Assembly (NCBI GenBank): GCA_021819085.1
Contig: JAKASJ010000007.1
Coordinates: forward strand, 1-64,000
Direction: 5' to 3'
Origin: Pseudomonadota bacterium
Lineage (GTDB): Bacteria; Pseudomonadota; Gammaproteobacteria; Acidiferrobacterales; UBA6901
DNA length: 64,000 bases
Positions within the stretch are counted from its first letter, which is position 1; each line of letters starts with the position of its first letter. The notes beneath the pieces were generated by a model that was not told where the DNA came from, did not search any database, and saw only the letters and a program-made list of their open reading frames with translations. This document shows positions 1-64,000 of this stretch, one piece after another. Position numbers and translations under genes: made by a program.

Positions 1-403
1 ACGCGGTTTTTCAACGTCGGCCTTATCAAAGGCGAAGCACTTCAATGCGTTACGACCAGCCAAAATCAACGAACGGAGTTGATAGGGAGGCGAATAGCGA
101 AAGATGGGCTAACCAGGCGGTTCTTCGTTTTTCCGCGCCTCCATCCGCTTTACGGGTATTTTCAAAAAGCGTCAGGCTGCCGATCGATCCGGAACATCGT
201 TCTGGGATGACACTTCTGGCCTGTCATGTCGAAATGGCAGATCGGCCCAGGCGCATCCGGCCGAAGCGACAAAATTCAGTTTCTTTTTCAATTAGATACG
301 ATATGGCACGGCGATTGCTTTGTTCAGCAGCTGATTGTGCCATGCGAAGGCGTGGTGTGGGCGAAATTGAAAAAAACTTTCTAGGAGCACAGAGGAGCGA
401 TCC
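1..403. other. No gene recognised upstream of the DUF3034 gene
   Basis: Open frames here are short and their translations are rich in Arg and Pro without recognisable domains. The last bases contain a GAGGAG ribosome-binding site for the gene starting at 404. The promoter of that gene should lie here, but I cannot place it. Confidence 0.4.
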
Positions 404-1261
404 ATGAAAACCCTGGTCAAAATGACGTGCATGGCGGCGATGTTGGCAGCAGGTGTCCTGGCGGCAACTGCCCGGGCGGCGGTGACGGAAGTCGAAGGTT
501 CGGGAGGCGGCGGAATCGTGCCCTGGGCGCTGCTCTCCGGAGACAATGCGCATAGCGATTTTGGCGCGGTTGCATCGTATACCTTTATCAATACTGGAAA
601 CTTCACGTTGCACAGCATCGGCGCCGCAGCAACCGTCATGCACCGCGTGGAATTTTCGGCGGCCAACTGGTATCTCGGTCTGCCCGGTGACCTGCCCGGG
701 GTCGGCACGAACTATCCGCTGGGTACCGACAACATCCAGGCAAACGTGCTGGGCATCAAGATCAAGCTACTGAGCATGACCGCGACTCTGCCGCAGATTG
801 CAGTCGGATTCCAATACAAGAATAACAATGACAAGACGCTGGTCGAAAGTCTGGGCGCTCGGCACTCGAGCGGTACCGACGGCTATGTGGCAGTGACCAA
901 GGTGTTCCCGGTCGGTGGAATGAATCTCCTGCTCGACGGCACGTTGCGGGAAACGAAGGCTAACTGGATGGGGCTGCTCGGGTTCGGCGGGCCAGGAAGC
1001 GACAGCTACAAGACCGAGTTCGAAGGCTCGGCCGGCCTGTTTCTCAATGCGCAGACCCTGGTGGGTGTCGAATATCGCGGCATGCCCAACAACCCGCTGG
1101 CGGCCGGGGCGGTGCAGGAGGACAGCAGCATCGGCGATGCCTTCCTCGCCTATTTTCCCAACAAGAATCTGAGCTTCGTTCTTGCGGCAGCCAATCTCGG
1201 GCAGATCGCGACGCTTAAGGGGCAGCACGCCCTGTATGTGCAGGTGCAGGCGGGCTTCTAA
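404..1261 (+). CDS. DUF3034-family outer-membrane beta-barrel protein
   Basis: The product is 285 residues. It opens with a signal peptide (MKTLVKM, then an Ala-rich core ending near residue 26, ARA-AVTE). The rest alternates short polar and aromatic stretches, as in a bacterial outer-membrane barrel, and ends in a C-terminal Phe (VQVQAGF), the usual signature for barrel assembly by BAM. The pattern matches the DUF3034 family of uncharacterised proteobacterial proteins. A GAGGAG site lies just upstream of the ATG. The gene stands alone, followed by about 290 bp of non-coding DNA before the sulfur cluster. Its cargo or role is unknown; a porin-like or structural role is only inference. Confidence 0.75.
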   Translation: MKTLVKMTCMAAMLAAGVLAATARAAVTEVEGSGGGGIVPWALLSGDNAHSDFGAVASYTFINTGNFTLHSIGAAATVMHRVEFSAANWYLGLPGDLPGVGTNYPLGTDNIQANVLGIKIKLLSMTATLPQIAVGFQYKNNNDKTLVESLGARHSSGTDGYVAVTKVFPVGGMNLLLDGTLRETKANWMGLLGFGGPGSDSYKTEFEGSAGLFLNAQTLVGVEYRGMPNNPLAAGAVQEDSSIGDAFLAYFPNKNLSFVLAAANLGQIATLKGQHALYVQVQAGF

Positions 1262-1553
1262 TCGCATCGCATCGTGCCGCACAGGTGCGCGTGTGGCGAC
1301 ACTCGACGGCACTTGGCGTTTTTGAATTCTCGTTTGAAGACGAGTATCGTGAATACACTGAACTCGGGCCGCGGGCGGGTCTCTAATTTCGGCAGCAGGC
1401 ATGACAGGCCGGATCGCCCTGGGAAGCGCAGGGAAGGCGCTTCCCGGAGTTGTGCACAAACCAGTCCAAGAGTAACCGCTGTGTCCTCCGGGTCCGCGCT
1501 GCAGGCGTGTGCCGCTTTGCGCTGACCGGCGGCGGTCGTCAGGAGATAACGTA

Positions 1554-1946
1554 ATGGGAACAGAACGAATCAGCATCATCCTGGTTTCGGAAGATCGAGA
1601 GGATCTTCAGATGGCGGGCATGATCGCGTCGGTGGGTGCGGTGAGCGGAAACGAGGTGACGGTTCTCGTTTCCATGAATGCCCTGAAATACTTTCTTAAG
1701 GGCGCCGATGACAAGGCGCCGGCAGCCGGGCAGATGGGCGAGATGCTGGAGCGCAAGAAGGCGCCGTCGTTCAAAACCCTTTTCGAGCAGGCGGCGGAAC
1801 TGGGCGATGCCAGGATCCATCCCTGTTCGATGGCCATGGACGTTCTTGGCGTCGAATGGCGCGACCTCGAAACTTTCATGAAGGAACCCCTGGGTCTAAC
1901 GAAATTCCTGGACGATGCCAAGGGAGGCCAGGTCTGGTCTTTCTAG
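1554..1946 (+). CDS. DsrE-family sulfur-relay protein
   Basis: The 130-residue product has the DsrE-like alpha/beta fold pattern: an N-terminal strand (RISIILVS), a Gly/Val-rich middle, and one cysteine at residue 91 in the arrangement C-x-M-x-M-x3-G. In DsrE proteins that Cys carries persulfide sulfur. The ATG is preceded by AGGAG at 1541-1545, which favours it over upstream in-frame codons. It lies 26 bp before a tusA-like gene and close to a sulfide:quinone-reductase-like gene, so a role in cytoplasmic sulfur transfer during sulfide or thiosulfate oxidation is likely. Which DsrE subfamily it belongs to cannot be settled by eye. Confidence 0.8.
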   Translation: MGTERISIILVSEDREDLQMAGMIASVGAVSGNEVTVLVSMNALKYFLKGADDKAPAAGQMGEMLERKKAPSFKTLFEQAAELGDARIHPCSMAMDVLGVEWRDLETFMKEPLGLTKFLDDAKGGQVWSF

Positions 1947-1972
1947 TGGAACCTTATACTGCGAGGGTCGTA

Positions 1973-2206
1973 ATGATGGGCGAGAAAAGAAAGATAGATG
2001 CACGCGGCAGCTTTTGCCCCGGACCGCTGATGGAGCTGATTGCCGGGATGAAAGCGGCCAATGTGGGTGATGAACTGGAAGTGCTTTCCACCGACAAGGG
2101 CTCGGCCGCGGATATTCCGGAGTGGGTGAAAAAGGTCGGACACGAGATTCTTGCCACCACCGAAGAGAACGGCGTCTGGCATATCACCGTGCGTAAGGCG
2201 AAATGA
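1973..2206 (+). CDS. tusA: TusA-family sulfurtransferase
   Basis: This 77-residue protein has the TusA signature: a short strand, then CPGPLMEL with the reactive Cys at residue 15, then two further helix-strand units. TusA proteins accept persulfide and pass it to partners such as DsrE or DsrEFH; in sulfur oxidisers they handle oxidative sulfur flow. Two adjacent ATGs (1973 and 1976) follow a GAGGG at 1963-1967, so the exact start could be one codon later. It sits between a dsrE-like gene and a sulfide:quinone-reductase-like gene on the same strand and is probably co-transcribed with dsrE. Confidence 0.9.
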   Translation: MMGEKRKIDARGSFCPGPLMELIAGMKAANVGDELEVLSTDKGSAADIPEWVKKVGHEILATTEENGVWHITVRKAK

Positions 2207-2279
2207 GGTGCCGAATAGCCGATTAACAAGAACGTTAGAACGTTTTAACTGTCTAGAACTTAAGAACTAGGAGGCTGCC

Positions 2280-3413
2280 ATGAAGATAGTCATCGTAGGT
2301 GGGGGCATGGGCGGAACCATTCTCGGAAATAACCTTGCGCGCCGCCTGCACCGCGAGCTCAAGACCGGAAAGGCCCGCATCACCATGCTTTCAGCATCCG
2401 ACAAGCACATGTACCAGCCCGGATTGTTGTATGTCGCCGTCGGCAGCATGATGCCCGATGAGCTTTACCGTGATCAGGCAAGCCTGCTCGAGCCGGGAAT
2501 CGGCTTTCACGTGGACCCGGTTGAGACCTTCATGCTCGACAAGCGCCAGGTCAAGACCAAAAGCGGCGCCGTCCACGACTATGACATCCTCGTGATCGCA
2601 ACCGGATCGCGGGCCATCATGCAGGGAATTCCCGGTCTGGCGGAAAATGCCGAGACGTTCTACACGGAGGAGACTGCAGTCAAGATGCTGAAGCGGCTGC
2701 GGGAATTCCAGGGAGGCCGGGTGGTGATCACTGTCGGTGTACCGCACAAATGCCCGATGGCGCCGCTGGAGATCACCTTCATGCTGCACGATTTCTTCAA
2801 GGAACGCGGCATGCGCGACAAGGTGCAATTGCATTACACCTATCCTATCGGCCGGGTACACAGCCTGGAGAACGTCGCCAAGTGGGCGGCCCCGGAATTC
2901 GATCGTCTGGGCATCACCTACGAGACGCTTTTCAACATGAAGGAGGTGGATGGCAAGAACAAGGTGCTGAAGAGCGAAGAGGGGTCGTCAACCAAGTTCG
3001 ACCTGCTCGTCGCGATTCCGGCACACAAAGGCATGGAGGTCGTCGAGAAAAACGGACTCGGCCAGAACGGGTGGATTCCCACCAACCGTACGCGGCTCAA
3101 CATGGAAGGGCAGGAGAACGTTTTCGTACTCGGAGATACCACGAATCTCCCGATCAGCAAGGCCGGATCGACGGCGCATTTCGAGGCCGAGACCCTGGGC
3201 GAGAACATCGCCGCCATGGTCAAGGTCGGTTCCGCGGTGCGCGATTACGACGGCAAGGTGTTCTGCTTCATCGAAGCCGGAAAGGACCGGGCGACCTATG
3301 CGATGTTCAACTACACCACGCCTCCTGATCCCAAGGAGCCCACGCGCGCGGTGCACTGGTTCAAGGTAGCCTACAACAAGCTGTACTGGGCTTCCGCCCG
3401 CGGTCTGCTGTGA
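2280..3413 (+). CDS. Sulfide:quinone oxidoreductase-like FAD-dependent enzyme
   Basis: The 377-residue protein begins with a dinucleotide-binding motif (VIVGGGMGG, residues 4-12). It has a second pyridine-oxidoreductase-type ATG motif (VIATGS, 105-110) and a C-terminal FAD-contacting GDTTNLP (285-291). Cys158 in VPHKCP and Cys329 in VFCFIEAG correspond in position to the two redox-active cysteines of sulfide:quinone reductase; a third cysteine found in some SQRs is absent. Such enzymes oxidise sulfide at the inner face of the membrane and reduce quinone. AGGAGG precedes the ATG. The downstream DUF1641 gene and the upstream tusA/dsrE genes fit an SQR role, but a related sulfur flavoenzyme is possible. 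Confidence 0.82.
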   Translation: MKIVIVGGGMGGTILGNNLARRLHRELKTGKARITMLSASDKHMYQPGLLYVAVGSMMPDELYRDQASLLEPGIGFHVDPVETFMLDKRQVKTKSGAVHDYDILVIATGSRAIMQGIPGLAENAETFYTEETAVKMLKRLREFQGGRVVITVGVPHKCPMAPLEITFMLHDFFKERGMRDKVQLHYTYPIGRVHSLENVAKWAAPEFDRLGITYETLFNMKEVDGKNKVLKSEEGSSTKFDLLVAIPAHKGMEVVEKNGLGQNGWIPTNRTRLNMEGQENVFVLGDTTNLPISKAGSTAHFEAETLGENIAAMVKVGSAVRDYDGKVFCFIEAGKDRATYAMFNYTTPPDPKEPTRAVHWFKVAYNKLYWASARGLL

Positions 3414-3426
3414 TCGGAGGCGTCCA

Positions 3427-4221
3427 ATGGAAAATCATGCGGAGCGCATCATGAAAAACGGTAGCGAGCTGGAACGTGTCGTGCAGGCGGCCCAGGACTC
3501 GCTGACTGACGACATGGTCTCACGGATCGCGGCGACGGCGACCGGCGCGATGGATATTCTGGACCGCGTCAACCGCACCGGCCTGGCGGACGCCATCCCG
3601 GCGCTGGCCCAGCTGGTGCAGAACGGAGACATCGAGCGCATCACTCACCTCGCGCGGCTTGTCGGATCGGCCCAGGACGCGATGACCGATGACATGGTGG
3701 GGCGGCTGTCACAGACTGTTGCCAGCGGGCTCGACCTGATGGACCAGGTGGGACGCGCGGGCTTCGAGCGCGCGATTCCCGTTCTGTCGCGCCTGGTCTC
3801 CGATGGTGATCTCGAGCGCATCGTGCAGCTGGCACGGCTTGTGAGCTCGGCCCAGGACGCCATGACCGACGACATGATCGGGCGGCTTGCCGAGACCGTC
3901 GGCGAGGGGCTGTCGCTGCTCGACCGACTCAATCGTGCCGGCGCCGGACAGCTGATCGGCGTGCTGGAGCAGATGCACACGAGCGGGGCGCTCGAGCGTA
4001 TTGCTGCCATCCTTCCGAGTCTCATGGGGCGGCTGGAGCGTCTGAACACGATGCTGGAGGCGGTGGAACATTCGGCCGAGGCGCTGGCGAAGGAAACGCC
4101 CGCATCCGGGGGGCTTGGTGGCGCGTGGCGTCTTTTCGGCAACCGCGAGAATCAGGAGGTCATGCGCTTCCTGTTCGGCATCGGCAGGGAGCTGCGCGGT
4201 ACGTTCGCTCAAAAAAAATAG
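3427..4221 (+). CDS. DUF1641 protein with 60-residue internal repeats
   Basis: The product is 264 residues, all-helical in appearance, with no signal peptide or membrane segment. A motif AQDxxTDDM recurs at residues 22-30, 82-90 and 142-150, giving a strict 60-residue period. Each repeat carries LARLV- and LDxxNRxG-like helices. DUF1641 proteins are usually encoded next to SQR-like enzymes or formate dehydrogenases. This one starts 13 bp after the SQR-like gene with a GGAGG site, so the two are surely co-transcribed. A partner or chaperone role for the flavoenzyme is inference. A C-terminal segment (190-264) departs from the repeat. Confidence 0.8.
   Translation: MENHAERIMKNGSELERVVQAAQDSLTDDMVSRIAATATGAMDILDRVNRTGLADAIPALAQLVQNGDIERITHLARLVGSAQDAMTDDMVGRLSQTVASGLDLMDQVGRAGFERAIPVLSRLVSDGDLERIVQLARLVSSAQDAMTDDMIGRLAETVGEGLSLLDRLNRAGAGQLIGVLEQMHTSGALERIAAILPSLMGRLERLNTMLEAVEHSAEALAKETPASGGLGGAWRLFGNRENQEVMRFLFGIGRELRGTFAQKK
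3490..4029 (+). repeat. Three tandem 180-bp coding repeats in the DUF1641 gene
   Basis: Units 3490-3669, 3670-3849 and 3850-4029 each begin by encoding AQD-[SA]-[LM]-TDDM. Units 2 and 3 are close to identical at the DNA level around their starts; unit 3 diverges in its second half. The exact 60-codon period implies tandem duplication of a helical hairpin module. Confidence 0.75.
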
Positions 4222-4272
4222 CGCCGGTGCGGCGTACCTGCCGCGCCGCGCCCGGCGCGGCGGGGGGGATTC

Positions 4273-4758
4273 ATGCCGTCATTTGATGTGGTTTCGCAGG
4301 TGGCGATGCAGGAGGTTCGCAACGCGGTCGACCAGACCAACCGTGAAATCGGTAACCGGTTCGATTTCAAAGGATCGGATGCGCGTGTGGAGCTGGCCGA
4401 ATCGCGTCTGACGCTGTTCGCTGACGATGAATTCCGGCTCAAGCAGCTCAAGGACATTCTTCTGCCGCGACTGGTAAAGCGCCAGATCGACCTCGGGTGC
4501 CTCGACGAAGGCAAGATCGAGCCTGCCGCAGGGGGCAAGGCGCGCCAGGAAATCCGGGTGCGCGAAGGTATAGACACCGAGCTCGCGCGCAAGATCACAA
4601 AAATCATCAAGGAATCGCGCCTCAAGGTCCAGGCGGCGATTCAGGCCGATCAGGTGCGTGTGACGGGCAAGCAGCGCGACGATCTGCAGGCGGTGATTTT
4701 GCTGTTGCGGGCGCAGAAGCTGGGACTGCCCCTGCAGTTCGTCAATTTCAGAGATTAG
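4273..4758 (+). CDS. yajQ: YajQ-family nucleotide/cyclic-di-GMP-binding protein
   Basis: The 161-residue product starts MPSFDVVSQVAMQEV and contains NREIGNRFDFKGSDA and FVNFRD at its end, which is the full-length YajQ (DUF520) pattern. Members bind nucleotides; several bind cyclic di-GMP and act as co-regulators or stress factors. The gene lies 51 bp after the DUF1641 gene across a GC-rich spacer and is followed by a stem-loop at 4798-4822. Function in this organism is unproven, but the window is unusually rich in cyclic-di-GMP enzymes, which makes the binding role plausible. Confidence 0.9.
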   Translation: MPSFDVVSQVAMQEVRNAVDQTNREIGNRFDFKGSDARVELAESRLTLFADDEFRLKQLKDILLPRLVKRQIDLGCLDEGKIEPAAGGKARQEIRVREGIDTELARKITKIIKESRLKVQAAIQADQVRVTGKQRDDLQAVILLLRAQKLGLPLQFVNFRD

Positions 4759-4797
4759 CACCGCTGGCCGTGGTTCCTCGCCGCTCGACATCGTAGC

Positions 4798-4822
4798 AAC
4801 GCCGGCTTCCAGTGCCGGCGTT
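4798..4822 (+). terminator. Stem-loop downstream of yajQ
   Basis: A perfect 9-bp stem, AACGCCGGC pairing with GCCGGCGTT around a 7-base loop, lies 40 bp after the yajQ stop. It is GC-rich, but no clear T-run follows, so it may be a weak or Rho-assisted terminator. Confidence 0.5.
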
Positions 4823-5014
4823 ACCCGAAGTACCCTATTTCAGCTATCCTTAGAACCAGAAAATATGGCCGGTTGCCCGGGAGCCATGACCGCATTCGTG
4901 AAAAAGCCATCCCCGTCGACGCTGTCACCCAACCTTGGGCCGCCGCGTGGTTCATCGAGATGCCGGCTGCCAGTCGGTGCCGTTCCGGCCGTGGGCCCGG
5001 GCTAGGCGGGCACG

Positions 5015-6166
5015 GTGGCCTCGCCGGGCGACAAGGAGCTTGCCGAACTGCGTCGCAGTTTGTCGCGATCGCACCGCCACATGGAGGCGCAGGTGCGTCA
5101 CAACGAGCGCATCTGGGCCGGTTTCCGTCAGATCGAAATCCAGATGATCGGCGCGCAGTCGCTGGGTGAGCTGGTGGAGACGCTTGTCAGCCGGATCCCG
5201 GAATTGTTTCTGGCGGTTGACTGCGTCAGCCTGGTCTGCGTGGATCCGGAATACGAACTGTCGCGTCTGATGGCCGCCTACCCGAAGAGCCAGATAGGTC
5301 GCTATTTCATTCCGGTCGATCGCGAATGGCTGGACACGCTGGTTTCCGTAACCGGCAGGCCCCGCTTGGGACCGTGCGATGCCCAATTGCAGGCCCGCAT
5401 GTTCTCGAGCTGCGGTGTGCGCCTCAATTCCTGCGCAATCGCGCCGCTCACGCTGCACGGCGCCCTCATCGGTTGCCTCAATCAGGGAAGCCGCGACGCC
5501 GGCCATTTCAGCGCAGATTCAGCCACGGACCTGCTCGAGCATCTGGCCGCGGTCACCGCCATGTGCATCGACAACGTCGTCAACCACGAACGCCTCAAGC
5601 GCGACGGACTGACCGATGCGCTTACCGGAGTTGCCAACCGGCGGTTCTTCGAACGACGCCTGCATGAAGAGCTCGTTCTGAGGCACAGACGCCGCAACTC
5701 GATTGCACTGCTGCTGGCGGACCTGGACCACTTCAAGGATTTGAATGATCGCTACGGTCACCAAGTGGGGGATGACGCGCTGAGGCAGGTGGCCCGCGCG
5801 CTGAGTGAAGGGTTGCGGGCCAGTGATGTGCTCGTACGCTATGGGGGCGAGGAGTTCGCTCTGCTGTTGCCGGATACCGGTCTGGAAAAGGCGCTGGAGA
5901 TTGCCCAGCGCCTGCGTGCGCAGGTAGCCGGTCTTGCCCTGGACGGCATGGGCAGCGAGGTCGCCGCGGTGACCGTGTCCATCGGCGTCTCCTGTCTCTG
6001 GCCTGAGGGCGGTTTCGCGCCGAAGACGGACGGCGACGCCGGAACATGGCTGTTGCGCCAAGCAGACGATGCGCTGTACCGCGCCAAGGCTGCGGGACGG
6101 AACCAGGTTGTTGCAGCGGAGCGGCCGCGGGCTGGCAGGCGAAGCCCCGATTCCAAAAAGCATTGA
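5015..6166 (+). CDS. Diguanylate cyclase with N-terminal DUF484/GAF-like sensor domain
   Basis: The 383-residue product starts at a GTG. A coiled-coil start (residues 5-45) leads into a DUF484/GAF-like sensory domain (about 50-190) and a GGDEF domain (about 195-370). The active motif is intact: YGGEEF, with DLDHFKDLND and ANRR preceding it, so diguanylate cyclase activity is expected. No classic RxxD inhibitory site is obvious immediately upstream of GGEEF. There is no membrane segment, so it should be cytosolic. The start is uncertain because no strong ribosome-binding site is visible. It lies near yajQ and upstream of the CsrB/RsmZ-like RNA described at 6640. Confidence 0.88.
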   Translation: MASPGDKELAELRRSLSRSHRHMEAQVRHNERIWAGFRQIEIQMIGAQSLGELVETLVSRIPELFLAVDCVSLVCVDPEYELSRLMAAYPKSQIGRYFIPVDREWLDTLVSVTGRPRLGPCDAQLQARMFSSCGVRLNSCAIAPLTLHGALIGCLNQGSRDAGHFSADSATDLLEHLAAVTAMCIDNVVNHERLKRDGLTDALTGVANRRFFERRLHEELVLRHRRRNSIALLLADLDHFKDLNDRYGHQVGDDALRQVARALSEGLRASDVLVRYGGEEFALLLPDTGLEKALEIAQRLRAQVAGLALDGMGSEVAAVTVSIGVSCLWPEGGFAPKTDGDAGTWLLRQADDALYRAKAAGRNQVVAAERPRAGRRSPDSKKH

Positions 6167-6639
6167 TGCGGAAACGCCGGGCGGGGGGTCGCTATCCTTG
6201 CTGGGCCCCGGCTTGGCCTTGTTCTCGGCAAAGAACTCGTGGGACAGCGGGGTCTTTCAGGGAGGACACCGGTCTGCCGCGCAGAAGCCGTTTCAGTCGC
6301 AACGCAAGGAGTTTCCTGCTGCCGCGGGAAGCCTGTTGGGGGTACCCCTGCCGGCTGCGGCCAGCCGGGGGAGCACGGTGCGCCTCAGCGACAGCAGACC
6401 TTTTTTAACGGTTCGAGATCCGCAGGTGACCGGCCAGACAGGTCAGAGAACGGGCCGGCCCATGTGGACGGGTTCGTTGCGGAAAGCCGGTGCCCTCCCG
6501 GCGCGCAGCCGCGAATGTCCATGATCGCCGCAAGCCGCTATTATTTGGAGGTAGGCGGGGAAATCAGATTTATTCATTTTTTTGACAGGTTAAAATATTC
6601 ATAAGTCATTGTTTCATATAAAATAAACTATAACTATGA
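6167..6639. other. Non-coding stretch ahead of the putative small RNA
   Basis: The translations across this stretch look random. Base composition falls sharply after 6540 to an AT-rich segment containing TTGACA at 6582-6587 and TATAAA/TATAAC elements at 6617-6634, which is likely the promoter region of the downstream RNA. I cannot assign a single well-spaced -35/-10 pair. Confidence 0.5.
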
Positions 6640-6833
6640 ACCTTCATCAATGGAGTTTCCCTTGCTTTTTCACCGGCAAGGATTATAGTTGTTCCATACG
6701 GTAAGGAAACTGTAGCCAAGGAAAGTGAGGCGACACTGGAGGTCTTCTGTACAAGGATGACTCCGGTGCATGGAAGCACCGGAAAGTAGTGATCCATACC
6801 CCGCAGGCGGCCGAAAGGCCGCCTCTTTTTTTT
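6640..6833 (+). ncRNA. Putative CsrB/RsmZ-type CsrA-sequestering small RNA
   Basis: This intergenic stretch carries eight GGA motifs, several displayed in hairpin loops. TACGGT/ACTGTA (6697-6702 with 6709-6714) exposes AAGGAA. The stem at 6735-6744 with 6759-6767 exposes AAGGAT. CCGGTGC/GCACCGG (6763-6769 with 6776-6782) exposes ATGGAA and shares bases with the previous stem. Another AAGGA lies between GCC at 6715 and GGC at 6729. The region ends in a strong intrinsic terminator. This is the architecture of RNAs that titrate the translational repressor CsrA/RsmA. The 5' end is a guess, placed just after the AT-rich promoter-like segment. I saw no clear GacA-type upstream palindrome. No convincing reading frame covers it. 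Confidence 0.7.
6805..6833 (+). terminator. Strong Rho-independent terminator
   Basis: AGGCGGCC and GGCCGCCT form a perfect 8-bp GC-rich stem closed by a GAAA tetraloop, followed at once by C and eight T residues. It closes the putative small RNA on the plus strand. Confidence 0.92.
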
Positions 6834-7194
6834 GCCTCGCCAGGAATCACCCGGATTAAAAACAGGATCGCAGGACTGGCGTTCCGGAACGGCTGTGGCC
6901 ATCGCCACTCCGGGGCTGGGGGCGGGCACGGACACGGCGTGCCTGTGGGATGTGCGGGGATCCTCAGCGGCCCCGGCTCCGCAGCCGGCCGGTGACCGAA
7001 GCGGCGGGCGGAGGGTGCCCCACCGAGGTAGTCCGCGAAGGGTCTGCCCGACGCGACATGCCGCGGTATCTTTACGACCGCGGCGATCCCGGTTTTCCGC
7101 AATCCCGTGCAGCCGGACGTCCGATGTGATGTGGATCAGGAGGTTTGTCCGGATCCGGCAACACGGTCCGGCCGGAGCAGATTACCGCGGCGGA
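6834..7194. other. No gene recognised between the RNA terminator and fdxA
   Basis: The stretch is GC-rich. Frames crossing it lack recognisable domains on both strands, and no further hairpin with a T-run was found. It is the 3' flank of fdxA. Confidence 0.4.
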
Positions 7195-7518
7195 TCAACG
7201 TTCCAGGTACTTGAGTTTGCCGGGGACTTCGTCCCATTCCTTGGCGTCGGGCGGCTCCGGCTTCTTCTCGGTCAGAACCGGCCACTTGCGGGCCAGATCC
7301 GCATTGATCGCCGTGAATTGTTCCTGATCCGGCGGCAGGTCGTCCTCAGCGAAAATCGCATTGACCGGACATTCAGGCACGCAAAGCGTGCAGTCTATGC
7401 ATTCGTCGGGGTCGATGACGAGGAAGTTGGGACCTTCATGAAAGCAATCGACCGGACACACCTCGACACAGTCGGTATATTTGCATTTGATGCAGTTTTC
7501 GGTGACCACATAGGTCAT
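7195..7518 (-). CDS. fdxA: 7Fe ferredoxin (3Fe-4S plus 4Fe-4S)
   Basis: The 107-residue protein opens [17 protein letters not shown], followed by VEVCPVDC and [12 protein letters not shown]. This is the cysteine pattern of Azotobacter-type ferredoxin I, with one 3Fe-4S and one 4Fe-4S cluster. The C-terminal extension ending GKLKYLER is typical of FdxA. The ATG at 7518 is chosen because similarity starts there; the upstream in-frame extension is low-complexity. It is a cytosolic low-potential electron carrier, and its partner is unknown. It is transcribed away from the next gene, with about 290 bp between them. Confidence 0.95.
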
Positions 7519-7812
7519 TGCTCGTCTCTCCCGCAAATCGTTTCGGTGCGGCCGTCCCACCGTGTTTCGACTTGGAAAATCAGGGCCGGCGCCGCCGCCT
7601 GATGATACACGTTCCGCGGCGCGTATTGGAACCGCTCGGCCGCACCGGGTGCGTCTGGATGGCATCGGTTCGGCAGCATGCTCCGGGGCTTGGCGTCGCC
7701 TCCGACTGCCAGCGTCATTGCGGATGGATGGGCAGACTAGGAACTGGGCCGCTCCTGAGTTAGATTAGTACCGTTGCCTATACGGGTGTTGACACCGTTT
7801 CGGAGCCCGCAC

Positions 7813-9516
7813 ATGAGCCATGCTGCTTCCGCTGATTCCAGCACATCCCCCGGAGCTGGACACTCGCAAGTCCGAGTCAGGGACACGAGATCCTGGATCG
7901 CATCACTGCCGCTAGCCGACAGCGTTGCGAGCGCCGAACGTCTCTATCGGGCCGTGTCTGACCTGAACCGGCGGGAACTCGATCCGGGACAACGTCTGGA
8001 TCTGATGGAGCTCTACGCACAGCCGGTTGCGGCGGTGTCTACGGCACTGCAGGCGCCATGGGTGTACCTGCGCCTGCCAATGCCTCCCAAGGCGCGCCGA
8101 CACGCCGAATTCCTGCGCAATCTGCACGCCGAAATGGCCTGTGGCTACCAGTACGCGCTGCGGGATCTGTTCAAGGGTCATCATCCCTGGGACAGGAAAT
8201 CGATGGTGTGCCGGGCGGCGGAACGGGCGATCCACCAGCTTGGAGAGGTGCTGCTGCGTTCCTACCAGCTCTACATGCCTGCTCCGGCCGGGGTGTGGCG
8301 GGAGATCCACAGCCTCTACCGGCACCTCGAGGAGCGTGGTTTGCTCGATCATCCGCTGAGTCGCGCGCCGGGAGATTCCGGCGCGCGGCCGACCGTACGG
8401 AATACGTACCTGCGGGTGCTGCTGTTGGGCCTGTGCGGACCGTATCAGTTGCCGCAGAATGAATGCCTGCGAGTCAATGCCTTTCTGTTGAACTGGGCAG
8501 ACAAGGCGTCCATTGCGTCGCGCCCTGAAACGGTTAGCCCGGATGGCCGTTTTCTGGTCGATCTATCCGCCGATTCGCCCGCCCGTCCGATTCCCAAGGA
8601 TGCCAAGCCGGCAGCCGGACCCAACCTGCGGGTACTGAACGCATTCGGGCTCGCGCGTGCCGTGTACGGGTTCATGCAGCAACTGCAGGGTGGGGCGTCG
8701 ATGCGTCAGTCCGGAATTGGGGTCGACTGTTCCGACAGCGGATGTCTCGATGTGCTGCAGCTCATGGTCCGTTTTTGGGGGGCAGGGGCGAGCCGCCTGT
8801 ACCCGCGGCACAGTGCACGCGATGCGGAGCTGTCCTTGTGTGTGGGGCTCAAGGCTCTGCATTTCTTTAGTGGCGGTGGCAGATCCTTTACGCCACCCTC
8901 GATGGACATCGGTTCCGGGCGCCTGAGCATACCGGTTCCGGAACTCGGAAGACGCAATCCGGAGGAGGCGTTCATCGATCTCGACAGCAGCGCCGTTTTC
9001 CCCGAACCGGAAGGGTCGCACCGCCGATCGCGGCAACCTGCGGAGCCGGGGTTTGAGACCCATCAATGGAGAATCTGCGATGAAAGCGCGAGCGGATTGG
9101 CGCTCGCGCATCGCGGTGGCGGCGCCTCGGTCGGCGTCGGAGATCTGCTCGGTATACGCGGGCCAGGTGCTGCCGGGTGGGGCGTGGGGGTCGTGCGCTG
9201 GCTCAAGAGTCCCGATACCGCCCGTGTGGACATCGGCGTGAAGATGCTTGCTCCGGGTGCGGTGCCAGTCGCGGTGAAACCCGTCAATGGCGACGCGCCG
9301 TCGGGCTATGTCCAGGCGTTGCAGCTGGCGGCGATCCCGCCCGTGGGTCAGCCGCCGACGCTGCTGGTGGGGCGCGGGGTGGTATCGGTGGGCAAGGATC
9401 TCCATCTGCTGGACGAACGGGATGGCAGCAAGCCGTACCGCATTCGCATCCTTAAGGTGATCAGACGCACGCCTTCGTTCGAGCAGGCGGTCTTCGAGCC
9501 GGTTCGCGAGCCGTGA
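7813..9516 (+). CDS. Large protein with PilZ-like C-terminal region
   Basis: The product is 567 residues from the ATG at 7813; an in-frame GTG/ATG region lies 39 bp further up. No signal peptide or membrane helix is visible. The N-terminal 400 residues are helical and Leu/Arg-rich and were not recognised. From about residue 415 the sequence has a PilZ-like pattern: W-x-I-x-D-x-S-x2-G-x2-L, then GDLLGIRG, then WGVGVVRWLK with a strand returning as VDIGVKML. PilZ domains bind cyclic di-GMP, but the canonical RxxxR motif ahead of DxSxxG is not evident, so binding is uncertain. The gene is alone, between divergent fdxA and convergent suhB. Confidence 0.7.
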   Translation: MSHAASADSSTSPGAGHSQVRVRDTRSWIASLPLADSVASAERLYRAVSDLNRRELDPGQRLDLMELYAQPVAAVSTALQAPWVYLRLPMPPKARRHAEFLRNLHAEMACGYQYALRDLFKGHHPWDRKSMVCRAAERAIHQLGEVLLRSYQLYMPAPAGVWREIHSLYRHLEERGLLDHPLSRAPGDSGARPTVRNTYLRVLLLGLCGPYQLPQNECLRVNAFLLNWADKASIASRPETVSPDGRFLVDLSADSPARPIPKDAKPAAGPNLRVLNAFGLARAVYGFMQQLQGGASMRQSGIGVDCSDSGCLDVLQLMVRFWGAGASRLYPRHSARDAELSLCVGLKALHFFSGGGRSFTPPSMDIGSGRLSIPVPELGRRNPEEAFIDLDSSAVFPEPEGSHRRSRQPAEPGFETHQWRICDESASGLALAHRGGGASVGVGDLLGIRGPGAAGWGVGVVRWLKSPDTARVDIGVKMLAPGAVPVAVKPVNGDAPSGYVQALQLAAIPPVGQPPTLLVGRGVVSVGKDLHLLDERDGSKPYRIRILKVIRRTPSFEQAVFEPVREP

Positions 9517-9517
9517 A

Positions 9518-10315
9518 TCAGCGTCGCAATTCGTCCGGGATGCTCTGCTGAATCAGACTGAGCAGCTCAGGAAAGAGCTTGGGATTGCCGGCGACCAGAT
9601 TGCCGCTTTCGAGATGATTCTGCTCTCCGCGGAAATCGCTCACCATGCCGCCTCCTTCCTCGATCAGCAGGCAGCCGGCGGCCATGTCCCAGGGGCTCAG
9701 GCCGAACTCCCAGAATCCATCGAGGCGGCCGCATGCGACATGCGCCAGATCCAATGCCGCTGAACCGGCCCGGCGCACGCCGCTGGTCAGCGGGAGCAGC
9801 GTGCGGAAGGTATTGATCCAGCTTTCCAGGTGATCCATCGATTTGAACGGGAATCCGGTGCCCAGCAGGCAGCGCTCAAGGCGGGTCGTGGTGCTTACGC
9901 GGATGCGCCGGTCATTGAGCTGGGCACCGCCACCGCGGCTGGCGGTAAACAGCTCGTTGTGCAGAGGATCGAATACCACCGCCTGGCTTGGCTTGTTTTG
10001 ATAATGCAGGGCAATGGACACCGCGAACTGCGGATAGCCGTGCAGGTAGTTCGTCGTGCCGTCCAGCGGATCTATGATCCAAAGATAGTCGTTCCCGGTG
10101 GTCCGTCCGCTTTCCTCGGCCAGCACGGCGTGATCGGGATAAGCGCTGCGCAGGACGTCGATGATCTCGGCTTCAGCCATGCGGTCGATTTCGCTCACAT
10201 AATCGTTGTGGCCCTTGCTCTCCACCGAAAGCCGGTCGAGCCGGTCGTGGTGGCGCATGATGACCTTGCCCGCGCGCCGCGCTGCCTTGATCGCTGTGTT
10301 GAGCATCGGGTGCAT
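9518..10315 (-). CDS. suhB: Inositol-1-monophosphatase
   Basis: The 265-residue product carries the inositol monophosphatase metal-binding motifs: AEESG, WIIDPLDGTTNYLHGYP and, near the C-terminus, WDMAAGCLLIEEGGG. The N-terminus MHPMLNTAIKAARRAG is typical of SuhB, which in enterobacteria also joins the ribosomal RNA antitermination complex. Length and motifs are complete. It converges with the PilZ-like gene, with only one base between the stops. It is divergent from trmJ, the usual gammaproteobacterial neighbour, with about 240 bp between them for both promoters. Confidence 0.95.
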   Translation of the reverse strand: MHPMLNTAIKAARRAGKVIMRHHDRLDRLSVESKGHNDYVSEIDRMAEAEIIDVLRSAYPDHAVLAEESGRTTGNDYLWIIDPLDGTTNYLHGYPQFAVSIALHYQNKPSQAVVFDPLHNELFTASRGGGAQLNDRRIRVSTTTRLERCLLGTGFPFKSMDHLESWINTFRTLLPLTSGVRRAGSAALDLAHVACGRLDGFWEFGLSPWDMAAGCLLIEEGGGMVSDFRGEQNHLESGNLVAGNPKLFPELLSLIQQSIPDELRR

Positions 10316-10555
10316 GGAGGTTCCGCCATTGCTTGCCGCTGAAGGGGCGCGAATTTTAACCGTTCCCCGCGCTTCTAGAAAGAGAATTCCTGCGCGGGCG
10401 CGGGTGTCGCCGCACTGCCGGGTGAGCCGGACCCGGGAAAATCGCCGGTTATGATGGTAGGCTTAGACGTCGGTGTGCTGTTGCCGGCGTTCGCGCCGTC
10501 CGGGTCCGGCGCAGGCCGCTCCGGAACTTTTCGGGAATACCGCACGGAATCTCAC

Positions 10556-11332
10556 ATGGCTCTTTCCAATATCAGAGTGGTCCTGGTGCGACCGACGCAT
10601 CCTGGCAACATCGGCGCAGCCGCCCGCGCCATGAAGAACATGGGCCTGCGGCAGTTTTCCCTGGTATCGCCGTCCGGCTTTCCACACGCTGAAGCGCGTG
10701 CCCGCGCCGCCGGTGCCGACGACGTGCTCGATGCCGCCCGCCTGTTCGGATCGCTCGAAGAGGCGCTTGCCGGATGCCGGCTGGTGGTCGGCACCAGCGC
10801 CCGTCCGCGCTCGATCGCCTGGCCGTCGCTCGATCCGCGCGAAGCAGCGGCAAAGATCGTCGAGGAGTCGACGCACGGCCAGGTTGCGCTGATCTTCGGC
10901 GCAGAGCGCACCGGCCTGACCAACGAGCAGCTCGACCGCTGCCATTACACGGTCTCAATCCCGGCTGATCCGCAATTCTCTTCGCTAAATCTGGCGTGTG
11001 CAGTCCAGGTCATGACCTATGAAATATGGTGTGCCGCCTCCCGGCCCTTTCCCGGCGCACTTCCGGACACCGCAGTTGCCGGTCCGGACGTACCACCCGT
11101 AAGCAGCGAGGACCTTGATCGTTTCTACGCCCACCTCGAAGAGGTTCTGGTGCAGATCCGGTTCCTCGACCCGGCGAACCCGCGCAAGCTCATGCGGCGC
11201 CTGATGCGGCTGTTCAACCGCAGCCGGCCTGACCACAATGAGATGAATATCCTGCGTGGCATACTGACGGCGGTGCAGCAGGCGCAGCGCGGAGTAATAT
11301 TTGACAAAACCCGTCGGGAATCACAAAATTAG
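10556..11332 (+). CDS. trmJ: tRNA (cytidine/uridine-2'-O-)-methyltransferase TrmJ
   Basis: Starting at the ATG at 10556, the product is 258 residues with the SPOUT-knot motifs: IRVVLVRPTHPGNIGAAARAMKNMG at the N-terminus, LIFGAERTGLTNEQL, and IPADPQFSSLNLACAVQVMTYE. TrmJ methylates the 2'-O of nucleotide 32 in several tRNAs using S-adenosylmethionine. A longer in-frame upstream extension looks random, so the later start is preferred. It is followed 9 bp later by cysE; the trmJ-cysE-iscR order is common in gammaproteobacteria. Confidence 0.94.
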   Translation: MALSNIRVVLVRPTHPGNIGAAARAMKNMGLRQFSLVSPSGFPHAEARARAAGADDVLDAARLFGSLEEALAGCRLVVGTSARPRSIAWPSLDPREAAAKIVEESTHGQVALIFGAERTGLTNEQLDRCHYTVSIPADPQFSSLNLACAVQVMTYEIWCAASRPFPGALPDTAVAGPDVPPVSSEDLDRFYAHLEEVLVQIRFLDPANPRKLMRRLMRLFNRSRPDHNEMNILRGILTAVQQAQRGVIFDKTRRESQN

Positions 11333-11341
11333 GATGTTCTA

Positions 11342-12139
11342 ATGTTTGATCGCATTCGCGAAGACATCAACAGCGTGTTCGAGCGCGACCCGGCTGCGCG
11401 TTCGACGCTGGAAGTGCTGACTGCCTATCCCGGGATGCATGCCGTGTGGGCGCACCGGCTCACGCACCGGTTATGGAACTGGCGCATGCACTGGCTGGCG
11501 CGTGTGGTTTCGCATCTCGCCCGGTGGTTTACCGGTGTGGAAATACATCCAGGGGCGAGCATCGGCAAACGGTTCTTCATCGACCACGGCATGGGTGTCG
11601 TGATCGGAGAAACCGCGGAAATCGGTGACGATTGCACGATTTACCACGGAGTTACGCTCGGCGGAACCTCGTGGAAAAAGGAAAAGCGCCACCCGACTTT
11701 GGGCAAGAATGTGGTGGTCGGTGCCGGGGCGAAGATCCTGGGTCCGATCCTGATCGGGGACAACGCCCGAATTGGATCCAATTCAGTCGTGGTGAAGGAT
11801 GTGCCGCCCGGCGCGACAGTGGTGGGCATACCGGGACACATCGTGACGCCCCGCAATGACGAGAACACCCGGCGCCGCGAGGCGATCGCCAAGAAGATGG
11901 GCTTCGACGCCTATGGACAGCGCGGTCAGATGCCCGATCCCGTGGCGCATGCGATTGACTGCATCCTCGATCATCTGCAGCAGATCGACGAGAAAATGGA
12001 GCGGGTGAACACAGCGTTGCATGACGCCGGGGTCAAGGTGGAAGGTGCGAACCTGCCCGCGATCGAAGCATGCCGCCTCGAAGACAGCGAGCCGGAAGAG
12101 AAGGCGGTCCAAGCCGGCAACACCAAAGTAGTTGACTAG
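11342..12139 (+). CDS. cysE: Serine O-acetyltransferase
   Basis: The 265-residue protein has the short helical N-terminal domain and then hexapeptide repeats ([38 protein letters not shown]) of serine acetyltransferases, including the catalytic-site HG and DHG stretches. It makes O-acetylserine for cysteine biosynthesis, which feeds the cysteine desulfurase encoded just downstream. The C-terminal tail is longer than in short-form CysE and is acidic. The stop codon lies inside the IscR operator at 12128-12152. Confidence 0.93.
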
Positions 12140-12152
12140 TTTGGTCAGGTAT
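12128..12152 (+). promoter_or_regulatory. IscR type-1 operator and iscR promoter
   Basis: Read on the minus strand, these 25 bases match the published Fe-S-IscR (type 1) consensus at all but about three positions, with the half-sites ATACCTGAC and AGTCAACTA. On the plus strand the operator contains a -35 box TTGACT (12132-12137). A -10 box TAGAAT follows at 12154-12159 with 16-bp spacing. IscR bound here would block the promoter and autoregulate isc expression. Confidence 0.85.
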
Positions 12153-12192
12153 GTAGAATAGGCACTTATTTCCTGACGAATAGGATAACCCA

Positions 12193-12651
12193 ATGAAATT
12201 GACTACGAAAGGTCGCTACGCGGTGACGGCGATGCTGGATCTGGCCCTGCATTACGAGCAGGGAGCCGTGACCCTGTCAGATATCGCCGGCCGACAGGGT
12301 ATCTCGTTGTCGTACCTGGAACAGCTGTTCGCGCGGTTGCGTCGCAGCGGGCTGGTGGAAAGTGTTCGCGGTCCGGGCGGCGGCTATAATCTTGCCACGG
12401 CGCCAAGCGAGATCTCGGTTGCGGAGATCATCATCGCCATCAACGAAAACATCGATGCTACGCGCTGCGGCGGTGACAAGAACTGCGATGGCGAGGAGCG
12501 GTGCCTGACTCATTATCTGTGGGAAGGTCTGAGTGAGCGCATCCATGAATTTCTCAGCGGCATTACGCTGGCCGACCTGGTCGACAGGCCGACTGTCCAG
12601 GAAGTCGCACGGCGTCAGGATGACCGCAATCGCATAACGGCGTCGCAGTGA
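12193..12651 (+). CDS. iscR: Rrf2-family Fe-S cluster regulator IscR
   Basis: The 152-residue regulator begins [18 protein letters not shown], with a winged helix-turn-helix (about 25-65). The 2Fe-2S ligands are Cys92, Cys98, Cys104 and His107, exactly the spacing of E. coli IscR. With its cluster it represses the isc operon; without it, it controls type-2 sites. It is the first gene of isc, 53 bp downstream of cysE, behind a matching operator. Confidence 0.97.
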
Positions 12652-12753
12652 TCTGGCGTTTCCGCACCGGTTGCAGCCTCCCGGCGACGGGGTTAGGCAG
12701 CGCAGGGCACCACGGAGGTGCGCAGTGCTGCTGTCGTGGATTCGGAGAATGAG

Positions 12754-13968
12754 ATGAGAAAGCCGATTTACTTGGATTATTCAGCGACGACCCCGGTCGA
12801 TCCGCGGGTCGCCGAAAAGATGTGCCGCTATCTGACTCCCGATGGAGAGTTCGGCAATCCGGCGTCGCGCTCGCATCAGTTTGGCTGGCATGCCGAGGAG
12901 GCGGTGGAAGAAGCGCGCACCCAGGTGGCAGCGCTGATCGGCGCCGATCCGAAAGAGATCGTATGGACTTCGGGCGCTACCGAATCCGACAACCTGGCGA
13001 TAAAAGGCGCGGCACATTTCTACCAGGGCAAGGGCAAGCACCTGATCACCTGCAAGACCGAACACAAGGCGGTTCTGGATACCTGCCGCCAGCTCGAGCG
13101 CGAGGGTTACGAGGTGACCTACCTGGATCCAGAGCCGAACGGCCTGCTCGATCTGGCCAAGCTGGAGGCGGCGATACGGCCTGACACGACCGTGGTGTCG
13201 GTGATGCATGTAAACAACGAGATCGGAGTGGTCCAGGACATTGCTGCGATCGGCAAGCTGTGCCGGTCCCGCGGCATCGTATTCCACAGCGACGCGGCGC
13301 AGAGTGCCGGCAAGGTGCCGATCGATGTCAATGCGATGAGCGTTGATCTGATGGCATTGTCGGCACACAAGGTATATGGTCCGAAAGGGATCGGAGCGCT
13401 GTACGTGCGCCGCAAGCCGCGCATCCGCATCGAAGCGCAGATGCATGGCGGCGGTCACGAGCGCGGCATGCGTTCCGGTACCTTGCCCACGCATCAGGTG
13501 GTCGGCATGGGTGAGGCGTTCCGGATAGCCAAGGCGGAGATGGCTTCCGAGACCCAGCGTATCCGCATGCTGCGCGACCGTCTGCTCAACGGATTCCGGA
13601 ACCTTGAAGAAGTCTACGTGAACGGAGACATGGATCAGCGGGTCGCTGGCAACCTCAACGTCAGCTTCAACTTCGTCGAAGGCGAGTCGCTCATCATGGC
13701 GCTCAAGGACCTCGCGGTTTCATCCGGTTCGGCCTGTACTTCTGCTAGCCTGGAGCCTTCGTATGTGCTGCGGGCCCTGGGGCGCAACGATGAGCTTGCG
13801 CACAGCTCCATACGTTTTACCCTCGGCCGGTTCACGACCGAGGAGGATGTCGACTACACGATCAAGCTCGTGAAGGAGAAAATTGGTAAACTGCGCGAGC
13901 TTTCGCCGCTGTGGGAGATGCACAAGGACGGCGTCAATCTTAGCACGGTGCAGTGGGCTGCCCACTGA
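12754..13968 (+). CDS. iscS: Cysteine desulfurase IscS
   Basis: Using the ATG at 12754 (GGAG at 12744-12747), the product is 404 residues, the usual length. It shows [20 protein letters not shown], the pyridoxal-phosphate lysine in [11 protein letters not shown], and the mobile sulfur-carrying Cys in [17 protein letters not shown]. It removes sulfur from cysteine and supplies it to IscU and probably to TusA and other acceptors. An upstream in-frame extension of 12 residues is unlike IscS and was rejected. Confidence 0.97.
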
Positions 13969-14025
13969 CGGTGCACGTGCCGGTCGGCGGCGGAAACCGG
14001 GTTATCTTGACGAGGAGCAACGAAC

Positions 14026-14439
14026 ATGGCGTACAGTGAAAAAGTATTGGATCACTACGAAAATCCGCGCAACGTGGGTGCGTTTGACAAGTCCGACCAG
14101 TCGGTAGGCACCGGCATGGTTGGCGCACCGGCCTGCGGCGATGTGATGAAGCTTCAGATCAAGGTGAACGAGCAGGGGATCATCGAGGACGCCAAATTTA
14201 AGACCTACGGCTGTGGTTCCGCCATTGCCTCCAGCTCGCTGCTGACCGAATGGGTCAAGGGCAAGAGCCTCGAGGAGGCCGGAAAGATAAAGAACACGCA
14301 GATTGCCGAGGAGCTGGCGTTGCCTCCCGTGAAGATCCATTGCTCGGTGCTGGCCGAGGATGCCATCAAGGCGGCCATTGCGGATTACCGCAAGAAAAAC
14401 ACCTCCGGGAACGGCAGCCCGGAAGCGTCGGCCGCCTAG
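14026..14439 (+). CDS. iscU: Fe-S cluster scaffold IscU
   Basis: The 137-residue scaffold has all cluster ligands: Cys37 in APACGD, Cys63 in YGCGSA, His105 and Cys106 in KIHCSVLAEDA. The HscA-recognition stretch LALPPVKIHC (LPPVK) is intact. It assembles 2Fe-2S clusters with IscS and transfers them with help from HscA/HscB. It sits 57 bp after iscS; the C-terminal tail (TSGNGSPEASAA) is slightly longer than usual. Confidence 0.97.
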   Translation: MAYSEKVLDHYENPRNVGAFDKSDQSVGTGMVGAPACGDVMKLQIKVNEQGIIEDAKFKTYGCGSAIASSSLLTEWVKGKSLEEAGKIKNTQIAEELALPPVKIHCSVLAEDAIKAAIADYRKKNTSGNGSPEASAA

Positions 14440-14469
14440 TTAAGTCCGTGACGGAGGTATGATCGAACC

Positions 14470-14793
14470 ATGTCCATTACCATGACTCAACGAGCCGCCG
14501 AACACGTGCGCAAGTCGCTCGCGCAGCGTGGCAAGGGCGAGGGGCTGCGGCTTGGTGTGCGCACCTCGGGTTGTTCCGGCAAGGCCTACGTCCTGGAGTT
14601 CGCCGATTCGATACAGCCCGACGACCAGGTGTTCGAGAACCATGGCGTGAAAGTCATCGTTGACCGGAAGAGCCTGATGTTTCTCGACGGAACCGAACTC
14701 GATTACGGCAAAGAGGGCCTGAATGAGGGTTTCAAGTTCAGCAACCCCAACGTGAAAGGCGAGTGCGGTTGCGGGGAAAGTTTCACCGTCTGA
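14470..14793 (+). CDS. iscA: A-type Fe-S carrier IscA
   Basis: The 107-residue protein has the conserved ligands Cys35 (TSGCSGKAY) and the C-terminal pair CGCG (Cys99 and Cys101). It starts [18 protein letters not shown]-type carriers deliver iron or clusters, notably in maturing 4Fe-4S proteins. It is positioned between iscU and hscB as in the standard operon. Confidence 0.96.
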
Positions 14794-14817
14794 CGCCGGC
14801 GGGCGCGGCGCAAGGCA

Positions 14818-15354
14818 ATGCAGGCCAGTGTGGAGAAAAATTTTTTCGAACTGTTCGGCCTGCCGGTAGGCTTTAACCTGGATACCGCCGATCTGGCGGC
14901 ACGTTACCGCGATCTACAGCGCCAGTTCCATCCGGACCGGTATGCGAACGCCACCGACCCGGAACGGCGGCTGTCTCTGCAAATCACCGCCCAGATCAAC
15001 CAGGGTTTCCAGACATTGAAGGAGCCGCTTTCGCGCGGACGCTATCTGCTTGCGCTGCAGGGCGTGAACACCGACGAGGAGACGGATACCCGCATGGATC
15101 CGGATTTCCTGGTCGAGCAGATGGAGCTGCGCGAGAGCCTGGACGAAGCGCGCTGCTCGGCGCAACGCGGCGAGCAGCTTGCGCGGCTGGCGCGCGAGAC
15201 CGATGCGCTGTTGCGCACCCGGACCGAGGCTTTGGGGAGCAGCCTTGCCGGCGGCGACCCCGAGGGGCTGCGGCGCGCGCGGGAACTGGTGAGGGAAATG
15301 CAGTTTCTGAAGAAGCTGGCACGTGAAATCGAAGAGCTGGGGGAGGTCGATTAG
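14818..15354 (+). CDS. hscB: Co-chaperone HscB
   Basis: The 178-residue product has an N-terminal J domain (about residues 8-75) with the HPD motif in RQFHPDRYAN. A C-terminal three-helix IscU-binding domain contains FLVEQMELRESLDEA. HscB brings IscU to HscA and stimulates its ATPase. Length and context are normal for isc operons. Confidence 0.95.
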   Translation: MQASVEKNFFELFGLPVGFNLDTADLAARYRDLQRQFHPDRYANATDPERRLSLQITAQINQGFQTLKEPLSRGRYLLALQGVNTDEETDTRMDPDFLVEQMELRESLDEARCSAQRGEQLARLARETDALLRTRTEALGSSLAGGDPEGLRRARELVREMQFLKKLAREIEELGEVD

Positions 15355-15414
15355 GACCGTTTGCCCGGTCCCGGGCTTGTGAATTGCAGCCCAAATCCCA
15401 ATTGAAGAATTACT

Positions 15415-17289
15415 ATGGCATTGCTTCAGATCAGTGAACCCGGCCAGTCCACGGCACCTCACCACCATCGCCTCGCGGTGGGCATAGACCTCGGAACGAC
15501 CAATTCGCTCGTTGCCTGCGTCCGCAGCGGCATCGCCGATACGCTGCCGGACGGTGAAGGCCGTCATCTCCTGCCATCGGTGGTGCGCTACCTCAAGGGA
15601 TCTGCCCCCGTTGTCGGGGACGCGGCCCTGGCGGCTGCGGCCGAAGATCCGCTCAATACCATTGCGTCGGTGAAGCGAATGATGGGCCGCGGCATCGAAG
15701 ACGTAAAGAGGCTCGGTGGCGCGCTGCCATATGAATTTGCGCCGGGCGAAAGCGGCATGCCGCGCATCCGCACTGCCGCAGGCCTCTGGAGTCCGGTGGA
15801 GGTTTCCGCCGAAATTCTCCGCTCCCTGAAGCGGCGCGCCGAGGCCACCCTCGGGGGCGATTTGACCGGCGCGGTGATTACTGTTCCGGCCTATTTCGAC
15901 GACGCTCAGCGCCAGGCGACCAAGGATGCCGGGCGGCTCGCAGGACTGACGGTGCTGCGGCTGCTGAATGAGCCGACCGCTGCAGCAGTCGCCTATGGTC
16001 TGGACAAGAAGGCTGAAGGAGTCTTTGCGATCTACGATCTTGGCGGTGGAACCTTCGACATATCCATTTTGCGGCTCAATCGCGGGGTTTTCGAGGTACT
16101 TGCCACAGCCGGCGATTCGGCGCTGGGCGGCGACGACATGGACCATGCGCTCGCCGACTGGATGCTGCGGCAGGCAGGCGTGGAAGTTTCCGCCGACCCG
16201 CACGGCGCACGGCGTGCGCTGCGCGATGCGCGCGCGGCGAAACACGCGCTGTCGCAGGGCGAAGAGGCCGCGGTGCGGGTGACGCGTCCCGACGGTTCAG
16301 TATGGCAGGGCCGGCTGACGCGCGATGAGTTCCAGGCCCTGGTCGACCCGATCATCGAGCGCACGGTCGCTCCCTGCCGTCGGGTACTGCGCGACGCCGG
16401 TATCACGGCCTCCGACATTTCGGAAGTCGTGCTGGTGGGCGGCTCGACCCGCATGCCGCGCGTGCGCGAGCGTGCCACGGCTGTCTTCGGTCGCACTCCG
16501 CTCACCGATATCGACCCGGACAGAGTGGTTGCGATCGGTGCGGCGATCCAGGCCGACGTTCTGGCCGGCAACAAGCCCCGGGACGAAATGCTCCTGCTCG
16601 ACGTCATTCCGCTTTCGCTCGGCATAGAAATCATGGGCGGCATGGTCGAGAAGATCATTGCCCGCAACTCGACCATTCCGATTGCCAAGGCACAGGACTT
16701 CACGACCTTCAAGGACGGACAGACTGCCATGGCGATCCACGTGGTGCAGGGTGAGCGCGAGCTGGTTTCGGACTGCCGTTCGCTTGCGCGCTTCGATCTG
16801 CGCGGTATTCCGCCGATGGTCGCCGGAGCCGGGCGCATACGCGTGACCTTCCAGATCGACGCCGACGGATTGCTGAGCGTATCGGCGCAGGAACAGACCA
16901 GCGGTGTGGCGAGCAGCGTGGTCGTCAAACCCTCGTATGGCCTGTCGGACGCCGAAATCGAACGCATGCTGCGGGATTCGATCGCGCACGCGCACGAAGA
17001 CAACGATGCGCGCAATCTGCGTGAGCAGCAGGTCGAGGCAGACCGTGTTCTCGCCGCTGTCGAGAGCGCCCTTGTGGCCGACGGCACTGCGCTGCTTTCG
17101 CCGGCGGAGCGCCAGGAGATTGAGCAGGCGCTGTCTCGCCTCCGGTCACTGCGCGACGGTACCGACGTGGCGCGTATCCGGGATGGTATCGGCGCGCTTG
17201 ACCGCGCGACCCGCGAGTTTGCAGCGCGGCGCATGAATGAGGGGATAAACAAGGCGCTGGCGGGGCACCGGCTGGATGAGTTCGGTTAG
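15415..17289 (+). CDS. hscA: Fe-S assembly chaperone HscA
   Basis: The 624-residue Hsp70 homologue shows the ATPase motifs [45 protein letters not shown] and [13 protein letters not shown] substrate-binding domain opens [17 protein letters not shown]. The length matches HscA rather than DnaK (about 640) and there is no DnaK-type acidic C-terminus. It drives cluster release from IscU with HscB. It is in frame and complete. Confidence 0.96.
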
Positions 17290-17300
17290 GACGCGCCCAG

Positions 17301-17639
17301 ATGCCCAAGATCATCTTCCTGCCCCATGCGGAAATCTGCCCGCAGGGAGCGACCATCGAGGCGGCTCCCGGGATCAGCATCTGTGACGCCGCGCTTGATG
17401 CCGGTATTCACATCGAGCATGCCTGCGAAAAGTCCTGCGCGTGCACGACCTGTCACGTGATTGTGCGCAGTGGCTTCGAATCGCTGGAGCCGGCCAGCGA
17501 CAAGGAGGAGGATCTTCTGGACAAGGCCTGGGGTCTGGAGCCCCAGTCGAGGCTCAGCTGCCAGGCAAAGGTTGCCGACGAGGAGATGGTGATCGAGATT
17601 CCCAAGTACACCATTAATATGGTCGCAGAGAAGTCTTGA
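17301..17639 (+). CDS. fdx: 2Fe-2S ferredoxin of the isc system
   Basis: The 112-residue adrenodoxin-type ferredoxin has ligands Cys42, Cys48, Cys51 and Cys87 (EHACEKSCACTTCHVIV and LSCQAKV), the same numbering as E. coli Fdx. It supplies electrons for cluster assembly on IscU. It begins 11 bp after hscA. Confidence 0.96.
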   Translation: MPKIIFLPHAEICPQGATIEAAPGISICDAALDAGIHIEHACEKSCACTTCHVIVRSGFESLEPASDKEEDLLDKAWGLEPQSRLSCQAKVADEEMVIEIPKYTINMVAEKS

Positions 17640-17651
17640 ACGGGGGCGAAG

Positions 17652-17855
17652 ATGAGTCTCAAGTGGACGGACAGCCGGGAAATCGCGATTGCTCTGAGCG
17701 AGAAGTATCCCGATGTGGATCCCAGGCATATCCGGTTCACGGATCTGATGGCCTGGATTCAGGGGCTCGAGGAATTCGATGATGCCGATGAGCGCTGCGG
17801 CGAGCGTATCCTTGAGGCCATACAGATGGCGTGGATCGAGGAATCCGGCAACTGA
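17652..17855 (+). CDS. iscX: Fe-S assembly modulator IscX
   Basis: The 67-residue acidic protein carries the IscX pattern MSLKWTDSREIAIALSEKYPDVDP and FTDLMAWI, ending IQMAWIEE. IscX binds IscS and iron and adjusts the rate of cluster synthesis. It closes the isc operon 12 bp after fdx. Confidence 0.95.
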   Translation: MSLKWTDSREIAIALSEKYPDVDPRHIRFTDLMAWIQGLEEFDDADERCGERILEAIQMAWIEESGN

Positions 17856-17983
17856 GCCGGGTTTCGTTGTGCGTGCGCGGGCAAACCGTTAAACTACGAA
17901 ATTCAAAAGCTTAAGGGCGGGAACACCGGTTCCGGTATGGCACCGCCCCTGGGCTGGCAACCTAACCGGACGGATCATTGAAG

Positions 17984-18415
17984 ATGGCTCTTGAACGCAC
18001 CCTTTCGATAGTTAAACCCGACGCAGTCGCAAAGAACCTCATCGGCGAGATTTATGCCCGCTTTGAAAAGGCCGGCCTGCGGATCGTGGCGGCAAAGATG
18101 GTTCATCTCACCCGCAGCCAGGCGGAAGGCTTCTACGCAGTCCACAGGGAGCGCCCGTTTTTCGGGGATCTCGTGCATTTCATGATTTCCGGCCCTGTCA
18201 TGGTGCAGGTCCTGGAAGGCGAGGGTGCGATTCAGAAGAATCGCGACATCATGGGGGCCACCAACCCCAAGAACGCCGCGCCCGGGACCCTGCGTGCCGA
18301 CTTCGCGGCGAGCGTCGAGGAAAATGCGGTTCACGGTTCGGACGGTCCGGAGACCGCGCGGACCGAGATCGGGTACTTCTTCAGCGCCATGGAGCTGTGC
18401 GCCCGCACCCGCTGA
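17984..18415 (+). CDS. ndk: Nucleoside diphosphate kinase
   Basis: The 143-residue enzyme begins [15 protein letters not shown] and contains the phosphorylated His in the family motif [17 protein letters not shown]. It is the usual bacterial Ndk length. It equalises nucleoside triphosphate pools by phosphate transfer from ATP. The ATG at 17984 fits the family better than an in-frame TTG two codons upstream. The 128-bp gap from iscX suggests its own promoter. Confidence 0.96.
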
Positions 18416-18423
18416 GAAGGACC

Positions 18424-19527
18424 GTGGCCACCGAGGCAAAAACCAACCTTTTCGGGCTCGCCCCATCCGCGATGCGTGATTTTTTCGTGGAAATGGGCGA
18501 GAAGCCGTTCCGGGCCGCACAGGTGCTGCAGTGGATCCACCACTACGGTGCCGACAATTTCGATGGTATGACCAACATCGGCCGAACGCTGCGTCAGCGC
18601 CTGACCGATGTCGCCGAGGTGGTGGCGCCGCAGATCGCGCTGGATCAGGAGGCCGCCGACGGTACCCGCAAATGGTTGTTGCGTCTGGCGGACGGCAACT
18701 GCATCGAAACCGTGTTCATTCCCGAAGAAGGGCGTGGCACCCTGTGTGTCTCATCCCAGGTCGGATGCACCCTGAACTGTTCCTTCTGTGCCACCGGACA
18801 CCAGGGTTTCAATCGCAATCTCGATGCCGGCGAGATCATCGCCCAGGTATGGGTTGCCAATCGCGCGCTGGGCCGGGATCCCAGGGGAGAGCGGCTGATC
18901 ACGAACGTCGTGATGATGGGAATGGGCGAGCCGCTGCTCAATTTCGACAACGTCGTGGCGGCCATGCAGCTCATGCTCGACGACATGGCCTACGGACTGT
19001 CCAAGCGCCGTGTCACGCTCAGCACCGCCGGCGTGGTGCCTGCCATCGACCGGTTGCGGGAAACCTGTCACGTGAGCCTGGCGGTATCGTTGCATGCGCC
19101 GAACGACGCGCTGCGCAACGAACTCGTGCCGCTCAACCGCAAGTACCCCATCGCCGGTCTGCTGGATGCCTGCCGGCGGTATGTCGCCGGAGACGGCCGT
19201 CGACGCGTGACCTTCGAGTACGTGATGCTGGCAGGCGTGAACGACAGCGTCCAGCAGGCGCGCGAGCTCGCGCGCCTGCTGGCGGATGTTCCGTCGAAGG
19301 TCAATCTGATACCCTTCAACCCGTTCCCGGCAAGCGCCTATGTGCGTTCCGACCGGGCCACTATTGACCGTTTCCGCGACGTTCTGATGAATGCGGGCCT
19401 GATGACCGTGACGCGTAAGACCCGGGGCGAAGACATCGATGCCGCCTGCGGCCAGCTTGCCGGCCGCATCGAGGACCGTACGCGGCGTTCGTTGCGGTCC
19501 AGACAAGGTAACGTGAGCAGCCGATGA
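18424..19527 (+). CDS. rlmN: Dual-specificity 23S rRNA/tRNA adenine-C2 methyltransferase RlmN
   Basis: This radical-SAM enzyme (367 residues from a GTG at 18424) has the cluster motif CTLNCSFC in [20 protein letters not shown], the [12 protein letters not shown] motif and a C-terminal Cys in [13 protein letters not shown] that forms the methyl intermediate. It methylates A2503 of 23S rRNA and A37 of some tRNAs. An AGAAGG lies just upstream, a little close to the GTG. An in-frame start at 18397 inside ndk is possible but less likely. The stop overlaps pilW as ATGA. Confidence 0.93.
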
Positions 19528-20285
19528 AGCCCGTAATACGAGGTGTAGCCGCCATTGCGTTCAGTCTTCTGCTGGGCGCCTGTGTCACGGTCCATCCCGG
19601 CAGACCATCCACGAACAAGAAGCAGCTCGTTGCGACACTCACCCAGCTGGGGGCAGGCTACATGGCGCGCGGCGAGTTCGATGTGGCGCATCACGTATTG
19701 AAGCATGCGCTGGAGATCAATCCGGACGATTCCCAGGCCAACAACATCATGGGACTCCTGTACGCCCAATTGAAGGATGACAGGAAGGCGGAGAAGCATT
19801 TCCGCAAGGCGATCTCGGTGCAGCCCGACAACTCCGATGCCCAGAACAATTTCGGAGTTTTCCTGTGTCAGCGTGGGCAGATCAAGTCCGCCGCGAAGCA
19901 CTTCAATGCGGCGCTGGCGAATCCTCTCTACAAGACCCCGGAACTGGCCAACTTGAATGCCGGCGTCTGCTACATGAAAATCCCTGATCCGCTGACCGCC
20001 GAAAGGTATTTTCGTGCCGCCCTGAGCATCAATCCCAAGCTTCCGCTGGCGCTGTACTATATGGCCAAGATCAGCTTTGACCAGGGACAGATGCTGCCGG
20101 CGCGCGGGTACATCCGGCGCTATTTCAAGGTGGCGAAGGTGTCCCCGGAGTCGCTTCTGCTGGCAGTCCGGATCGAACGTGCCCTCGGTGCCGGCAACGC
20201 GGCGGCGAACTATGCGCTCAGCCTGCGCGGCCTGTTCCCTGATTCACCCGAGGCCCAGCAGTTGCGCGCGCTGGACGGCGAATAG
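19524..20285 (+). CDS. pilW: Type IV pilus biogenesis TPR lipoprotein PilW/PilF
   Basis: The 253-residue product has a lipoprotein signal with lipobox LLGAC (Cys20). About six tetratricopeptide repeats follow, for example the unit around [50 protein letters not shown]. PilW/PilF is the outer-membrane pilotin for the PilQ secretin. The ATGA overlap with rlmN implies translational coupling, and the following rodZ completes the canonical order. Confidence 0.93.
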
Positions 20286-20301
20286 TTTAAAATAGCATCT
20301 T

Positions 20302-21240
20302 ATGGAAGCGGAAACCCATCAGAAAAAGTCTTCGTCCGGTTTTGGGCCGGGACCCACGCTTGCCAAGGCTCGCGAAGGTCTCGGGCTGACGCATGAAGAG
20401 GTTGCGGAGCGTCTGCGTCTGGCGCCCCGTCAGGTTCTGGCGCTGGAAACCGACGATTACGACCATCTCCCGGGTCCGACCTATGTTCGCGGTTACCTGC
20501 GTAGCTATGCCGAACTGGTTGGTCTTGCTCTGGATCCGATCCTGGAGGCCTACGGGCACGTGCCCGCCTCCAGCAAGGCATCCGATCTGGGCAGTCTTGC
20601 CCCGAAAGAGGAGATCACCAGCCAGCACCGGCATGTCCGGCTGGCGACGTACTTCATGGTTGCCCTCGTCATCGCACTGGCAGTGAGCTGGTGGCAGGGC
20701 CGTACCCTCGGACGCAAACCTGTTCCGAAGCCGGTCGCGCGGTCCGCCACGGCGGGACCGGCACAGGCGACGGCGCCGACGGCCAGCCCGGCCGCTGCCC
20801 CTGCCACACCCGCCAGGCTGCGGGTCCCGGCGACCCCGCCGCCGGCCGCTGAATTGCCGCACCAGGCTCCGGCCACGGCCTTGCCGCCGCCACGTGCCCC
20901 AGCCAACGCTGCCGGACAGGCTGTGCTTTCCAGGCCAATGCAGGTGGTCATCGCCACGAAGGCCGTGGCAGGCGCGGCTGCGAACGGGCGGGCGCTGCTC
21001 GTGTTGAGCACGGTGCAGGCTTCCTGGGTTGACGTGCGCGATGCGCAGGGCAACAAGCTGTTGTACGAGACCGTGCCGGCGGGTCGTGTCGTCACGCTCG
21101 ACGGAAACGCGCCACTGAAGGTTTTCCTCGGCAATGCCGCCGGCGTAAAGGTCGAGTTCGACGGCAAGCCGTTCAACCCCATCCCTTATATGCACGGACA
21201 GGTCGCGCGCTTCACTCTCGGCGCGGCCAGCTCCCACTGA
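20302..21240 (+). CDS. rodZ: Cytoskeletal/HTH membrane protein RodZ
   Basis: The 312-residue protein has an N-terminal HTH_25 domain (about residues 18-85, [20 protein letters not shown]). One membrane helix follows at about 114-131, then a Pro/Ala-rich periplasmic linker (138-215) and a C-terminal DUF4115 barrel domain (about 220-312). RodZ links MreB to the cell-wall elongation machinery. It follows pilW by 16 bp and runs into ispG with a 1-bp gap, suggesting an operon. Confidence 0.93.
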
Positions 21241-21241
21241 C

Positions 21242-22378
21242 ATGGAAAGCCACAGCACAATCGTGCGGCGCCAGACGCGCCGGATCATGGTAGGCAAGGT
21301 GCCGGTGGGCGGTGGCGCCACGGTCAGCGTGCAGAGCATGACCAACACCGAGACCTGTGACGTCGACGCTACGGTCGCCCAGATCCGCGCCCTGGCACGT
21401 GCCGGTGCGGACATTGTGCGGGTCTCGGTTCCAACCATGGATGCCGCCGAGGCGTTCGGCCGGATCCGGGCGCAGGTGGATGTGCCGCTGGTAACGGACA
21501 TCCATTTCGACTATCGGATCGCACTGCGGGTGGCTGAACTCGGTGCTGACTGTCTGCGGATCAATCCCGGCAATATCGGACGCGAGGATCGCATCCGCCA
21601 GGTCGTCGATGCGGCCAGAGCGCGAGGCATACCGATACGGATCGGGGTCAATGCCGGCTCACTGGAGAAGGACCTGCAGAAGAAGTACAGCGAGCCGACG
21701 CCGGAGGCGCTGGTCGAATCGGCGTTGCGGCACATCGATATCCTCGAGCGCCTTGATTTCCACGACTACAAGGTAAGCGTCAAGGCCTCGGATGTGTTCA
21801 TGGCCGTCGAGGCCTACCGCAGGCTCGCCACCCAGACAGACAATCCACTGCACCTGGGCATCACCGAGGCCGGCGGCTTGCGCTCCGGCGCAGTGAAATC
21901 GGCCATCGGGCTCGGCATGCTTCTGTCGGAGGGCATTGGCGACACCATCCGGGTCTCGCTCGCGGCCGATCCGGTCGAGGAGGTGAAGGTCGGTTTCGAT
22001 ATACTGAAAAGCCTCCATGTCCGCAGCAAGGGCATCAATCTGATTGCCTGCCCTTCCTGTTCGCGGCAGGAATTTGATGTCATCGCCACGGTGAATGCGC
22101 TGGAGACCCGGCTCGAGGACATCACCGAGCCCATGGATGTGGCCGTCATCGGATGCGTAGTCAATGGGCCGGGAGAAGCGCGAGAAGCGCATGTCGGTCT
22201 GGCCGGTGGTTCGCCCTGCCTGCTTTATGTCGATGGCCGGCCGGATCACAAGGTCACCAAGGAGCAGCTCGTGGACGAACTGGAGCGGGTGATCCGTGCA
22301 CAGTTGCGTTCGCGTCGTGAATCGGCCAGCGGCTCCGCTGCCGCCGATCAAGTCTTTCCAATCAAGCAGATCGGCTGA
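21242..22378 (+). CDS. ispG: (E)-4-hydroxy-3-methylbut-2-enyl-diphosphate synthase
   Basis: The 378-residue enzyme shows [33 protein letters not shown] and the 4Fe-4S ligands in [13 protein letters not shown] and CVVNGPGEA. It catalyses the next-to-last step of the MEP isoprenoid pathway and needs a 4Fe-4S cluster, so it is itself a client of the isc system encoded upstream. Length and motifs are complete for the bacterial short form. Confidence 0.96.
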
Positions 22379-22389
22379 GGCGCATCCCG

Positions 22390-23658
22390 GTGAGTCGGGC
22401 CATACAGGCCGTTCGCGGGATGAATGATCTCCTTCCCGATACCCTCGCTCTTTGGCAGCGGGTAGAGCGGCGTGCTGGCGAGGTGCTTCAGGCCTACGGC
22501 TATCGCGAGATCCGTCTGCCCCTGCTCGAAAAGACTGAACTGTATGTCCGGTCGATCGGGCAGGTCACCGACATCGTCGAGAAGGAAATGTACACTTTCG
22601 AGGACCGCAACGGCGAAAGCCTGAGCCTGCGGCCCGAGGGTACCGCCGGCTGTGTCCGCGCCGGAATCGAGAATGGCCTGCTGCATAACCAGATCCAGCG
22701 CCTGTGGTATGCAGGACCGATGTTTCGCCATGAGCGCCCGCAACGCGGGCGTTATCGCCAGTTTCATCAGATTGGCGTGGAGGCGTTTGGCATGCCGGGT
22801 CCGGAGCTGGACGCCGAACTGATCCTGATGAGCGCGCGCCTGTGGCGCAGCCTGGAGGTGCGTGACGTCGCGTTGCAGCTGAATTCCCTCGGAACCCCGA
22901 CCTGTCGCGCGCGCTACCGGGAGCTGCTCGTCGGCTACCTCGAGGAGCATCGCACGGTCCTGGACGAGGACAGCCTGCGCCGGCTGCATACCAATCCGTT
23001 GCGGGTGCTTGACAGCAAAAACCCGGCGCTGCAGGGCATCATCGAGCGCGCGCCCAGCCTGCTTGATCACCTGGACCCGGAGTCGGCCGGGCATTTCGCA
23101 CGCCTGCGTACCTTGCTGGATGATGCCGGCGTGCAGTATGCAGTCAATCCGCGTCTGGTGCGCGGACTCGACTATTACACCCGGACAGTGTTTGAATGGG
23201 TCAGCGGTGCGCTCGGCGCGCAGGCGACGATCTGCGCGGGTGGCCGCTATGACGGACTGGTGGAACAGCTCGGTGGGCGGACGACGCCGGCGGCAGGTTT
23301 CGCGCTCGGCATGGAGCGGCTGGTCGAGCTGCTGGCCCAGCAGGAGCCGGTGGCATGCTCCGGACAGCTCCAGATTTATATGGTGCTGCTCGGCGGGCCG
23401 GCACAGCGGCACGGCGCGCTGATCGCCGAACGGCTGCGCGACGACGGTGTTTCGGTTGAGTGCGATGCCGCAGGCGGGTCGCTCAAGAGCCAACTGAGAC
23501 GCGCGGATCGCAGCGGAGCTGCCTATGCGGTGCTGATCGGCGATGCCGAGCTCGCTGCCGGTCTAGTCAGCATCAAGTCGCTGCGTACCGATGAAGCACA
23601 GGAGCAGATCGCCGAGGGCAGTCTCGCGCAGATGCTCAAGCGGAAACTGGCATGCTGA
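22390..23658 (+). CDS. hisS: Histidyl-tRNA synthetase
   Basis: The 422-residue class II synthetase starts at a GTG. It has AVRGMNDLLPD, motif 2 (YAGPMFRHERPQRGRYRQFHQIGVE), the histidine-binding stretches LVRGLDYYTRTVFE and CAGGRYDGLVEQLGG, motif 3 (AAGFALGMERL) and a C-terminal anticodon-binding domain. The operon position after ispG and before yfgM/bamB/der is standard. Confidence 0.97.
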   Translation: MSRAIQAVRGMNDLLPDTLALWQRVERRAGEVLQAYGYREIRLPLLEKTELYVRSIGQVTDIVEKEMYTFEDRNGESLSLRPEGTAGCVRAGIENGLLHNQIQRLWYAGPMFRHERPQRGRYRQFHQIGVEAFGMPGPELDAELILMSARLWRSLEVRDVALQLNSLGTPTCRARYRELLVGYLEEHRTVLDEDSLRRLHTNPLRVLDSKNPALQGIIERAPSLLDHLDPESAGHFARLRTLLDDAGVQYAVNPRLVRGLDYYTRTVFEWVSGALGAQATICAGGRYDGLVEQLGGRTTPAAGFALGMERLVELLAQQEPVACSGQLQIYMVLLGGPAQRHGALIAERLRDDGVSVECDAAGGSLKSQLRRADRSGAAYAVLIGDAELAAGLVSIKSLRTDEAQEQIAEGSLAQMLKRKLAC

Positions 23659-23703
23659 CGCAGCGGCACATGCGTCCCAAAACAGAGAAACACGGAGAAC
23701 AAC

Positions 23704-24342
23704 TTGGAAGCGTACGATTCAGACGAACAGCTTGAACGGCTCAAGGCCTGGTGGAACAAATATGGCAATGCCCTGATCGTCGGAATCGTGCTCGGCGTGA
23801 TGGTGCTGGTCGGCGTCAAATACTGGCTGCGGCACCGTACCCTGAGTTCGGATGCGGCCTCCTCGCTCTATGATGTCATGCTGGGGGAACTTGCGCAGAA
23901 GAACACGACTGCGGCGGCCCAGGACGGGCAGCTGCTCATCAGCCACTACAGCGCGACACCTTATGCCGGCGACGCGGCTTTGATTCTTGCGCGCATCAGC
24001 CTGGATGCTGGAGATATCAAGGCGGCGCGCGAACACCTGCAATGGGCCATGAACCATGCCGCTGACAGCGGCATGCGCAATGCCGCACGCCTGCGCCTCG
24101 CCCGTATCCTGATGCAGGAAGGCAAGCTGAATGCGGCACTGAAGCTCGCGGACAGCAAGGATCGCGACGGCTTCGCGTCGGATTACGACGAGCTGCGCGG
24201 CGACATTTTTGCAGCACAGGGCAAAAAGGCCGAGGCGCGCCAGGCCTACGGTGCGGCACTGGCCGAGCTCGGCTCTGGCGCGCCGTACGCGCGCGTCCTT
24301 CGCATGAAGCTGGATGACCTCGGCCCGGAGGCCGCCAAATGA
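23704..24342 (+). CDS. yfgM: YfgM/ancillary SecYEG translocon subunit family TPR membrane protein
   Basis: The 212-residue product has a short cytoplasmic N-terminus, one membrane helix (about residues 21-38, NALIVGIVLGVMVLVGV) and a periplasmic TPR-like domain. YfgM contacts the Sec translocon and the chaperone PpiD. The start is a TTG; GGAG at 23694-23697 is spaced 6 bases from it, and no ATG gives a complete N-terminus. The stop overlaps bamB as ATGA. Confidence 0.9.
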   Translation: MEAYDSDEQLERLKAWWNKYGNALIVGIVLGVMVLVGVKYWLRHRTLSSDAASSLYDVMLGELAQKNTTAAAQDGQLLISHYSATPYAGDAALILARISLDAGDIKAAREHLQWAMNHAADSGMRNAARLRLARILMQEGKLNAALKLADSKDRDGFASDYDELRGDIFAAQGKKAEARQAYGAALAELGSGAPYARVLRMKLDDLGPEAAK

Positions 24343-25541
24343 TCTGCCGCACGCTGCGGCGCAGCGTACGCTTCGTATTGGCGCTCGGCCTGGTCTTCGG
24401 ACTGGGCGGGTGCAGTGTGCTCAGCTGGATACATGGCGGGACAAGCAATATCGCACCGCCGGCGAAACTCAGGAGTTTTCCCGCCGTCTACCGCGTCCGG
24501 CGTGTCTGGAGCGCCGATATCGGCGGTGGCGCCGGCGCCAAATACATCAGGCTTTCTCCCGTGCTTCACGACAGCGTCCTTTACGTTTCGGAACCGCAGG
24601 GACGGGTTCGTGCCTACGACGCGGACACGGGCAAGAGGCTGTGGAGCAGGCATCTGAAGCACACCGAAATCGAGGGTGGCACGGGATTCGCCGACGGCAT
24701 GGTGCTGCTCGGCACCCGCGACGGCCGGGTGCTTGCGCTTAAGGCAGCGAACGGTGCGCTTCTGTGGTCGGCTTCCGTTTCTAGCGAGATTCTCGCTCCG
24801 CCCCGCGGCGCCGATGGAGTCGTGGTCGCTCAGACCGTGGATGGCAGCATTTTCGGGCTGGCCGCAGACACCGGGAAGCGGCTGTGGATGCAGGAGCACA
24901 CCGTTCCGGCGCTCAGTCTGCGCGGTACCAGCACGCCGCTGATCGTCGAGAACGTCGTCGTTACCGGGCTGGCCAACGGGAAGCTTGCGGCTTACCGCCT
25001 GGCCGACGGCCGGCAGTTGTGGGATATCCCCGTGTCGGAGCCGCATGGACGAAACGAGATTGCGCGACTGATCGACGTCGATGCGCCACCGGTGGTCGTA
25101 GGGGAAACGCTGTATGCCGACGCCTATCACGGCAAGCTCGTTGCCTTCAACCTTGCGTCCGGACACATTCAGTGGTCGCGTGACGTGTCGGGCTATTCGG
25201 GCATGGCCGTCGACGCCAACAATATCTACATCTCCGACGCACGCGGTTACGTGATGGCCTACGATCTGGCGACCGGTGCCAGCGTGTGGCAGCAGACCGG
25301 CCTGCATGGCCGCTCGCCCACGGCACCGGTTGTGATCGGAGACACCGTTGCGGTGGGTGATTACCAGGGGTATGTACACTTTTTGTCGGTGGACGACGGA
25401 CGGTTCGTCGCGCGCTACCGGCTCGGCAGCGCGTCGATCCTGGCGACGCCGGTTGCCGGCACCGAGACGCTTTACGTCGCGGACCAGGACGGAGATGTCG
25501 CCGCTCTGCGCCTGCATGCGAAGAAGCGGCCGGCGCCGTAG
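24339..25541 (+). CDS. bamB: Outer-membrane assembly lipoprotein BamB
   Basis: The 400-residue protein has a lipoprotein signal with lipobox LGGC (Cys25). A beta-propeller of PQQ-like repeats follows, such as GKRLWSRHL, GALLWSASV, GKRLWMQEH, GRQLWDIPV and GASVWQQTG. BamB is a scaffold lipoprotein of the BAM complex that inserts outer-membrane barrels. Overlap with yfgM suggests coupled translation; der follows 30 bp later. Confidence 0.95.
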   Translation: MICRTLRRSVRFVLALGLVFGLGGCSVLSWIHGGTSNIAPPAKLRSFPAVYRVRRVWSADIGGGAGAKYIRLSPVLHDSVLYVSEPQGRVRAYDADTGKRLWSRHLKHTEIEGGTGFADGMVLLGTRDGRVLALKAANGALLWSASVSSEILAPPRGADGVVVAQTVDGSIFGLAADTGKRLWMQEHTVPALSLRGTSTPLIVENVVVTGLANGKLAAYRLADGRQLWDIPVSEPHGRNEIARLIDVDAPPVVVGETLYADAYHGKLVAFNLASGHIQWSRDVSGYSGMAVDANNIYISDARGYVMAYDLATGASVWQQTGLHGRSPTAPVVIGDTVAVGDYQGYVHFLSVDDGRFVARYRLGSASILATPVAGTETLYVADQDGDVAALRLHAKKRPAP

Positions 25542-25571
25542 GCGCGCTGCCGCGCGTCGGGAAGCCAATCC

Positions 25572-26960
25572 ATGAAACCCATTGTTGTTCTCGTGGGCCG
25601 GCCGAACGTCGGCAAATCGACGCTGTTCAACGCGTTGACGCGCAGTCGTGACGCGCTGGTCGCCGATGTCCCGGGGTTGACGCGTGACCGCATTTACGGG
25701 AACGGCAGGGTGGGAGACCGGCCGTACCTGGTGGTGGATACCGGCGGCATTACTGACGACCGCAGTGCGCTGGGCGAGCTGATGTCGGCGCAGGTGCATC
25801 AGGCGATTGCGGAGGCCGATGTCGTGGTACTGCTTGTCGACGGGCGCGCCGGCCCCAATGCTGCCGACCGGGCGATTGCCGGTGAAATCAGGCGTCTCGG
25901 CAAGACCGCGGTGCTCGCGGTCAACAAGACCGAAGGTATGGAGCCGGGCCTGGCAATGGCGGAGTTTCATGACCTGGCGAGAGAACCGGTTGCAATCTCC
26001 GCGTCCCACGGTGATGGCATCGATGAGCTGATGCAGCGTGTTCTCGGACCGCTTGCGCACGTGGAAGAGGAACCGGCGACGGGCGATGTGCCCAGGATAG
26101 CAGTCGTGGGGCGACCCAACGTCGGCAAGTCGACGTTGGTCAATGCGATGCTCGGCGAGGAGCGCGTGGTGGTTTTCGATGAGCCCGGAACCACCCGCGA
26201 CAGTATTTACATCCCGCTGGAGCGTGCGGACCACCACTATGTGCTGATCGACACTGCGGGCGTACGCCGGCGCGGCCGCATCGATGACACGATCGAGAAG
26301 TATACGGTCGTCAAAACGCTGCAGGCGATCGAGGCAGCCAATGTAGTCCTGCTGGTGCTCGATGCCAGGCAGGAGGTCAGCGAGCAGGACGTGAGTCTCG
26401 CGGGCCATGTCCTGGAGGAGGGGCGTTCGCTGGTGCTGGCTGTCAACAAATGGGACGGGCTTGATGAAAGTCGCCGCGACTGGATAAAGCGCGAGCTCGA
26501 GCGCAAGCTCCCGTTCCTCAGCTTCTGTCCGCTGCATTTCATTTCGGCTCTGCACGGCGCGGGTGTCGGAGCCCTGTTTCCGGCCATTGACCGTGCCTAT
26601 GTATCGGCACGGCGCGTGCTTCCTACCCCGCAGCTCAACCGGATCCTGCAGAGGGCGGTGCAGGTGACCGCGCCACCGATGGTGCATGGCCGGCGCATCA
26701 AGCTCAAATTCATCCACCAGGGAGGCAAGAACCCGCCGCTCCTGGTGATCCACGGCAATCAGACCGACTCGATGCCGGGCTACTATGTCCGCTACCTGTC
26801 CAATGTTTTTCGCGATGCGCTCGGTCTCGAAGGCACGCCGGTACGCATCGAATTCGTGCAAGGCACGAACCCCTATCAGGGCCGGAAGAACCGCCTTACG
26901 CCACGGCAGTTCGAGAAGCGCCAGCGGCTGCGGCGCATCGCCCGCAAGAAATTCGGATGA
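25572..26960 (+). CDS. der: Ribosome assembly GTPase Der (EngA)
   Basis: The 462-residue protein has two tandem GTPase domains, each with G1 (GRPNVGKST at the N-terminus and again near residue 180), G3 (DTGG, DTAG) and G4 (NKTE, NKWD). It ends in a KH-like domain with a basic tail. Der acts in 50S subunit maturation. The first G4 motif reads NKTE rather than the common NKxD, a substitution also found in natural Der proteins. It ends the long housekeeping block. Confidence 0.96.
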
Positions 26961-26987
26961 TGCGGTCCCGGCACGCACCTGCGCGAT

Positions 26988-28091
26988 TCACGTCCTTGCT
27001 TCGTGGGTCCCGGGCAGCCACTGAGCCAGATGCCCCACGGCCTGCCCGATCCCGAGCGGCACGGTTGGAGACGGGCGCGCCGTCGACCATAGTGCGGTGA
27101 GGGCGTCTCCGATATCGCCGCGCTCTAGCTGTGTGCGGCTGATTTCGGCACAACAGGCGTGCTCCTGCAGCCAGTGCACGAGAAACGGCTCCTCCGGCCA
27201 GCCCGGGCGTCGGATGTAGAGTACCGGGATACCGTTGCAGGCTGCCTCCGCAAAGATTCCATAACCCGGCTTGGTGACGAGCGCGTCGCAGCTGCACAGC
27301 AGATCCGGGAAGGACACCCCGAGTGCGTCGATGCCGACAAAATCGCGACGGTGCCGGGCCGTGTCCTGATCGGTTACCCAGCGGACCTTCGGAAGATGTG
27401 GCCAGCGGTCGAGGTCGATGGGCAGGGGGGTGCCTCCGGGAGTGACGATGACCAGCTGCTCGTCCTGGCGGAGCTGCAGCCGGGAACCGATCTCGGCGCG
27501 CCTCGGGATCCCACGTTGCGCAATTACGCCTGTCGGCCGGCCGTTGTGGATCCCCGGCATGGGCATGCTCGGCTCGATCTGCAGAAATGCGGCGGCGCTG
27601 TTGTAGGCAGCGAGCATCTGTCCGACGATCTGCGGCGCCTCGGGCCGTGTTCCGCAGTAGTGCTGGTAGATGTCCGCCCAGTTCAGGCAACACAACGCCA
27701 CGGCCGGTATGCCGGCCGTGGCCGCGCCCGCCAGGGGCAGATAGGGCACGTCAGCCAGCACCAGATCGGGCGCAAGCGCGCGCAATCTCTGTGCCTCGTT
27801 CGCCACCTTCCGGTCCCAGTCGCGATGGAAAGTGCGGTAGGCCGCCGCGCTTTCTTCCACGCGCACATCCACGGCCGATTCCATGATCATGCCGAAATCG
27901 CTGGCTTCGGGCAGGTATTCCCAGTTCCCTGGAAGTCTGGCTTCCAGCAGGCGCCGCGGCAGCGCCGTGCGCAGGCTGATGCGTAGCGCGGGGTTGCGCC
28001 GGCGCAGCAGTTCGATGACCGGAAGGACCTGTGCGGCGTGCCCGTAGCCGTGCGCCGAGACTGAAACCAGGAGGTGTGCCGGCTGCGGCAT
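26988..28091 (-). CDS. MurG-like glycosyltransferase family protein
   Basis: The 367-residue protein begins VSVSAHGYGHAAQVLPVIELLRRRNP, a GHxxQVLPV loop like that of GT-B glycosyltransferases. The C-terminal half has SCDALVTKPGYGIFAEAACNGIPVLYIRRPGWPEEPFLVHWL, the donor-binding region of the MurG/GT28 group. Similar domains also occur fused to sugar kinases in plants. No membrane helix is visible. The donor and acceptor cannot be inferred. It is transcribed convergently with der and lies downstream of xseA on the same strand. Confidence 0.7.
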   Translation of the reverse strand: MPQPAHLLVSVSAHGYGHAAQVLPVIELLRRRNPALRISLRTALPRRLLEARLPGNWEYLPEASDFGMIMESAVDVRVEESAAAYRTFHRDWDRKVANEAQRLRALAPDLVLADVPYLPLAGAATAGIPAVALCCLNWADIYQHYCGTRPEAPQIVGQMLAAYNSAAAFLQIEPSMPMPGIHNGRPTGVIAQRGIPRRAEIGSRLQLRQDEQLVIVTPGGTPLPIDLDRWPHLPKVRWVTDQDTARHRRDFVGIDALGVSFPDLLCSCDALVTKPGYGIFAEAACNGIPVLYIRRPGWPEEPFLVHWLQEHACCAEISRTQLERGDIGDALTALWSTARPSPTVPLGIGQAVGHLAQWLPGTHEART

Positions 28092-28199
28092 TGCAGAATT
28101 GTCCGGGTTGGTCGGTTCAGCGCCGTCCGGCGCCGCAGTTGCGCGCGGCGGGACGCGGTGCGTCGGTGGCGGAGCTCCATCCGTCGCAGCTGCCCCTTG

Positions 28200-29570
28200 T
28201 CACTCTTCGGATTCCTCCACCAGCGCCTTCAGACGCCCGCGGGCCAGCAGCGCGCGAATCCGCTGGCCGGGCCGAAGCTGTGTGGCGTCCGAAACCAGTG
28301 CTCCGGTATCGTCGCGCTGGACGATGGCATAGCCCCGAGCAAGAGTTGCCAGCGGACTCAACGTGTCCAGTCGCCCCGAGGCAACGCCCAGACGGTGTCC
28401 GGCCCTCTCCAGCGTCTGCTGCATCGCCCGTGCGAGCCGTTCATGCTGATGCGCGAAACGGAGCTGGCTCTGGCGGAGCGGTGCCGCAGGCGAAAGCCGA
28501 TGAAGACGTGCGGTCGTGGCCAGCACCGCGGCCGCTGCAGTGTTGCGTCTGGCGGTCTGGGCCAGGATCAGGCGCCGAGAGAGGTCGGTGAGGCGCTGGT
28601 GCAGGCGCTCGATCCGGTCTGCGGGGTGGATCAGGCGGGAGGCGAGCCAATCCAGCCGCTGCTGCGCGCCGCCCAGGCGGTCAGCCATGCGCCGGCGCAG
28701 TTGTTGCTCGAACGCGACGAACTCCGCCAGCCACTCCCGGAAATCTGGACTGAGCATGACTGCCGCCGCCGTCGGGGTCGGTGCGCGCGCATCGGCCACC
28801 AGGTCGGCAATGGTGAAGTCGGTTTCGTGGCCAACGCCGGACACGACCGGCAGCGGGCATTCGTACAGTGCCCGCGCCACAATCTCTTCGTTGAACGGCC
28901 AAAGGTCCTCGAGCGATCCGCCGCCGCGGGCGATGATCAGCGCGTCGCAATCGCGGCGCTCGCCGGCCAGCCGGATGGCGGCGGAGATTTTGTCTGCCGC
29001 CCCTTCCCCCTGCACGGGTACCGGGTAGATCAGCACTGATATCGGGGGGAAGCGGCGCGCCAGTGTCGTGATGATGTCGCGGATGACGGCGCCGGTCGGG
29101 GAGGTGATGACGCCGATGCGCTTCGGCAGCTGAGGCAGGGGCTTCTTGCGGGCGACATCGAACAGACCTTCCAGGGCAAGCCGGTTCTTCAGGGCCTCGA
29201 AAGCGCGCCGCAGCGCGCCTTCACCCGCTTCCTCGAGATGCTCGACAATAAGCTGGAACTCGCCGCGGCCCTCGTAGAGACTGATCCGGACGCGCAGCAC
29301 CACATGCATGCCGTCCCTGGGTGTGCAGGCGAGAGTCCGCTGGCTGCTGCGGAACAGGGCGCAGCGAACCTGCGCCTGGCTGTCCTTGAGGGTGAAGTAG
29401 TAATGTCCAGACGAAGGGCGCGCAAAATTCGAGATTTCGCCTTCGATCCAAAGCAGCGGAAAACCGCTTTCCAGAACCGCTTTGGCTTCCCGCGTCAGAC
29501 GCGAAACCGAATAGATCTCGCGCAACGGTGTGGCACCGGGCGCAGCAGGGACGGGATGACGGCTGACCAT
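28200..29570 (-). CDS. xseA: Exodeoxyribonuclease VII large subunit
   Basis: The 456-residue product has an N-terminal OB-fold (residues 15-115, including WIEGEISNFARPSSGHYYFTLKD). The catalytic domain contains GVITSPTGAVIRDIITTL, ARGGGSLEDLWPFNEE and VSGVGHETDFTIADLVADARAPTPTAAA, and a long C-terminal coiled coil follows. It degrades single-stranded DNA with XseB, which is not in the window. Length is normal. Confidence 0.96.
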   Translation of the reverse strand: MVSRHPVPAAPGATPLREIYSVSRLTREAKAVLESGFPLLWIEGEISNFARPSSGHYYFTLKDSQAQVRCALFRSSQRTLACTPRDGMHVVLRVRISLYEGRGEFQLIVEHLEEAGEGALRRAFEALKNRLALEGLFDVARKKPLPQLPKRIGVITSPTGAVIRDIITTLARRFPPISVLIYPVPVQGEGAADKISAAIRLAGERRDCDALIIARGGGSLEDLWPFNEEIVARALYECPLPVVSGVGHETDFTIADLVADARAPTPTAAAVMLSPDFREWLAEFVAFEQQLRRRMADRLGGAQQRLDWLASRLIHPADRIERLHQRLTDLSRRLILAQTARRNTAAAAVLATTARLHRLSPAAPLRQSQLRFAHQHERLARAMQQTLERAGHRLGVASGRLDTLSPLATLARGYAIVQRDDTGALVSDATQLRPGQRIRALLARGRLKALVEESEE

Positions 29571-30004
29571 GGCGCAAACATAACGCCAGGCTACGAAATA
29601 GAGAAGCCCCGCGCCGCCGATCCTTTGCTCATCCTCCCGGGCAATCCATAAGTTGCTGAAAAAATGATCATGTTTTCTGGCGATGCGCGAGCGCTGCCCG
29701 GCAAGGGGCGCATTGAGCGCGGGTCAGCGGGAGTGAATTGGCAAGAGTCCCGCAGGCCCGCGACAATCGTCGAGGAAACCGGCAGCACGGTCGCTGGGGG
29801 CGCCTTGCGACCGTGGCCGAAATATCGCGCTTTCTGGGCCCCTAATGACCCGTCAGCCGATGCTTTTCCAGTCTGGCCGTTGGTGGGGTCATGGCCGCCG
29901 TTCGGTTGTGCCCTGCGACCGGGCGTACCCTGGAAACCCTGGCATACCCGGGGAAAGCAGCAGTGCGTCCCCGGTGGCTGCCGGTTTGCGCCGGGAGTTT
30001 GCTG
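29571..30004. other. No gene recognised between xseA and the small lipoprotein gene
   Basis: Frames crossing this stretch give Arg/Pro/Gly-rich translations without domains. Divergent regulatory signals for xseA may lie here, but no convincing promoter or terminator could be marked. Confidence 0.4.
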
Positions 30005-30316
30005 TCAGGGCAGATAGGAGGGCTTCGCGTCGGCGCCGGCCTTGGCCTGCTGTTCGGCAAGTTTTACCTGCTGCAAAGCGGTTTGCGCAAGCTTCATGGC
30101 CTTGGCGCTTTTGCCTTCGCTGTTCAGTTTTTCGGCCTTTTTGACGTACTTTGCCGTGTTGATCCACAGGGCCACGTGCTCTTTGTGTGCACGGGCGACC
30201 GCCTGCTGTGCGGCGGCGATCGTGTCCGCTACGGATGCCTCCTTCGGGGCGACATGGGTGGCGCATCCGCCGGTAGCGAGAGCGAGGGTAGCCAGCAGCA
30301 CCATTCTTTTCATCAT
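30005..30316 (-). CDS. Small lipoprotein, SoxXA-binding-protein-like
   Basis: The 103-residue product has a lipoprotein signal (MMKRMVLLATLALATGGC, Cys18). An Ala/Lys-rich amphipathic helical body contains LWINTAKYVKKAEKLNSEGKS followed by AKAMKLAQTALQQVKLAEQQA. That pattern, W-x-x-T-x-K followed by a GxxAKAxKLA helix, resembles the SoxK/SoxXA-binding proteins that help thiosulfate oxidation. No other sox gene is in the window, so a generic coiled-coil lipoprotein is also possible. A GAGGAGG site lies 7 bases ahead of the first ATG. Confidence 0.6.
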   Translation of the reverse strand: MMKRMVLLATLALATGGCATHVAPKEASVADTIAAAQQAVARAHKEHVALWINTAKYVKKAEKLNSEGKSAKAMKLAQTALQQVKLAEQQAKAGADAKPSYLP

Positions 30317-30602
30317 CAGATTGCCTCCTCAGGTAGTGTTGGCCACAATTAAAGGGTAGCCAAGCGGCTACGTCAACCGAAAAAGTTTGCGCGCACTGCC
30401 TGTGCAGGGGGAATATTGCGCCCGGCAAAGACGTCGTTCGCCGCGACCGCAGAGCCTGTTTTCCGGCCTGTTTCATGGCGGACGACGGACCCGATGGACG
30501 CAGTGCCGGTCGCGGATCAGGCACCGAGATTCGTCGCACGGCACGTCCCGGATCGCGGTGGACGTCCGCCCCAGTTTACGGCTGCGGAGTCAATCCGTAT
30601 AA

Positions 30603-32066
<1,464 letters not shown>

Positions 32067-32138
32067 ACAGCAAAATGCAGGTCGTGAACCCCATGAATCC
32101 GGTTTCGCGCGCCGGCCCCGCATCGCACAGCTGCTGCC

Positions 32139-33713
32139 ATGACTGATCCCCATTCCCAAAAGATACTCATTCTCGACTTCGGCGCGCAGTACACCCAGCT
32201 CATTGCCCGCAGGGTGCGCGAAGCCGGCGTGTATTGCGAAATCTATCCCTACGATCTGACGGAGGATGAAGTCCGCCGGTTCGCGCCGCGCGGCATCATT
32301 CTGTCCGGTGGTCCGGAATCGGTGACGGAGGCCGAAACGCCGCGTGCGCCGCAGACGGTGTTCGAGCTCGGCGTGCCGGTGCTCGGTATCTGCTATGGCC
32401 AGCAGACCATGGCCGCGCAGCTCGGCGGGGAAGTGGCCGGTGCGGACAAGCGCGAATTCGGTTACGCACGGGTGCGCATGCGCGGACACTCGCGGCTTTT
32501 CAAGGGCATTCGCGACGAAGTGGCGGAGGATGGACCGGAGTACCTGCACGTGTGGATGAGCCATGGTGACCGCGTGACCAGGCTGCCGCCCGGCTTCGCG
32601 GTGATCGGCTCGAGTGACGGGGCGCCCTTCGCCGGCATCGCCGACGAGACCCGTCAGTTTTATGGTGTCCAGTTTCACCCCGAGGTCACACACACCACCC
32701 AGGGGGCGGCGATCCTCGAGCGCTTTGTGCACGATATCTGCGGCTGCAGCGCGCTCTGGACGCCGGGGAACATTATCGAATCCATGGTGGGCGCGGTGCG
32801 CGCCCAGGTTGGCAGCGACGAGGTGGTGCTCGGTCTATCCGGTGGCGTGGATTCCTCGGTGGTTGCAGCACTCCTGCACCGTGCCATCGGCAGGCAGCTT
32901 ACCTGCATCTTCGTCGACAATGGACTGCTGCGCTTGAATGAAGGCGACCAGGTGATGGCGACGTTTGCCGAACACATGGGGGTCAAGGTCATCCGGGTCG
33001 ACGCCGAGAGCCGGTTTCTCGGCGTGCTGCGCGGCGTCTTCGATCCGGAACTGAAACGCAAAGCGATCGGTCGCGTGTTCATCGAGGTATTTGAGGAGGA
33101 GGCCGCAAAAATCAGCGGTGCGAAGTGGCTCGCCCAGGGAACGATCTATCCGGATGTGATCGAGTCGGCCGCGGCACGTACCAGGAAGGCGCACGTGATC
33201 AAATCGCACCACAATGTCGGCGGGCTGCCCGAGCGCATGCAACTGCGTCTTCTCGAGCCGCTGCGCGAGCTGTTCAAGGACGAGGTGCGTGCAATAGGCA
33301 CCGAGCTTGGCCTGCCGCATGCCATGATCTACCGACATCCGTTTCCCGGACCGGGTCTGGGGGTGCGTATTCTCGGGGAAGTGAAGAAGGAGTACGCCGA
33401 CATTCTGCGCAAGGCTGACGCCATCTATCTGGAGGAACTGTACCGGAACGGACTGTATGAAAAGATCAGTCAGGCGTTCGCGGTTTTTCTGCCGGTCCGG
33501 TCGGTGGCAGTGCTGGGCGATGCGCGTGCGTACGATTACGTGATTGCGCTGCGCGCGGTCGAGACCGTGGATTTCATGACAGCGCACTGGGCGCACCTGC
33601 CGTACGATGTTCTCGGACAAATTTCGAATCGCATCATCAATGAGGTCCGAGGTATATCGCGAGTGGTCTACGACATCTCAGGCAAGCCGCCCGCAACCAT
33701 CGAGTGGGAGTGA
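32139..33713 (+). CDS. guaA: GMP synthase (glutamine-hydrolysing)
   Basis: The 524-residue enzyme has a class I glutamine amidotransferase domain (nucleophile in [11 protein letters not shown], with HPE in [10 protein letters not shown]). An ATP pyrophosphatase domain follows ([17 protein letters not shown]), then the dimerisation domain ending PPATIEWE. It converts XMP to GMP. Its last codons form the left copy of a 15-bp direct repeat; the matching copy and the likely original terminator lie 5.3 kb downstream, so a mobile element has inserted at the gene's end while keeping the protein intact. Confidence 0.97.
33699..33713 (+). repeat. Left attachment-site copy (attL) in guaA 3' end
   Basis: ATCGAGTGGGAGTGA encodes the last four residues (IEWE) and stop of guaA. 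It is repeated exactly at 39047-39061. The 3' end of guaA is an established integration hotspot for tyrosine-recombinase islands. Confidence 0.85.
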
Positions 33714-34101
33714 GTGGTTTCTTGGCCTTGAAAGTTTCCTATTAAATATCAAATACTTGTCAAGTGTCGATGACGACTGTGGATACATAATCAACGACAC
33801 GGACTTTTGAAGGCGAGCGATTGATATCGAAAGATTTTGTACGTTTCCGCTCTTGGCCGGGGCGTCTGCATCGCGCGAAGATTTGACGGTAAATCTGACG
33901 GTGGATTCTTCCTCGAAATATCGGTATCCGCGCTTACCGTCATATCCGCATGGCCCAGACGGTAAAATCAATTTGTTGCGCAGTAAATATCGATGTTTTT
34001 CGCTCAATTCGTCCATCGAGGAGAAACGAACTGCGCGATAAATAGGATGTCAGTCGGAAAATTTGTATCCTTCCGGTATCCGAAATCTATCGTCCGGGAC
34101 A
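33714..34101. other. AT-rich island left end with repeated GACGGTA motifs
   Basis: No gene is recognised. GACGGTAAA (33885-33893), a second GACGGT at 33897, TACCGTC (33935-33941, inverted) and GACGGTAAAA (33958-33967) cluster here. The same GACGGTAAA motif occurs twice near the right end. They look like arm-type recombinase sites. Composition is clearly more AT-rich than guaA, which supports foreign origin. Confidence 0.55.
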
Positions 34102-36474
34102 ATGATTGCCGGTACCGAGTCCATGATTGAGCGCGATCCATTGTTGGAGTTGAAAGCTGAAAACGCACGACTGATCGCCCTGCTGGAAACAAACGGCATT
34201 CAGTGGCGCGCGCAGCCTGAGCGTGCAGTACCACCCGCTTCGACGCCGGAGCCTTCACGGCTTACCACGGACGAGAAGGTGGCACTGTTTCGCCGCTTGT
34301 TCCGGGGACGCATGGATGTCTACCCGGTTCGCTGGGAAAGCAAGACTTCGGCCAAGTCGGGTTACGCACCGGCCTGTGCCAACGAATGGCGCGCGGGTGT
34401 TTGCGAGAAGCCGCGAATCAAGTGCGGGGACTGCGGCAGCCGACTGCTAACCCCGCTATCGGATGCAGTCCTATACGACCATCTTGCCGGCAAGCACACA
34501 GTCGGTGTCTATCCTCTGCTGGAAGACGATACCTGTCATTTTCTCGCCATCGATTTCGACGAAGCCGAGTGGAAAGAAGATGCTCAGGCCTTCGTGCAAT
34601 CATGTACCGAACTCGGTGTCTCGGCGGCTCTCGAAATTTCACGATCCGGCAAAGGGGCGCATGTCTGGGTGTTTTTCTCTGGCCGGGTGCCGGCGCGCGA
34701 TGCCCGCCGCCTGGGCACGGCCATCATCAGCCATACCTGCTCGCGTACCCGGCAATTAAAGCTCGCGTCCTACGACCGCCTGTTCCCCAATCAGGACACG
34801 ATGCCCAAGGGTGGCTTTGGCAACCTGATTGCCTTGCCACTGCAGAAAGTACCCCGCGAGAACGGTTGCAGTGTGTTCGTCGATGTAGCGCTGCGCCCAT
34901 TCAACGATCAATGGGCGTTCCTCGCTGCAATCCAACCGATGGCGCCGCACGACATCGAGCCAACCATTCTGCGTGCTACAGGTGGAGCACATCCATTGGA
35001 TGTCACATTCATCGACGAAGAAGATATGGCGAAGCCCTGGCTGCGTTCGACGCCGTCGGCGATAAAGTTGTCGGGGTCTTCCATGCCCAGGTCTCTTACC
35101 GTGACGCTGGCCAATCTCATCTACTTCGAGAAGGCGCAGTTGCCACAGGTGCTGGCGAACCGCCTGATCCGCCTCGCCGCGTTCCAGAACCCGGAGTTCT
35201 ACAAGGCGCAGGCGATGCGGCTGTCGGTCTGGGACAAACCGCGCGTGATTGGCTGTGCCGAGAACTATCCGCGGCACATCGCCTTGCCACGCGGATGCTT
35301 GGATGCCGTGCAGGAATTGCTGAGAGACAACGGCATCCGCTGCGAGCTGCGCGACGAGCGCTACGGTGGCGAGCCGCTGGACGTCAGCTTCGTCGGCAAG
35401 TTGCGCCCGGATCAGCAAACGGCGGTCACCGCAATGCTGGGCTATGACGCAGGGGTATTGTGCGCGCCCACCGCTTTTGGGAAGACGATCGCGGCGGCAG
35501 CGATGATCGCCAACCGCGGTGCGAACACGCTGGTGCTGGTGCATCGCACGGAGCTGCTCAAGCAGTGGCAGGCGCGTCTGCAGTCCTTCCTTGGCATCGG
35601 CAAGGGCACGATCGGCACAATCGGTGGCGGCAAGGCCAGGCCCACAGGGAAGATTGATATTGCGGTGATGCAGTCTCTGTCGCGCCAGGGCGAGGTGAAC
35701 CCGCTGGTCGAGAACTACGGTCACGTCATCGTGGACGAATGCCACCATGTTGGTGCGGTGTCGTTCGACGCCATTCTGAAGCGCACCAAGGCGAAATACG
35801 TGCTCGGCCTCACCGCCACGCCGATCCGTCGCGACGGCCAGCAACCGATCATCTTCATGCAATGCGGGCCGACTCGGCATACGGCGGCAAGGCCTGCGGG
35901 TGCCCCGCACGACCTGGAGGTGGTGCCGTATTCGCTGCACGCGTGCATCGACCTGCCGCTCGAAGCAGGGATTCAGGATGTGTTCCGGCACCTCGCCAAC
36001 GATCAGGGCCGAGCAGCCACCATTGCGGGCGAAATCGGACGCGCCTTCAGCCAGGGTCGGAAGGTGCTGGTGCTGACCGAGCGTACCGACCATCTCGAAG
36101 CCATTTCGGCGGCGTTGGCTGGAAAGATTCCAGAACTGTTCGTCCTGCACGGCCGAATGTCACGAAAGCAGCGGGCGGTGCTTGTTGGGCAACTCGAGGC
36201 TTTACCCTCGGAAGCGCCGCGCGTACTGCTCGCGACCGGCAAGCTGGTGGGGGAGGGGTTCGACCATCCGCCGCTGGACACCTTGGTGCTGGCGATGCCG
36301 GTATCGTGGAAGGGTACTTTGCAACAGTATGCTGGCCGGCTGCACCGGGAGCATGCCGACAAGACCGACGTGCGGATCATCGATTTCGTGGACACGGGCC
36401 ACCCGGCGCTGCTGCGGATGTGGGACAAGCGCCGGCGCGGATACGCGGCCATGGGATATCGAATCGGCGCATGA
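34102..36474 (+). CDS. Primase-like (AEP)/superfamily 2 helicase fusion protein
   Basis: The 790-residue protein starts with a short coiled coil (residues 8-30), then a Cys cluster (92, 101, 108, 111). An archaeo-eukaryotic-primase-like domain has the metal motif FLAIDFDEAEW (DFD at 151-153), SGKGAHVW (182-189) and YDRLFPNQD. The C-terminal half is a DEAD/DEAH helicase: Walker A APTAFGKT (455-462), DECHH (545-549), GLTATP, and motif VI QYAGRLHRE. The same domain pair is known from the TOTE group of predicted conflict systems. It is the main cargo of the guaA island. A start at 34123 is possible. Function is inferred to be defence or element maintenance. Confidence 0.85.
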   Translation: MIAGTESMIERDPLLELKAENARLIALLETNGIQWRAQPERAVPPASTPEPSRLTTDEKVALFRRLFRGRMDVYPVRWESKTSAKSGYAPACANEWRAGVCEKPRIKCGDCGSRLLTPLSDAVLYDHLAGKHTVGVYPLLEDDTCHFLAIDFDEAEWKEDAQAFVQSCTELGVSAALEISRSGKGAHVWVFFSGRVPARDARRLGTAIISHTCSRTRQLKLASYDRLFPNQDTMPKGGFGNLIALPLQKVPRENGCSVFVDVALRPFNDQWAFLAAIQPMAPHDIEPTILRATGGAHPLDVTFIDEEDMAKPWLRSTPSAIKLSGSSMPRSLTVTLANLIYFEKAQLPQVLANRLIRLAAFQNPEFYKAQAMRLSVWDKPRVIGCAENYPRHIALPRGCLDAVQELLRDNGIRCELRDERYGGEPLDVSFVGKLRPDQQTAVTAMLGYDAGVLCAPTAFGKTIAAAAMIANRGANTLVLVHRTELLKQWQARLQSFLGIGKGTIGTIGGGKARPTGKIDIAVMQSLSRQGEVNPLVENYGHVIVDECHHVGAVSFDAILKRTKAKYVLGLTATPIRRDGQQPIIFMQCGPTRHTAARPAGAPHDLEVVPYSLHACIDLPLEAGIQDVFRHLANDQGRAATIAGEIGRAFSQGRKVLVLTERTDHLEAISAALAGKIPELFVLHGRMSRKQRAVLVGQLEALPSEAPRVLLATGKLVGEGFDHPPLDTLVLAMPVSWKGTLQQYAGRLHREHADKTDVRIIDFVDTGHPALLRMWDKRRRGYAAMGYRIGA

Positions 36475-36565
36475 ATGCCATCGATCGCATCGCCCGATGC
36501 CCAAGCTATTCGTGATCAATATGCCGCAAGTGGAAATAGCGCCATTTCGCAAAAGGTGAATCGTA

Positions 36566-36769
36566 ATGAGCGAATCCCAATACTACGAATTCGTCGCCAT
36601 CGACGAGCCACTGACCGCGAAGCAGATGGTGGAACTGCGCGTGCGCTCGTCGATCTATGCGCTGTGCGCAGCCCGAGTCGACTTCGATCGGAAGCTGGTT
36701 CAGTCCATGGCCCGGCATGGAAAACGCGGCGCCCTGGTTCGGGGCCTCGCCGATGCGGGCCTCTGGTAG
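36566..36769 (+). pseudogene. Internally deleted remnant of a companion gene
   Basis: The 67-codon frame begins MSESQYYEFVAIDEPLTAKQM, which looks like the start of a larger family of uncharacterised proteins that open YYEFxAIDxPLT. It ends FDRKLVQSMARHGKRGALVRGLADAGLW, which looks like a normal C-terminal helix pair. The middle appears deleted, joining head to tail. This is judgement from pattern memory; no full-length relative is in the window. Confidence 0.45.
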
Positions 36770-36783
36770 AAGTCTTCGCGACG

Positions 36784-37156
36784 ATGAAAGCGAAAAGACG
36801 ACGAAGTTCACCGCGGGATACCTGGATAAACTCATCAAGGAGGCGACCACGGATGCCTACAACGAATCGGAGCAGGCTGGCGGGTTCTTCGTCATGATTG
36901 AAGAGAATCTTTCCCTGCCATTCGTGACCCAGGTGCTTGGGCAGGCAGTGACCGTGGCCAAGGTCGATATCACCGGCCGCGACCAGATCGTCGCTATTTG
37001 CGTGCATGGAAATCCACTCAGGCAATCCCGATCCTCGATCTGCCGATGCCTGATCCGCCGCCAGAGGGAGCGGAATGGATTGACGCTTACCGCCGCTGGT
37101 GCGGGAATCGATGGAAGTGGTCAGTCGTTCAGCGCGTCAACCGATGGCCAGCCTGA
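36784..37156 (+). pseudogene. Frameshifted CcbP-like calcium-binding protein gene
   Basis: Three frames together encode one plausible small protein. A basic start (MKAKRRRSS, frame at 36784) is followed by LDKLIKEATTDAYNESEQ and GFFVMIEENLSLPF in a second frame. After a one-base loss near 37020-37025 the third frame reads IPILDLPMPDPPPEGAEWIDAYRRW to a stop at 37154-37156. The order matches small CcbP-type calcium-binding-like proteins. Its end overlaps the convergent higA-like gene. Function is lost unless the shift is a sequencing error. Confidence 0.6.
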
Positions 37157-37469
37157 CCGGTTTGCCGACGCGGCTGAGCATTTCCACCAGCGTGTCGATG
37201 GTGAATTTGGCCGTCTTCTTGTTTACTACGTCAGACACGCGCGGACGCGAAACCATCAGGATCTCGGCCGCTTCGGCTTGCTTCAGGTGATGCTCGGCAA
37301 TCCAGGTGGACAGCTCGTCCATCAACTGTTGCTTCAGCAATTGGGTGTCGTTGATCTGCTTGCGGGAGGCTGCCTGCAAGCGCTTGGCCTCAGCGGGCGC
37401 GAAGCCAAGCTCCAGGAAGAGGTTCGCTCCCGGCTTAGTCACATGGCGGATTTCGGTGTCGATCTTCAT
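37137..37469 (-). CDS. higA: HigA-type antitoxin, XRE family
   Basis: The 110-residue protein has a C-terminal helix-turn-helix (about residues 58-95: LKQAEAAEILMVSRPRVSDVVNKK) of the XRE/HTH_37 type. The N-terminal region is probably the toxin-binding part. It follows the toxin gene with a 4-bp ATGA overlap, the toxin-first order of HigBA pairs. It should neutralise the toxin and repress the operon. Both genes appear intact. Confidence 0.85.
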   Translation of the reverse strand: MKIDTEIRHVTKPGANLFLELGFAPAEAKRLQAASRKQINDTQLLKQQLMDELSTWIAEHHLKQAEAAEILMVSRPRVSDVVNKKTAKFTIDTLVEMLSRVGKPVRLAIG

Positions 37470-37810
37470 TTTCGTGCCTTTCTTGCGTTGACCACGGCGC
37501 GATAGCGCGCCTCGGCAATACCCTTGTCCTGCTTGCCGGTTGCCTGCGTCTTCTTCTGGAAGCAGTGCAGGACATACACGGCTTCCTCGAACTTGGCGAC
37601 GTACATCACCCGATAGATGCCGCTGGCCTCCCGAATGCGGATTTCCCTGGTGCCGGCTCCGACATCATCGAACGGTTTCCAGTCATCCGGGTCCAACCCA
37701 ACTTGGACCTTGCCCAACTGGAAACCAGCGGAGCGACGCGGGTCGTCCGGGAATGCCAACAAGTCGTCGTAGGCGGAACCCACCCAGCGAATCTCTTTTT
37801 CGTCGCTCAT
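37466..37810 (-). CDS. higB: HigB/RelE-like (Gp49-family) toxin
   Basis: The 114-residue protein has the phage Gp49/HigB pattern: a short N-terminal strand-helix (IRWVGSAYDDLLAFPDDPRR), then VGAGTREIRIREASGIYRVMYVAKFEEAVYVLHCFQKKTQATGKQD. FxKKTxxTp is the family signature. Members are RelE-fold mRNA interferases that act at the ribosome. It precedes higA with overlap, and a perfect palindrome lies 12 bp upstream of the start. Confidence 0.85.
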   Translation of the reverse strand: MSDEKEIRWVGSAYDDLLAFPDDPRRSAGFQLGKVQVGLDPDDWKPFDDVGAGTREIRIREASGIYRVMYVAKFEEAVYVLHCFQKKTQATGKQDKGIAEARYRAVVNARKARK

Positions 37811-37821
37811 TGCTTCACTTC

Positions 37822-37837
37822 GTATAAAATTTTATAC
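37822..37837 (-). promoter_or_regulatory. Perfect 16-bp palindrome upstream of higB
   Basis: GTATAAAATTTTATAC lies 12 bp ahead of the higB start codon and contains a TATAAA-like -10 element on each strand. The position and symmetry suit the operator at which a HigA-type antitoxin autoregulates. Confidence 0.65.
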
Positions 37838-37922
37838 ACATCGAGAACGGAAGTCAAACGCTTCAAGCGGGGTACGTATTGGGCCGGTGCTCCGGCAAAC
37901 GCATCGTCCATCATCGTATGCT

Positions 37923-38033
37923 TTACAGTCCGGTGCGATACCGCGCACCCTTGGGCGCGAACGTACCATCCGCAAAAATAAGCGCGGCGACTTGGCTTGG
38001 CAGACGTGCGATATCGAGATAGGTCCGATTCAT
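37923..38033 (-). pseudogene. Truncated AbiEii-type toxin gene (36 codons)
   Basis: The frame reads MNRTYLDIARLPSQVAALIFADGTFAPKG and stops soon after. AbiEii nucleotidyltransferase toxins start in this way but continue for about 300 residues through a KGGTA motif. Here the sequence breaks at PKGARYRTGL, exactly where the catalytic motif should begin. The ATG overlaps the stop of the abiEi-like frame as ATGA, the normal arrangement of the pair. Confidence 0.6.
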
Positions 38034-38768
38034 GGCTTGAGCACCAACAGTCCCTCGGCGGAGCGGGATACCCAAGCTCGGTCGCTGCCGGTCGGCAGTT
38101 GCGCGGCATCCAGCTTGGTGGCCCAGGGCAGGGCCAGTTCGCGTCCAAGCTGCAGGCACAGGCGCACTGTCTTGACGCTGGAGCAGCGTTGGAGCAAATC
38201 GTGCAGTACGACGGCGCGCAGGTTGTAGGCGCTCTCGGTGAGTTCGCGCGCTTCCTGCAGCGGTTGACGCACGCCCACCTCGCTGAGCACTTCCAGCAGC
38301 GCGCGTTCTGGTGTCGAGACTCGGGGCGTGCCGCCACGCTTTTCGAACGGTCCGGCATGAAGCGGATCGGTTGATGGCTCGTCGAATAGGCGCTTGCGGT
38401 GATACTCCGCCGGGAAGCGTTCAGTGAACCAGTCGGGCAGGCGGCCCGCTGTCCAACCATATAAAATATAAGACCGGCTGTTGTGATAGGTAGTGCCTCA
38501 CGCCATACCAGTCGAGGGCGGACTTGCCGCCAACGTGCAATCCATCGACGGCGCGTTGCAGCAGGATCAGACTGGGGTGCAGTTCCAGCGTATCGGTGGG
38601 GCGGCAGTACACCCCGCGCGCCAGACGGAAAAGCCAGCCGACGCGCACGTAGTGGACGGCCAAGTCGGCAGAGATGCCCTGTACCGCCAGGTCTTCCGAT
38701 GTGAGAGGGGTTCCCGGCACCCATTGTCTGTAGAGGGTGTTTAGCTTGGTTCTTTCAGCCGTAGCCAT
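38030..38768 (-). pseudogene. Frameshifted AbiEi-type antitoxin gene
   Basis: Two frames together make one AbiEi-like protein. The first 100 codons contain a winged-helix N-terminus with VHYVRVGWLFRLARGVYCRP. In another frame follow GRLPDWFTERFPAEYHRKRL, then RVSTPERALLEVLSEVGVRQPLQEA and a C-terminus ending SRSAEGLLVLKP. The shift lies near 38464-38470 in a run of four T (minus strand); removing one T restores the frame. AbiEi represses its own operon and counters AbiEii. Since AbiEii is also truncated, the pair looks dead. Confidence 0.7.
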
Positions 38769-38776
38769 GCTACGGC
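38758..38776 (-). promoter_or_regulatory. Inverted repeat 1, putative AbiEi operator overlapping the start codon
   Basis: GCCGTAG-CCATG-CTACGGC is a perfect 7-bp inverted repeat. Its 5-base spacer contains the abiEi-like start codon (minus strand). It shares the core CGTAG-N5-CTACG with the repeat at 38824-38842. AbiEi proteins are known to bind two inverted repeats in their promoters. Confidence 0.7.
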
Positions 38777-38823
38777 ACGTATCACCATTTCAAACGACCA
38801 GCAAGTTTTATTTAATGGATTGA

Positions 38824-38842
38824 ATCGTAGTTGTGCTACGAT
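38824..38842 (-). promoter_or_regulatory. Inverted repeat 2, putative AbiEi operator
   Basis: ATCGTAG-TTGTG-CTACGAT is a perfect 7-bp inverted repeat with the same core and the same 5-base spacer as the repeat at 38758-38776, 66 bp further upstream of the abiEi-like gene. Confidence 0.7.
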
Positions 38843-38966
38843 ATGTCTAAATTCTTCAAAAGAAGTGCTCCGGGTCGCTCGTGGCGATAGTTGACGATTG
38901 ATGCGCTGGAGTAGCCGCCCGTCAAACCAAGTCCATCGTCCGCGCCAGCAAATGCGTTCGTTTTTC

Positions 38967-38987
38967 GACGGTAAAAGTGACGGTAAA
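38967..38987 (+). repeat. Right-end GACGGTAAA direct repeats of the island
   Basis: GACGGTAAAA (38967-38976) and GACGGTAAA (38979-38987) lie 60-80 bp inside the right attachment copy. They match the motifs inside the left end and probably mark recombinase arm sites. Confidence 0.5.
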
Positions 38988-39046
38988 GTGCGATGGTCAT
39001 AACAACGAAAGCCAAGTTCCATGAGGGTTTCCGGCATTCGGAAACA

Positions 39047-39061
39047 ATCGAGTGGGAGTGA
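39047..39061 (+). repeat. Right attachment-site copy (attR)
   Basis: This is an exact copy of the 15 bases that end guaA (ATCGAGTGGGAGTGA). With one mismatch the match extends four bases upstream (AAC plus one base). It marks the right end of a 5.35-kb island. Confidence 0.85.
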
Positions 39062-39071
39062 CCAAGTAATG

Positions 39072-39108
39072 TATGCAAAACTCCGAACAGTTCGCGGAGT
39101 TTTGCATA
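39072..39108 (+). terminator. Displaced guaA terminator
   Basis: A perfect 14-bp stem, TATGCAAAACTCCG with its complement at 39095-39108 around a 9-base loop, starts 10 bp after the attR copy. Its stem is A/T-rich on one side and includes TTTT. Relative to attR it sits where a terminator just after the guaA stop would be, so it likely served guaA before the island inserted. Confidence 0.7.
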
Positions 39109-39435
39109 TGCCATGACTTCCCTCGATACCGGGCGCGACGATCTGCTTGCCTGGGGCCGCGCCTGCTTCTCCGGGAGGGCGGGGGTTTCGTCCGTGACTT
39201 GACCGAGGCGTTTTATCCGAAAACCATATCCTTCCGTGCGCCGTTAATGCCGTTCATGCGCATAGCCTGTCCGATTCCGCATCCTGGAGACCAGTATCGG
39301 AAGCGCCATCCGCATAATGACATGGGATGGAAGGAAGTGTGTCTGGCGTCTTTGTGGTTTTGACCTCGCCCATCAGGACACCGTTGCCCGCTGAACGACA
39401 TTGCCTGACTTAAGCCCGACCGGGAGATCAGCCGC
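39109..39435. other. No gene recognised upstream of the cupin gene
   Basis: A 96-codon frame here overlaps the terminator stem and has no recognisable domain. The promoter of the cupin/amine-oxidase pair should lie here. Confidence 0.35.
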
Positions 39436-40122
39436 ATGGGCCTGAATGCAGATTTTTCCCAGCGTGCCGCCGTTCATGCGGCCGGTCTCCCGTGGATGCC
39501 ATCGCCCACCCCCGGCGTTGCGCGTCGCATGCTGGATCGCATCGGCGCAGAGGTTGCACGCGCCACGACGATCGTACGTTACGCGCCCGGCTCGCACTTC
39601 TCCGCCCATACACATGATGGCGGGGAGGAAATTCTTGTTCTTGAAGGCGTATTTTCCGACGAGCGCGGCGATTATCCGGTGGGAACATACATCCGGAATC
39701 CGCCAACCTCGCATCATACGCCGGGATCGGACCAGGGCTGCACGATCTTTGTCAAGCTTTGGCAATTTGACCTGAACGACCGGACCGGTGTGCGCATCGA
39801 CACGGGCACTCGCCAATATCTGTCCGCGCCAGGGCGCCCTGGTGCTGAAGTCATGCCGCTGTTCCGGGATGACCGGGAGGATGTGCGTCTGGAACGCTGG
39901 ATGGCAGGTACCGAAATCGTTTTGCCGGCGCCGGGCGGGATGGAGATTCTGGTCCTCGAGGGAGACTTCATCGAGGGTGGAGAGACGTTCGAATGGCTGG
40001 GCTGGCTGCGCCTCCCTGCGGGCTCCACGTTCCGCGGCACGGCAGGCGCGTGCGGCGCGAAGCTTTGGATGAAGGCGGGCCATCTCGCCCGGGTACAGAC
40101 TGCGCCTGCGCCAGGCGCTTGA
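39436..40122 (+). CDS. ChrR-like double-cupin protein
   Basis: The 228-residue protein has two cupin modules. The first has the metal-binding pattern SAHTHDGGEEILVLEGVFSDERGDYPVGTYIRNPPTSHHTP (His/His/Glu and a later His pair). The second repeats GMEILVLEGDFIEGGETFEWLGWLRLPAGS with fewer His. This resembles the C-terminal cupin domain of ChrR, the Zn-anti-sigma factor sensing singlet oxygen, but the N-terminal HxxxCxxC sigma-binding domain is absent. A ChrR-like sensor or a metal-dependent dioxygenase are both possible. It precedes the amine oxidase by 27 bp. Confidence 0.7.
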   Translation: MGLNADFSQRAAVHAAGLPWMPSPTPGVARRMLDRIGAEVARATTIVRYAPGSHFSAHTHDGGEEILVLEGVFSDERGDYPVGTYIRNPPTSHHTPGSDQGCTIFVKLWQFDLNDRTGVRIDTGTRQYLSAPGRPGAEVMPLFRDDREDVRLERWMAGTEIVLPAPGGMEILVLEGDFIEGGETFEWLGWLRLPAGSTFRGTAGACGAKLWMKAGHLARVQTAPAPGA

Positions 40123-40149
40123 GCAGCTTACGTCCGGGGGGTCGCATTG

Positions 40150-41283
40150 ATGCGAACAGATGTGGTCGTCGTGGGCGCCGGTCTCAGCGGCTTGTGTGCT
40201 GCGGCGTTGCTGACCCGTCTGGGTGTTCGGTGCGTCGTGCTGGAGGCGCGGGATCGAATCGGCGGGCGTATCTACTCCGTCCCGTCCGGTGCCGGAGGTG
40301 CCGAAAGCGCGCGCTATGATCTCGGCCCGGCATGGTTTTGGCCGGATATCCAGCCCCGCATGCGACAGTGGGTGGATGAACTCGGTCTTTCCGTATTCCG
40401 GCAGCATGCAGACGGCGCTGTCCTGGTGGAGCGCCTCGGGTCCCAGCCGGCGCAGAAATACGAACGAGGCTTCGTTACCGAGCCACCTTCGATGCGGCTG
40501 GCTGGAGGCATGCAATCGCTGGTAGAGGCAGTGGCGGCAAGACTGCCGCAGGGCTGTGTGCAGTGCGGCGTGCGGGTGAGCCGCATCGGGTTCAGCGACA
40601 TGGGGCTGGTTGGGGTCGAAGCGACCGGTGGTGGTACCGGCAATCTGACGATCAAGGCCGATCGCGTTATTCTCGCGCTTCCGCCGAGGCTCGTAGCCGG
40701 CCATATCGGATTTTTCCCCGCGTTGCCGTCCAGCCTGCGCAACGCTCTGGAGGTCGTCCCTACCTGGATGGCCGGACAGGCGAAAGTTCTGGTGGTCTAC
40801 GAAAGTCCTTTCTGGAGGGAGCAGGGCCTGTCCGGGACAGTAAGCAGTTTCGTCGGACCCTTGGAGGAATTGCACGACGCATCGGTTCCGGATGGCCTGC
40901 CCGCGCTGTTCGGATTCGTCGGGCTCCCGGCGGGTGCGCGCAAGGCCATGGGGCTGGAGACGCTGAAGCAGTCGACCCTGGCGCAGCTTGCCCGTCTGTT
41001 CGGGCCGCAGGCAGCGCAACCGGTCGGTATTTATATTGCGGATTGGGCAATGGATCCTGACACCGCAATGCCGGCAGACTGCGAACCGCCGAGCGGGCAT
41101 CCCGCCTATGGTCCCCTTCCGGAGCTTGCCGGATCTTGGGCCGGGCGTCTGATATTCGCAGGCACGGAAGTCGCCACAGAGCAAGGCGGTTATATGGAAG
41201 GCGCTATCGAGGCAGCGGCGGCCGCTGTTGAAAAGCTTACCGGGGCCACCTCGGCAACCCGGGTGTGGAATCCGGGTTTCTGA
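40150..41283 (+). CDS. Flavin-containing amine oxidase family protein
   Basis: The 377-residue protein starts MRTDVVVVGAGLSGLCAAALL, the FAD-binding Rossmann motif, followed by LEARDRIGGRIY typical of monoamine oxidases and phytoene-desaturase-like enzymes. The C-terminus contains the second FAD-contact region GRLIFAGTEVATEQGGYMEGAIEAA. Substrate is unknown. Together with the cupin and methyltransferase genes, it resembles RpoE-ChrR-regulated clusters that pair an amine oxidase with methyltransferases, but no sigma factor gene is in the window. Confidence 0.85.
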   Translation: MRTDVVVVGAGLSGLCAAALLTRLGVRCVVLEARDRIGGRIYSVPSGAGGAESARYDLGPAWFWPDIQPRMRQWVDELGLSVFRQHADGAVLVERLGSQPAQKYERGFVTEPPSMRLAGGMQSLVEAVAARLPQGCVQCGVRVSRIGFSDMGLVGVEATGGGTGNLTIKADRVILALPPRLVAGHIGFFPALPSSLRNALEVVPTWMAGQAKVLVVYESPFWREQGLSGTVSSFVGPLEELHDASVPDGLPALFGFVGLPAGARKAMGLETLKQSTLAQLARLFGPQAAQPVGIYIADWAMDPDTAMPADCEPPSGHPAYGPLPELAGSWAGRLIFAGTEVATEQGGYMEGAIEAAAAAVEKLTGATSATRVWNPGF

Positions 41284-41379
41284 TTTCGGTGGGCCAGATC
41301 GACCTGGCCCGCCGTGCGATGGATCTCCGTAGACGGCGGCACCGCACTGAGTGTCGCCCTGTCCTTCAGAATGAGCGGA

Positions 41380-42090
41380 CTAAGGTTGCAACGGATCCCG
41401 ATAGAGGTTGAGCAGCATCGGTTGTTCGAAAACATATTCACCATCATCTGAACGTCCGGCTTCAAACAGGTCTCGCACTTCGTCTGTTTCGACGCGCTCG
41501 CGACGGATGTTGTTGAAGGTGAGCCCCGTTACCCGCGCCACCATGGCCTCGAAATTGGGGTAGCGCGGAAATTGCATATACTGGAACCGCTCCTCGCTCC
41601 GGAACAATCGCATCGCTGTCCGACCGAGCGCCGCCTGGGCCTCGGTTCGAACCCGCGTTTCGTCGTGAAATGGACGCATGACCTTGAAATGTGTGCCCGT
41701 CATCCCTGGTTCCACCACGCAGAGGAAACCGGATTTCGGCTTGAGGATCCGGGCCGCCTCCCTGAGGGCTGCGTCCATGCGTTCAACCGGAACATGATGG
41801 AGTGAACGGAAGAAAAAAACGCCGTCGACCGAATCTTGCTCCAATGGCAGGTTTTCCGCCGCAGCCTCGATGAAGGTGAGTCCGGCCGTTGCGGGGGTTT
41901 CCCGGTTTTTGCGGGCCTGTATCGGGTCCGGCTCAGCTCCCAATACGGTTGCTCCCAGAGCGCAAAGTTCGCGCGCCACCTTGCCGGGACCGCAACCTAC
42001 GTCGACGACACTCAATCCCTTGACGGATAGAAGTGCACCAACTGCGGCGATATCAGTCAGTTCGCCCAGACCTCGGCGTTCGTTGTTCAT
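41380..42090 (-). CDS. Class I SAM-dependent methyltransferase
   Basis: The 236-residue protein has motif I VVDVGCGPGKVARELC (residues 29-44), an acidic motif II near AEPDPIQARK and FIEAAAENLPLEQDSVDGVFFFRSLHHV. This is the UbiE/Methyltransf_11 pattern. No membrane segment is visible. The substrate is not recognisable. It converges on the amine oxidase gene. Confidence 0.85.
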   Translation of the reverse strand: MNNERRGLGELTDIAAVGALLSVKGLSVVDVGCGPGKVARELCALGATVLGAEPDPIQARKNRETPATAGLTFIEAAAENLPLEQDSVDGVFFFRSLHHVPVERMDAALREAARILKPKSGFLCVVEPGMTGTHFKVMRPFHDETRVRTEAQAALGRTAMRLFRSEERFQYMQFPRYPNFEAMVARVTGLTFNNIRRERVETDEVRDLFEAGRSDDGEYVFEQPMLLNLYRDPLQP

Positions 42091-42531
42091 GGGTCAGCTT
42101 CCTGGTTTATCCTGTTGGTTCTGGCGGCGACCTTCAAGCGGATGTGACAAACTGGCAAACGCTTTCGCGCACCGCATTTGGCAACCGGAGTACCGCAGTC
42201 CCGGCGTGGCTTCTGCAACTTTGATCAGGCAGAAAACCGCACGTGATTCCGGTTCTGACGAAATAGCGGAGAGGCAGTCCGGCCGGAACGGAACACCCTG
42301 TTGGGTGTTTGTAACGATGGACGCGGGTTATCCTGCCCGCCACGGCAGGACGATAGGATACCATGACGCCATAGTGCGTGCCCCCGGAATGCACTTTTTG
42401 TGACGGTAATCGCGTTCGGGTCCGGAATTTTGAAAATTGCGAGGTCATTAAGAAGCAGTTCGATCAATATGTCATTGACCCTGCACGGGGAGTGAATATG
42501 CACCGTGATCGGAAAGAGGCGGGAGGTGAAT
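42091..42531. other. No gene recognised between the methyltransferase and tadA
   Basis: The translations are random in appearance on both strands. The tadA start region begins near 42505, with GGGAGG at 42521-42526. Confidence 0.4.
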
Positions 42532-43017
42532 GTGGTGGAAGTACCGGAAGCCAGCGGCTTGCAACTCGAGGCAGACGAAAAATGGATGCGCCGCGCGCTT
42601 GAGCTCGCGGCGCGCGCTGAGTCCGAAGGGGAGGTGCCGGTTGGTGCGCTTCTGGTGTCGGATGAGGAAGTTATTGGCGAGGGCTGGAACCGCCCGATTG
42701 GAAGCGGCGATCCGACTGCGCATGCCGAGATCGTGGCAATGCGCGCAGCTTCGGTCGCCCTCGGAAACTACCGGCTGACGGGTACGACGCTGTATGTCAC
42801 CCTTGAACCCTGCCCGATGTGCGCCGGTGCCATGGTCTATGCACGCGTTGCACGGGTCGTGTATGGTGCTCGCGATCCGCTGGCGGGAGCCGCCGGCTCG
42901 GTGTTTGAAATCTTCAATGCACCCAGCCTGAATCATCATCCGCAGAGCTTTGGCGGAGTGCTGGAGGAAGAGTGCCGATCAGTCCTCAAAGCCTTTTTCA
43001 AGGCACGTCGGAGTTGA
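42532..43017 (+). CDS. tadA: tRNA-specific adenosine deaminase
   Basis: The 161-residue deaminase has the zinc site: His and Glu in TAHAEIVAM and the two Cys in EPCPMCAGAMVYARV. It converts A34 to inosine in tRNA-Arg(ACG). The GTG at 42532 is placed 5 bases after GGGAGG; the next GTG codon (42535) is equally possible, and an upstream in-frame GTG at 42505 lacks a good site. Confidence 0.93.
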   Translation: MVEVPEASGLQLEADEKWMRRALELAARAESEGEVPVGALLVSDEEVIGEGWNRPIGSGDPTAHAEIVAMRAASVALGNYRLTGTTLYVTLEPCPMCAGAMVYARVARVVYGARDPLAGAAGSVFEIFNAPSLNHHPQSFGGVLEEECRSVLKAFFKARRS

Positions 43018-43368
43018 ACGTGACCGGACAGGGATTCAGGGCGACTGTCTCCTGGCGCAGGGGACGGTAGGCGGCGCCTGTGCCGGCCGACTGCCGGAGA
43101 TCACCTGCAGGAGGTGTTCGCCCATCTTGCGACAGCCGAACCGCCATTCACCGTTCCAGCAGTAGTTCTGTTATCCATGCGGCGGCGCCGGTTTGCCAGC
43201 CAGCATCGCCTCGTCATGGTGTTTGTGAAATACGGTGTGTGGCAGAACGGTCGGAATTGGGGCAACGGTTGCGGAACGCCCCTGTCGGCATCATGAATGC
43301 AGCGATGGGATTTTGGCAGAGATCCGACTGCCGTACCTGAAGCCCGGGGCAGGCCCATATGCTTGCGG
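43018..43368. other. No gene recognised between tadA and mltF
   Basis: This is the convergent spacer between two genes. No frame with a recognisable domain and no stem with a T-run was found. Confidence 0.4.
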
Positions 43369-44796
43369 TCACATCGCCGGCGCCCGGAGGTGGAGCGCGT
43401 CGTTGTGTTCACGTGCCCTGAGTTCGCGATCCAGTTTTACGAGCATGTCATAATAGATTCGAATCCGCTTCACATACTCCACTGGCTCGTAGCCGCGCGC
43501 ATAACCGTATTTGGTCTTGCTGTACCACGCGTGTATTGCCAGGAGCGGGAGGCGTTTTCGAACATCTTTCCATTTGTCCGGGTTTCCGCCCTGCTGTTGC
43601 GTGAGGATGCGTGCATCCTCCAGATGGTTGATGCCGACATTGTAGGCCGCCAGCGCCATCCAGGTGCGGTCAGGCTCCGGGATGTGGGACGGAAGCTGGT
43701 TGATCATGTCGCGGATGTATTCCGCCCCTCCGTCAATGCTGCCCGCAGGACTGAGCGGGTCGGTGATATGCAAGTTGTCCGCGGTCGGCACGGTCAGCAT
43801 CATGATGCCGCGCACGCCCGTGGGTGACACTGCGGCCGGATTCCAGAAGGATTCCTGATAGGCCATGGCTGCGAGCAGTCTCCAGTCGATACCGTATTTC
43901 TTTCCGGAAGCCTCGAATAAGGGCTCATAGATCGGCAGCGTGGTTTTGATCTTCTGCCTGTAGGCAGCGATATTCATGGGGGTGAAGTTGTTCGTGGCGC
44001 CGTAGTAACGCTGTATCAGACGGGCCAGTTCGCCCGAACGACGCATGTCATCGAGGAACTTCACCGCCGCATTGTACAGGCTGTTGTCGTTGCTGATCGG
44101 GAAGGCCCAGGCGAGATTCTCGGGCGGGTTCAGGTTGAAAGCGACCTTGAGGTCGGGATAGAACTGGCGGCTTAGCGTGACTATGTTGGAGTCGGCGATT
44201 GTGAATAACGCCTTTTTCTGCTGCACCTTGATCAGCAGGTCCTCGGCCTCCGCGTCATGTACGGATTTCCACTGCAGGCCGGGATAGCGCAGCTTGAGTA
44301 GTCTGAGTTGCTCGACGTAGCTGCTTCCAGCCACAACCTCGAGTGTCTGTCCCTGTAGTGCAGCGAGACTCTTTGGGGGCACAGTGCCGGCACGATAGAC
44401 AATTTGTTCGTGCACCTGCTGGTATGGCGGCGTGAAGCGCACGATCTTGAGGCGGTCAGGGGTGACAGCGAGTCCGGCAGCGGCAAAGTCGGCCTGATTG
44501 TTTGCGATCATCGGAACGATGTCGCGCGAGCGGTCGGCGACCTCAATGCGCAGCGACACACCCAGGTGCTTTGCAAAGGCCTTGGCGAGGTCGTATTCGA
44601 TCCCGGCCGGTCCGACCGGTCCCTGGTAATAGGTGGTCGGACTGTTTCGGGTCAGGACCAGGATCTCGCCGGCCTTTTTCACCATTTGAAGCTTGCTTTC
44701 GCCAAACGGGGTACAGGCGGACAGAATGCCCGATGCGAGCAGTAATGCCCCAATGGTTATGCCAACCGTACGGTTTATCGGTAGTTTCGAAGGCAT
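43369..44796 (-). CDS. mltF: Membrane-bound lytic murein transglycosylase F
   Basis: The 475-residue protein has an N-terminal membrane/lipoprotein-like signal (residues 9-28, ending LSAC). A solute-binding-type domain follows (about 35-270: VLTRNSPTTYYQGPVGPAGIEYDLAKAFA), then a lysozyme-like SLT domain (about 290-450). The catalytic Glu is in LAAMAYQESFWNP, with SPTGVRGIMML and AAYNVGINHLEDAR. It cleaves peptidoglycan with anhydromuropeptide formation. Domain order is exactly MltF. Confidence 0.95.
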   Translation of the reverse strand: MPSKLPINRTVGITIGALLLASGILSACTPFGESKLQMVKKAGEILVLTRNSPTTYYQGPVGPAGIEYDLAKAFAKHLGVSLRIEVADRSRDIVPMIANNQADFAAAGLAVTPDRLKIVRFTPPYQQVHEQIVYRAGTVPPKSLAALQGQTLEVVAGSSYVEQLRLLKLRYPGLQWKSVHDAEAEDLLIKVQQKKALFTIADSNIVTLSRQFYPDLKVAFNLNPPENLAWAFPISNDNSLYNAAVKFLDDMRRSGELARLIQRYYGATNNFTPMNIAAYRQKIKTTLPIYEPLFEASGKKYGIDWRLLAAMAYQESFWNPAAVSPTGVRGIMMLTVPTADNLHITDPLSPAGSIDGGAEYIRDMINQLPSHIPEPDRTWMALAAYNVGINHLEDARILTQQQGGNPDKWKDVRKRLPLLAIHAWYSKTKYGYARGYEPVEYVKRIRIYYDMLVKLDRELRAREHNDALHLRAPAM

Positions 44797-44860
44797 CTGT
44801 TAAATTATAAGCCAGAAGCGGTTGTCTCGCGCCCCGAGTTTACGTAAGCTACACGCCCCT

Positions 44861-45332
<472 letters not shown>

Positions 45333-45724
45333 ATGCCGCAACGGGTGACGACCGGGGCGATGATGATGTGCACGTTCGGCGTGGCACCAGGCACGCCCAG
45401 TGTGTTGCCGGACAGTCGAACGATGGCAGGAGGGCTGCCCGCTGCCAACATCATGGACTACGTACCCATGGTAGATATTGCGCCGTTTGGCATGTGTATG
45501 TCCCCGTAGAACCAGACGGTTGCCGCGGCCACTGCTGCGGCCATGGGTGTCCTGACACCCACATGCCATGCGTTCCGGTGACCGCTGCACCGTGGGCTCC
45601 AGGATCACCGACCGTCATGGTTGGCGGGATGCCCGCGCTCAGCCGTACCTGCCGGTGCACCTGCAGCTGGGGTGGCACGATCCGTATTAATTTCCCCGGC
45701 CAGGTCGAAACCCGCGTGGCATAA
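45333..45724 (+). pseudogene. Broken PAAR-like DUF4280 protein gene
   Basis: The first frame reads MPQRVTTGAMMMCTFGVAPG followed by AANIMDYVPMVDIAPFGMCMSP and hits TAG at 45507. Reading through it continues AAATAAAMGVLTP. A two-base insertion (AC before ATG, near 45560) then moves the reading into the frame PCVPVTAAPWAPGSPTVMVGG to WGGTIRINFPGQ and a stop at 45722. Together these form a complete DUF4280 PAAR-like protein, a family that caps type VI or contractile-injection spikes. No other secretion gene is nearby. Confidence 0.75.
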
Positions 45725-45752
45725 GCCCAGGGTTGATTGCCTTGCACCCCGA

Positions 45753-48700
45753 TCATGAATGATCTTCCCGCACCCGCTCGATAAGCCACTCCATGAACCG
45801 ACGGCTGGACATCTGCGTGTCGACCCCGGTATGAACCTGAGTATGCCAGCCGGCGGCCTCGCTGTCCGACAAACCCTGTTCCTGTAGAAACCTCGTCACC
45901 GGGCAGTCCGGCAGGCTGCGCGGCGCTGCCTGCACACCCATGGCAATGCGACGCATGCCCAGCCAGTGATGCGCCAGCGCACCCACGAACGTCTGGATAC
46001 TGTCGGAGGGGGTTGGCAATTTGAAGGATTGGCTCCATGCCAGAACCTGGTCGGCCGGTATCGGCCTGGCCAGACCATAGCCTTGACCGAGTGGCGCACC
46101 CAGAATGCGGGCGACTTCGATGATGCCATTATCCTCAAGTCCTTCAACTACTACCTCGCGGTCGAGGTCGAGTCCTACCTGGATAATGGCCCGCACCAGG
46201 CTCAGGGTATGAATGGGGTCCTGGCGGATACGCAAGAGCAGACTCTTGTCGATCTTTATGGTTTCGAACGGCAGGCTTGCCAGACGTCTCAGGCTGCTGT
46301 GGCCGGAGCCCAGATCGTCCATGGCCAGATTCACCCCGAGTTTCAGTAACCGGTCGAGCGCTTCGGCCTGCAACGGATGATCCATGCCCTGGCTTTCAAG
46401 CAGTTCAAACGTTATGCGTTGCGGGGAGATGCCGAAACGCAGCAGGGCGTCCTGCACCCAACCGGGGCAATCTGCATCCAGCAGTGTGCTGGGCGGCAGA
46501 TTGACGGAAGCGCCCGGAGTGAGGCCCTGCGCATCCCAGCGCACAAGCTGTTCGAGGACCTCATCCAATCCCATGCGAAACAGCCGGTCGAGTTCGACAT
46601 CGCCCAATAGCGGCAGGAATTCCCCGGGTCGGATGATCTGGTCATCAGGACACTGCAGGCGGGCCAAAGCCTCGACCTTGACCAGGCGGCCCGTGTGCAG
46701 ATCGACCACCGGCTGCATGTACATGCGCAGCCCTCCGTCAAACAGCTGCTGCCGGTACCGTTGCGCAATCTCCTGGGACAGTACGGTCTGGGAAACCAGT
46801 ACGCTGCAGCGTTGCCAGATTTGTCCCCATCGTTGCTGCAGGTTGCGCGAAAACTGCTGCATCCAGTTTGCATTGAACTGATTGGGGTAGCCGCCATGAA
46901 TCGCCAGGATGAGCACCACGCGGCCCCGATCGTCCAACACCGGTACAGCCAGCATGCTGCGTACCCCCATCGCCGAAAGTCTGTCCTGCCACAGTCGGGT
47001 GCGCTCATCGTAGGCGAAAGAATCCGACTGCTGCAGGGTTGCGCTGCGCCAGGCAGCGGCTACCAGCCCGCGGCCACCGGGAGTCTGGGCGTCAAGTACC
47101 GGTTCAAAACCCGGGGTACGAAGGACCTTGATCAGTTCGCTGGCAATCTGGCCACGACTTGCCTCGATCTGGAATACGCCATGCTGATCCGGGCGCATGA
47201 TCTCACAGGCCAAAACGCCTGGCAGGGCCCAAAGGGCACCAAGTTCCGCCTGGGCCGCGTCCTTCCACAGCGCCCCTACGGCCGGCAGCGGCGCCGCCAA
47301 TACCTGAAGGTAACAGTCCATGATGCGGTCCCCTTCCAGCATCTCGGACTGAATGTCGTCCTGCAAGCGGGTATCGGTGGCAAGCAGGAGCCGGTAACGA
47401 TCGCGCGCGGTGAGATGAACCAGCGTAAGGTGTGCGCTGAGCAGTCTCCGGTAGAGCGCGAGTGATTGCACCATCAGGGCAGGGCCGATCCCGGTCAGGG
47501 TGTGTGCCCGTCCGAGGTGGCGTGCACGCTCGAGGATCATCGTGCGGGTCGTACCGGGGTCGAACAGAAAGCGCAGATGCTCACCCTGACGGACCATGAG
47601 GGCCTGTAACTCCGGTCCGCTCAGGGTAGCCAGTATGGCGTGTGCCAGAGGGTTTTGCGCAAGTTCGTCATAAAACGTCTGGACGAACTGTTGGGTGGTC
47701 TCCAGCAAATGGGCCTGGACCTTGCCGAGCAAGGCGGCGGCCTCGCCACCGTAAACATCGAATGCTGCCTCGCGCTCGGGCTCGGCCGCGCTGGTGGCGG
47801 CCAGACGCCACCAATGCACGCGGTCATGCTTGTGCAGCTTGGCCTGGTACATCGCTACATCGGCCTGACGAAGGAGCGCATCGGCATCTTCGCCATCAAT
47901 GGGAAACAGGGCCAGGCCCAGAGTCATGTCTACTCTGGCCTGATGCCCGCCAGGCATATCGAAGGAGGATTCCACCGCCTGGTGCAGACGATCGAGTACT
48001 GCGATGAGTTGCTGGGAACCCTGCAGATCATCGATCTCCTCGATGATGACGACGAACTCGTCGCCTCCGAGTATGACGAGCAGGTCCGACTCCCGCAGCC
48101 CGGACTGCAGGCGCCCCACCAGTTTCTGCAGCAGACGGTCTCCGGCCTCATGGCCCCAGGTATCATTGATGGGTTTGAAGTCGTCCAGATCGATGATCCC
48201 CACGGCAAGTCGGCTGCCCGTACGGCGCGCCCGGGCGATGGCTTGCGGCAGGTGCTGATCAAGAGCCCGACGGTTGGGAATTCCGGTTAAAACGTCGTGC
48301 AGGGCCTGGAACTCCAGCCGTTCGCTCAGCTCGCGTAAGTGGGTGATGTCGCGCAGCACGCCCACGAAATGGGTGATCCGGCCGGCGGGATCGCGCACCG
48401 GATCGACCGTGAGCAGGTTCCAGAAGGCTTCTCCATCCTTGCGGTAATTGAGAATCTCGCCTCGGAATGACTCACCTGCGCTCAATAGGCGGGAACGTTG
48501 TGCGATTGTTTCCGGATCTGTATCGCTTCCCTGCATGACGTGCCAGTCGAAAGTGCACATCTCTGCGGCGGTATAGCCGGTAATTGCCGTGAAGGCGTCA
48601 TTCACGTAAGTCGTGCGCTGCTGTGCATCGCTGATAATGACGCCGTCACTGACTGCAGCCAGGGCATTGGCCAGGAGTGCCTGGTTCTGGAGCAGATCGA

Positions 48701-50078
48701 GGCGATCCAGTCCATGGGAGATGTCCAGAGCCAGCTCTTCCAGCAGGGCCTTGAGTTCAGTATCAAAGACCTGCTTTTCGGCGTGATACACGGAAAAGAC
48801 GGCCCAGACAGCGCCGTGTCTGCGGATGAGTACCGATGCGCAGGACTGCAGACCAAAGCGCCGAGCGAGATCCGCCCAGGGTCTCTGAAATGGGGTGTGC
48901 GCCATGGACTGGATGTAATACGACCGGCCTTCTCGCCAGGCGCGCCCGGCCATTCCCTGGCCTTGCGGGGTATCGGGGTCGATGGACATCACCAGTCCGT
49001 CCGTGTAGCCCGTCTCACCGTCTGCCGCAAGGATCGAGAAGTGTCCCTGGGGGTCCGGTTGGGCGATGAAGGCGAGTTTAAGCTTCGCGTATTGCACGGC
49101 GAGTTGGCAGATGGACTGCAGCAGACCGAATTCATCCTCCGCGCCGGCCATGGCCTGATTGACCTGGGCCAGCAGCGCATTGAAATCTGCTAGGTGTTGC
49201 ACGTGCCGGGCGCCGGTCTCACGCTGCCGCATGAGGGCCATAATGCCGAAGGCCGCAGCGCTGAGCAGCAGGAGCGTCGTTCCCTCCAGTGCCCAGCGCA
49301 GCCACGCGGACTGCAGGTAGGTTTGCCGTATCAGCTCAGGCGACCAGGCTGCATGCACTGCCAGCGGATAATCCGGAACCGCAATCCACGTGCCCCGGGA
49401 TCCCGGAGGTTTGGTCGTGAACTGCACGTGTCCGTTATTCAAAATGCCCAGAACACGCCCATCTCGCGTGTCGAGCACGCTGAAGATCCATCTCGAATGT
49501 GTCCGGGGATCGCTCAGCAGTTGATCCAGCCGGTAGGGCGTGCCGACAAAATAGCGGGTCTGTCCGTCAGGGCCCCTGACCCGAACCCGCATGGTCAGGA
49601 CATGCGTACCGACGCGGGCGGCATATCGATCCCGGCCCAGAAGGAAATCCGGGTTGCCGGCCAGCGGAAGGTACGCCGAGTTTGCATCGATGGATTTGCG
49701 ATTCTGTGTCTGGGTGGACCACAGGATGGTATTGCCACCCTTCGCTTCAATGTTGAAGGCATAAAGGCTTGGATGCAGTGCCATGAAGCGGCGAAGAGTC
49801 TGTACGACCCAGGGAGCAGGTGACTCGGGGTTTGCCTCGGGGCCGAGCAAGGCGACGGCTGCCAGCTGCAGTTCGTTGAATTGGGTGTTGAGCCGGCTGG
49901 CGATGCGACCGGCGTAGCTGGAAGCCGCGCGCCCTGCTTCCTGCCTGACCCGCGCCTGGGCCCGCTGGAGCTGTTGATATTCGGTCCAGAGACTGCCGGC
50001 CAGCAGTATCGCTACCGGCAGAGTCAGGAGCAGAAGTCGCCAGACGTGCTCCTTAAGGACTGGATGCGGCCAACTCAT
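45753..50078 (-). CDS. Multi-sensor GGDEF-EAL protein with globin domain
   Basis: The 1441-residue protein has two membrane helices (about 13-31 and 262-282) flanking a periplasmic sensor. Then come GAF (about 300-465), PAS (470-585), GGDEF (590-755; GGDEF at 671-675 intact), a globin-coupled-sensor-like domain (780-925; candidate proximal His859 in GRAHTLTGIG), a second GAF (930-1090) and EAL (1105-1350; EAL at 1136-1138, Asn1193, Asp1254-Asp1255, Lys1275 and Glu1312 all present). The C-terminus (1365-1420) has an HHW/C/H-x3-H pattern like a CZB zinc domain. Both synthesis and breakdown of cyclic di-GMP look possible, with gas or redox control. It is transcribed alone. Confidence 0.88.
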   Translation of the reverse strand: MSWPHPVLKEHVWRLLLLTLPVAILLAGSLWTEYQQLQRAQARVRQEAGRAASSYAGRIASRLNTQFNELQLAAVALLGPEANPESPAPWVVQTLRRFMALHPSLYAFNIEAKGGNTILWSTQTQNRKSIDANSAYLPLAGNPDFLLGRDRYAARVGTHVLTMRVRVRGPDGQTRYFVGTPYRLDQLLSDPRTHSRWIFSVLDTRDGRVLGILNNGHVQFTTKPPGSRGTWIAVPDYPLAVHAAWSPELIRQTYLQSAWLRWALEGTTLLLLSAAAFGIMALMRQRETGARHVQHLADFNALLAQVNQAMAGAEDEFGLLQSICQLAVQYAKLKLAFIAQPDPQGHFSILAADGETGYTDGLVMSIDPDTPQGQGMAGRAWREGRSYYIQSMAHTPFQRPWADLARRFGLQSCASVLIRRHGAVWAVFSVYHAEKQVFDTELKALLEELALDISHGLDRLDLLQNQALLANALAAVSDGVIISDAQQRTTYVNDAFTAITGYTAAEMCTFDWHVMQGSDTDPETIAQRSRLLSAGESFRGEILNYRKDGEAFWNLLTVDPVRDPAGRITHFVGVLRDITHLRELSERLEFQALHDVLTGIPNRRALDQHLPQAIARARRTGSRLAVGIIDLDDFKPINDTWGHEAGDRLLQKLVGRLQSGLRESDLLVILGGDEFVVIIEEIDDLQGSQQLIAVLDRLHQAVESSFDMPGGHQARVDMTLGLALFPIDGEDADALLRQADVAMYQAKLHKHDRVHWWRLAATSAAEPEREAAFDVYGGEAAALLGKVQAHLLETTQQFVQTFYDELAQNPLAHAILATLSGPELQALMVRQGEHLRFLFDPGTTRTMILERARHLGRAHTLTGIGPALMVQSLALYRRLLSAHLTLVHLTARDRYRLLLATDTRLQDDIQSEMLEGDRIMDCYLQVLAAPLPAVGALWKDAAQAELGALWALPGVLACEIMRPDQHGVFQIEASRGQIASELIKVLRTPGFEPVLDAQTPGGRGLVAAAWRSATLQQSDSFAYDERTRLWQDRLSAMGVRSMLAVPVLDDRGRVVLILAIHGGYPNQFNANWMQQFSRNLQQRWGQIWQRCSVLVSQTVLSQEIAQRYRQQLFDGGLRMYMQPVVDLHTGRLVKVEALARLQCPDDQIIRPGEFLPLLGDVELDRLFRMGLDEVLEQLVRWDAQGLTPGASVNLPPSTLLDADCPGWVQDALLRFGISPQRITFELLESQGMDHPLQAEALDRLLKLGVNLAMDDLGSGHSSLRRLASLPFETIKIDKSLLLRIRQDPIHTLSLVRAIIQVGLDLDREVVVEGLEDNGIIEVARILGAPLGQGYGLARPIPADQVLAWSQSFKLPTPSDSIQTFVGALAHHWLGMRRIAMGVQAAPRSLPDCPVTRFLQEQGLSDSEAAGWHTQVHTGVDTQMSSRRFMEWLIERVREDHS

Positions 50079-51868
50079 GAGGCCGGAAGCTGCTGTATGA
50101 GAGGTTTAACCCGTTCGGACGGAGACCAACGAATTTTCCGCTGGTCGTGGACTTTTTTGGCTGGGTGCCCCTTGTGAAAGGCATGCCGATGGCTGCATCC
50201 TGATTGTGCAGGTCGTCGGCATCCGGTTCCGGGCCGTTTGCCCCACGCCAGAATGAATCGCGGTCTTCGCCTGCATGGATCAACGAAACGCGCGGCTTCG
50301 CTCGATCGGTGCGCCCGGTACCCGTCGATATCCAGACGGAATCGTCTGTCGGGCTGTTTGAGCAAGCGTTTCATGAACCCTCCGAAAATTGAACGCATTG
50401 AACCGGACGTGCGATCCCTGGGAACGTCTGTTCTTGTCTCAGCCATCGCCCAGATCACGTTGCCGTCCAGGCGATGGCTGGCCAGACATGTGTGAATGAT
50501 GCCGATTTCCAGCCTCGATTCGCCATTAGCCGCACAGCGGGTTTCTGCAGACTTATATGTCTCAGGGATGAAAGCAGCGCCCACGGTCACGAGCGATACT
50601 TCGACATGCAAAATCCGGGCCTGACCAGAATTGCTGCGACAGGATGTGTCCAGAGATAAAACGGCGAATTCAAGTGACAGGACATCGTAACAATAATAGT
50701 GCGTTCAACAGGCTGCGCCTGGTTACTCCCGGAGGCTGCTCCCAACGCTAGGGTCCCCGTGTGACCAATCTGCCATCGCAGCGGCACATCGATTTGTTTG
50801 CCGTCACCAGGCCTGTGTCACATGTGCGCGTCGCATCGGCCTGAAACGTTCCGGTAGGCATCGGCAGATGTGACTTGCCCGCGCAGCGCTCACGGTCCCG
50901 ACCGCTCGGATTTGCGGGCGGTGCGTGGTTTCCGAGTGCCTGTCATCACGACGTGAGTATGCACTGTTTCAGTGAAATGATCAGTAATTCTGCCCCGGGC
51001 TCACCCTGCGGTTGATTGCAACCCCGGAACGCTTCCGTACGACGCCCGTCGGATAACCGTACGATTGCTGCGGCCTTGAGATTTTCGACGGTAACCAGGG
51101 CACTCTTGCCGTGGTCGAGGACTGACAGGCGGTTCAGTGTGTTCACGTTGGCATGCGGGTTTGCGTATACGGCCACTTCGCTAGTGTCTTCGCCCTGGCG
51201 CACCGGACTGTTGTGTCCTGCCAGTTCCTGCACGCCAGGTTTCGAGGCGCCCGCTTCCTGTGCCGTTAGGCGGGGCGATAAATGCGCCGACATCCCCGTG
51301 GCTGCCCCTGCGTTGCCGCCGGACTGGCTAATGTCAAAGTGATTCCGGAAAACATGCCGGGATAAACCAGGCCGGTGACCGGTTCCGCTCGGGCGAGAAA
51401 TCGCATCAGACGGGTTTCTGAACATGAACGATCGTTCGTACCTGCCAACGGCATGCTGAATCTCCATGGCTGTTCGTGAAAATCATGAGGCTGGCGGTCG
51501 CGGCATAAGTTTACGCCCGAAGCTCCTGTCACGATCCTGTCCCCGGGGGTGCCGAGGTCCGCTGGGTGCGGGCGGACATCGAGCTGGCGTCCTTGCCGCA
51601 GCGCATGACGGAGTTGGGCAGCAAGATCGGAAAGGAAGTCGTGGAACATCATCACCAGTTCTGATTGCCGGCAAGAACCGCATCACCGCACCGAAGCCGG
51701 TGCCCACGATGCTGCTGAGGTTTAGATGGATTCCCATCTGTGCCATTGATTACAGACAGGCGTGCGCCTCGTAGAGTAAGAATGCCCGGGGGGAAAAAAT
51801 TAAGAATGTTACCCCCTCTTTGTCCGAAGGATAGAGCGTCACCATCACCACCTTTACGAGGAGAAGAA
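50079..51868. other. Long stretch without a confidently assigned gene
   Basis: A 173-codon minus-strand frame at 50946-51467 is the only candidate; its translation has a plausible C-terminal half (NTLNRLSVLDHGKSALVTVE) but no recognised domain. A short plus-strand frame ending at 51664 (VRWVRADIELASLPQRM) looks like the tail of a lost gene. The rest reads as random translation. The length, 1.8 kb, is unusual for this gene-dense chromosome. Confidence 0.4.
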
Positions 51869-52630
51869 ATGGCAAGCCTTTCCGCAGACAGATTGTGCAG
51901 TACCCCCGCAGTTGCCGCGGCAATTACAACATTGGCGACGGGTGCCATGATGCTGGTCACCCGCGATGCGGGTGCCGTCACCATGGCTGTGCATGCGACC
52001 GCCCACGCGGCCACCGCCAGCCATGAGTTGGGGGTAATCGCCAGTGAACTGAAGCCCGCAAAGCCGGCGTACGCTACGTCGGTCGGCAAGTGGATCGCGC
52101 CTCTAATGTATATCGGCGCCTTTGCGCTGTTGGCGAACGGACTGATGCACCTGGATCCGGCGCGCAACAAGGCGAACGAAATAGGTGTCGGTATCATCAC
52201 GGTTACGGCAGGCGTGATGTGGTGGCCGTTCCTGATCGCCATGATCGTGTCCCAGGGGTTGGGACCGCTCACCAACTTCGTGACCGGACTGGCGGGGATG
52301 TATGCATTTTTCTTCATTGCTCTCGGTTTGACGCAGATCTTCAAAATACCGAAGAAGCAACTGGGGGCAGTGGCCATCTTCATCGGCTGGCTGACGGCGG
52401 CCTATGCCTGGTACTTCCTGAAGACACCCGCGCCGGGCGGCGGGACCTGGGTTTATCATTTCACGATTGCGCTGGTGTGGTTCATCGCGATGAACTTGGC
52501 GGGTCTGTTCATGCAGGGGCGCATGAACGAAAAGCTGCTGGGGTGGGTGGTAACGTTTGCCGCGATCTACACTTTCGCGGTGCCGGCGCTGTTGTGGTCG
52601 ATGCCGGCCGGCCACCAGGGGCCGTTCTGA
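51869..52630 (+). CDS. Seven-helix membrane protein, AmiS/UreI-like at best
   Basis: The 253-residue product starts at an ATG after GAGGAGAAG. Hydrophobic segments occur at about residues 12-32, 72-90, 100-125, 136-158, 164-185, 197-220 and 226-246. Motifs such as MYIGAFALLANGL, GWLTAAYAWYFL and WFIAMNLAGLF recall the AmiS/UreI amide-urea channel family, but that channel usually has six helices and this match is weak. The first segment may be a signal anchor. A 29-codon membrane microprotein follows 37 bp later with its own strong ribosome-binding site. Confidence 0.6.
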   Translation: MASLSADRLCSTPAVAAAITTLATGAMMLVTRDAGAVTMAVHATAHAATASHELGVIASELKPAKPAYATSVGKWIAPLMYIGAFALLANGLMHLDPARNKANEIGVGIITVTAGVMWWPFLIAMIVSQGLGPLTNFVTGLAGMYAFFFIALGLTQIFKIPKKQLGAVAIFIGWLTAAYAWYFLKTPAPGGGTWVYHFTIALVWFIAMNLAGLFMQGRMNEKLLGWVVTFAAIYTFAVPALLWSMPAGHQGPF

Positions 52631-52667
52631 AGTTTCCATAAGAACTCAACGAAGAGAGGAGATCGTC

Positions 52668-52757
52668 ATGGTACCGTGGCCGCTTGTGATCATCGGAATC
52701 ATTGGTTGGGTGCTTGCCGTCGGAGTCTGGATGTTCGCGTCCGAAAGCCCGCTCTAA
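52668..52757 (+). CDS. 29-residue single-pass membrane microprotein
   Basis: This short frame encodes MVPWPLVIIGIIGWVLAVG followed by VWMFASESPL, one hydrophobic helix with a polar end. It is preceded by AGAGGAG (52655-52661), six bases ahead of the ATG, and follows the membrane protein gene by 37 bp. The strong ribosome-binding site, position and composition argue for a real small subunit or regulator of its neighbour. No family was recognised. Confidence 0.6.
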   Translation: MVPWPLVIIGIIGWVLAVGVWMFASESPL

Positions 52758-53273
52758 GGCTTTGTTTTCACGGGCAAGTTCTGCGCATCGCGCTGTGATG
52801 TTCCCGCGGATCCTTCGCAGCCGTCATGAAGGGTCCGCGGCGCACCACCCCGGAAAGAGGGCGCCCTGTCCGATCGGTGCATGGAATGACCGTCGATTTT
52901 TCCGTGCGCCACGCGCGCAGACTTTGCTGCTGCCGCGGGCTTTCGCGGTGCGCCCCGAGCCATGACGTTGCCGCACGAGCGCTGGTCGGTCCGTTCAACG
53001 TCGGTGGCCATGCGATCTCGTTGCTGCATTGCCCGCCAATGGCCCCGGCAGCGTAGTTCTTGATCGGTTGAGTCCGCCGGCTTCGGATCATGGCAGTTGC
53101 TATGCGAATCAGTTACTCGATGCGGAGATCGGTCACGCGGCGATCGTCCCGGAACAAAGTGACCGGGGCGCCGGCATGATACAGACCGGATGTCTCTACA
53201 ACAAATTCCGGATAGCGCCTGTGCAGATGTTGCGTGCAGGAAAAATGCCTGCACCGGTCGGCGATGGAACTTG
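52758..53273. other. No gene recognised before the periplasmic-binding remnant
   Basis: The frames give random-looking translations. Part of this stretch may be the decayed 5' end of the following gene, whose signal peptide is missing. Confidence 0.35.
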
Positions 53274-53597
53274 ATCCATGCCGCGCCCCTCGTGGCGAGA
53301 ATCGGTGTCGCGGTGGTTTCCGGCAACGAGCTGCGTGTGATCTACCTGATGCGGGAAAGGTTAGGGCCCGACAGCACGCCGATCGTGCCGGTAAATCGGG
53401 ATGCCGAGAGCGCATTGCGGCTCCGATTTTCGCAACGCGCTGTGGGCGTTCCACCTATGGCGTTTGCCGGGTACCGGGCGTGTCTGTGCTTCCGGGGCCA
53501 GGAACCACCGCTTGTGCCGGGATCCGACCGTGACATGGTTGCCTTTGTGGCCCGCATCCCCGGGGCCATCGGGTACGTCGCTGCAGGTACGCCATGA
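53274..53597 (+). pseudogene. N-terminally truncated PBP-like (phosphate-binding type) protein
   Basis: The frame encodes VVSGNELRVIYLMRERLGPD followed by IVPVNRDAESALRLRFSQRAVG and ends MVAFVARIPGAIGYVAAGTP. This is the pattern of small periplasmic PBP-like proteins (PstS-related): xELRxIYL, PVN near a later F, and PGAIGYV. The expected signal peptide and first strand are missing; the only nearby start is TTG at 53274. The stop overlaps the next gene as ATGA. Such proteins are often encoded in front of GGDEF-type receptors. Confidence 0.55.
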
Positions 53598-56032
53598 CAT
53601 GGGGCCAGGATCGTGGGGCGTCTGAAATGACGCCGGCAAATCTTTTCAGGCGGTCGATCGCGATCAGGATGTTCGCGCTGCTTGCAGGCATGTTTTTTAT
53701 CACCTATTTCAGCATCTCGGCAATTGTCCTGACGAGTGTCAGCGCTCATCTGCGGAGCGCCGCGGTCCGCACGCACGTCGACGATGCCCGGCTGCAGCTG
53801 GGTAGCGTTGAACAGCTGTTTGCGCAGCAAACCACCGACGTCCGTGCGTGGTCCAGGCTCGATGTGATGAGCGATCTCGAGACGAACGATATCAACGGTC
53901 GCATTGCGCATGCCCTGCGGCAGATGAGCCGTGACTATGCGATTCCTGGCGCTCTTTATGCTTTCAACCAGTCCGGACAGCTCGTTGCAGCGAGTACCCA
54001 CGTCCGGCATCCGCGTCTGCGCTTGCCAAACCGCTGGAAGCCCGGCCCGTCCGGGCACATCCGCTTCATCGACAAGGCCGTTGATCCCTATGCCGGTGAT
54101 GAGGTCGTTGCGTTTAGCGCTGCGGTCTTTGCCGGCTATCCGCCGCGATCCAGGATCGGCACTCTCGTTCTCGCCTACCACTGGTCGGCGATATCGACGA
54201 TTCTGTCATTGGCCAATGTTCGCCTTCTGATTGCGCGCCCGGACAGCGTGCCGATATTTTCCGAAGTCGGCAATCTGTCGCCGCAGGCCGTCCGGCAGGC
54301 TTTCGCCAGCACCCGCCTGACGACGGACGGGCGAACCTACGACGTCAGCCGGGTGGCTCCTGTTGCGGGCGTGTTCCCGCTGCGATGGAAAGTGCTTGTC
54401 GTCCCGTCCGGTGCCGATGTCACAGCGTCCATTCGCGGTGCGCTGGAGCAGATTGCCTTCTGGGGCGTTGTGCTCGCGGTTCCCATGGCGCTGTTGACCG
54501 CACTCGCAACCCGGCGGTTCATCGCGCCCATTCGGCGTCTCACGGCGGCGGCTATCGATATCAGCCATTCATCGGACACTTCCCGGCGGGTCGCGGTCGA
54601 CCGCGCAGATGAGATCGGTGCGTTGCAGAGGGCGTTCAACTTGATGACTGCGCGGCTTCAGGAGACGCTCGACGAGCGTAAGCAGGCTGCGGCATCTGTG
54701 TCAGAGCTTAACGAGTCGCTGCAGAAGCTTGCCATGACTGACGCCCTGACGGGGTTGGCGAATCGTCGCGCTGCGGAAGCGCGCCTGAAGGAGGAATTTG
54801 CCGCGGCGCGGCGCGCAAACGCGTCGTTCTCGCTCGCGATCTTCGATCTCGATCATTTCAAGTCCGTTAATGACCGCTACGGGCATGATGCCGGTGACCA
54901 TGTGCTGCAGCATTGCGCAACTGTGCTGCGGGACGCCCTTCGTGCCGGGGATTGGGCGGCCCGTTGGGGTGGCGAGGAGTTTCTGCTGGTCTTTCGCGAT
55001 GCGGATCAGCCGGAAGCCTGCATTGCGGCAGAGCGGATCGGTCAGGCGCTGCGTGCGGCGATCGTCGACATCGATGGTATTTCGCTGACTGTTCGCGCCA
55101 GCGGCGGCATCAGCACCTTGCGTGCGGCGACACGCGATCTCGCCCAGATGCTTTCGGAAGCCGACCACTGCCTGTACGCGGCCAAAAGGCGTGGCCGCGA
55201 CTGCGTAGTGCATGCCGGGCAGGTCGCCCGCGACTTCGCGTGGAAGACAAACGAGCTTCAGGAGGCCCTGCGGGAAGACCGTGTGGTTCCGGCTTACCAG
55301 GTGATCGTCGATCTTGCGACCGGTCGTCCCGTGGCCGAAGAAGTTCTGGCGCGGGTCGCCCTGCCGGGCGGACGGTTCGCGACAGCGGATGAATTCATCG
55401 AGGCAGCGGAAAACATAAACCTCGCCCATTGGGTGGACGCGGTGATTGCGCGACAGGCCATTGCCCGATGCGCCGGCCTCGTCGATGGACGGTCCGATAG
55501 ATCGCGGCGGGCATATTTCCTGAACCTGTCGTCGCAGTTCCTCGCCCAGAAACAGCTCCTGGTGGAGTTGCTTCAGGATATCAAATCCGCTTTCCCGGTG
55601 TGCGCGCAAACGGGGGTCGGTGGTGCGAGCCCCATCGTACTCGAAATCACCAAGCGCCGGGCGCCTTCGGATATCCGTCGCCTGTGCGAAGAGCTCCAGC
55701 CGCTTCTCGACTTCGGATGCCGAATCGCCATTGACGATTTCGGCAGCGGTTTTTCCTCATTTGTCTACCTTGCGGAGCTGCCGGTGAGTTTTATCAAGAT
55801 CGAAGGATGGATGGTGCGCAGCCTCAGCACCAACAAGAACATGCGGCGTATCATGGAGAACATCGCAGTGCTTGCCGATGGTCTCGGCATCATTACGGTC
55901 GCCGAATCGGTGGAGGACGCAACGGCGGCCCGGCTGTTGCGGGAGATCGGCATTGGTTGGGGGCAGGGGTATTACTTCGGGAAACCGCAATGCGACATCA
56001 GCAGCCGCGTTGCGCGGATCGATATGCACTGA
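53594..56032 (+). CDS. Membrane GGDEF-EAL cyclic-di-GMP enzyme
   Basis: The 812-residue protein has a membrane helix (about 24-49), a periplasmic sensor domain (50-283, CHASE4-like in length), a second helix (285-306) and HAMP (307-360). GGDEF follows (about 375-540, GGEEF at 459-463), then EAL (550-805). In the EAL domain the signature reads EVL (583-585), but Asn in YFLNLS, Glu in VLEITK, the DDFGSG pair, Lys in FIKIEG and Glu in VAESVED are present, so phosphodiesterase activity may remain. Both domains are N-to-C in usual order. ATGA overlap with the truncated PBP-like gene supports the 53594 start; 53627 is an alternative. Confidence 0.87.
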   Translation: MTWGQDRGASEMTPANLFRRSIAIRMFALLAGMFFITYFSISAIVLTSVSAHLRSAAVRTHVDDARLQLGSVEQLFAQQTTDVRAWSRLDVMSDLETNDINGRIAHALRQMSRDYAIPGALYAFNQSGQLVAASTHVRHPRLRLPNRWKPGPSGHIRFIDKAVDPYAGDEVVAFSAAVFAGYPPRSRIGTLVLAYHWSAISTILSLANVRLLIARPDSVPIFSEVGNLSPQAVRQAFASTRLTTDGRTYDVSRVAPVAGVFPLRWKVLVVPSGADVTASIRGALEQIAFWGVVLAVPMALLTALATRRFIAPIRRLTAAAIDISHSSDTSRRVAVDRADEIGALQRAFNLMTARLQETLDERKQAAASVSELNESLQKLAMTDALTGLANRRAAEARLKEEFAAARRANASFSLAIFDLDHFKSVNDRYGHDAGDHVLQHCATVLRDALRAGDWAARWGGEEFLLVFRDADQPEACIAAERIGQALRAAIVDIDGISLTVRASGGISTLRAATRDLAQMLSEADHCLYAAKRRGRDCVVHAGQVARDFAWKTNELQEALREDRVVPAYQVIVDLATGRPVAEEVLARVALPGGRFATADEFIEAAENINLAHWVDAVIARQAIARCAGLVDGRSDRSRRAYFLNLSSQFLAQKQLLVELLQDIKSAFPVCAQTGVGGASPIVLEITKRRAPSDIRRLCEELQPLLDFGCRIAIDDFGSGFSSFVYLAELPVSFIKIEGWMVRSLSTNKNMRRIMENIAVLADGLGIITVAESVEDATAARLLREIGIGWGQGYYFGKPQCDISSRVARIDMH

Positions 56033-56888
56033 CCGGAGTGGTGACCGCCGGAGGGTGACGCGGACGGGGTGGTGCCAATCCTGCCGGAGTATTGCGTCCA
56101 TATCCGTCCCGGCAGCGTGCGGCGATAGTGGTCGTGGCGCTCGGGTTGCAGTTTCTGAATTGTGCGTGAAAGGTAACTGGCCGGTACGCCGGACATCAGT
56201 CAGGGCTGTACGGCAGGGGGACGGTGTGCCACCGACCTTGTGCCCGGGCGCGGTGTCGGACCCGGACCTGACCTGCCGTCCTGCCACCGCATGGGGCGGC
56301 GCCGGTCGGCCGTACGCGGGATGATATGGGTCAGGTATTCGCAGTTGGGTGTTTTCAGACCGGTGGGCCTCTGGCCAAAGCGCAAAGGCGATGGGGTCAT
56401 GAAGGTGGCGCCCACGGCGCACGGGGCAGGCAGAAAGGGCTTTGGTGATTCGCTTCTGTGCGCGGCCCGGTGCGAAGATAGGGCACGGTAGGGTGCATAT
56501 TAATGTCAACGGACTAGTGACGATTTGCGGCATGACTGGTTGGATCGGAAGGGATAGCTGCAGATCGTTGCGGACCTCGCGAAGCCCGGCGGGCAGCCGG
56601 TGGCCCGACACCCGGCTGCCGTGAATTGCGCACCGGATCCTGTTGGTGCGGCCAAATTGCCGATATCCAGGCTTCCGCGCGGCACGGGCACCCGCTCCGG
56701 CACCGTGCATCGCAAAGGGCAACCAACCCATATGGCACAATTCCTGCATTCGATTTTAACGGACCCAGTTGCCATCTGTTCGTATCGTTGCGACATTTTC
56801 GCCAGGAGGCGGTCCGCCGTGCTCGCGTGCGGGATTTTCCGGAGAATGTCGTGATGCAACAGAAACATGGAATTTTTCCGGCAAGCGC
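56033..56888. other. Long spacer without a recognised gene
   Basis: About 850 bp between two cyclic-di-GMP-related genes. Minus-strand frames across it have no recognisable domains. The promoter of the EAL-HDOD gene should lie towards the right end. Confidence 0.4.
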
Positions 56889-58175
56889 ATGGCTTATAAA
56901 GATCGAGACGCCAACGGCAGTCGGAAACTCCGGGCGGACAAGGGCGCTGCCGCGTCGCCACGGGTGTTTCTGGGGCGCCAGCCCATTCTTGACGGCAGGG
57001 AGCAGCTGATCGCTTTTGAGCTCCTGTTTCGCCATACCGAGGCGGCAGCAGGGGCGGTCATTGCCGATGAGGTCCAGGCCACAAGCCGCCTGCTCGTGAA
57101 TACCTTCAGCCACTTCGGCATCGAACGCGTGCTCGGCGGCAAGCAGGCCTTCATCAATGTTTCCGCCTCCATGATCGAAAGCAGCGTGATCGAAGCACTT
57201 CCCCGCGAAACCTTTGTTCTGGAGATTCTCGAAAGCGTCAGACCCGATGCAGCAATCATTGCACGTTGCTGTGAGCTTCAGGCTGCCGGATACATGCTGG
57301 CGCTTGATGACTTCGTCTACCGGGAGGAACTTGAACCGCTGCTCGCGCTGGCCAGCTACGTCAAACTGGACATCCGGGCGCTTGGTGTTGAAGGCTGCGC
57401 ACAGCAGCTGCCCAGACTGCGCGCGCGCGGCCTGACGGTCATCGCGGAGAAAGTCGAGACGCGCGAGGAATGGCGCGCCTGCCGTGATCTGAAGGTCGAC
57501 GGGTACCAGGGATACTATTTTGCGCGCCCCGAGACGCTCAGCATGCGGCGCATAGACCCTTCGGTGCAGCGGCTTATGCAGCTGTTCAACCTTATCATGG
57601 GGGAGGCCGACAGTGCGCTGATCGAGCAGGAGTTCAAGCATGATGTCGCCTTGTCCTTCAACCTGTTGCGCTACATCAATTGCGTAGGCTTCAATTTGCT
57701 GCATCGTGTCGACTCCATCAAGCATGCCCTGGTCGTTCTCGGGCATGCGCGTCTGGCTCGCTGGGTGAGCCTGTTGCTGATGTCGCACAGCCGCAGCGAT
57801 CAGCCCCAGGCGCTGTATAAAACCGCGCTGGTTCGAGCCCGAATGATCGAGCTGCTCGGGCGCAAACATCTGCCCGCTGCCGAGCAGGATTTTCTGTTCA
57901 TGACGGGAATGTTTTCGCTGCTCGATGTGATTCTGGAAATGCCGCTGGCCGACTCGCTCGCCAATCTGACTCTTCCGCAGGCTGTGAACGACGCGCTACT
58001 TAGGGATTGTGGACCGTATGCCCCGTTCTTGAGGCTGTGCCGTGCCAGCGAAGACCCGGACTGCATGCCGCTCCCTCAGGTGATTCGGGCAGCCGGCGTC
58101 GAATTTCATGAAGTGAGCGTTGCCCACATGGAGGCGCTTGCGTGGGTTGACGGCCTGGAGCAAGTGCGTGCCTAG
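56889..58175 (+). CDS. EAL-HDOD (YuxH-type) signalling protein
   Basis: The 428-residue product has an N-terminal EAL-like domain that starts RVFLGRQPILDGREQLIAFELLFR. The EAL signature is replaced by ELL, and DDF in LALDDFVYREE is kept, but several catalytic residues are missing. A C-terminal HDOD domain (about 215-400) includes SFNLLRYINCVGF and LVVLGHARLARWVSLLLM. This matches YuxH/EAL-HDOD proteins, which usually act through binding rather than catalysis. The start is judged from MAYKDRD; the ribosome-binding site is weak. The stop overlaps the convergent diiron gene. Confidence 0.88.
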   Translation: MAYKDRDANGSRKLRADKGAAASPRVFLGRQPILDGREQLIAFELLFRHTEAAAGAVIADEVQATSRLLVNTFSHFGIERVLGGKQAFINVSASMIESSVIEALPRETFVLEILESVRPDAAIIARCCELQAAGYMLALDDFVYREELEPLLALASYVKLDIRALGVEGCAQQLPRLRARGLTVIAEKVETREEWRACRDLKVDGYQGYYFARPETLSMRRIDPSVQRLMQLFNLIMGEADSALIEQEFKHDVALSFNLLRYINCVGFNLLHRVDSIKHALVVLGHARLARWVSLLLMSHSRSDQPQALYKTALVRARMIELLGRKHLPAAEQDFLFMTGMFSLLDVILEMPLADSLANLTLPQAVNDALLRDCGPYAPFLRLCRASEDPDCMPLPQVIRAAGVEFHEVSVAHMEALAWVDGLEQVRA

Positions 58176-59050
58176 GTGACGGCTCTGTGGCGGCGAAGAT
58201 CGAATCCCCGGTCCCGCAGGAGCTGAAGCGTCGGCTCGAGGCATTGGCCGACGAATGCCGCGCGTCCAGGATTTGAGCGGGCCGCACGTGCCCAGCTGCC
58301 GCCCGGTTTCAGTCCGGCTGATTCATACAGTTCCGGACGCGGATAATAAAACAGCTCGACGAACTGGCTGATCATCTTCTGGACGAGCGGCTTGAGAAAA
58401 AGGCGCGCCGGTGTTGAAAGGTCGAGCAATCTCCCTCGGAGTACCTCGAGCGCATAGGCGATATGGCGTGCCTCGTCGATGATGTGTGCGGTCGACATCT
58501 CGACTATGGTCGGACAGATATCGGCGTCATGCCGGCGCAGATAGCGGTTCAGGCGGTCCGGCATCTCTTCTCCGAGCAGAATCGCCAGCCAGAAACCCGC
58601 GGACTCCATCGGAGCATGACGCCCGAAAATGTCGGCCAGCAGAAACCGTGGGAGACGGCGGGGAGGGGTGGCGAGCCCGCTGCGCTCCATCAGTTCCACG
58701 AACATCAGGCTGTGGCCTGCTTCCTCGCGCAGTTCATGGAGCCGGTACCGGAGGTTTGCCCTGTCGTTACGGCGCGAACGCATGGTGTGTACGATCCGTT
58801 CCATGAAAATGCCCTCCAGCCACAGTCCGGCATCCACGAAATTCAGAAACTCGTACTGGGACAGGCGGCGACGGAGCTCCTCGGGGAGGGCCATGAAGGC
58901 GGGAACACCGTGCAAGGATATGGCTTCGGGCGGCAGCCAGAATTGGTCTGTGGTCAGAAGATCCCAGTGGATTTTCGCCAGCGGGTCATGATAGGGAGTG
59001 CTGTTGCGGCTTAACTGCTCCACAAGATTTGACGGGGAGTAGGGCTGCAT
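58172..59050 (-). CDS. AurF-like diiron oxygenase family protein
   Basis: Starting at ATG 59050, the product is 292 residues and all-helical. It carries the carboxylate/His ligands of a ferritin-like diiron centre: WLEGIFMERI, ELREEAGHSLMFVELMERSG, LLGEEMPDRLNRY and HIIDEARHIAYALEVLRGR. The double E-x-x-H/DEARH pattern resembles the AurF family of N-oxygenases and related diiron oxygenases. The substrate is unknown. A longer in-frame extension to 59227 would run into tRNA-Ser(GGA) and is rejected. Its stop overlaps that of the EAL-HDOD gene by four bases, so the two transcripts converge. Confidence 0.82.
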   Translation of the reverse strand: MQPYSPSNLVEQLSRNSTPYHDPLAKIHWDLLTTDQFWLPPEAISLHGVPAFMALPEELRRRLSQYEFLNFVDAGLWLEGIFMERIVHTMRSRRNDRANLRYRLHELREEAGHSLMFVELMERSGLATPPRRLPRFLLADIFGRHAPMESAGFWLAILLGEEMPDRLNRYLRRHDADICPTIVEMSTAHIIDEARHIAYALEVLRGRLLDLSTPARLFLKPLVQKMISQFVELFYYPRPELYESAGLKPGGSWARAARSNPGRAAFVGQCLEPTLQLLRDRGFDLRRHRAVT

Positions 59051-59173
59051 GTGTAAAACCTTCGGTTGTTGCGACCCCCCGGACCGGTTGTCGGGAATAC
59101 TCCATTGCGCCGGGGGCACGAGTAGTTTACCCTTGCCCGTCACGCCGGGGTAGCAAGCCCTGGATGTTTTTCC

Positions 59174-59264
<91 letters not shown>

Positions 59265-59376
59265 ACCCATTTTAACCTTGGTTGATTCCATTGAGAAACC
59301 CGTTAAGATACGGGTTTTCAAGGGTCGTTGTGGTACACGTGGGTGATACACCACACGGCCAGGAAAATCGACCGAC

Positions 59377-59572
59377 ATGCGTTATCAGACACGGCTGGTG
59401 CGGCGCGCGGGCGTGTATTGTTTCCGAGCCGGCGGACCTGCGTATCCATTATCACCCGCGACGCGAGATCAAGCGCTCGCTGCAGACCCGCAATCAGGCG
59501 GAGGCGGTGAGGCTCGTCCACTGCCTGTCGCTCGAGCTGGAACAGGGTTTTGAGTCGATCCGCCGGGTGCGG
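59377..59572 (+). pseudogene. N-terminal remnant of a tyrosine-recombinase-type integrase
   Basis: The first frame reads MRYQTRLVRRAGVYCFRA. After a short loss near 59430 another frame continues PADLRIHYHPRREIKRSLQT followed by RNQAEAVRLVHCLSLELEQ and stops being recognisable near 59572. This matches the N-terminal domain (DUF6538 type) of phage-like integrases. The catalytic domain is missing. It lies directly downstream of tRNA-Ser(GGA). Confidence 0.7.
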
Positions 59573-59579
59573 CGGCTAG

Positions 59580-59774
59580 CTGTTCGCGGACAGCGCCAAC
59601 CGCATGCAGTCCAGCGACGGCGTGCACCTCATCAATGTCCCCGCCACCGAAGACCCGATCACCCCGATCGTCTACACCGTCCCGCTCCAGCCGCTTGCCT
59701 GCCACGTCGCCGTGCTCAAGGGCGCGGACGTGGATCAGCCGCGCAATCTCGCGAAGTCGGTGACGGTGGAGTAA
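59580..59774 (+). pseudogene. glmS: Stranded 3' fragment of glmS (last 64 codons)
   Basis: The fragment encodes [20 protein letters not shown] and continues [20 protein letters not shown], ending [13 protein letters not shown] with a TAA at 59772-59774. This is the conserved C-terminus of glucosamine-6-phosphate synthase, including the [13 protein letters not shown] tail that holds the Tn7 target site. The 5' part of the gene is absent. A scar of transposition or recombination at glmS is likely. Confidence 0.85.
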
Positions 59775-59931
59775 CCGCCCGCGTGTATTTTTTTGCGCGT
59801 TGTCGATCGTGAGGAATTGAGTTGCGCGAAGGACCGGACCAAAGGTTCCACCGCGCGATCCGTCGCCCGCTTGCCCGGACGACCGGCGACGTTTTGCGCT
59901 GGATTCATGCATCGAAGTATCCGGAATAATA

Positions 59932-60223
59932 ATGGATCGTCCCTACGCAGGCCTGTTAGATGCTGAGTACAGCGGCATGGCACACCTCGGGCGGATCGTG
60001 AGAGATGCCTGGCGTGATCCCCTAGACGGAGACCTGCAAGGGCTGGATACCGGCCCAGATGCAGATCCTCTACGACAAGGTCTCGGCGGAATGGGAAAAG
60101 TCCGTCCACTTGCCGAGCCGCCTGCTGCCCGCGTTGGCCGAGCGCCATATGCGCATCCACAACGAAGCGATTGTGCGCGCCCGGGTCCTTGGCTGGGATG
60201 CCGAGCTGGGCGATGACCACTGA
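59932..60223 (+). pseudogene. Broken small conserved-looking gene upstream of the aldolase
   Basis: The first frame starts MDRPYAGLLDAEYSGMAHLG and continues to IVRDAW. After a shift near 59999-60010 and a TAG codon, another frame reads ETCKGWIPAQMQILYDKVSA and ends HMRIHNEAIVRARVLGWDAELGDDH with TGA at 60221-60223. The two pieces form one soluble protein of about 95 residues. I cannot name the family. It ends 30 bp before the aldolase gene and was presumably its operon partner. Confidence 0.6.
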
Positions 60224-60253
60224 CCCCGTTTTTCCATTGACCGGTACCTCACG

Positions 60254-61486
60254 ATGCCGCTGGTTGATATGAAGGACATGCTGGACCACGCGTACCGCAA
60301 CGGCTATGCCGTGGGGGCGTTCGACCTGGTGAGTCTCGACTTCCTCGAAGCCATTCTCATGGCCGCGGAGCGCGCGTGTTCTCCGGTCATCCTCAGTCTT
60401 GCCGAATCGCACTTCGAATATTACGACTTCGAGCTGGCCTTGGCCGCCACCGACGCCGGCGCGCGCCGCGCCGGCGTGCCCGTCGCGATCCATCTCGATC
60501 ACGGCGCGAGCTATGAGTCGGCGGTGCTTGGCATCAATCTCGGCTGCAACGGCGTCATGGTGGACGCCTCGCACGAGGCCTTTGCCACGAACGCGGCGCT
60601 CACCCGTCGCGTGAGCGACATGGCGCATGCGTGCGGCGTGTGCGTCGAGGGTGAGCTCGGCTACGTGGCGGGCGTCGAGGGTGAGGACGCGGCCAAGCAT
60701 CCGGGCGAGGTGGTGTACACATTGGTCGATGAGGCGTGCGCCTATGTCGAACGCACGCGGGTCGATTGCCTCGCCGTGTCGATCGGCACCGTGCACGGGC
60801 GATTGCGCGGGCCGCCGAAGCTCGACTTCGAGCGGCTGATGCGGATCAACGACGCCGTCAAGCTGCCACTCGTGATCCATGGCGACACCGGCCTGTCCGA
60901 CGAACAATTCCATCGCCTGATTGCCCACGGCGTTACCAAGATCAATTACTACACGGCGCTATCCGACGCGGCCGCAGAGACGATACGCGCCAATGCACGC
61001 GCCGATGGCCTGTCCGGTTATACCGGGCTGGCGAAGGGCGTGCGCGAGGCGATCGCGGCCGAGGTCGAACGGTGCCAGCACGTATTCGGCGCCGCCGGCC
61101 GCGCCGCCGGGGTGTTGGCCGAATGCCGCTCGTGGCAATCGGTCGAACACGTCATCCTCTACAATGTCGAGGGTGTAGGTGACGCAGAGGTCGAGGCGAT
61201 CATGGCGCGGGGTCGTGAGGTGTTGTCGCAAATCCCGGGCGTGCGCCGCGTGATCACGGGGCGGGCTGTGCTGGAGGACAAGCCGCGCTATTGTTTCTCG
61301 TGGCTGATCGAGTTTGCGCACCGCGCGGTTATCGACTCCTACCGCGATCATCCGCTACACCTGGACTTCGCCAATCGCGTGTTCCGGCCGATTGCGGGAG
61401 ATCGCGTCAGCATCGACTACGTGTCGGTGGATCGCGTTGCCCCGCCTGTTGCGTCCCGGGTTTCGCCGCACGACGCACGCGGGTAA
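60254..61486 (+). CDS. Class II fructose-bisphosphate aldolase fused to a Dabb domain
   Basis: The 410-residue protein has a class II aldolase barrel (about 1-290). Asp82 and zinc-ligand His83 lie in AIHLDHG, His181 is in GTVHGRL and His209 in VIHGDTG; the phosphate-binding GVTKINYYT follows. Residues 296-395 form a separate stress-responsive dimeric alpha/beta barrel (Dabb) domain, opening SVEHVILYNVEG and containing HPLHLDFANRVFRPI. The fusion is unusual. The neighbouring CbbR-like regulator and the truncated operon partner suggest a Calvin-cycle or central-carbon setting. Confidence 0.85.
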   Translation: MPLVDMKDMLDHAYRNGYAVGAFDLVSLDFLEAILMAAERACSPVILSLAESHFEYYDFELALAATDAGARRAGVPVAIHLDHGASYESAVLGINLGCNGVMVDASHEAFATNAALTRRVSDMAHACGVCVEGELGYVAGVEGEDAAKHPGEVVYTLVDEACAYVERTRVDCLAVSIGTVHGRLRGPPKLDFERLMRINDAVKLPLVIHGDTGLSDEQFHRLIAHGVTKINYYTALSDAAAETIRANARADGLSGYTGLAKGVREAIAAEVERCQHVFGAAGRAAGVLAECRSWQSVEHVILYNVEGVGDAEVEAIMARGREVLSQIPGVRRVITGRAVLEDKPRYCFSWLIEFAHRAVIDSYRDHPLHLDFANRVFRPIAGDRVSIDYVSVDRVAPPVASRVSPHDARG

Positions 61487-61573
61487 AAGCCCCCTCGACG
61501 TTTGCGACGCGGTTTCGGGGCGTTTTCCTGCCAGCCGACCCCGTTCGTGTCCGATTTCTGCGAGTCCGGCGCA

Positions 61574-62659
61574 TCAGCGGCCGGAGCCGTCCGACTTCTT
61601 CTCTGGACGCGTGATGCGTGTAGCGCCGCGCGCCTCGGCGAGCTTGCGGTCCAGTTCCTCGGCGATATGGGGGCCTTCCTGGCGGACGAAATCAAGGAAG
61701 GACTGCGCGACGACCGACAGTTTGCGGCCCTTCGAATGCGCGAGGTACCAGTGGCGCTGTATTGGAAAGCCGAGTACGTCGAGCACGGTAATCGGTCCGT
61801 TCGTTCCTTCCAGGGCAAGCGAATGCAGCGACAGCACGCTGATGCCGAGGCCGGCGACCACCGCCTGTTTGATCGATTCATTGCTGGACAACTCCATGCG
61901 CACCACTGGGGCCGGCAAACCGTGTTCCTCGAGGAGGCGAAACAAGGCGTCGCGCGTGCCGGAGCCGGGTTCGCGCAGAACGAACGGCTCTTCCAAAAGG
62001 CGCTTGAGCGGAATGTTCAGCACACCGGAGAGCGGATGGTCGTGGCTCACCATGATCACCAGCGGGTTCGGCACCAGCGGGTGCGCCTCCACATCGAGCT
62101 CGGCGGGCGGTTGGCCGAGGATGTAGAGGTCGTCTTCGTGATTCTCGATGCGCTCGATCAGGCGCTCCCGATTTGTGACCTTGAGCGAGAAATCGATGCC
62201 GGGATGCAGGCGGCCGAACTGCCCGAGCAGGTGCGGCGCGAGATACTTGGCGGAGGTGATGACGGCGAGCCGCAGGCGGCCGCGCTTCACCCCTTTGAGA
62301 TCGGCGACCTTCATTTCAAGATCGGCCATGGCGCGAAACACCTCCTGGCAGGCGGCGTAGACCTCGCGGCCTGTGTCGGTGAGGCGAATGCGAATGCCGG
62401 TTTGCTCGATGAGTGGCATGCCGACGGTATCGGCCAGCTTCTTGAGCTGCATCGAGACAGTCGGTTGCGCGAGATACAGTTCCTCGGCCGCGCGCGTGAA
62501 ACTGCCGAGCCGTGCCACGGCCTCGAAGACCTGCAACTGGCGCAACGTGGTATGGCGAGCGAGGGCGCCAGCGAGACTGATGCGCGCACCGTCGTGATTC
62601 TGTTTCGTCACGGGGCCGTTGATATCGTGTTGGTCGCAATGATGGGCCAGTACACCCAT
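61574..62659 (-). CDS. cbbR: LysR-family regulator, CbbR-like
   Basis: The protein has a LysR helix-turn-helix (TTLRQLQVFEAVARLGSFTRAAEELYLAQPTVSMQLKKL) and a full effector-binding domain of the CbbR type. CbbR proteins activate Calvin-cycle genes in response to metabolites. The start is uncertain: similarity begins only at TTLRQLQVF, and in-frame starts occur at 62611, 62659 and 62710; 62659 gives 361 residues, somewhat long for the family. It converges with the aldolase gene. Confidence 0.8.
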   Translation of the reverse strand: MGVLAHHCDQHDINGPVTKQNHDGARISLAGALARHTTLRQLQVFEAVARLGSFTRAAEELYLAQPTVSMQLKKLADTVGMPLIEQTGIRIRLTDTGREVYAACQEVFRAMADLEMKVADLKGVKRGRLRLAVITSAKYLAPHLLGQFGRLHPGIDFSLKVTNRERLIERIENHEDDLYILGQPPAELDVEAHPLVPNPLVIMVSHDHPLSGVLNIPLKRLLEEPFVLREPGSGTRDALFRLLEEHGLPAPVVRMELSSNESIKQAVVAGLGISVLSLHSLALEGTNGPITVLDVLGFPIQRHWYLAHSKGRKLSVVAQSFLDFVRQEGPHIAEELDRKLAEARGATRITRPEKKSDGSGR

Positions 62660-62810
62660 TATAGGTACGCCCAGGGTATTTAGGAAATCAGATGAAGAAA
62701 TTGAAGTCATAGATATTTATCTATAGCTCCATGCTCCCAGGCCATTACTTCCCTCATTCTCGCCCGCTCACCGCGTTACCGATACGCAAAGACCCGTACG
62801 GCAAAGGGTG

Positions 62811-63079
62811 TTAGGCAATCACGACCTGTCTCCCGATGTCCCAGATGAAGCCGCAGAGCTCGCGCGCGATGGCCGCGCACGCCTTGTTGTGATGGAGACC
62901 CAGGCGCACGCAGCCGGCGGAAGCGGCGACAGAGCCGCACCTGGGCCTTCCGGCCGTCTCAATGCGCTGCCGGATTGACCCTGAAGGCGCGGCTGCAGGG
63001 ACTTCCCGACGCGCGGAGTAAAGCGGTAGTTCCAGGCGGCCTCGACCAGGATGCGGCGCACATGGCCACCACTACCTGT
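62811..63079 (-). pseudogene. C-terminal remnant of an IS110-family transposase
   Basis: One frame reads TGSGGHVRRILVEAAWNYRF and another, after a shift, reads HHNKACAAIARELCGFIWDI, ending GRQVVIA at a TAA at 62811. These are the conserved last portions of IS110/IS116/IS902 transposases. The catalytic N-terminus is missing. Confidence 0.75.
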
Positions 63080-63162
63080 ACCAGCCCCTCAGCGGCGCCG
63101 TCTTAATACCGGGCTGTGGCGGACGATATCGTCCAAGGCAGCCACGTTTAATCCCTGCTCCC

Positions 63163-63952
63163 TCATCCACACAGTAGGCAATATGAAGCGCACGCCTTGT
63201 CGCGTGGACGACGCACACGCGCTGGCATGATGCAGGTGCCGTAGCGCCGCGCGAGTTCCTCATAGCCTTCGGTCGCTTTGGCATCGTAGCGGTCGGGGCG
63301 CTTGACACCGGTGCGTAAATTGTCCGGAGTGGTGATGGCAGCGACCCCGTTGAAGAACTGATACATCCTGACGTGGCGGTCAAGCCACTCCGGCAACGTC
63401 TGTCCCAGGGTGGCATAGGCGAAGGTGTAGGAGCTCGCCCCGAGCGCTCCGACAAAAATCTGTGTGGCGATCTTCTCTCCCGTCACGGGGTCGATGAGCG
63501 CGATGCCGTCGCAGAAATCGACGAAGACTTTTTTGCCTGGGCGATGGTGCTGACGCATCACGACACAGAGCATTTTTTTGAACCTGCGGTAAAGCTCGGT
63601 GAACTGTGCATACTGATAACCGTCGGGATGCCCGGCTTTGTACTCCGTCCACAGCAGCATCAGTGTCACTTTGTGGTCGCGCCGCGCGAGCTTTTCGCGC
63701 ATGCGCTGGAAGTCCGGCAGGGGCGCCTTCGCGGTAGCGGGATCGCACCGGTGGGATAAAGCCGCGCTTCGATCACCGCCTCATCGATGGCTTCCACTGC
63801 CTCCCAGGCCGTCAACCCCGCGCGCGTCGCGCGCTCAAGGCACTCGGCCACCGCCGTCTTCCCCATGCCCACGGCGCGGGCAATGGCACGGCAGCTGAGC
63901 TGTGGACGCCGCCGAAATGGTAAAGACGCAGAATCGATTTTGTGTGTCGCAT
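63163..63952 (-). pseudogene. istA: Frameshifted IS21-family transposase (IstA) remnant
   Basis: Pieces in three frames form an IstA-like protein. The start is MRHTKSILRLYHFGG (63952), then RAIARAVGMGKTAVAECLER. In a third frame follow LLWTEYKAGHPDGYQYAQF, VMRQHHRPGKKVFVDFCDG (the first catalytic Asp region), IFVGALGASSYTFAYATLGQ and TPDNLRTGVKRPDRYD, ending MPARVRRPRDKA, after which the frame is lost. It is cut at the C-terminus and broken by at least two shifts. No istB is seen. Confidence 0.75.
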
Positions 63953-64000
63953 TGCAATCCTCGGTTGTGCCACTTCTGCCTCCTCTTCGGCATTGGCCAA

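Follow-up and report, generated by a model that had tools for sequence, protein, structure and literature searches.

A conserved small RNA gene of the Acidiferrobacterales, probably a new CsrA-sequestering member of the Csr/Rsm class

The closest described relatives of the RNA reported here antagonize CsrA. CsrB and CsrC of Escherichia coli (RF00018, RF00084) work as CsrA sponges and depend on BarA-UvrY, while RsmZ and RsmY of Pseudomonas (RF00166, RF00195) are RNAs of 120-150 nt with several GGA, ANGGA hexaloops on short stems, and their own promoter and intrinsic terminator. Activation by GacA/UvrY is usual for Csr/Rsm small RNAs without being strictly defining. CsrA remodels weak stems, and its protein antagonist FliW is used elsewhere. 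The ANGGAN hexaloop has been described as a high-affinity feature of the CsrA/RsmE site, and base-pairing small RNAs of the McaS/GadY type, which have few GGA motifs, are able to antagonize CsrA (PMC7652899).

The locus analysed here lies in a window of 64,000 nucleotides, the whole stretch of DNA under study. The initial annotation proposed that 6640-6833, an orphan intergenic region between a diguanylate cyclase gene and fdxA, encodes a CsrB/RsmZ-type RNA. Coordinates and Pfam agree on this position (Table 1). As to the interval, its 3′ part (6696-6832) stands as the RNA, whereas its 5′ third is a conserved promoter. The count of eight GGA is exact (6652, 6680, 6705, 6720, 6738, 6755, 6772 and 6781), though only six belong to the inferred transcript: those at 6652 and 6680 lie upstream of or inside the promoter, so that the transcript, its 5′ end placed from the position of the -10 box, starts near 6696. 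A CCTTGC...GCAAGG stem also falls in the promoter and was rejected as RNA structure. The promoter layout (TTG..., 16-17 nt, TATAGT/TATATT) is found upstream of all 21 homologues examined, the remaining sequence having diverged; one genus member (L004) has TAATAGT. Since a strict promoter scan of the region reported no promoter, the assignment rests on this conservation. At the other end, the predicted GAAA-loop terminator with its eight T is present; all 8 pairs of the hairpin (6805-6824) are kept in 19 homologues, the outermost one with changes on both sides. The region thus has a promoter and an intrinsic terminator of its own, as an independent intergenic gene should, and is almost certainly a genuine small RNA gene.

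Table 1. Features of the small RNA locus and its neighbours (positions in the window)
Feature	Positions	Strand	Basis or remarks
Diguanylate cyclase gene, GAF/DUF484-GGDEF	5015-6166	+	Pfam; upstream neighbour
Sigma-70-type promoter	6662-6689	+	-35 TTGCTT 6662-6667, 16-nt spacer, -10 TATAGT 6684-6689; layout conserved
Csr/Rsm-type small RNA (predicted), ~137 nt	6696-6832	+	Homologues by blastn and covariance models; GGA columns selectively conserved
Hairpin 1, ACGGU[AAGGAA]ACUGU, GGA hexaloop	6698-6713	+	Can pair at every position in 5/5 genus members
Hairpin 2, GCC[AAGGAAAGUGA]GGC, weak	6715-6731	+	MFE fold of window and L002
Site 3, CUGGAGG, open	6736-6742	+	P(unpaired) 0.86; columns 0.6-0.8 conserved
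CAAGGAUG site	6752-6759	+	Exact match to CsrA/RsmE site CANGGANG
Hairpin 4, UCCGGUGC[AUGGAA]GCACCGGA, ANGGAN hexaloop	6762-6783	+	GGA P(unpaired) 0.99
UCCAUACC, complementary to GGUAAGGA (6700-6707)	6793-6800	+	The two segments pair in the MFE fold of the window and of L002
Intrinsic terminator, AGGCGGCC-GAAA-GGCCGCCU, C, eight T	6805-6833	+	T run 6826-6833
fdxA, 7Fe ferredoxin	7195-7518	-	Pfam Fer4 + DUF3470; downstream, convergent

A blastn search of 60 relatives detected the RNA in every genus member, and Sulfuricaulis was matched through the 3′ half of the RNA. A covariance model (R1), then a second one built from these RNAs (R2), widened the homologue set to about ten genera in several families of the order, which appears to be the Acidiferrobacterales. 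Strong scores, with E below 1e-12, were obtained for 19 members, the majority of them part of the model itself. One contig of G033, 89% identical to the window, sits in the bin of another family, probably through a binning error. Weaker R1 and R2 matches were judged by eye, many of them being terminators alone. R1 matches L037-L043 were rejected as mostly ends of cytochrome c or other genes aligned via their terminators; L044, a second R1 match in the source genome that overlaps a tRNA-like end, was rejected too. R2 matches at 34-40 bits, taken as evidence only after inspection, were terminator-only in a phylum-wide sample, with 0-2 ANGGA each. A gapped DNA pattern run over the genome contigs returned mostly chance matches.

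How unusual are the GGA motifs of this RNA? A count of six GGA in 137 nt is reached by 3% of same-length segments of the window and by 2-7% of shuffles, so that the count taken alone is weakly unusual, and we rejected it as sole proof (p 0.02-0.07). Its four ANGGA are found in 0.2% of segments (shuffle p ~0.009), and its three CANGGA have a shuffle p of 0.0002-0.0006. Every homologue carries 5-10 GGA and 3-6 ANGGA; several such motifs, above expectation and retained in relatives, are what is asked of a Csr/Rsm RNA. Taken by themselves, these motif counts would be no more than suggestive; it is conservation that decides. In an alignment of 19 sequences, with each genus or group weighted once and the terminator excluded, the columns of the window GGA have a mean base frequency of 0.71, against 0.34 for other columns and 0.37 for other G/A (permutation p 0.00025), and conservation reaches 0.9-1.0 for the GGA at 6705, 6755 and 6772. 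Stems vary while the GGA loop stays, which is the pattern predicted for a CsrA site.

Compensatory changes, expected in related genomes if the hairpins are real, were indeed found around the GGA hexaloops of hairpins 1 and 4. In the case of hairpin 4, all 8 pairs are kept in 6 genus members, two of them via compensatory changes, and the counterpart at this place in Sulfuricaulis is GGGAUGCA[AGGA]UGCAUUCC. Outside the genus, hairpin 1 reads UGGC[A(A/G)GGAN]GCCA in several genera, and G015 has CAGC[AAGGAU]GCUG; of the four pairs scored, three show both-sided changes. In all, 63% of cells pair, the non-pairing cells being mainly those of Sulfuricaulis, where another stem is used. Hairpin 1 is missing from the best fold, where it competes with long-range pairing, and the comparative evidence favours it. 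The hairpin 2 site is poorly conserved beyond the genus. The CAAGGAUG site has GGA columns conserved at 0.9-1.0 across genera, and its exact form CANGGANG is what we take to be an RsmE high-affinity site; yet folding of the window RNA predicts it to be paired.

The predicted fold is indeed the weakest part of the case for a CsrA sponge. Compared with shuffles, folding is more stable both for the full region (z -4.0) and for the transcript by itself (z -2.9), the latter value owing much to the terminator. In the ensemble, the probability of being unpaired is 0.63 for the GGA at 6720 and 0.42 for that at 6705, with the values for 6738 (site 3) and 6772 (hairpin 4) standing in Table 1, and those at 6755 (0.02) and 6781 (0.17) are mostly paired. 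Over all homologues, GGA triplets are mildly more open than other triplets (0.57 versus 0.46). Folding thus leaves the GGA at 6772 open, as anticipated, but places two of the six in stems. The earlier claim that at least three GGA sit in hairpin loops is firm for 6772 only, and holds in full only when one also counts hairpin 1, which has comparative support, and hairpin 2, which is weak. Display of the GGA sites would accordingly be established by comparison and partly by folding: clearly for hairpin 4, from its openness and covariation together, and from covariation, outside the best fold, for hairpin 1.

The long-range pairing that competes with hairpin 1 joins GGUAAGGA to UCCAUACC, which makes the latter a possible intramolecular mask of site 1. 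It raises the rather unlikely scenario of a dual RNA, a CsrA sponge in which the 3′ segment switches the 5′ site, the fold changing with CsrA occupancy or a partner RNA. Besides its presence in the best folds (Table 1), the pairing can form in every genus member except one; 94% of cells pair in five genus members, and the pairing is lost when the partner is slid. It shows no covariation, two pairs are lost in L005 (restorable by a bulged register), it is absent in Sulfuricaulis, and complementarity between GGA and UCC may be due to chance. Such a switch would be a refinement of the CsrA-sponge explanation, compatible with it.

A trans-acting RNA of Hfq/ProQ type, working by base pairing and in which the GGA would be incidental or seed sequences, is improbable. 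The 3′ single-stranded AGUAGUGAUCCAU, almost invariant in the genus, is unexplained by CsrA sites, and the strong eight-T terminator would also suit Hfq RNAs. But conservation between genera outside the terminator is concentrated in the GGA triplets, GGA loops on changing stems are not predicted by an unpaired seed, and the homologues resemble RsmZ and RsmY. The same point separates this RNA from McaS and GadY: they share few GGA motifs and possible CsrA antagonism, but base pairing is the conserved function there, whereas here the GGA are the conserved part.

Resemblance to RsmZ and RsmY remains below the Rfam thresholds. With the window and with the homologues alike, every family, RsmZ, RsmY, RsmX, CsrB and CsrC included, stays under its gathering threshold. 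Over 4227 families, the homologues scored highest below threshold, and over the full length, with RsmZ for L009 (26.0 bits), L024 (24.7) and L008 (20.0) and RsmY for L030 (23.9), all on the same strand and far under gathering (26 versus 44 and 24 versus 57 bits). The covariance search suggested with the first reading thus gave no gathering score, with RsmZ and RsmY as the best sub-threshold families of the homologues. The top match of the window sequence itself is Atu_C8 (21.3 bits), which is not a Csr family and is regarded as driven by the terminator and hairpin. Conversely, R2 scores CsrC of E. coli at 25 bits (E 4e-4), the match falling on the annotated locus in the annotated orientation, and CsrB goes unrecognised (10.6 bits). 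The RNA shares with RsmZ and RsmY the size and layout described above, and differs from them in gene neighbourhood and in having no upstream GacA box. It probably belongs to the Rsm/Csr functional class but to no existing Rfam family.

Other GGA-rich RNAs came up in these searches. In family f4, genus g6 of the order, L096 (1501-1649), L125 (1501-1651), L127 and L129 are a different Csr-like RNA, outside Rfam, with 7-9 GGA almost all in small hairpins, even in the terminator loop. R2 also found intergenic GGA-rich RNAs in other orders of the class (L088, L090, L091, L092, L093, L094, L101, L107 and L112) and in family f2 of the same order (L126 in G022). They have 5-11 GGA plus a terminator, L088 having 11 and L090 containing CCAAGGAUGG, ACAUGGAUG and GCAUGGAUGC. 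An Rfam gathering scan of the class-level matches returned nothing Csr-like; they are probably unlisted Csr RNAs.

The neighbourhood of the RNA is variable. A GAF/DUF484-GGDEF diguanylate cyclase gene adjoins it in the source genus and in L027, L028 and L087, that is in four genera and two families, with fdxA also downstream in L027; this linkage is perhaps ancestral. In Sulfuricaulis, L029-L032 and L036, the RNA lies between genes for a PD-(D/E)XK nuclease and a UvrD-type helicase, called by Pfam on L029 and by similarity at the other loci. In four genera the RNA follows the cyclase gene in the same orientation, yet it is very improbable that it is a cis element (leader or 3′ UTR) belonging to an adjacent gene: promoter and terminator are its own and are conserved, fdxA is convergent, and the nuclease and helicase neighbours recur in six or more genera in either orientation. 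The same RNA in varied neighbourhoods argues for a trans-acting gene, and the promoter and terminator retained throughout for an independent one, the cyclase being context and no proof of c-di-GMP control. The GGDEF neighbour had been taken to support a Csr context; we dropped it as functional evidence since it is common to four genera only and the nuclease and helicase genes take its place in six or more others, and the CsrA-sponge inference does not need it. Further downstream, a 580-aa ORF (7774-9516, +) has no Pfam match, and a similar protein adjoins the RNA in L123 (G050). A short coding gene, the 10-codon frame MTPVHGSTGK (6757-6789, +) that runs open from ATG ACT CCG to TAG in the window, L002, L003 and L005, can be set aside as probably a chance frame, for its ATG is ACG in L004, the frame differs in Sulfuricaulis, and the L005 changes are non-synonymous, those in the stem preserving pairing.

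The protein that a sponge would need is there: the genome encodes a canonical CsrA of 70 aa (G000:C51). A second CsrA-domain ORF on contig C39 (L137, 181-390, -), 69 aa with an insertion and unlike canonical CsrA, is also matched in genus members G003 and G004. FliW was absent from all 60 genomes. No GacA/UvrY orthologue was recognised in the genome, where the best response regulator is NarL-like (226 bits for NarL versus 99 for UvrY/GacA). Next to uvrC there is no response regulator; the flanking genes, named through sequence resemblance, are a uracil-DNA-glycosylase-like gene and pgsA, not gacA. No GacA box upstream of the RNA scored better than shuffles. Closer UvrY-like proteins are encoded in G013, G017 and G036, which belong to other families of this order, and the absence of GacA in the genus is supported, not proven.

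Taken together, the RNA is, with a probability of roughly 0.88, a new CsrA-sequestering member of the Csr/Rsm class, its binding and expression being predicted from sequence. The initial CsrB/RsmZ-type reading is sustained by the promoter-RNA-terminator unit conserved across genera in different neighbourhoods, the selectively kept GGA hexaloops, the sub-threshold RsmZ and RsmY matches of homologues and the presence of CsrA. Against it stand the missing Rfam gathering score, the two paired GGA of six, and the lack of a GacA orthologue or box. Six GGA in ~137 nt are also few beside the 22 of CsrB (PMC7652899) in 369 nt, although homologues in the order carry 5-10. As judged from sequence and conservation, the sigma-70-type promoter would drive a ~137-nt RNA ending at the intrinsic terminator. 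This RNA would present four to five CsrA sites (AAGGAA hexaloop, AAGGA, UGGAG, CAAGGAUG and AUGGAA hexaloop); by analogy with the class, CsrA dimers would bind pairs of sites and be titrated from mRNAs, and CsrA-repressed genes would be translated more. More tentatively, and at somewhat less than even odds, the sponge would work without a recognisable GacA/UvrY or FliW, with another regulator acting on the plain sigma-70 promoter and the 3′ segment able to mask the first site.

In the literature consulted, no Csr RNA of Sulfuricaulis or Acidiferrobacter turned up, and it seems that no Csr/Rsm RNA was described before in this order of sulfur bacteria. The order gains a concrete, predicted CsrA antagonist, together with a model, R2, that finds the RNA in many of its genomes. 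The finding indicates, too, that whole orders escape the Csr families of Rfam. According to a machine-learning survey of small RNAs regulating RsmA, all species with an experimentally validated one have GacS/GacA, and further such RNAs are predicted in species without it (PMC5568370). A Csr-type RNA conserved in a genus without recognisable GacA or FliW would make alternative activators testable on a defined promoter.
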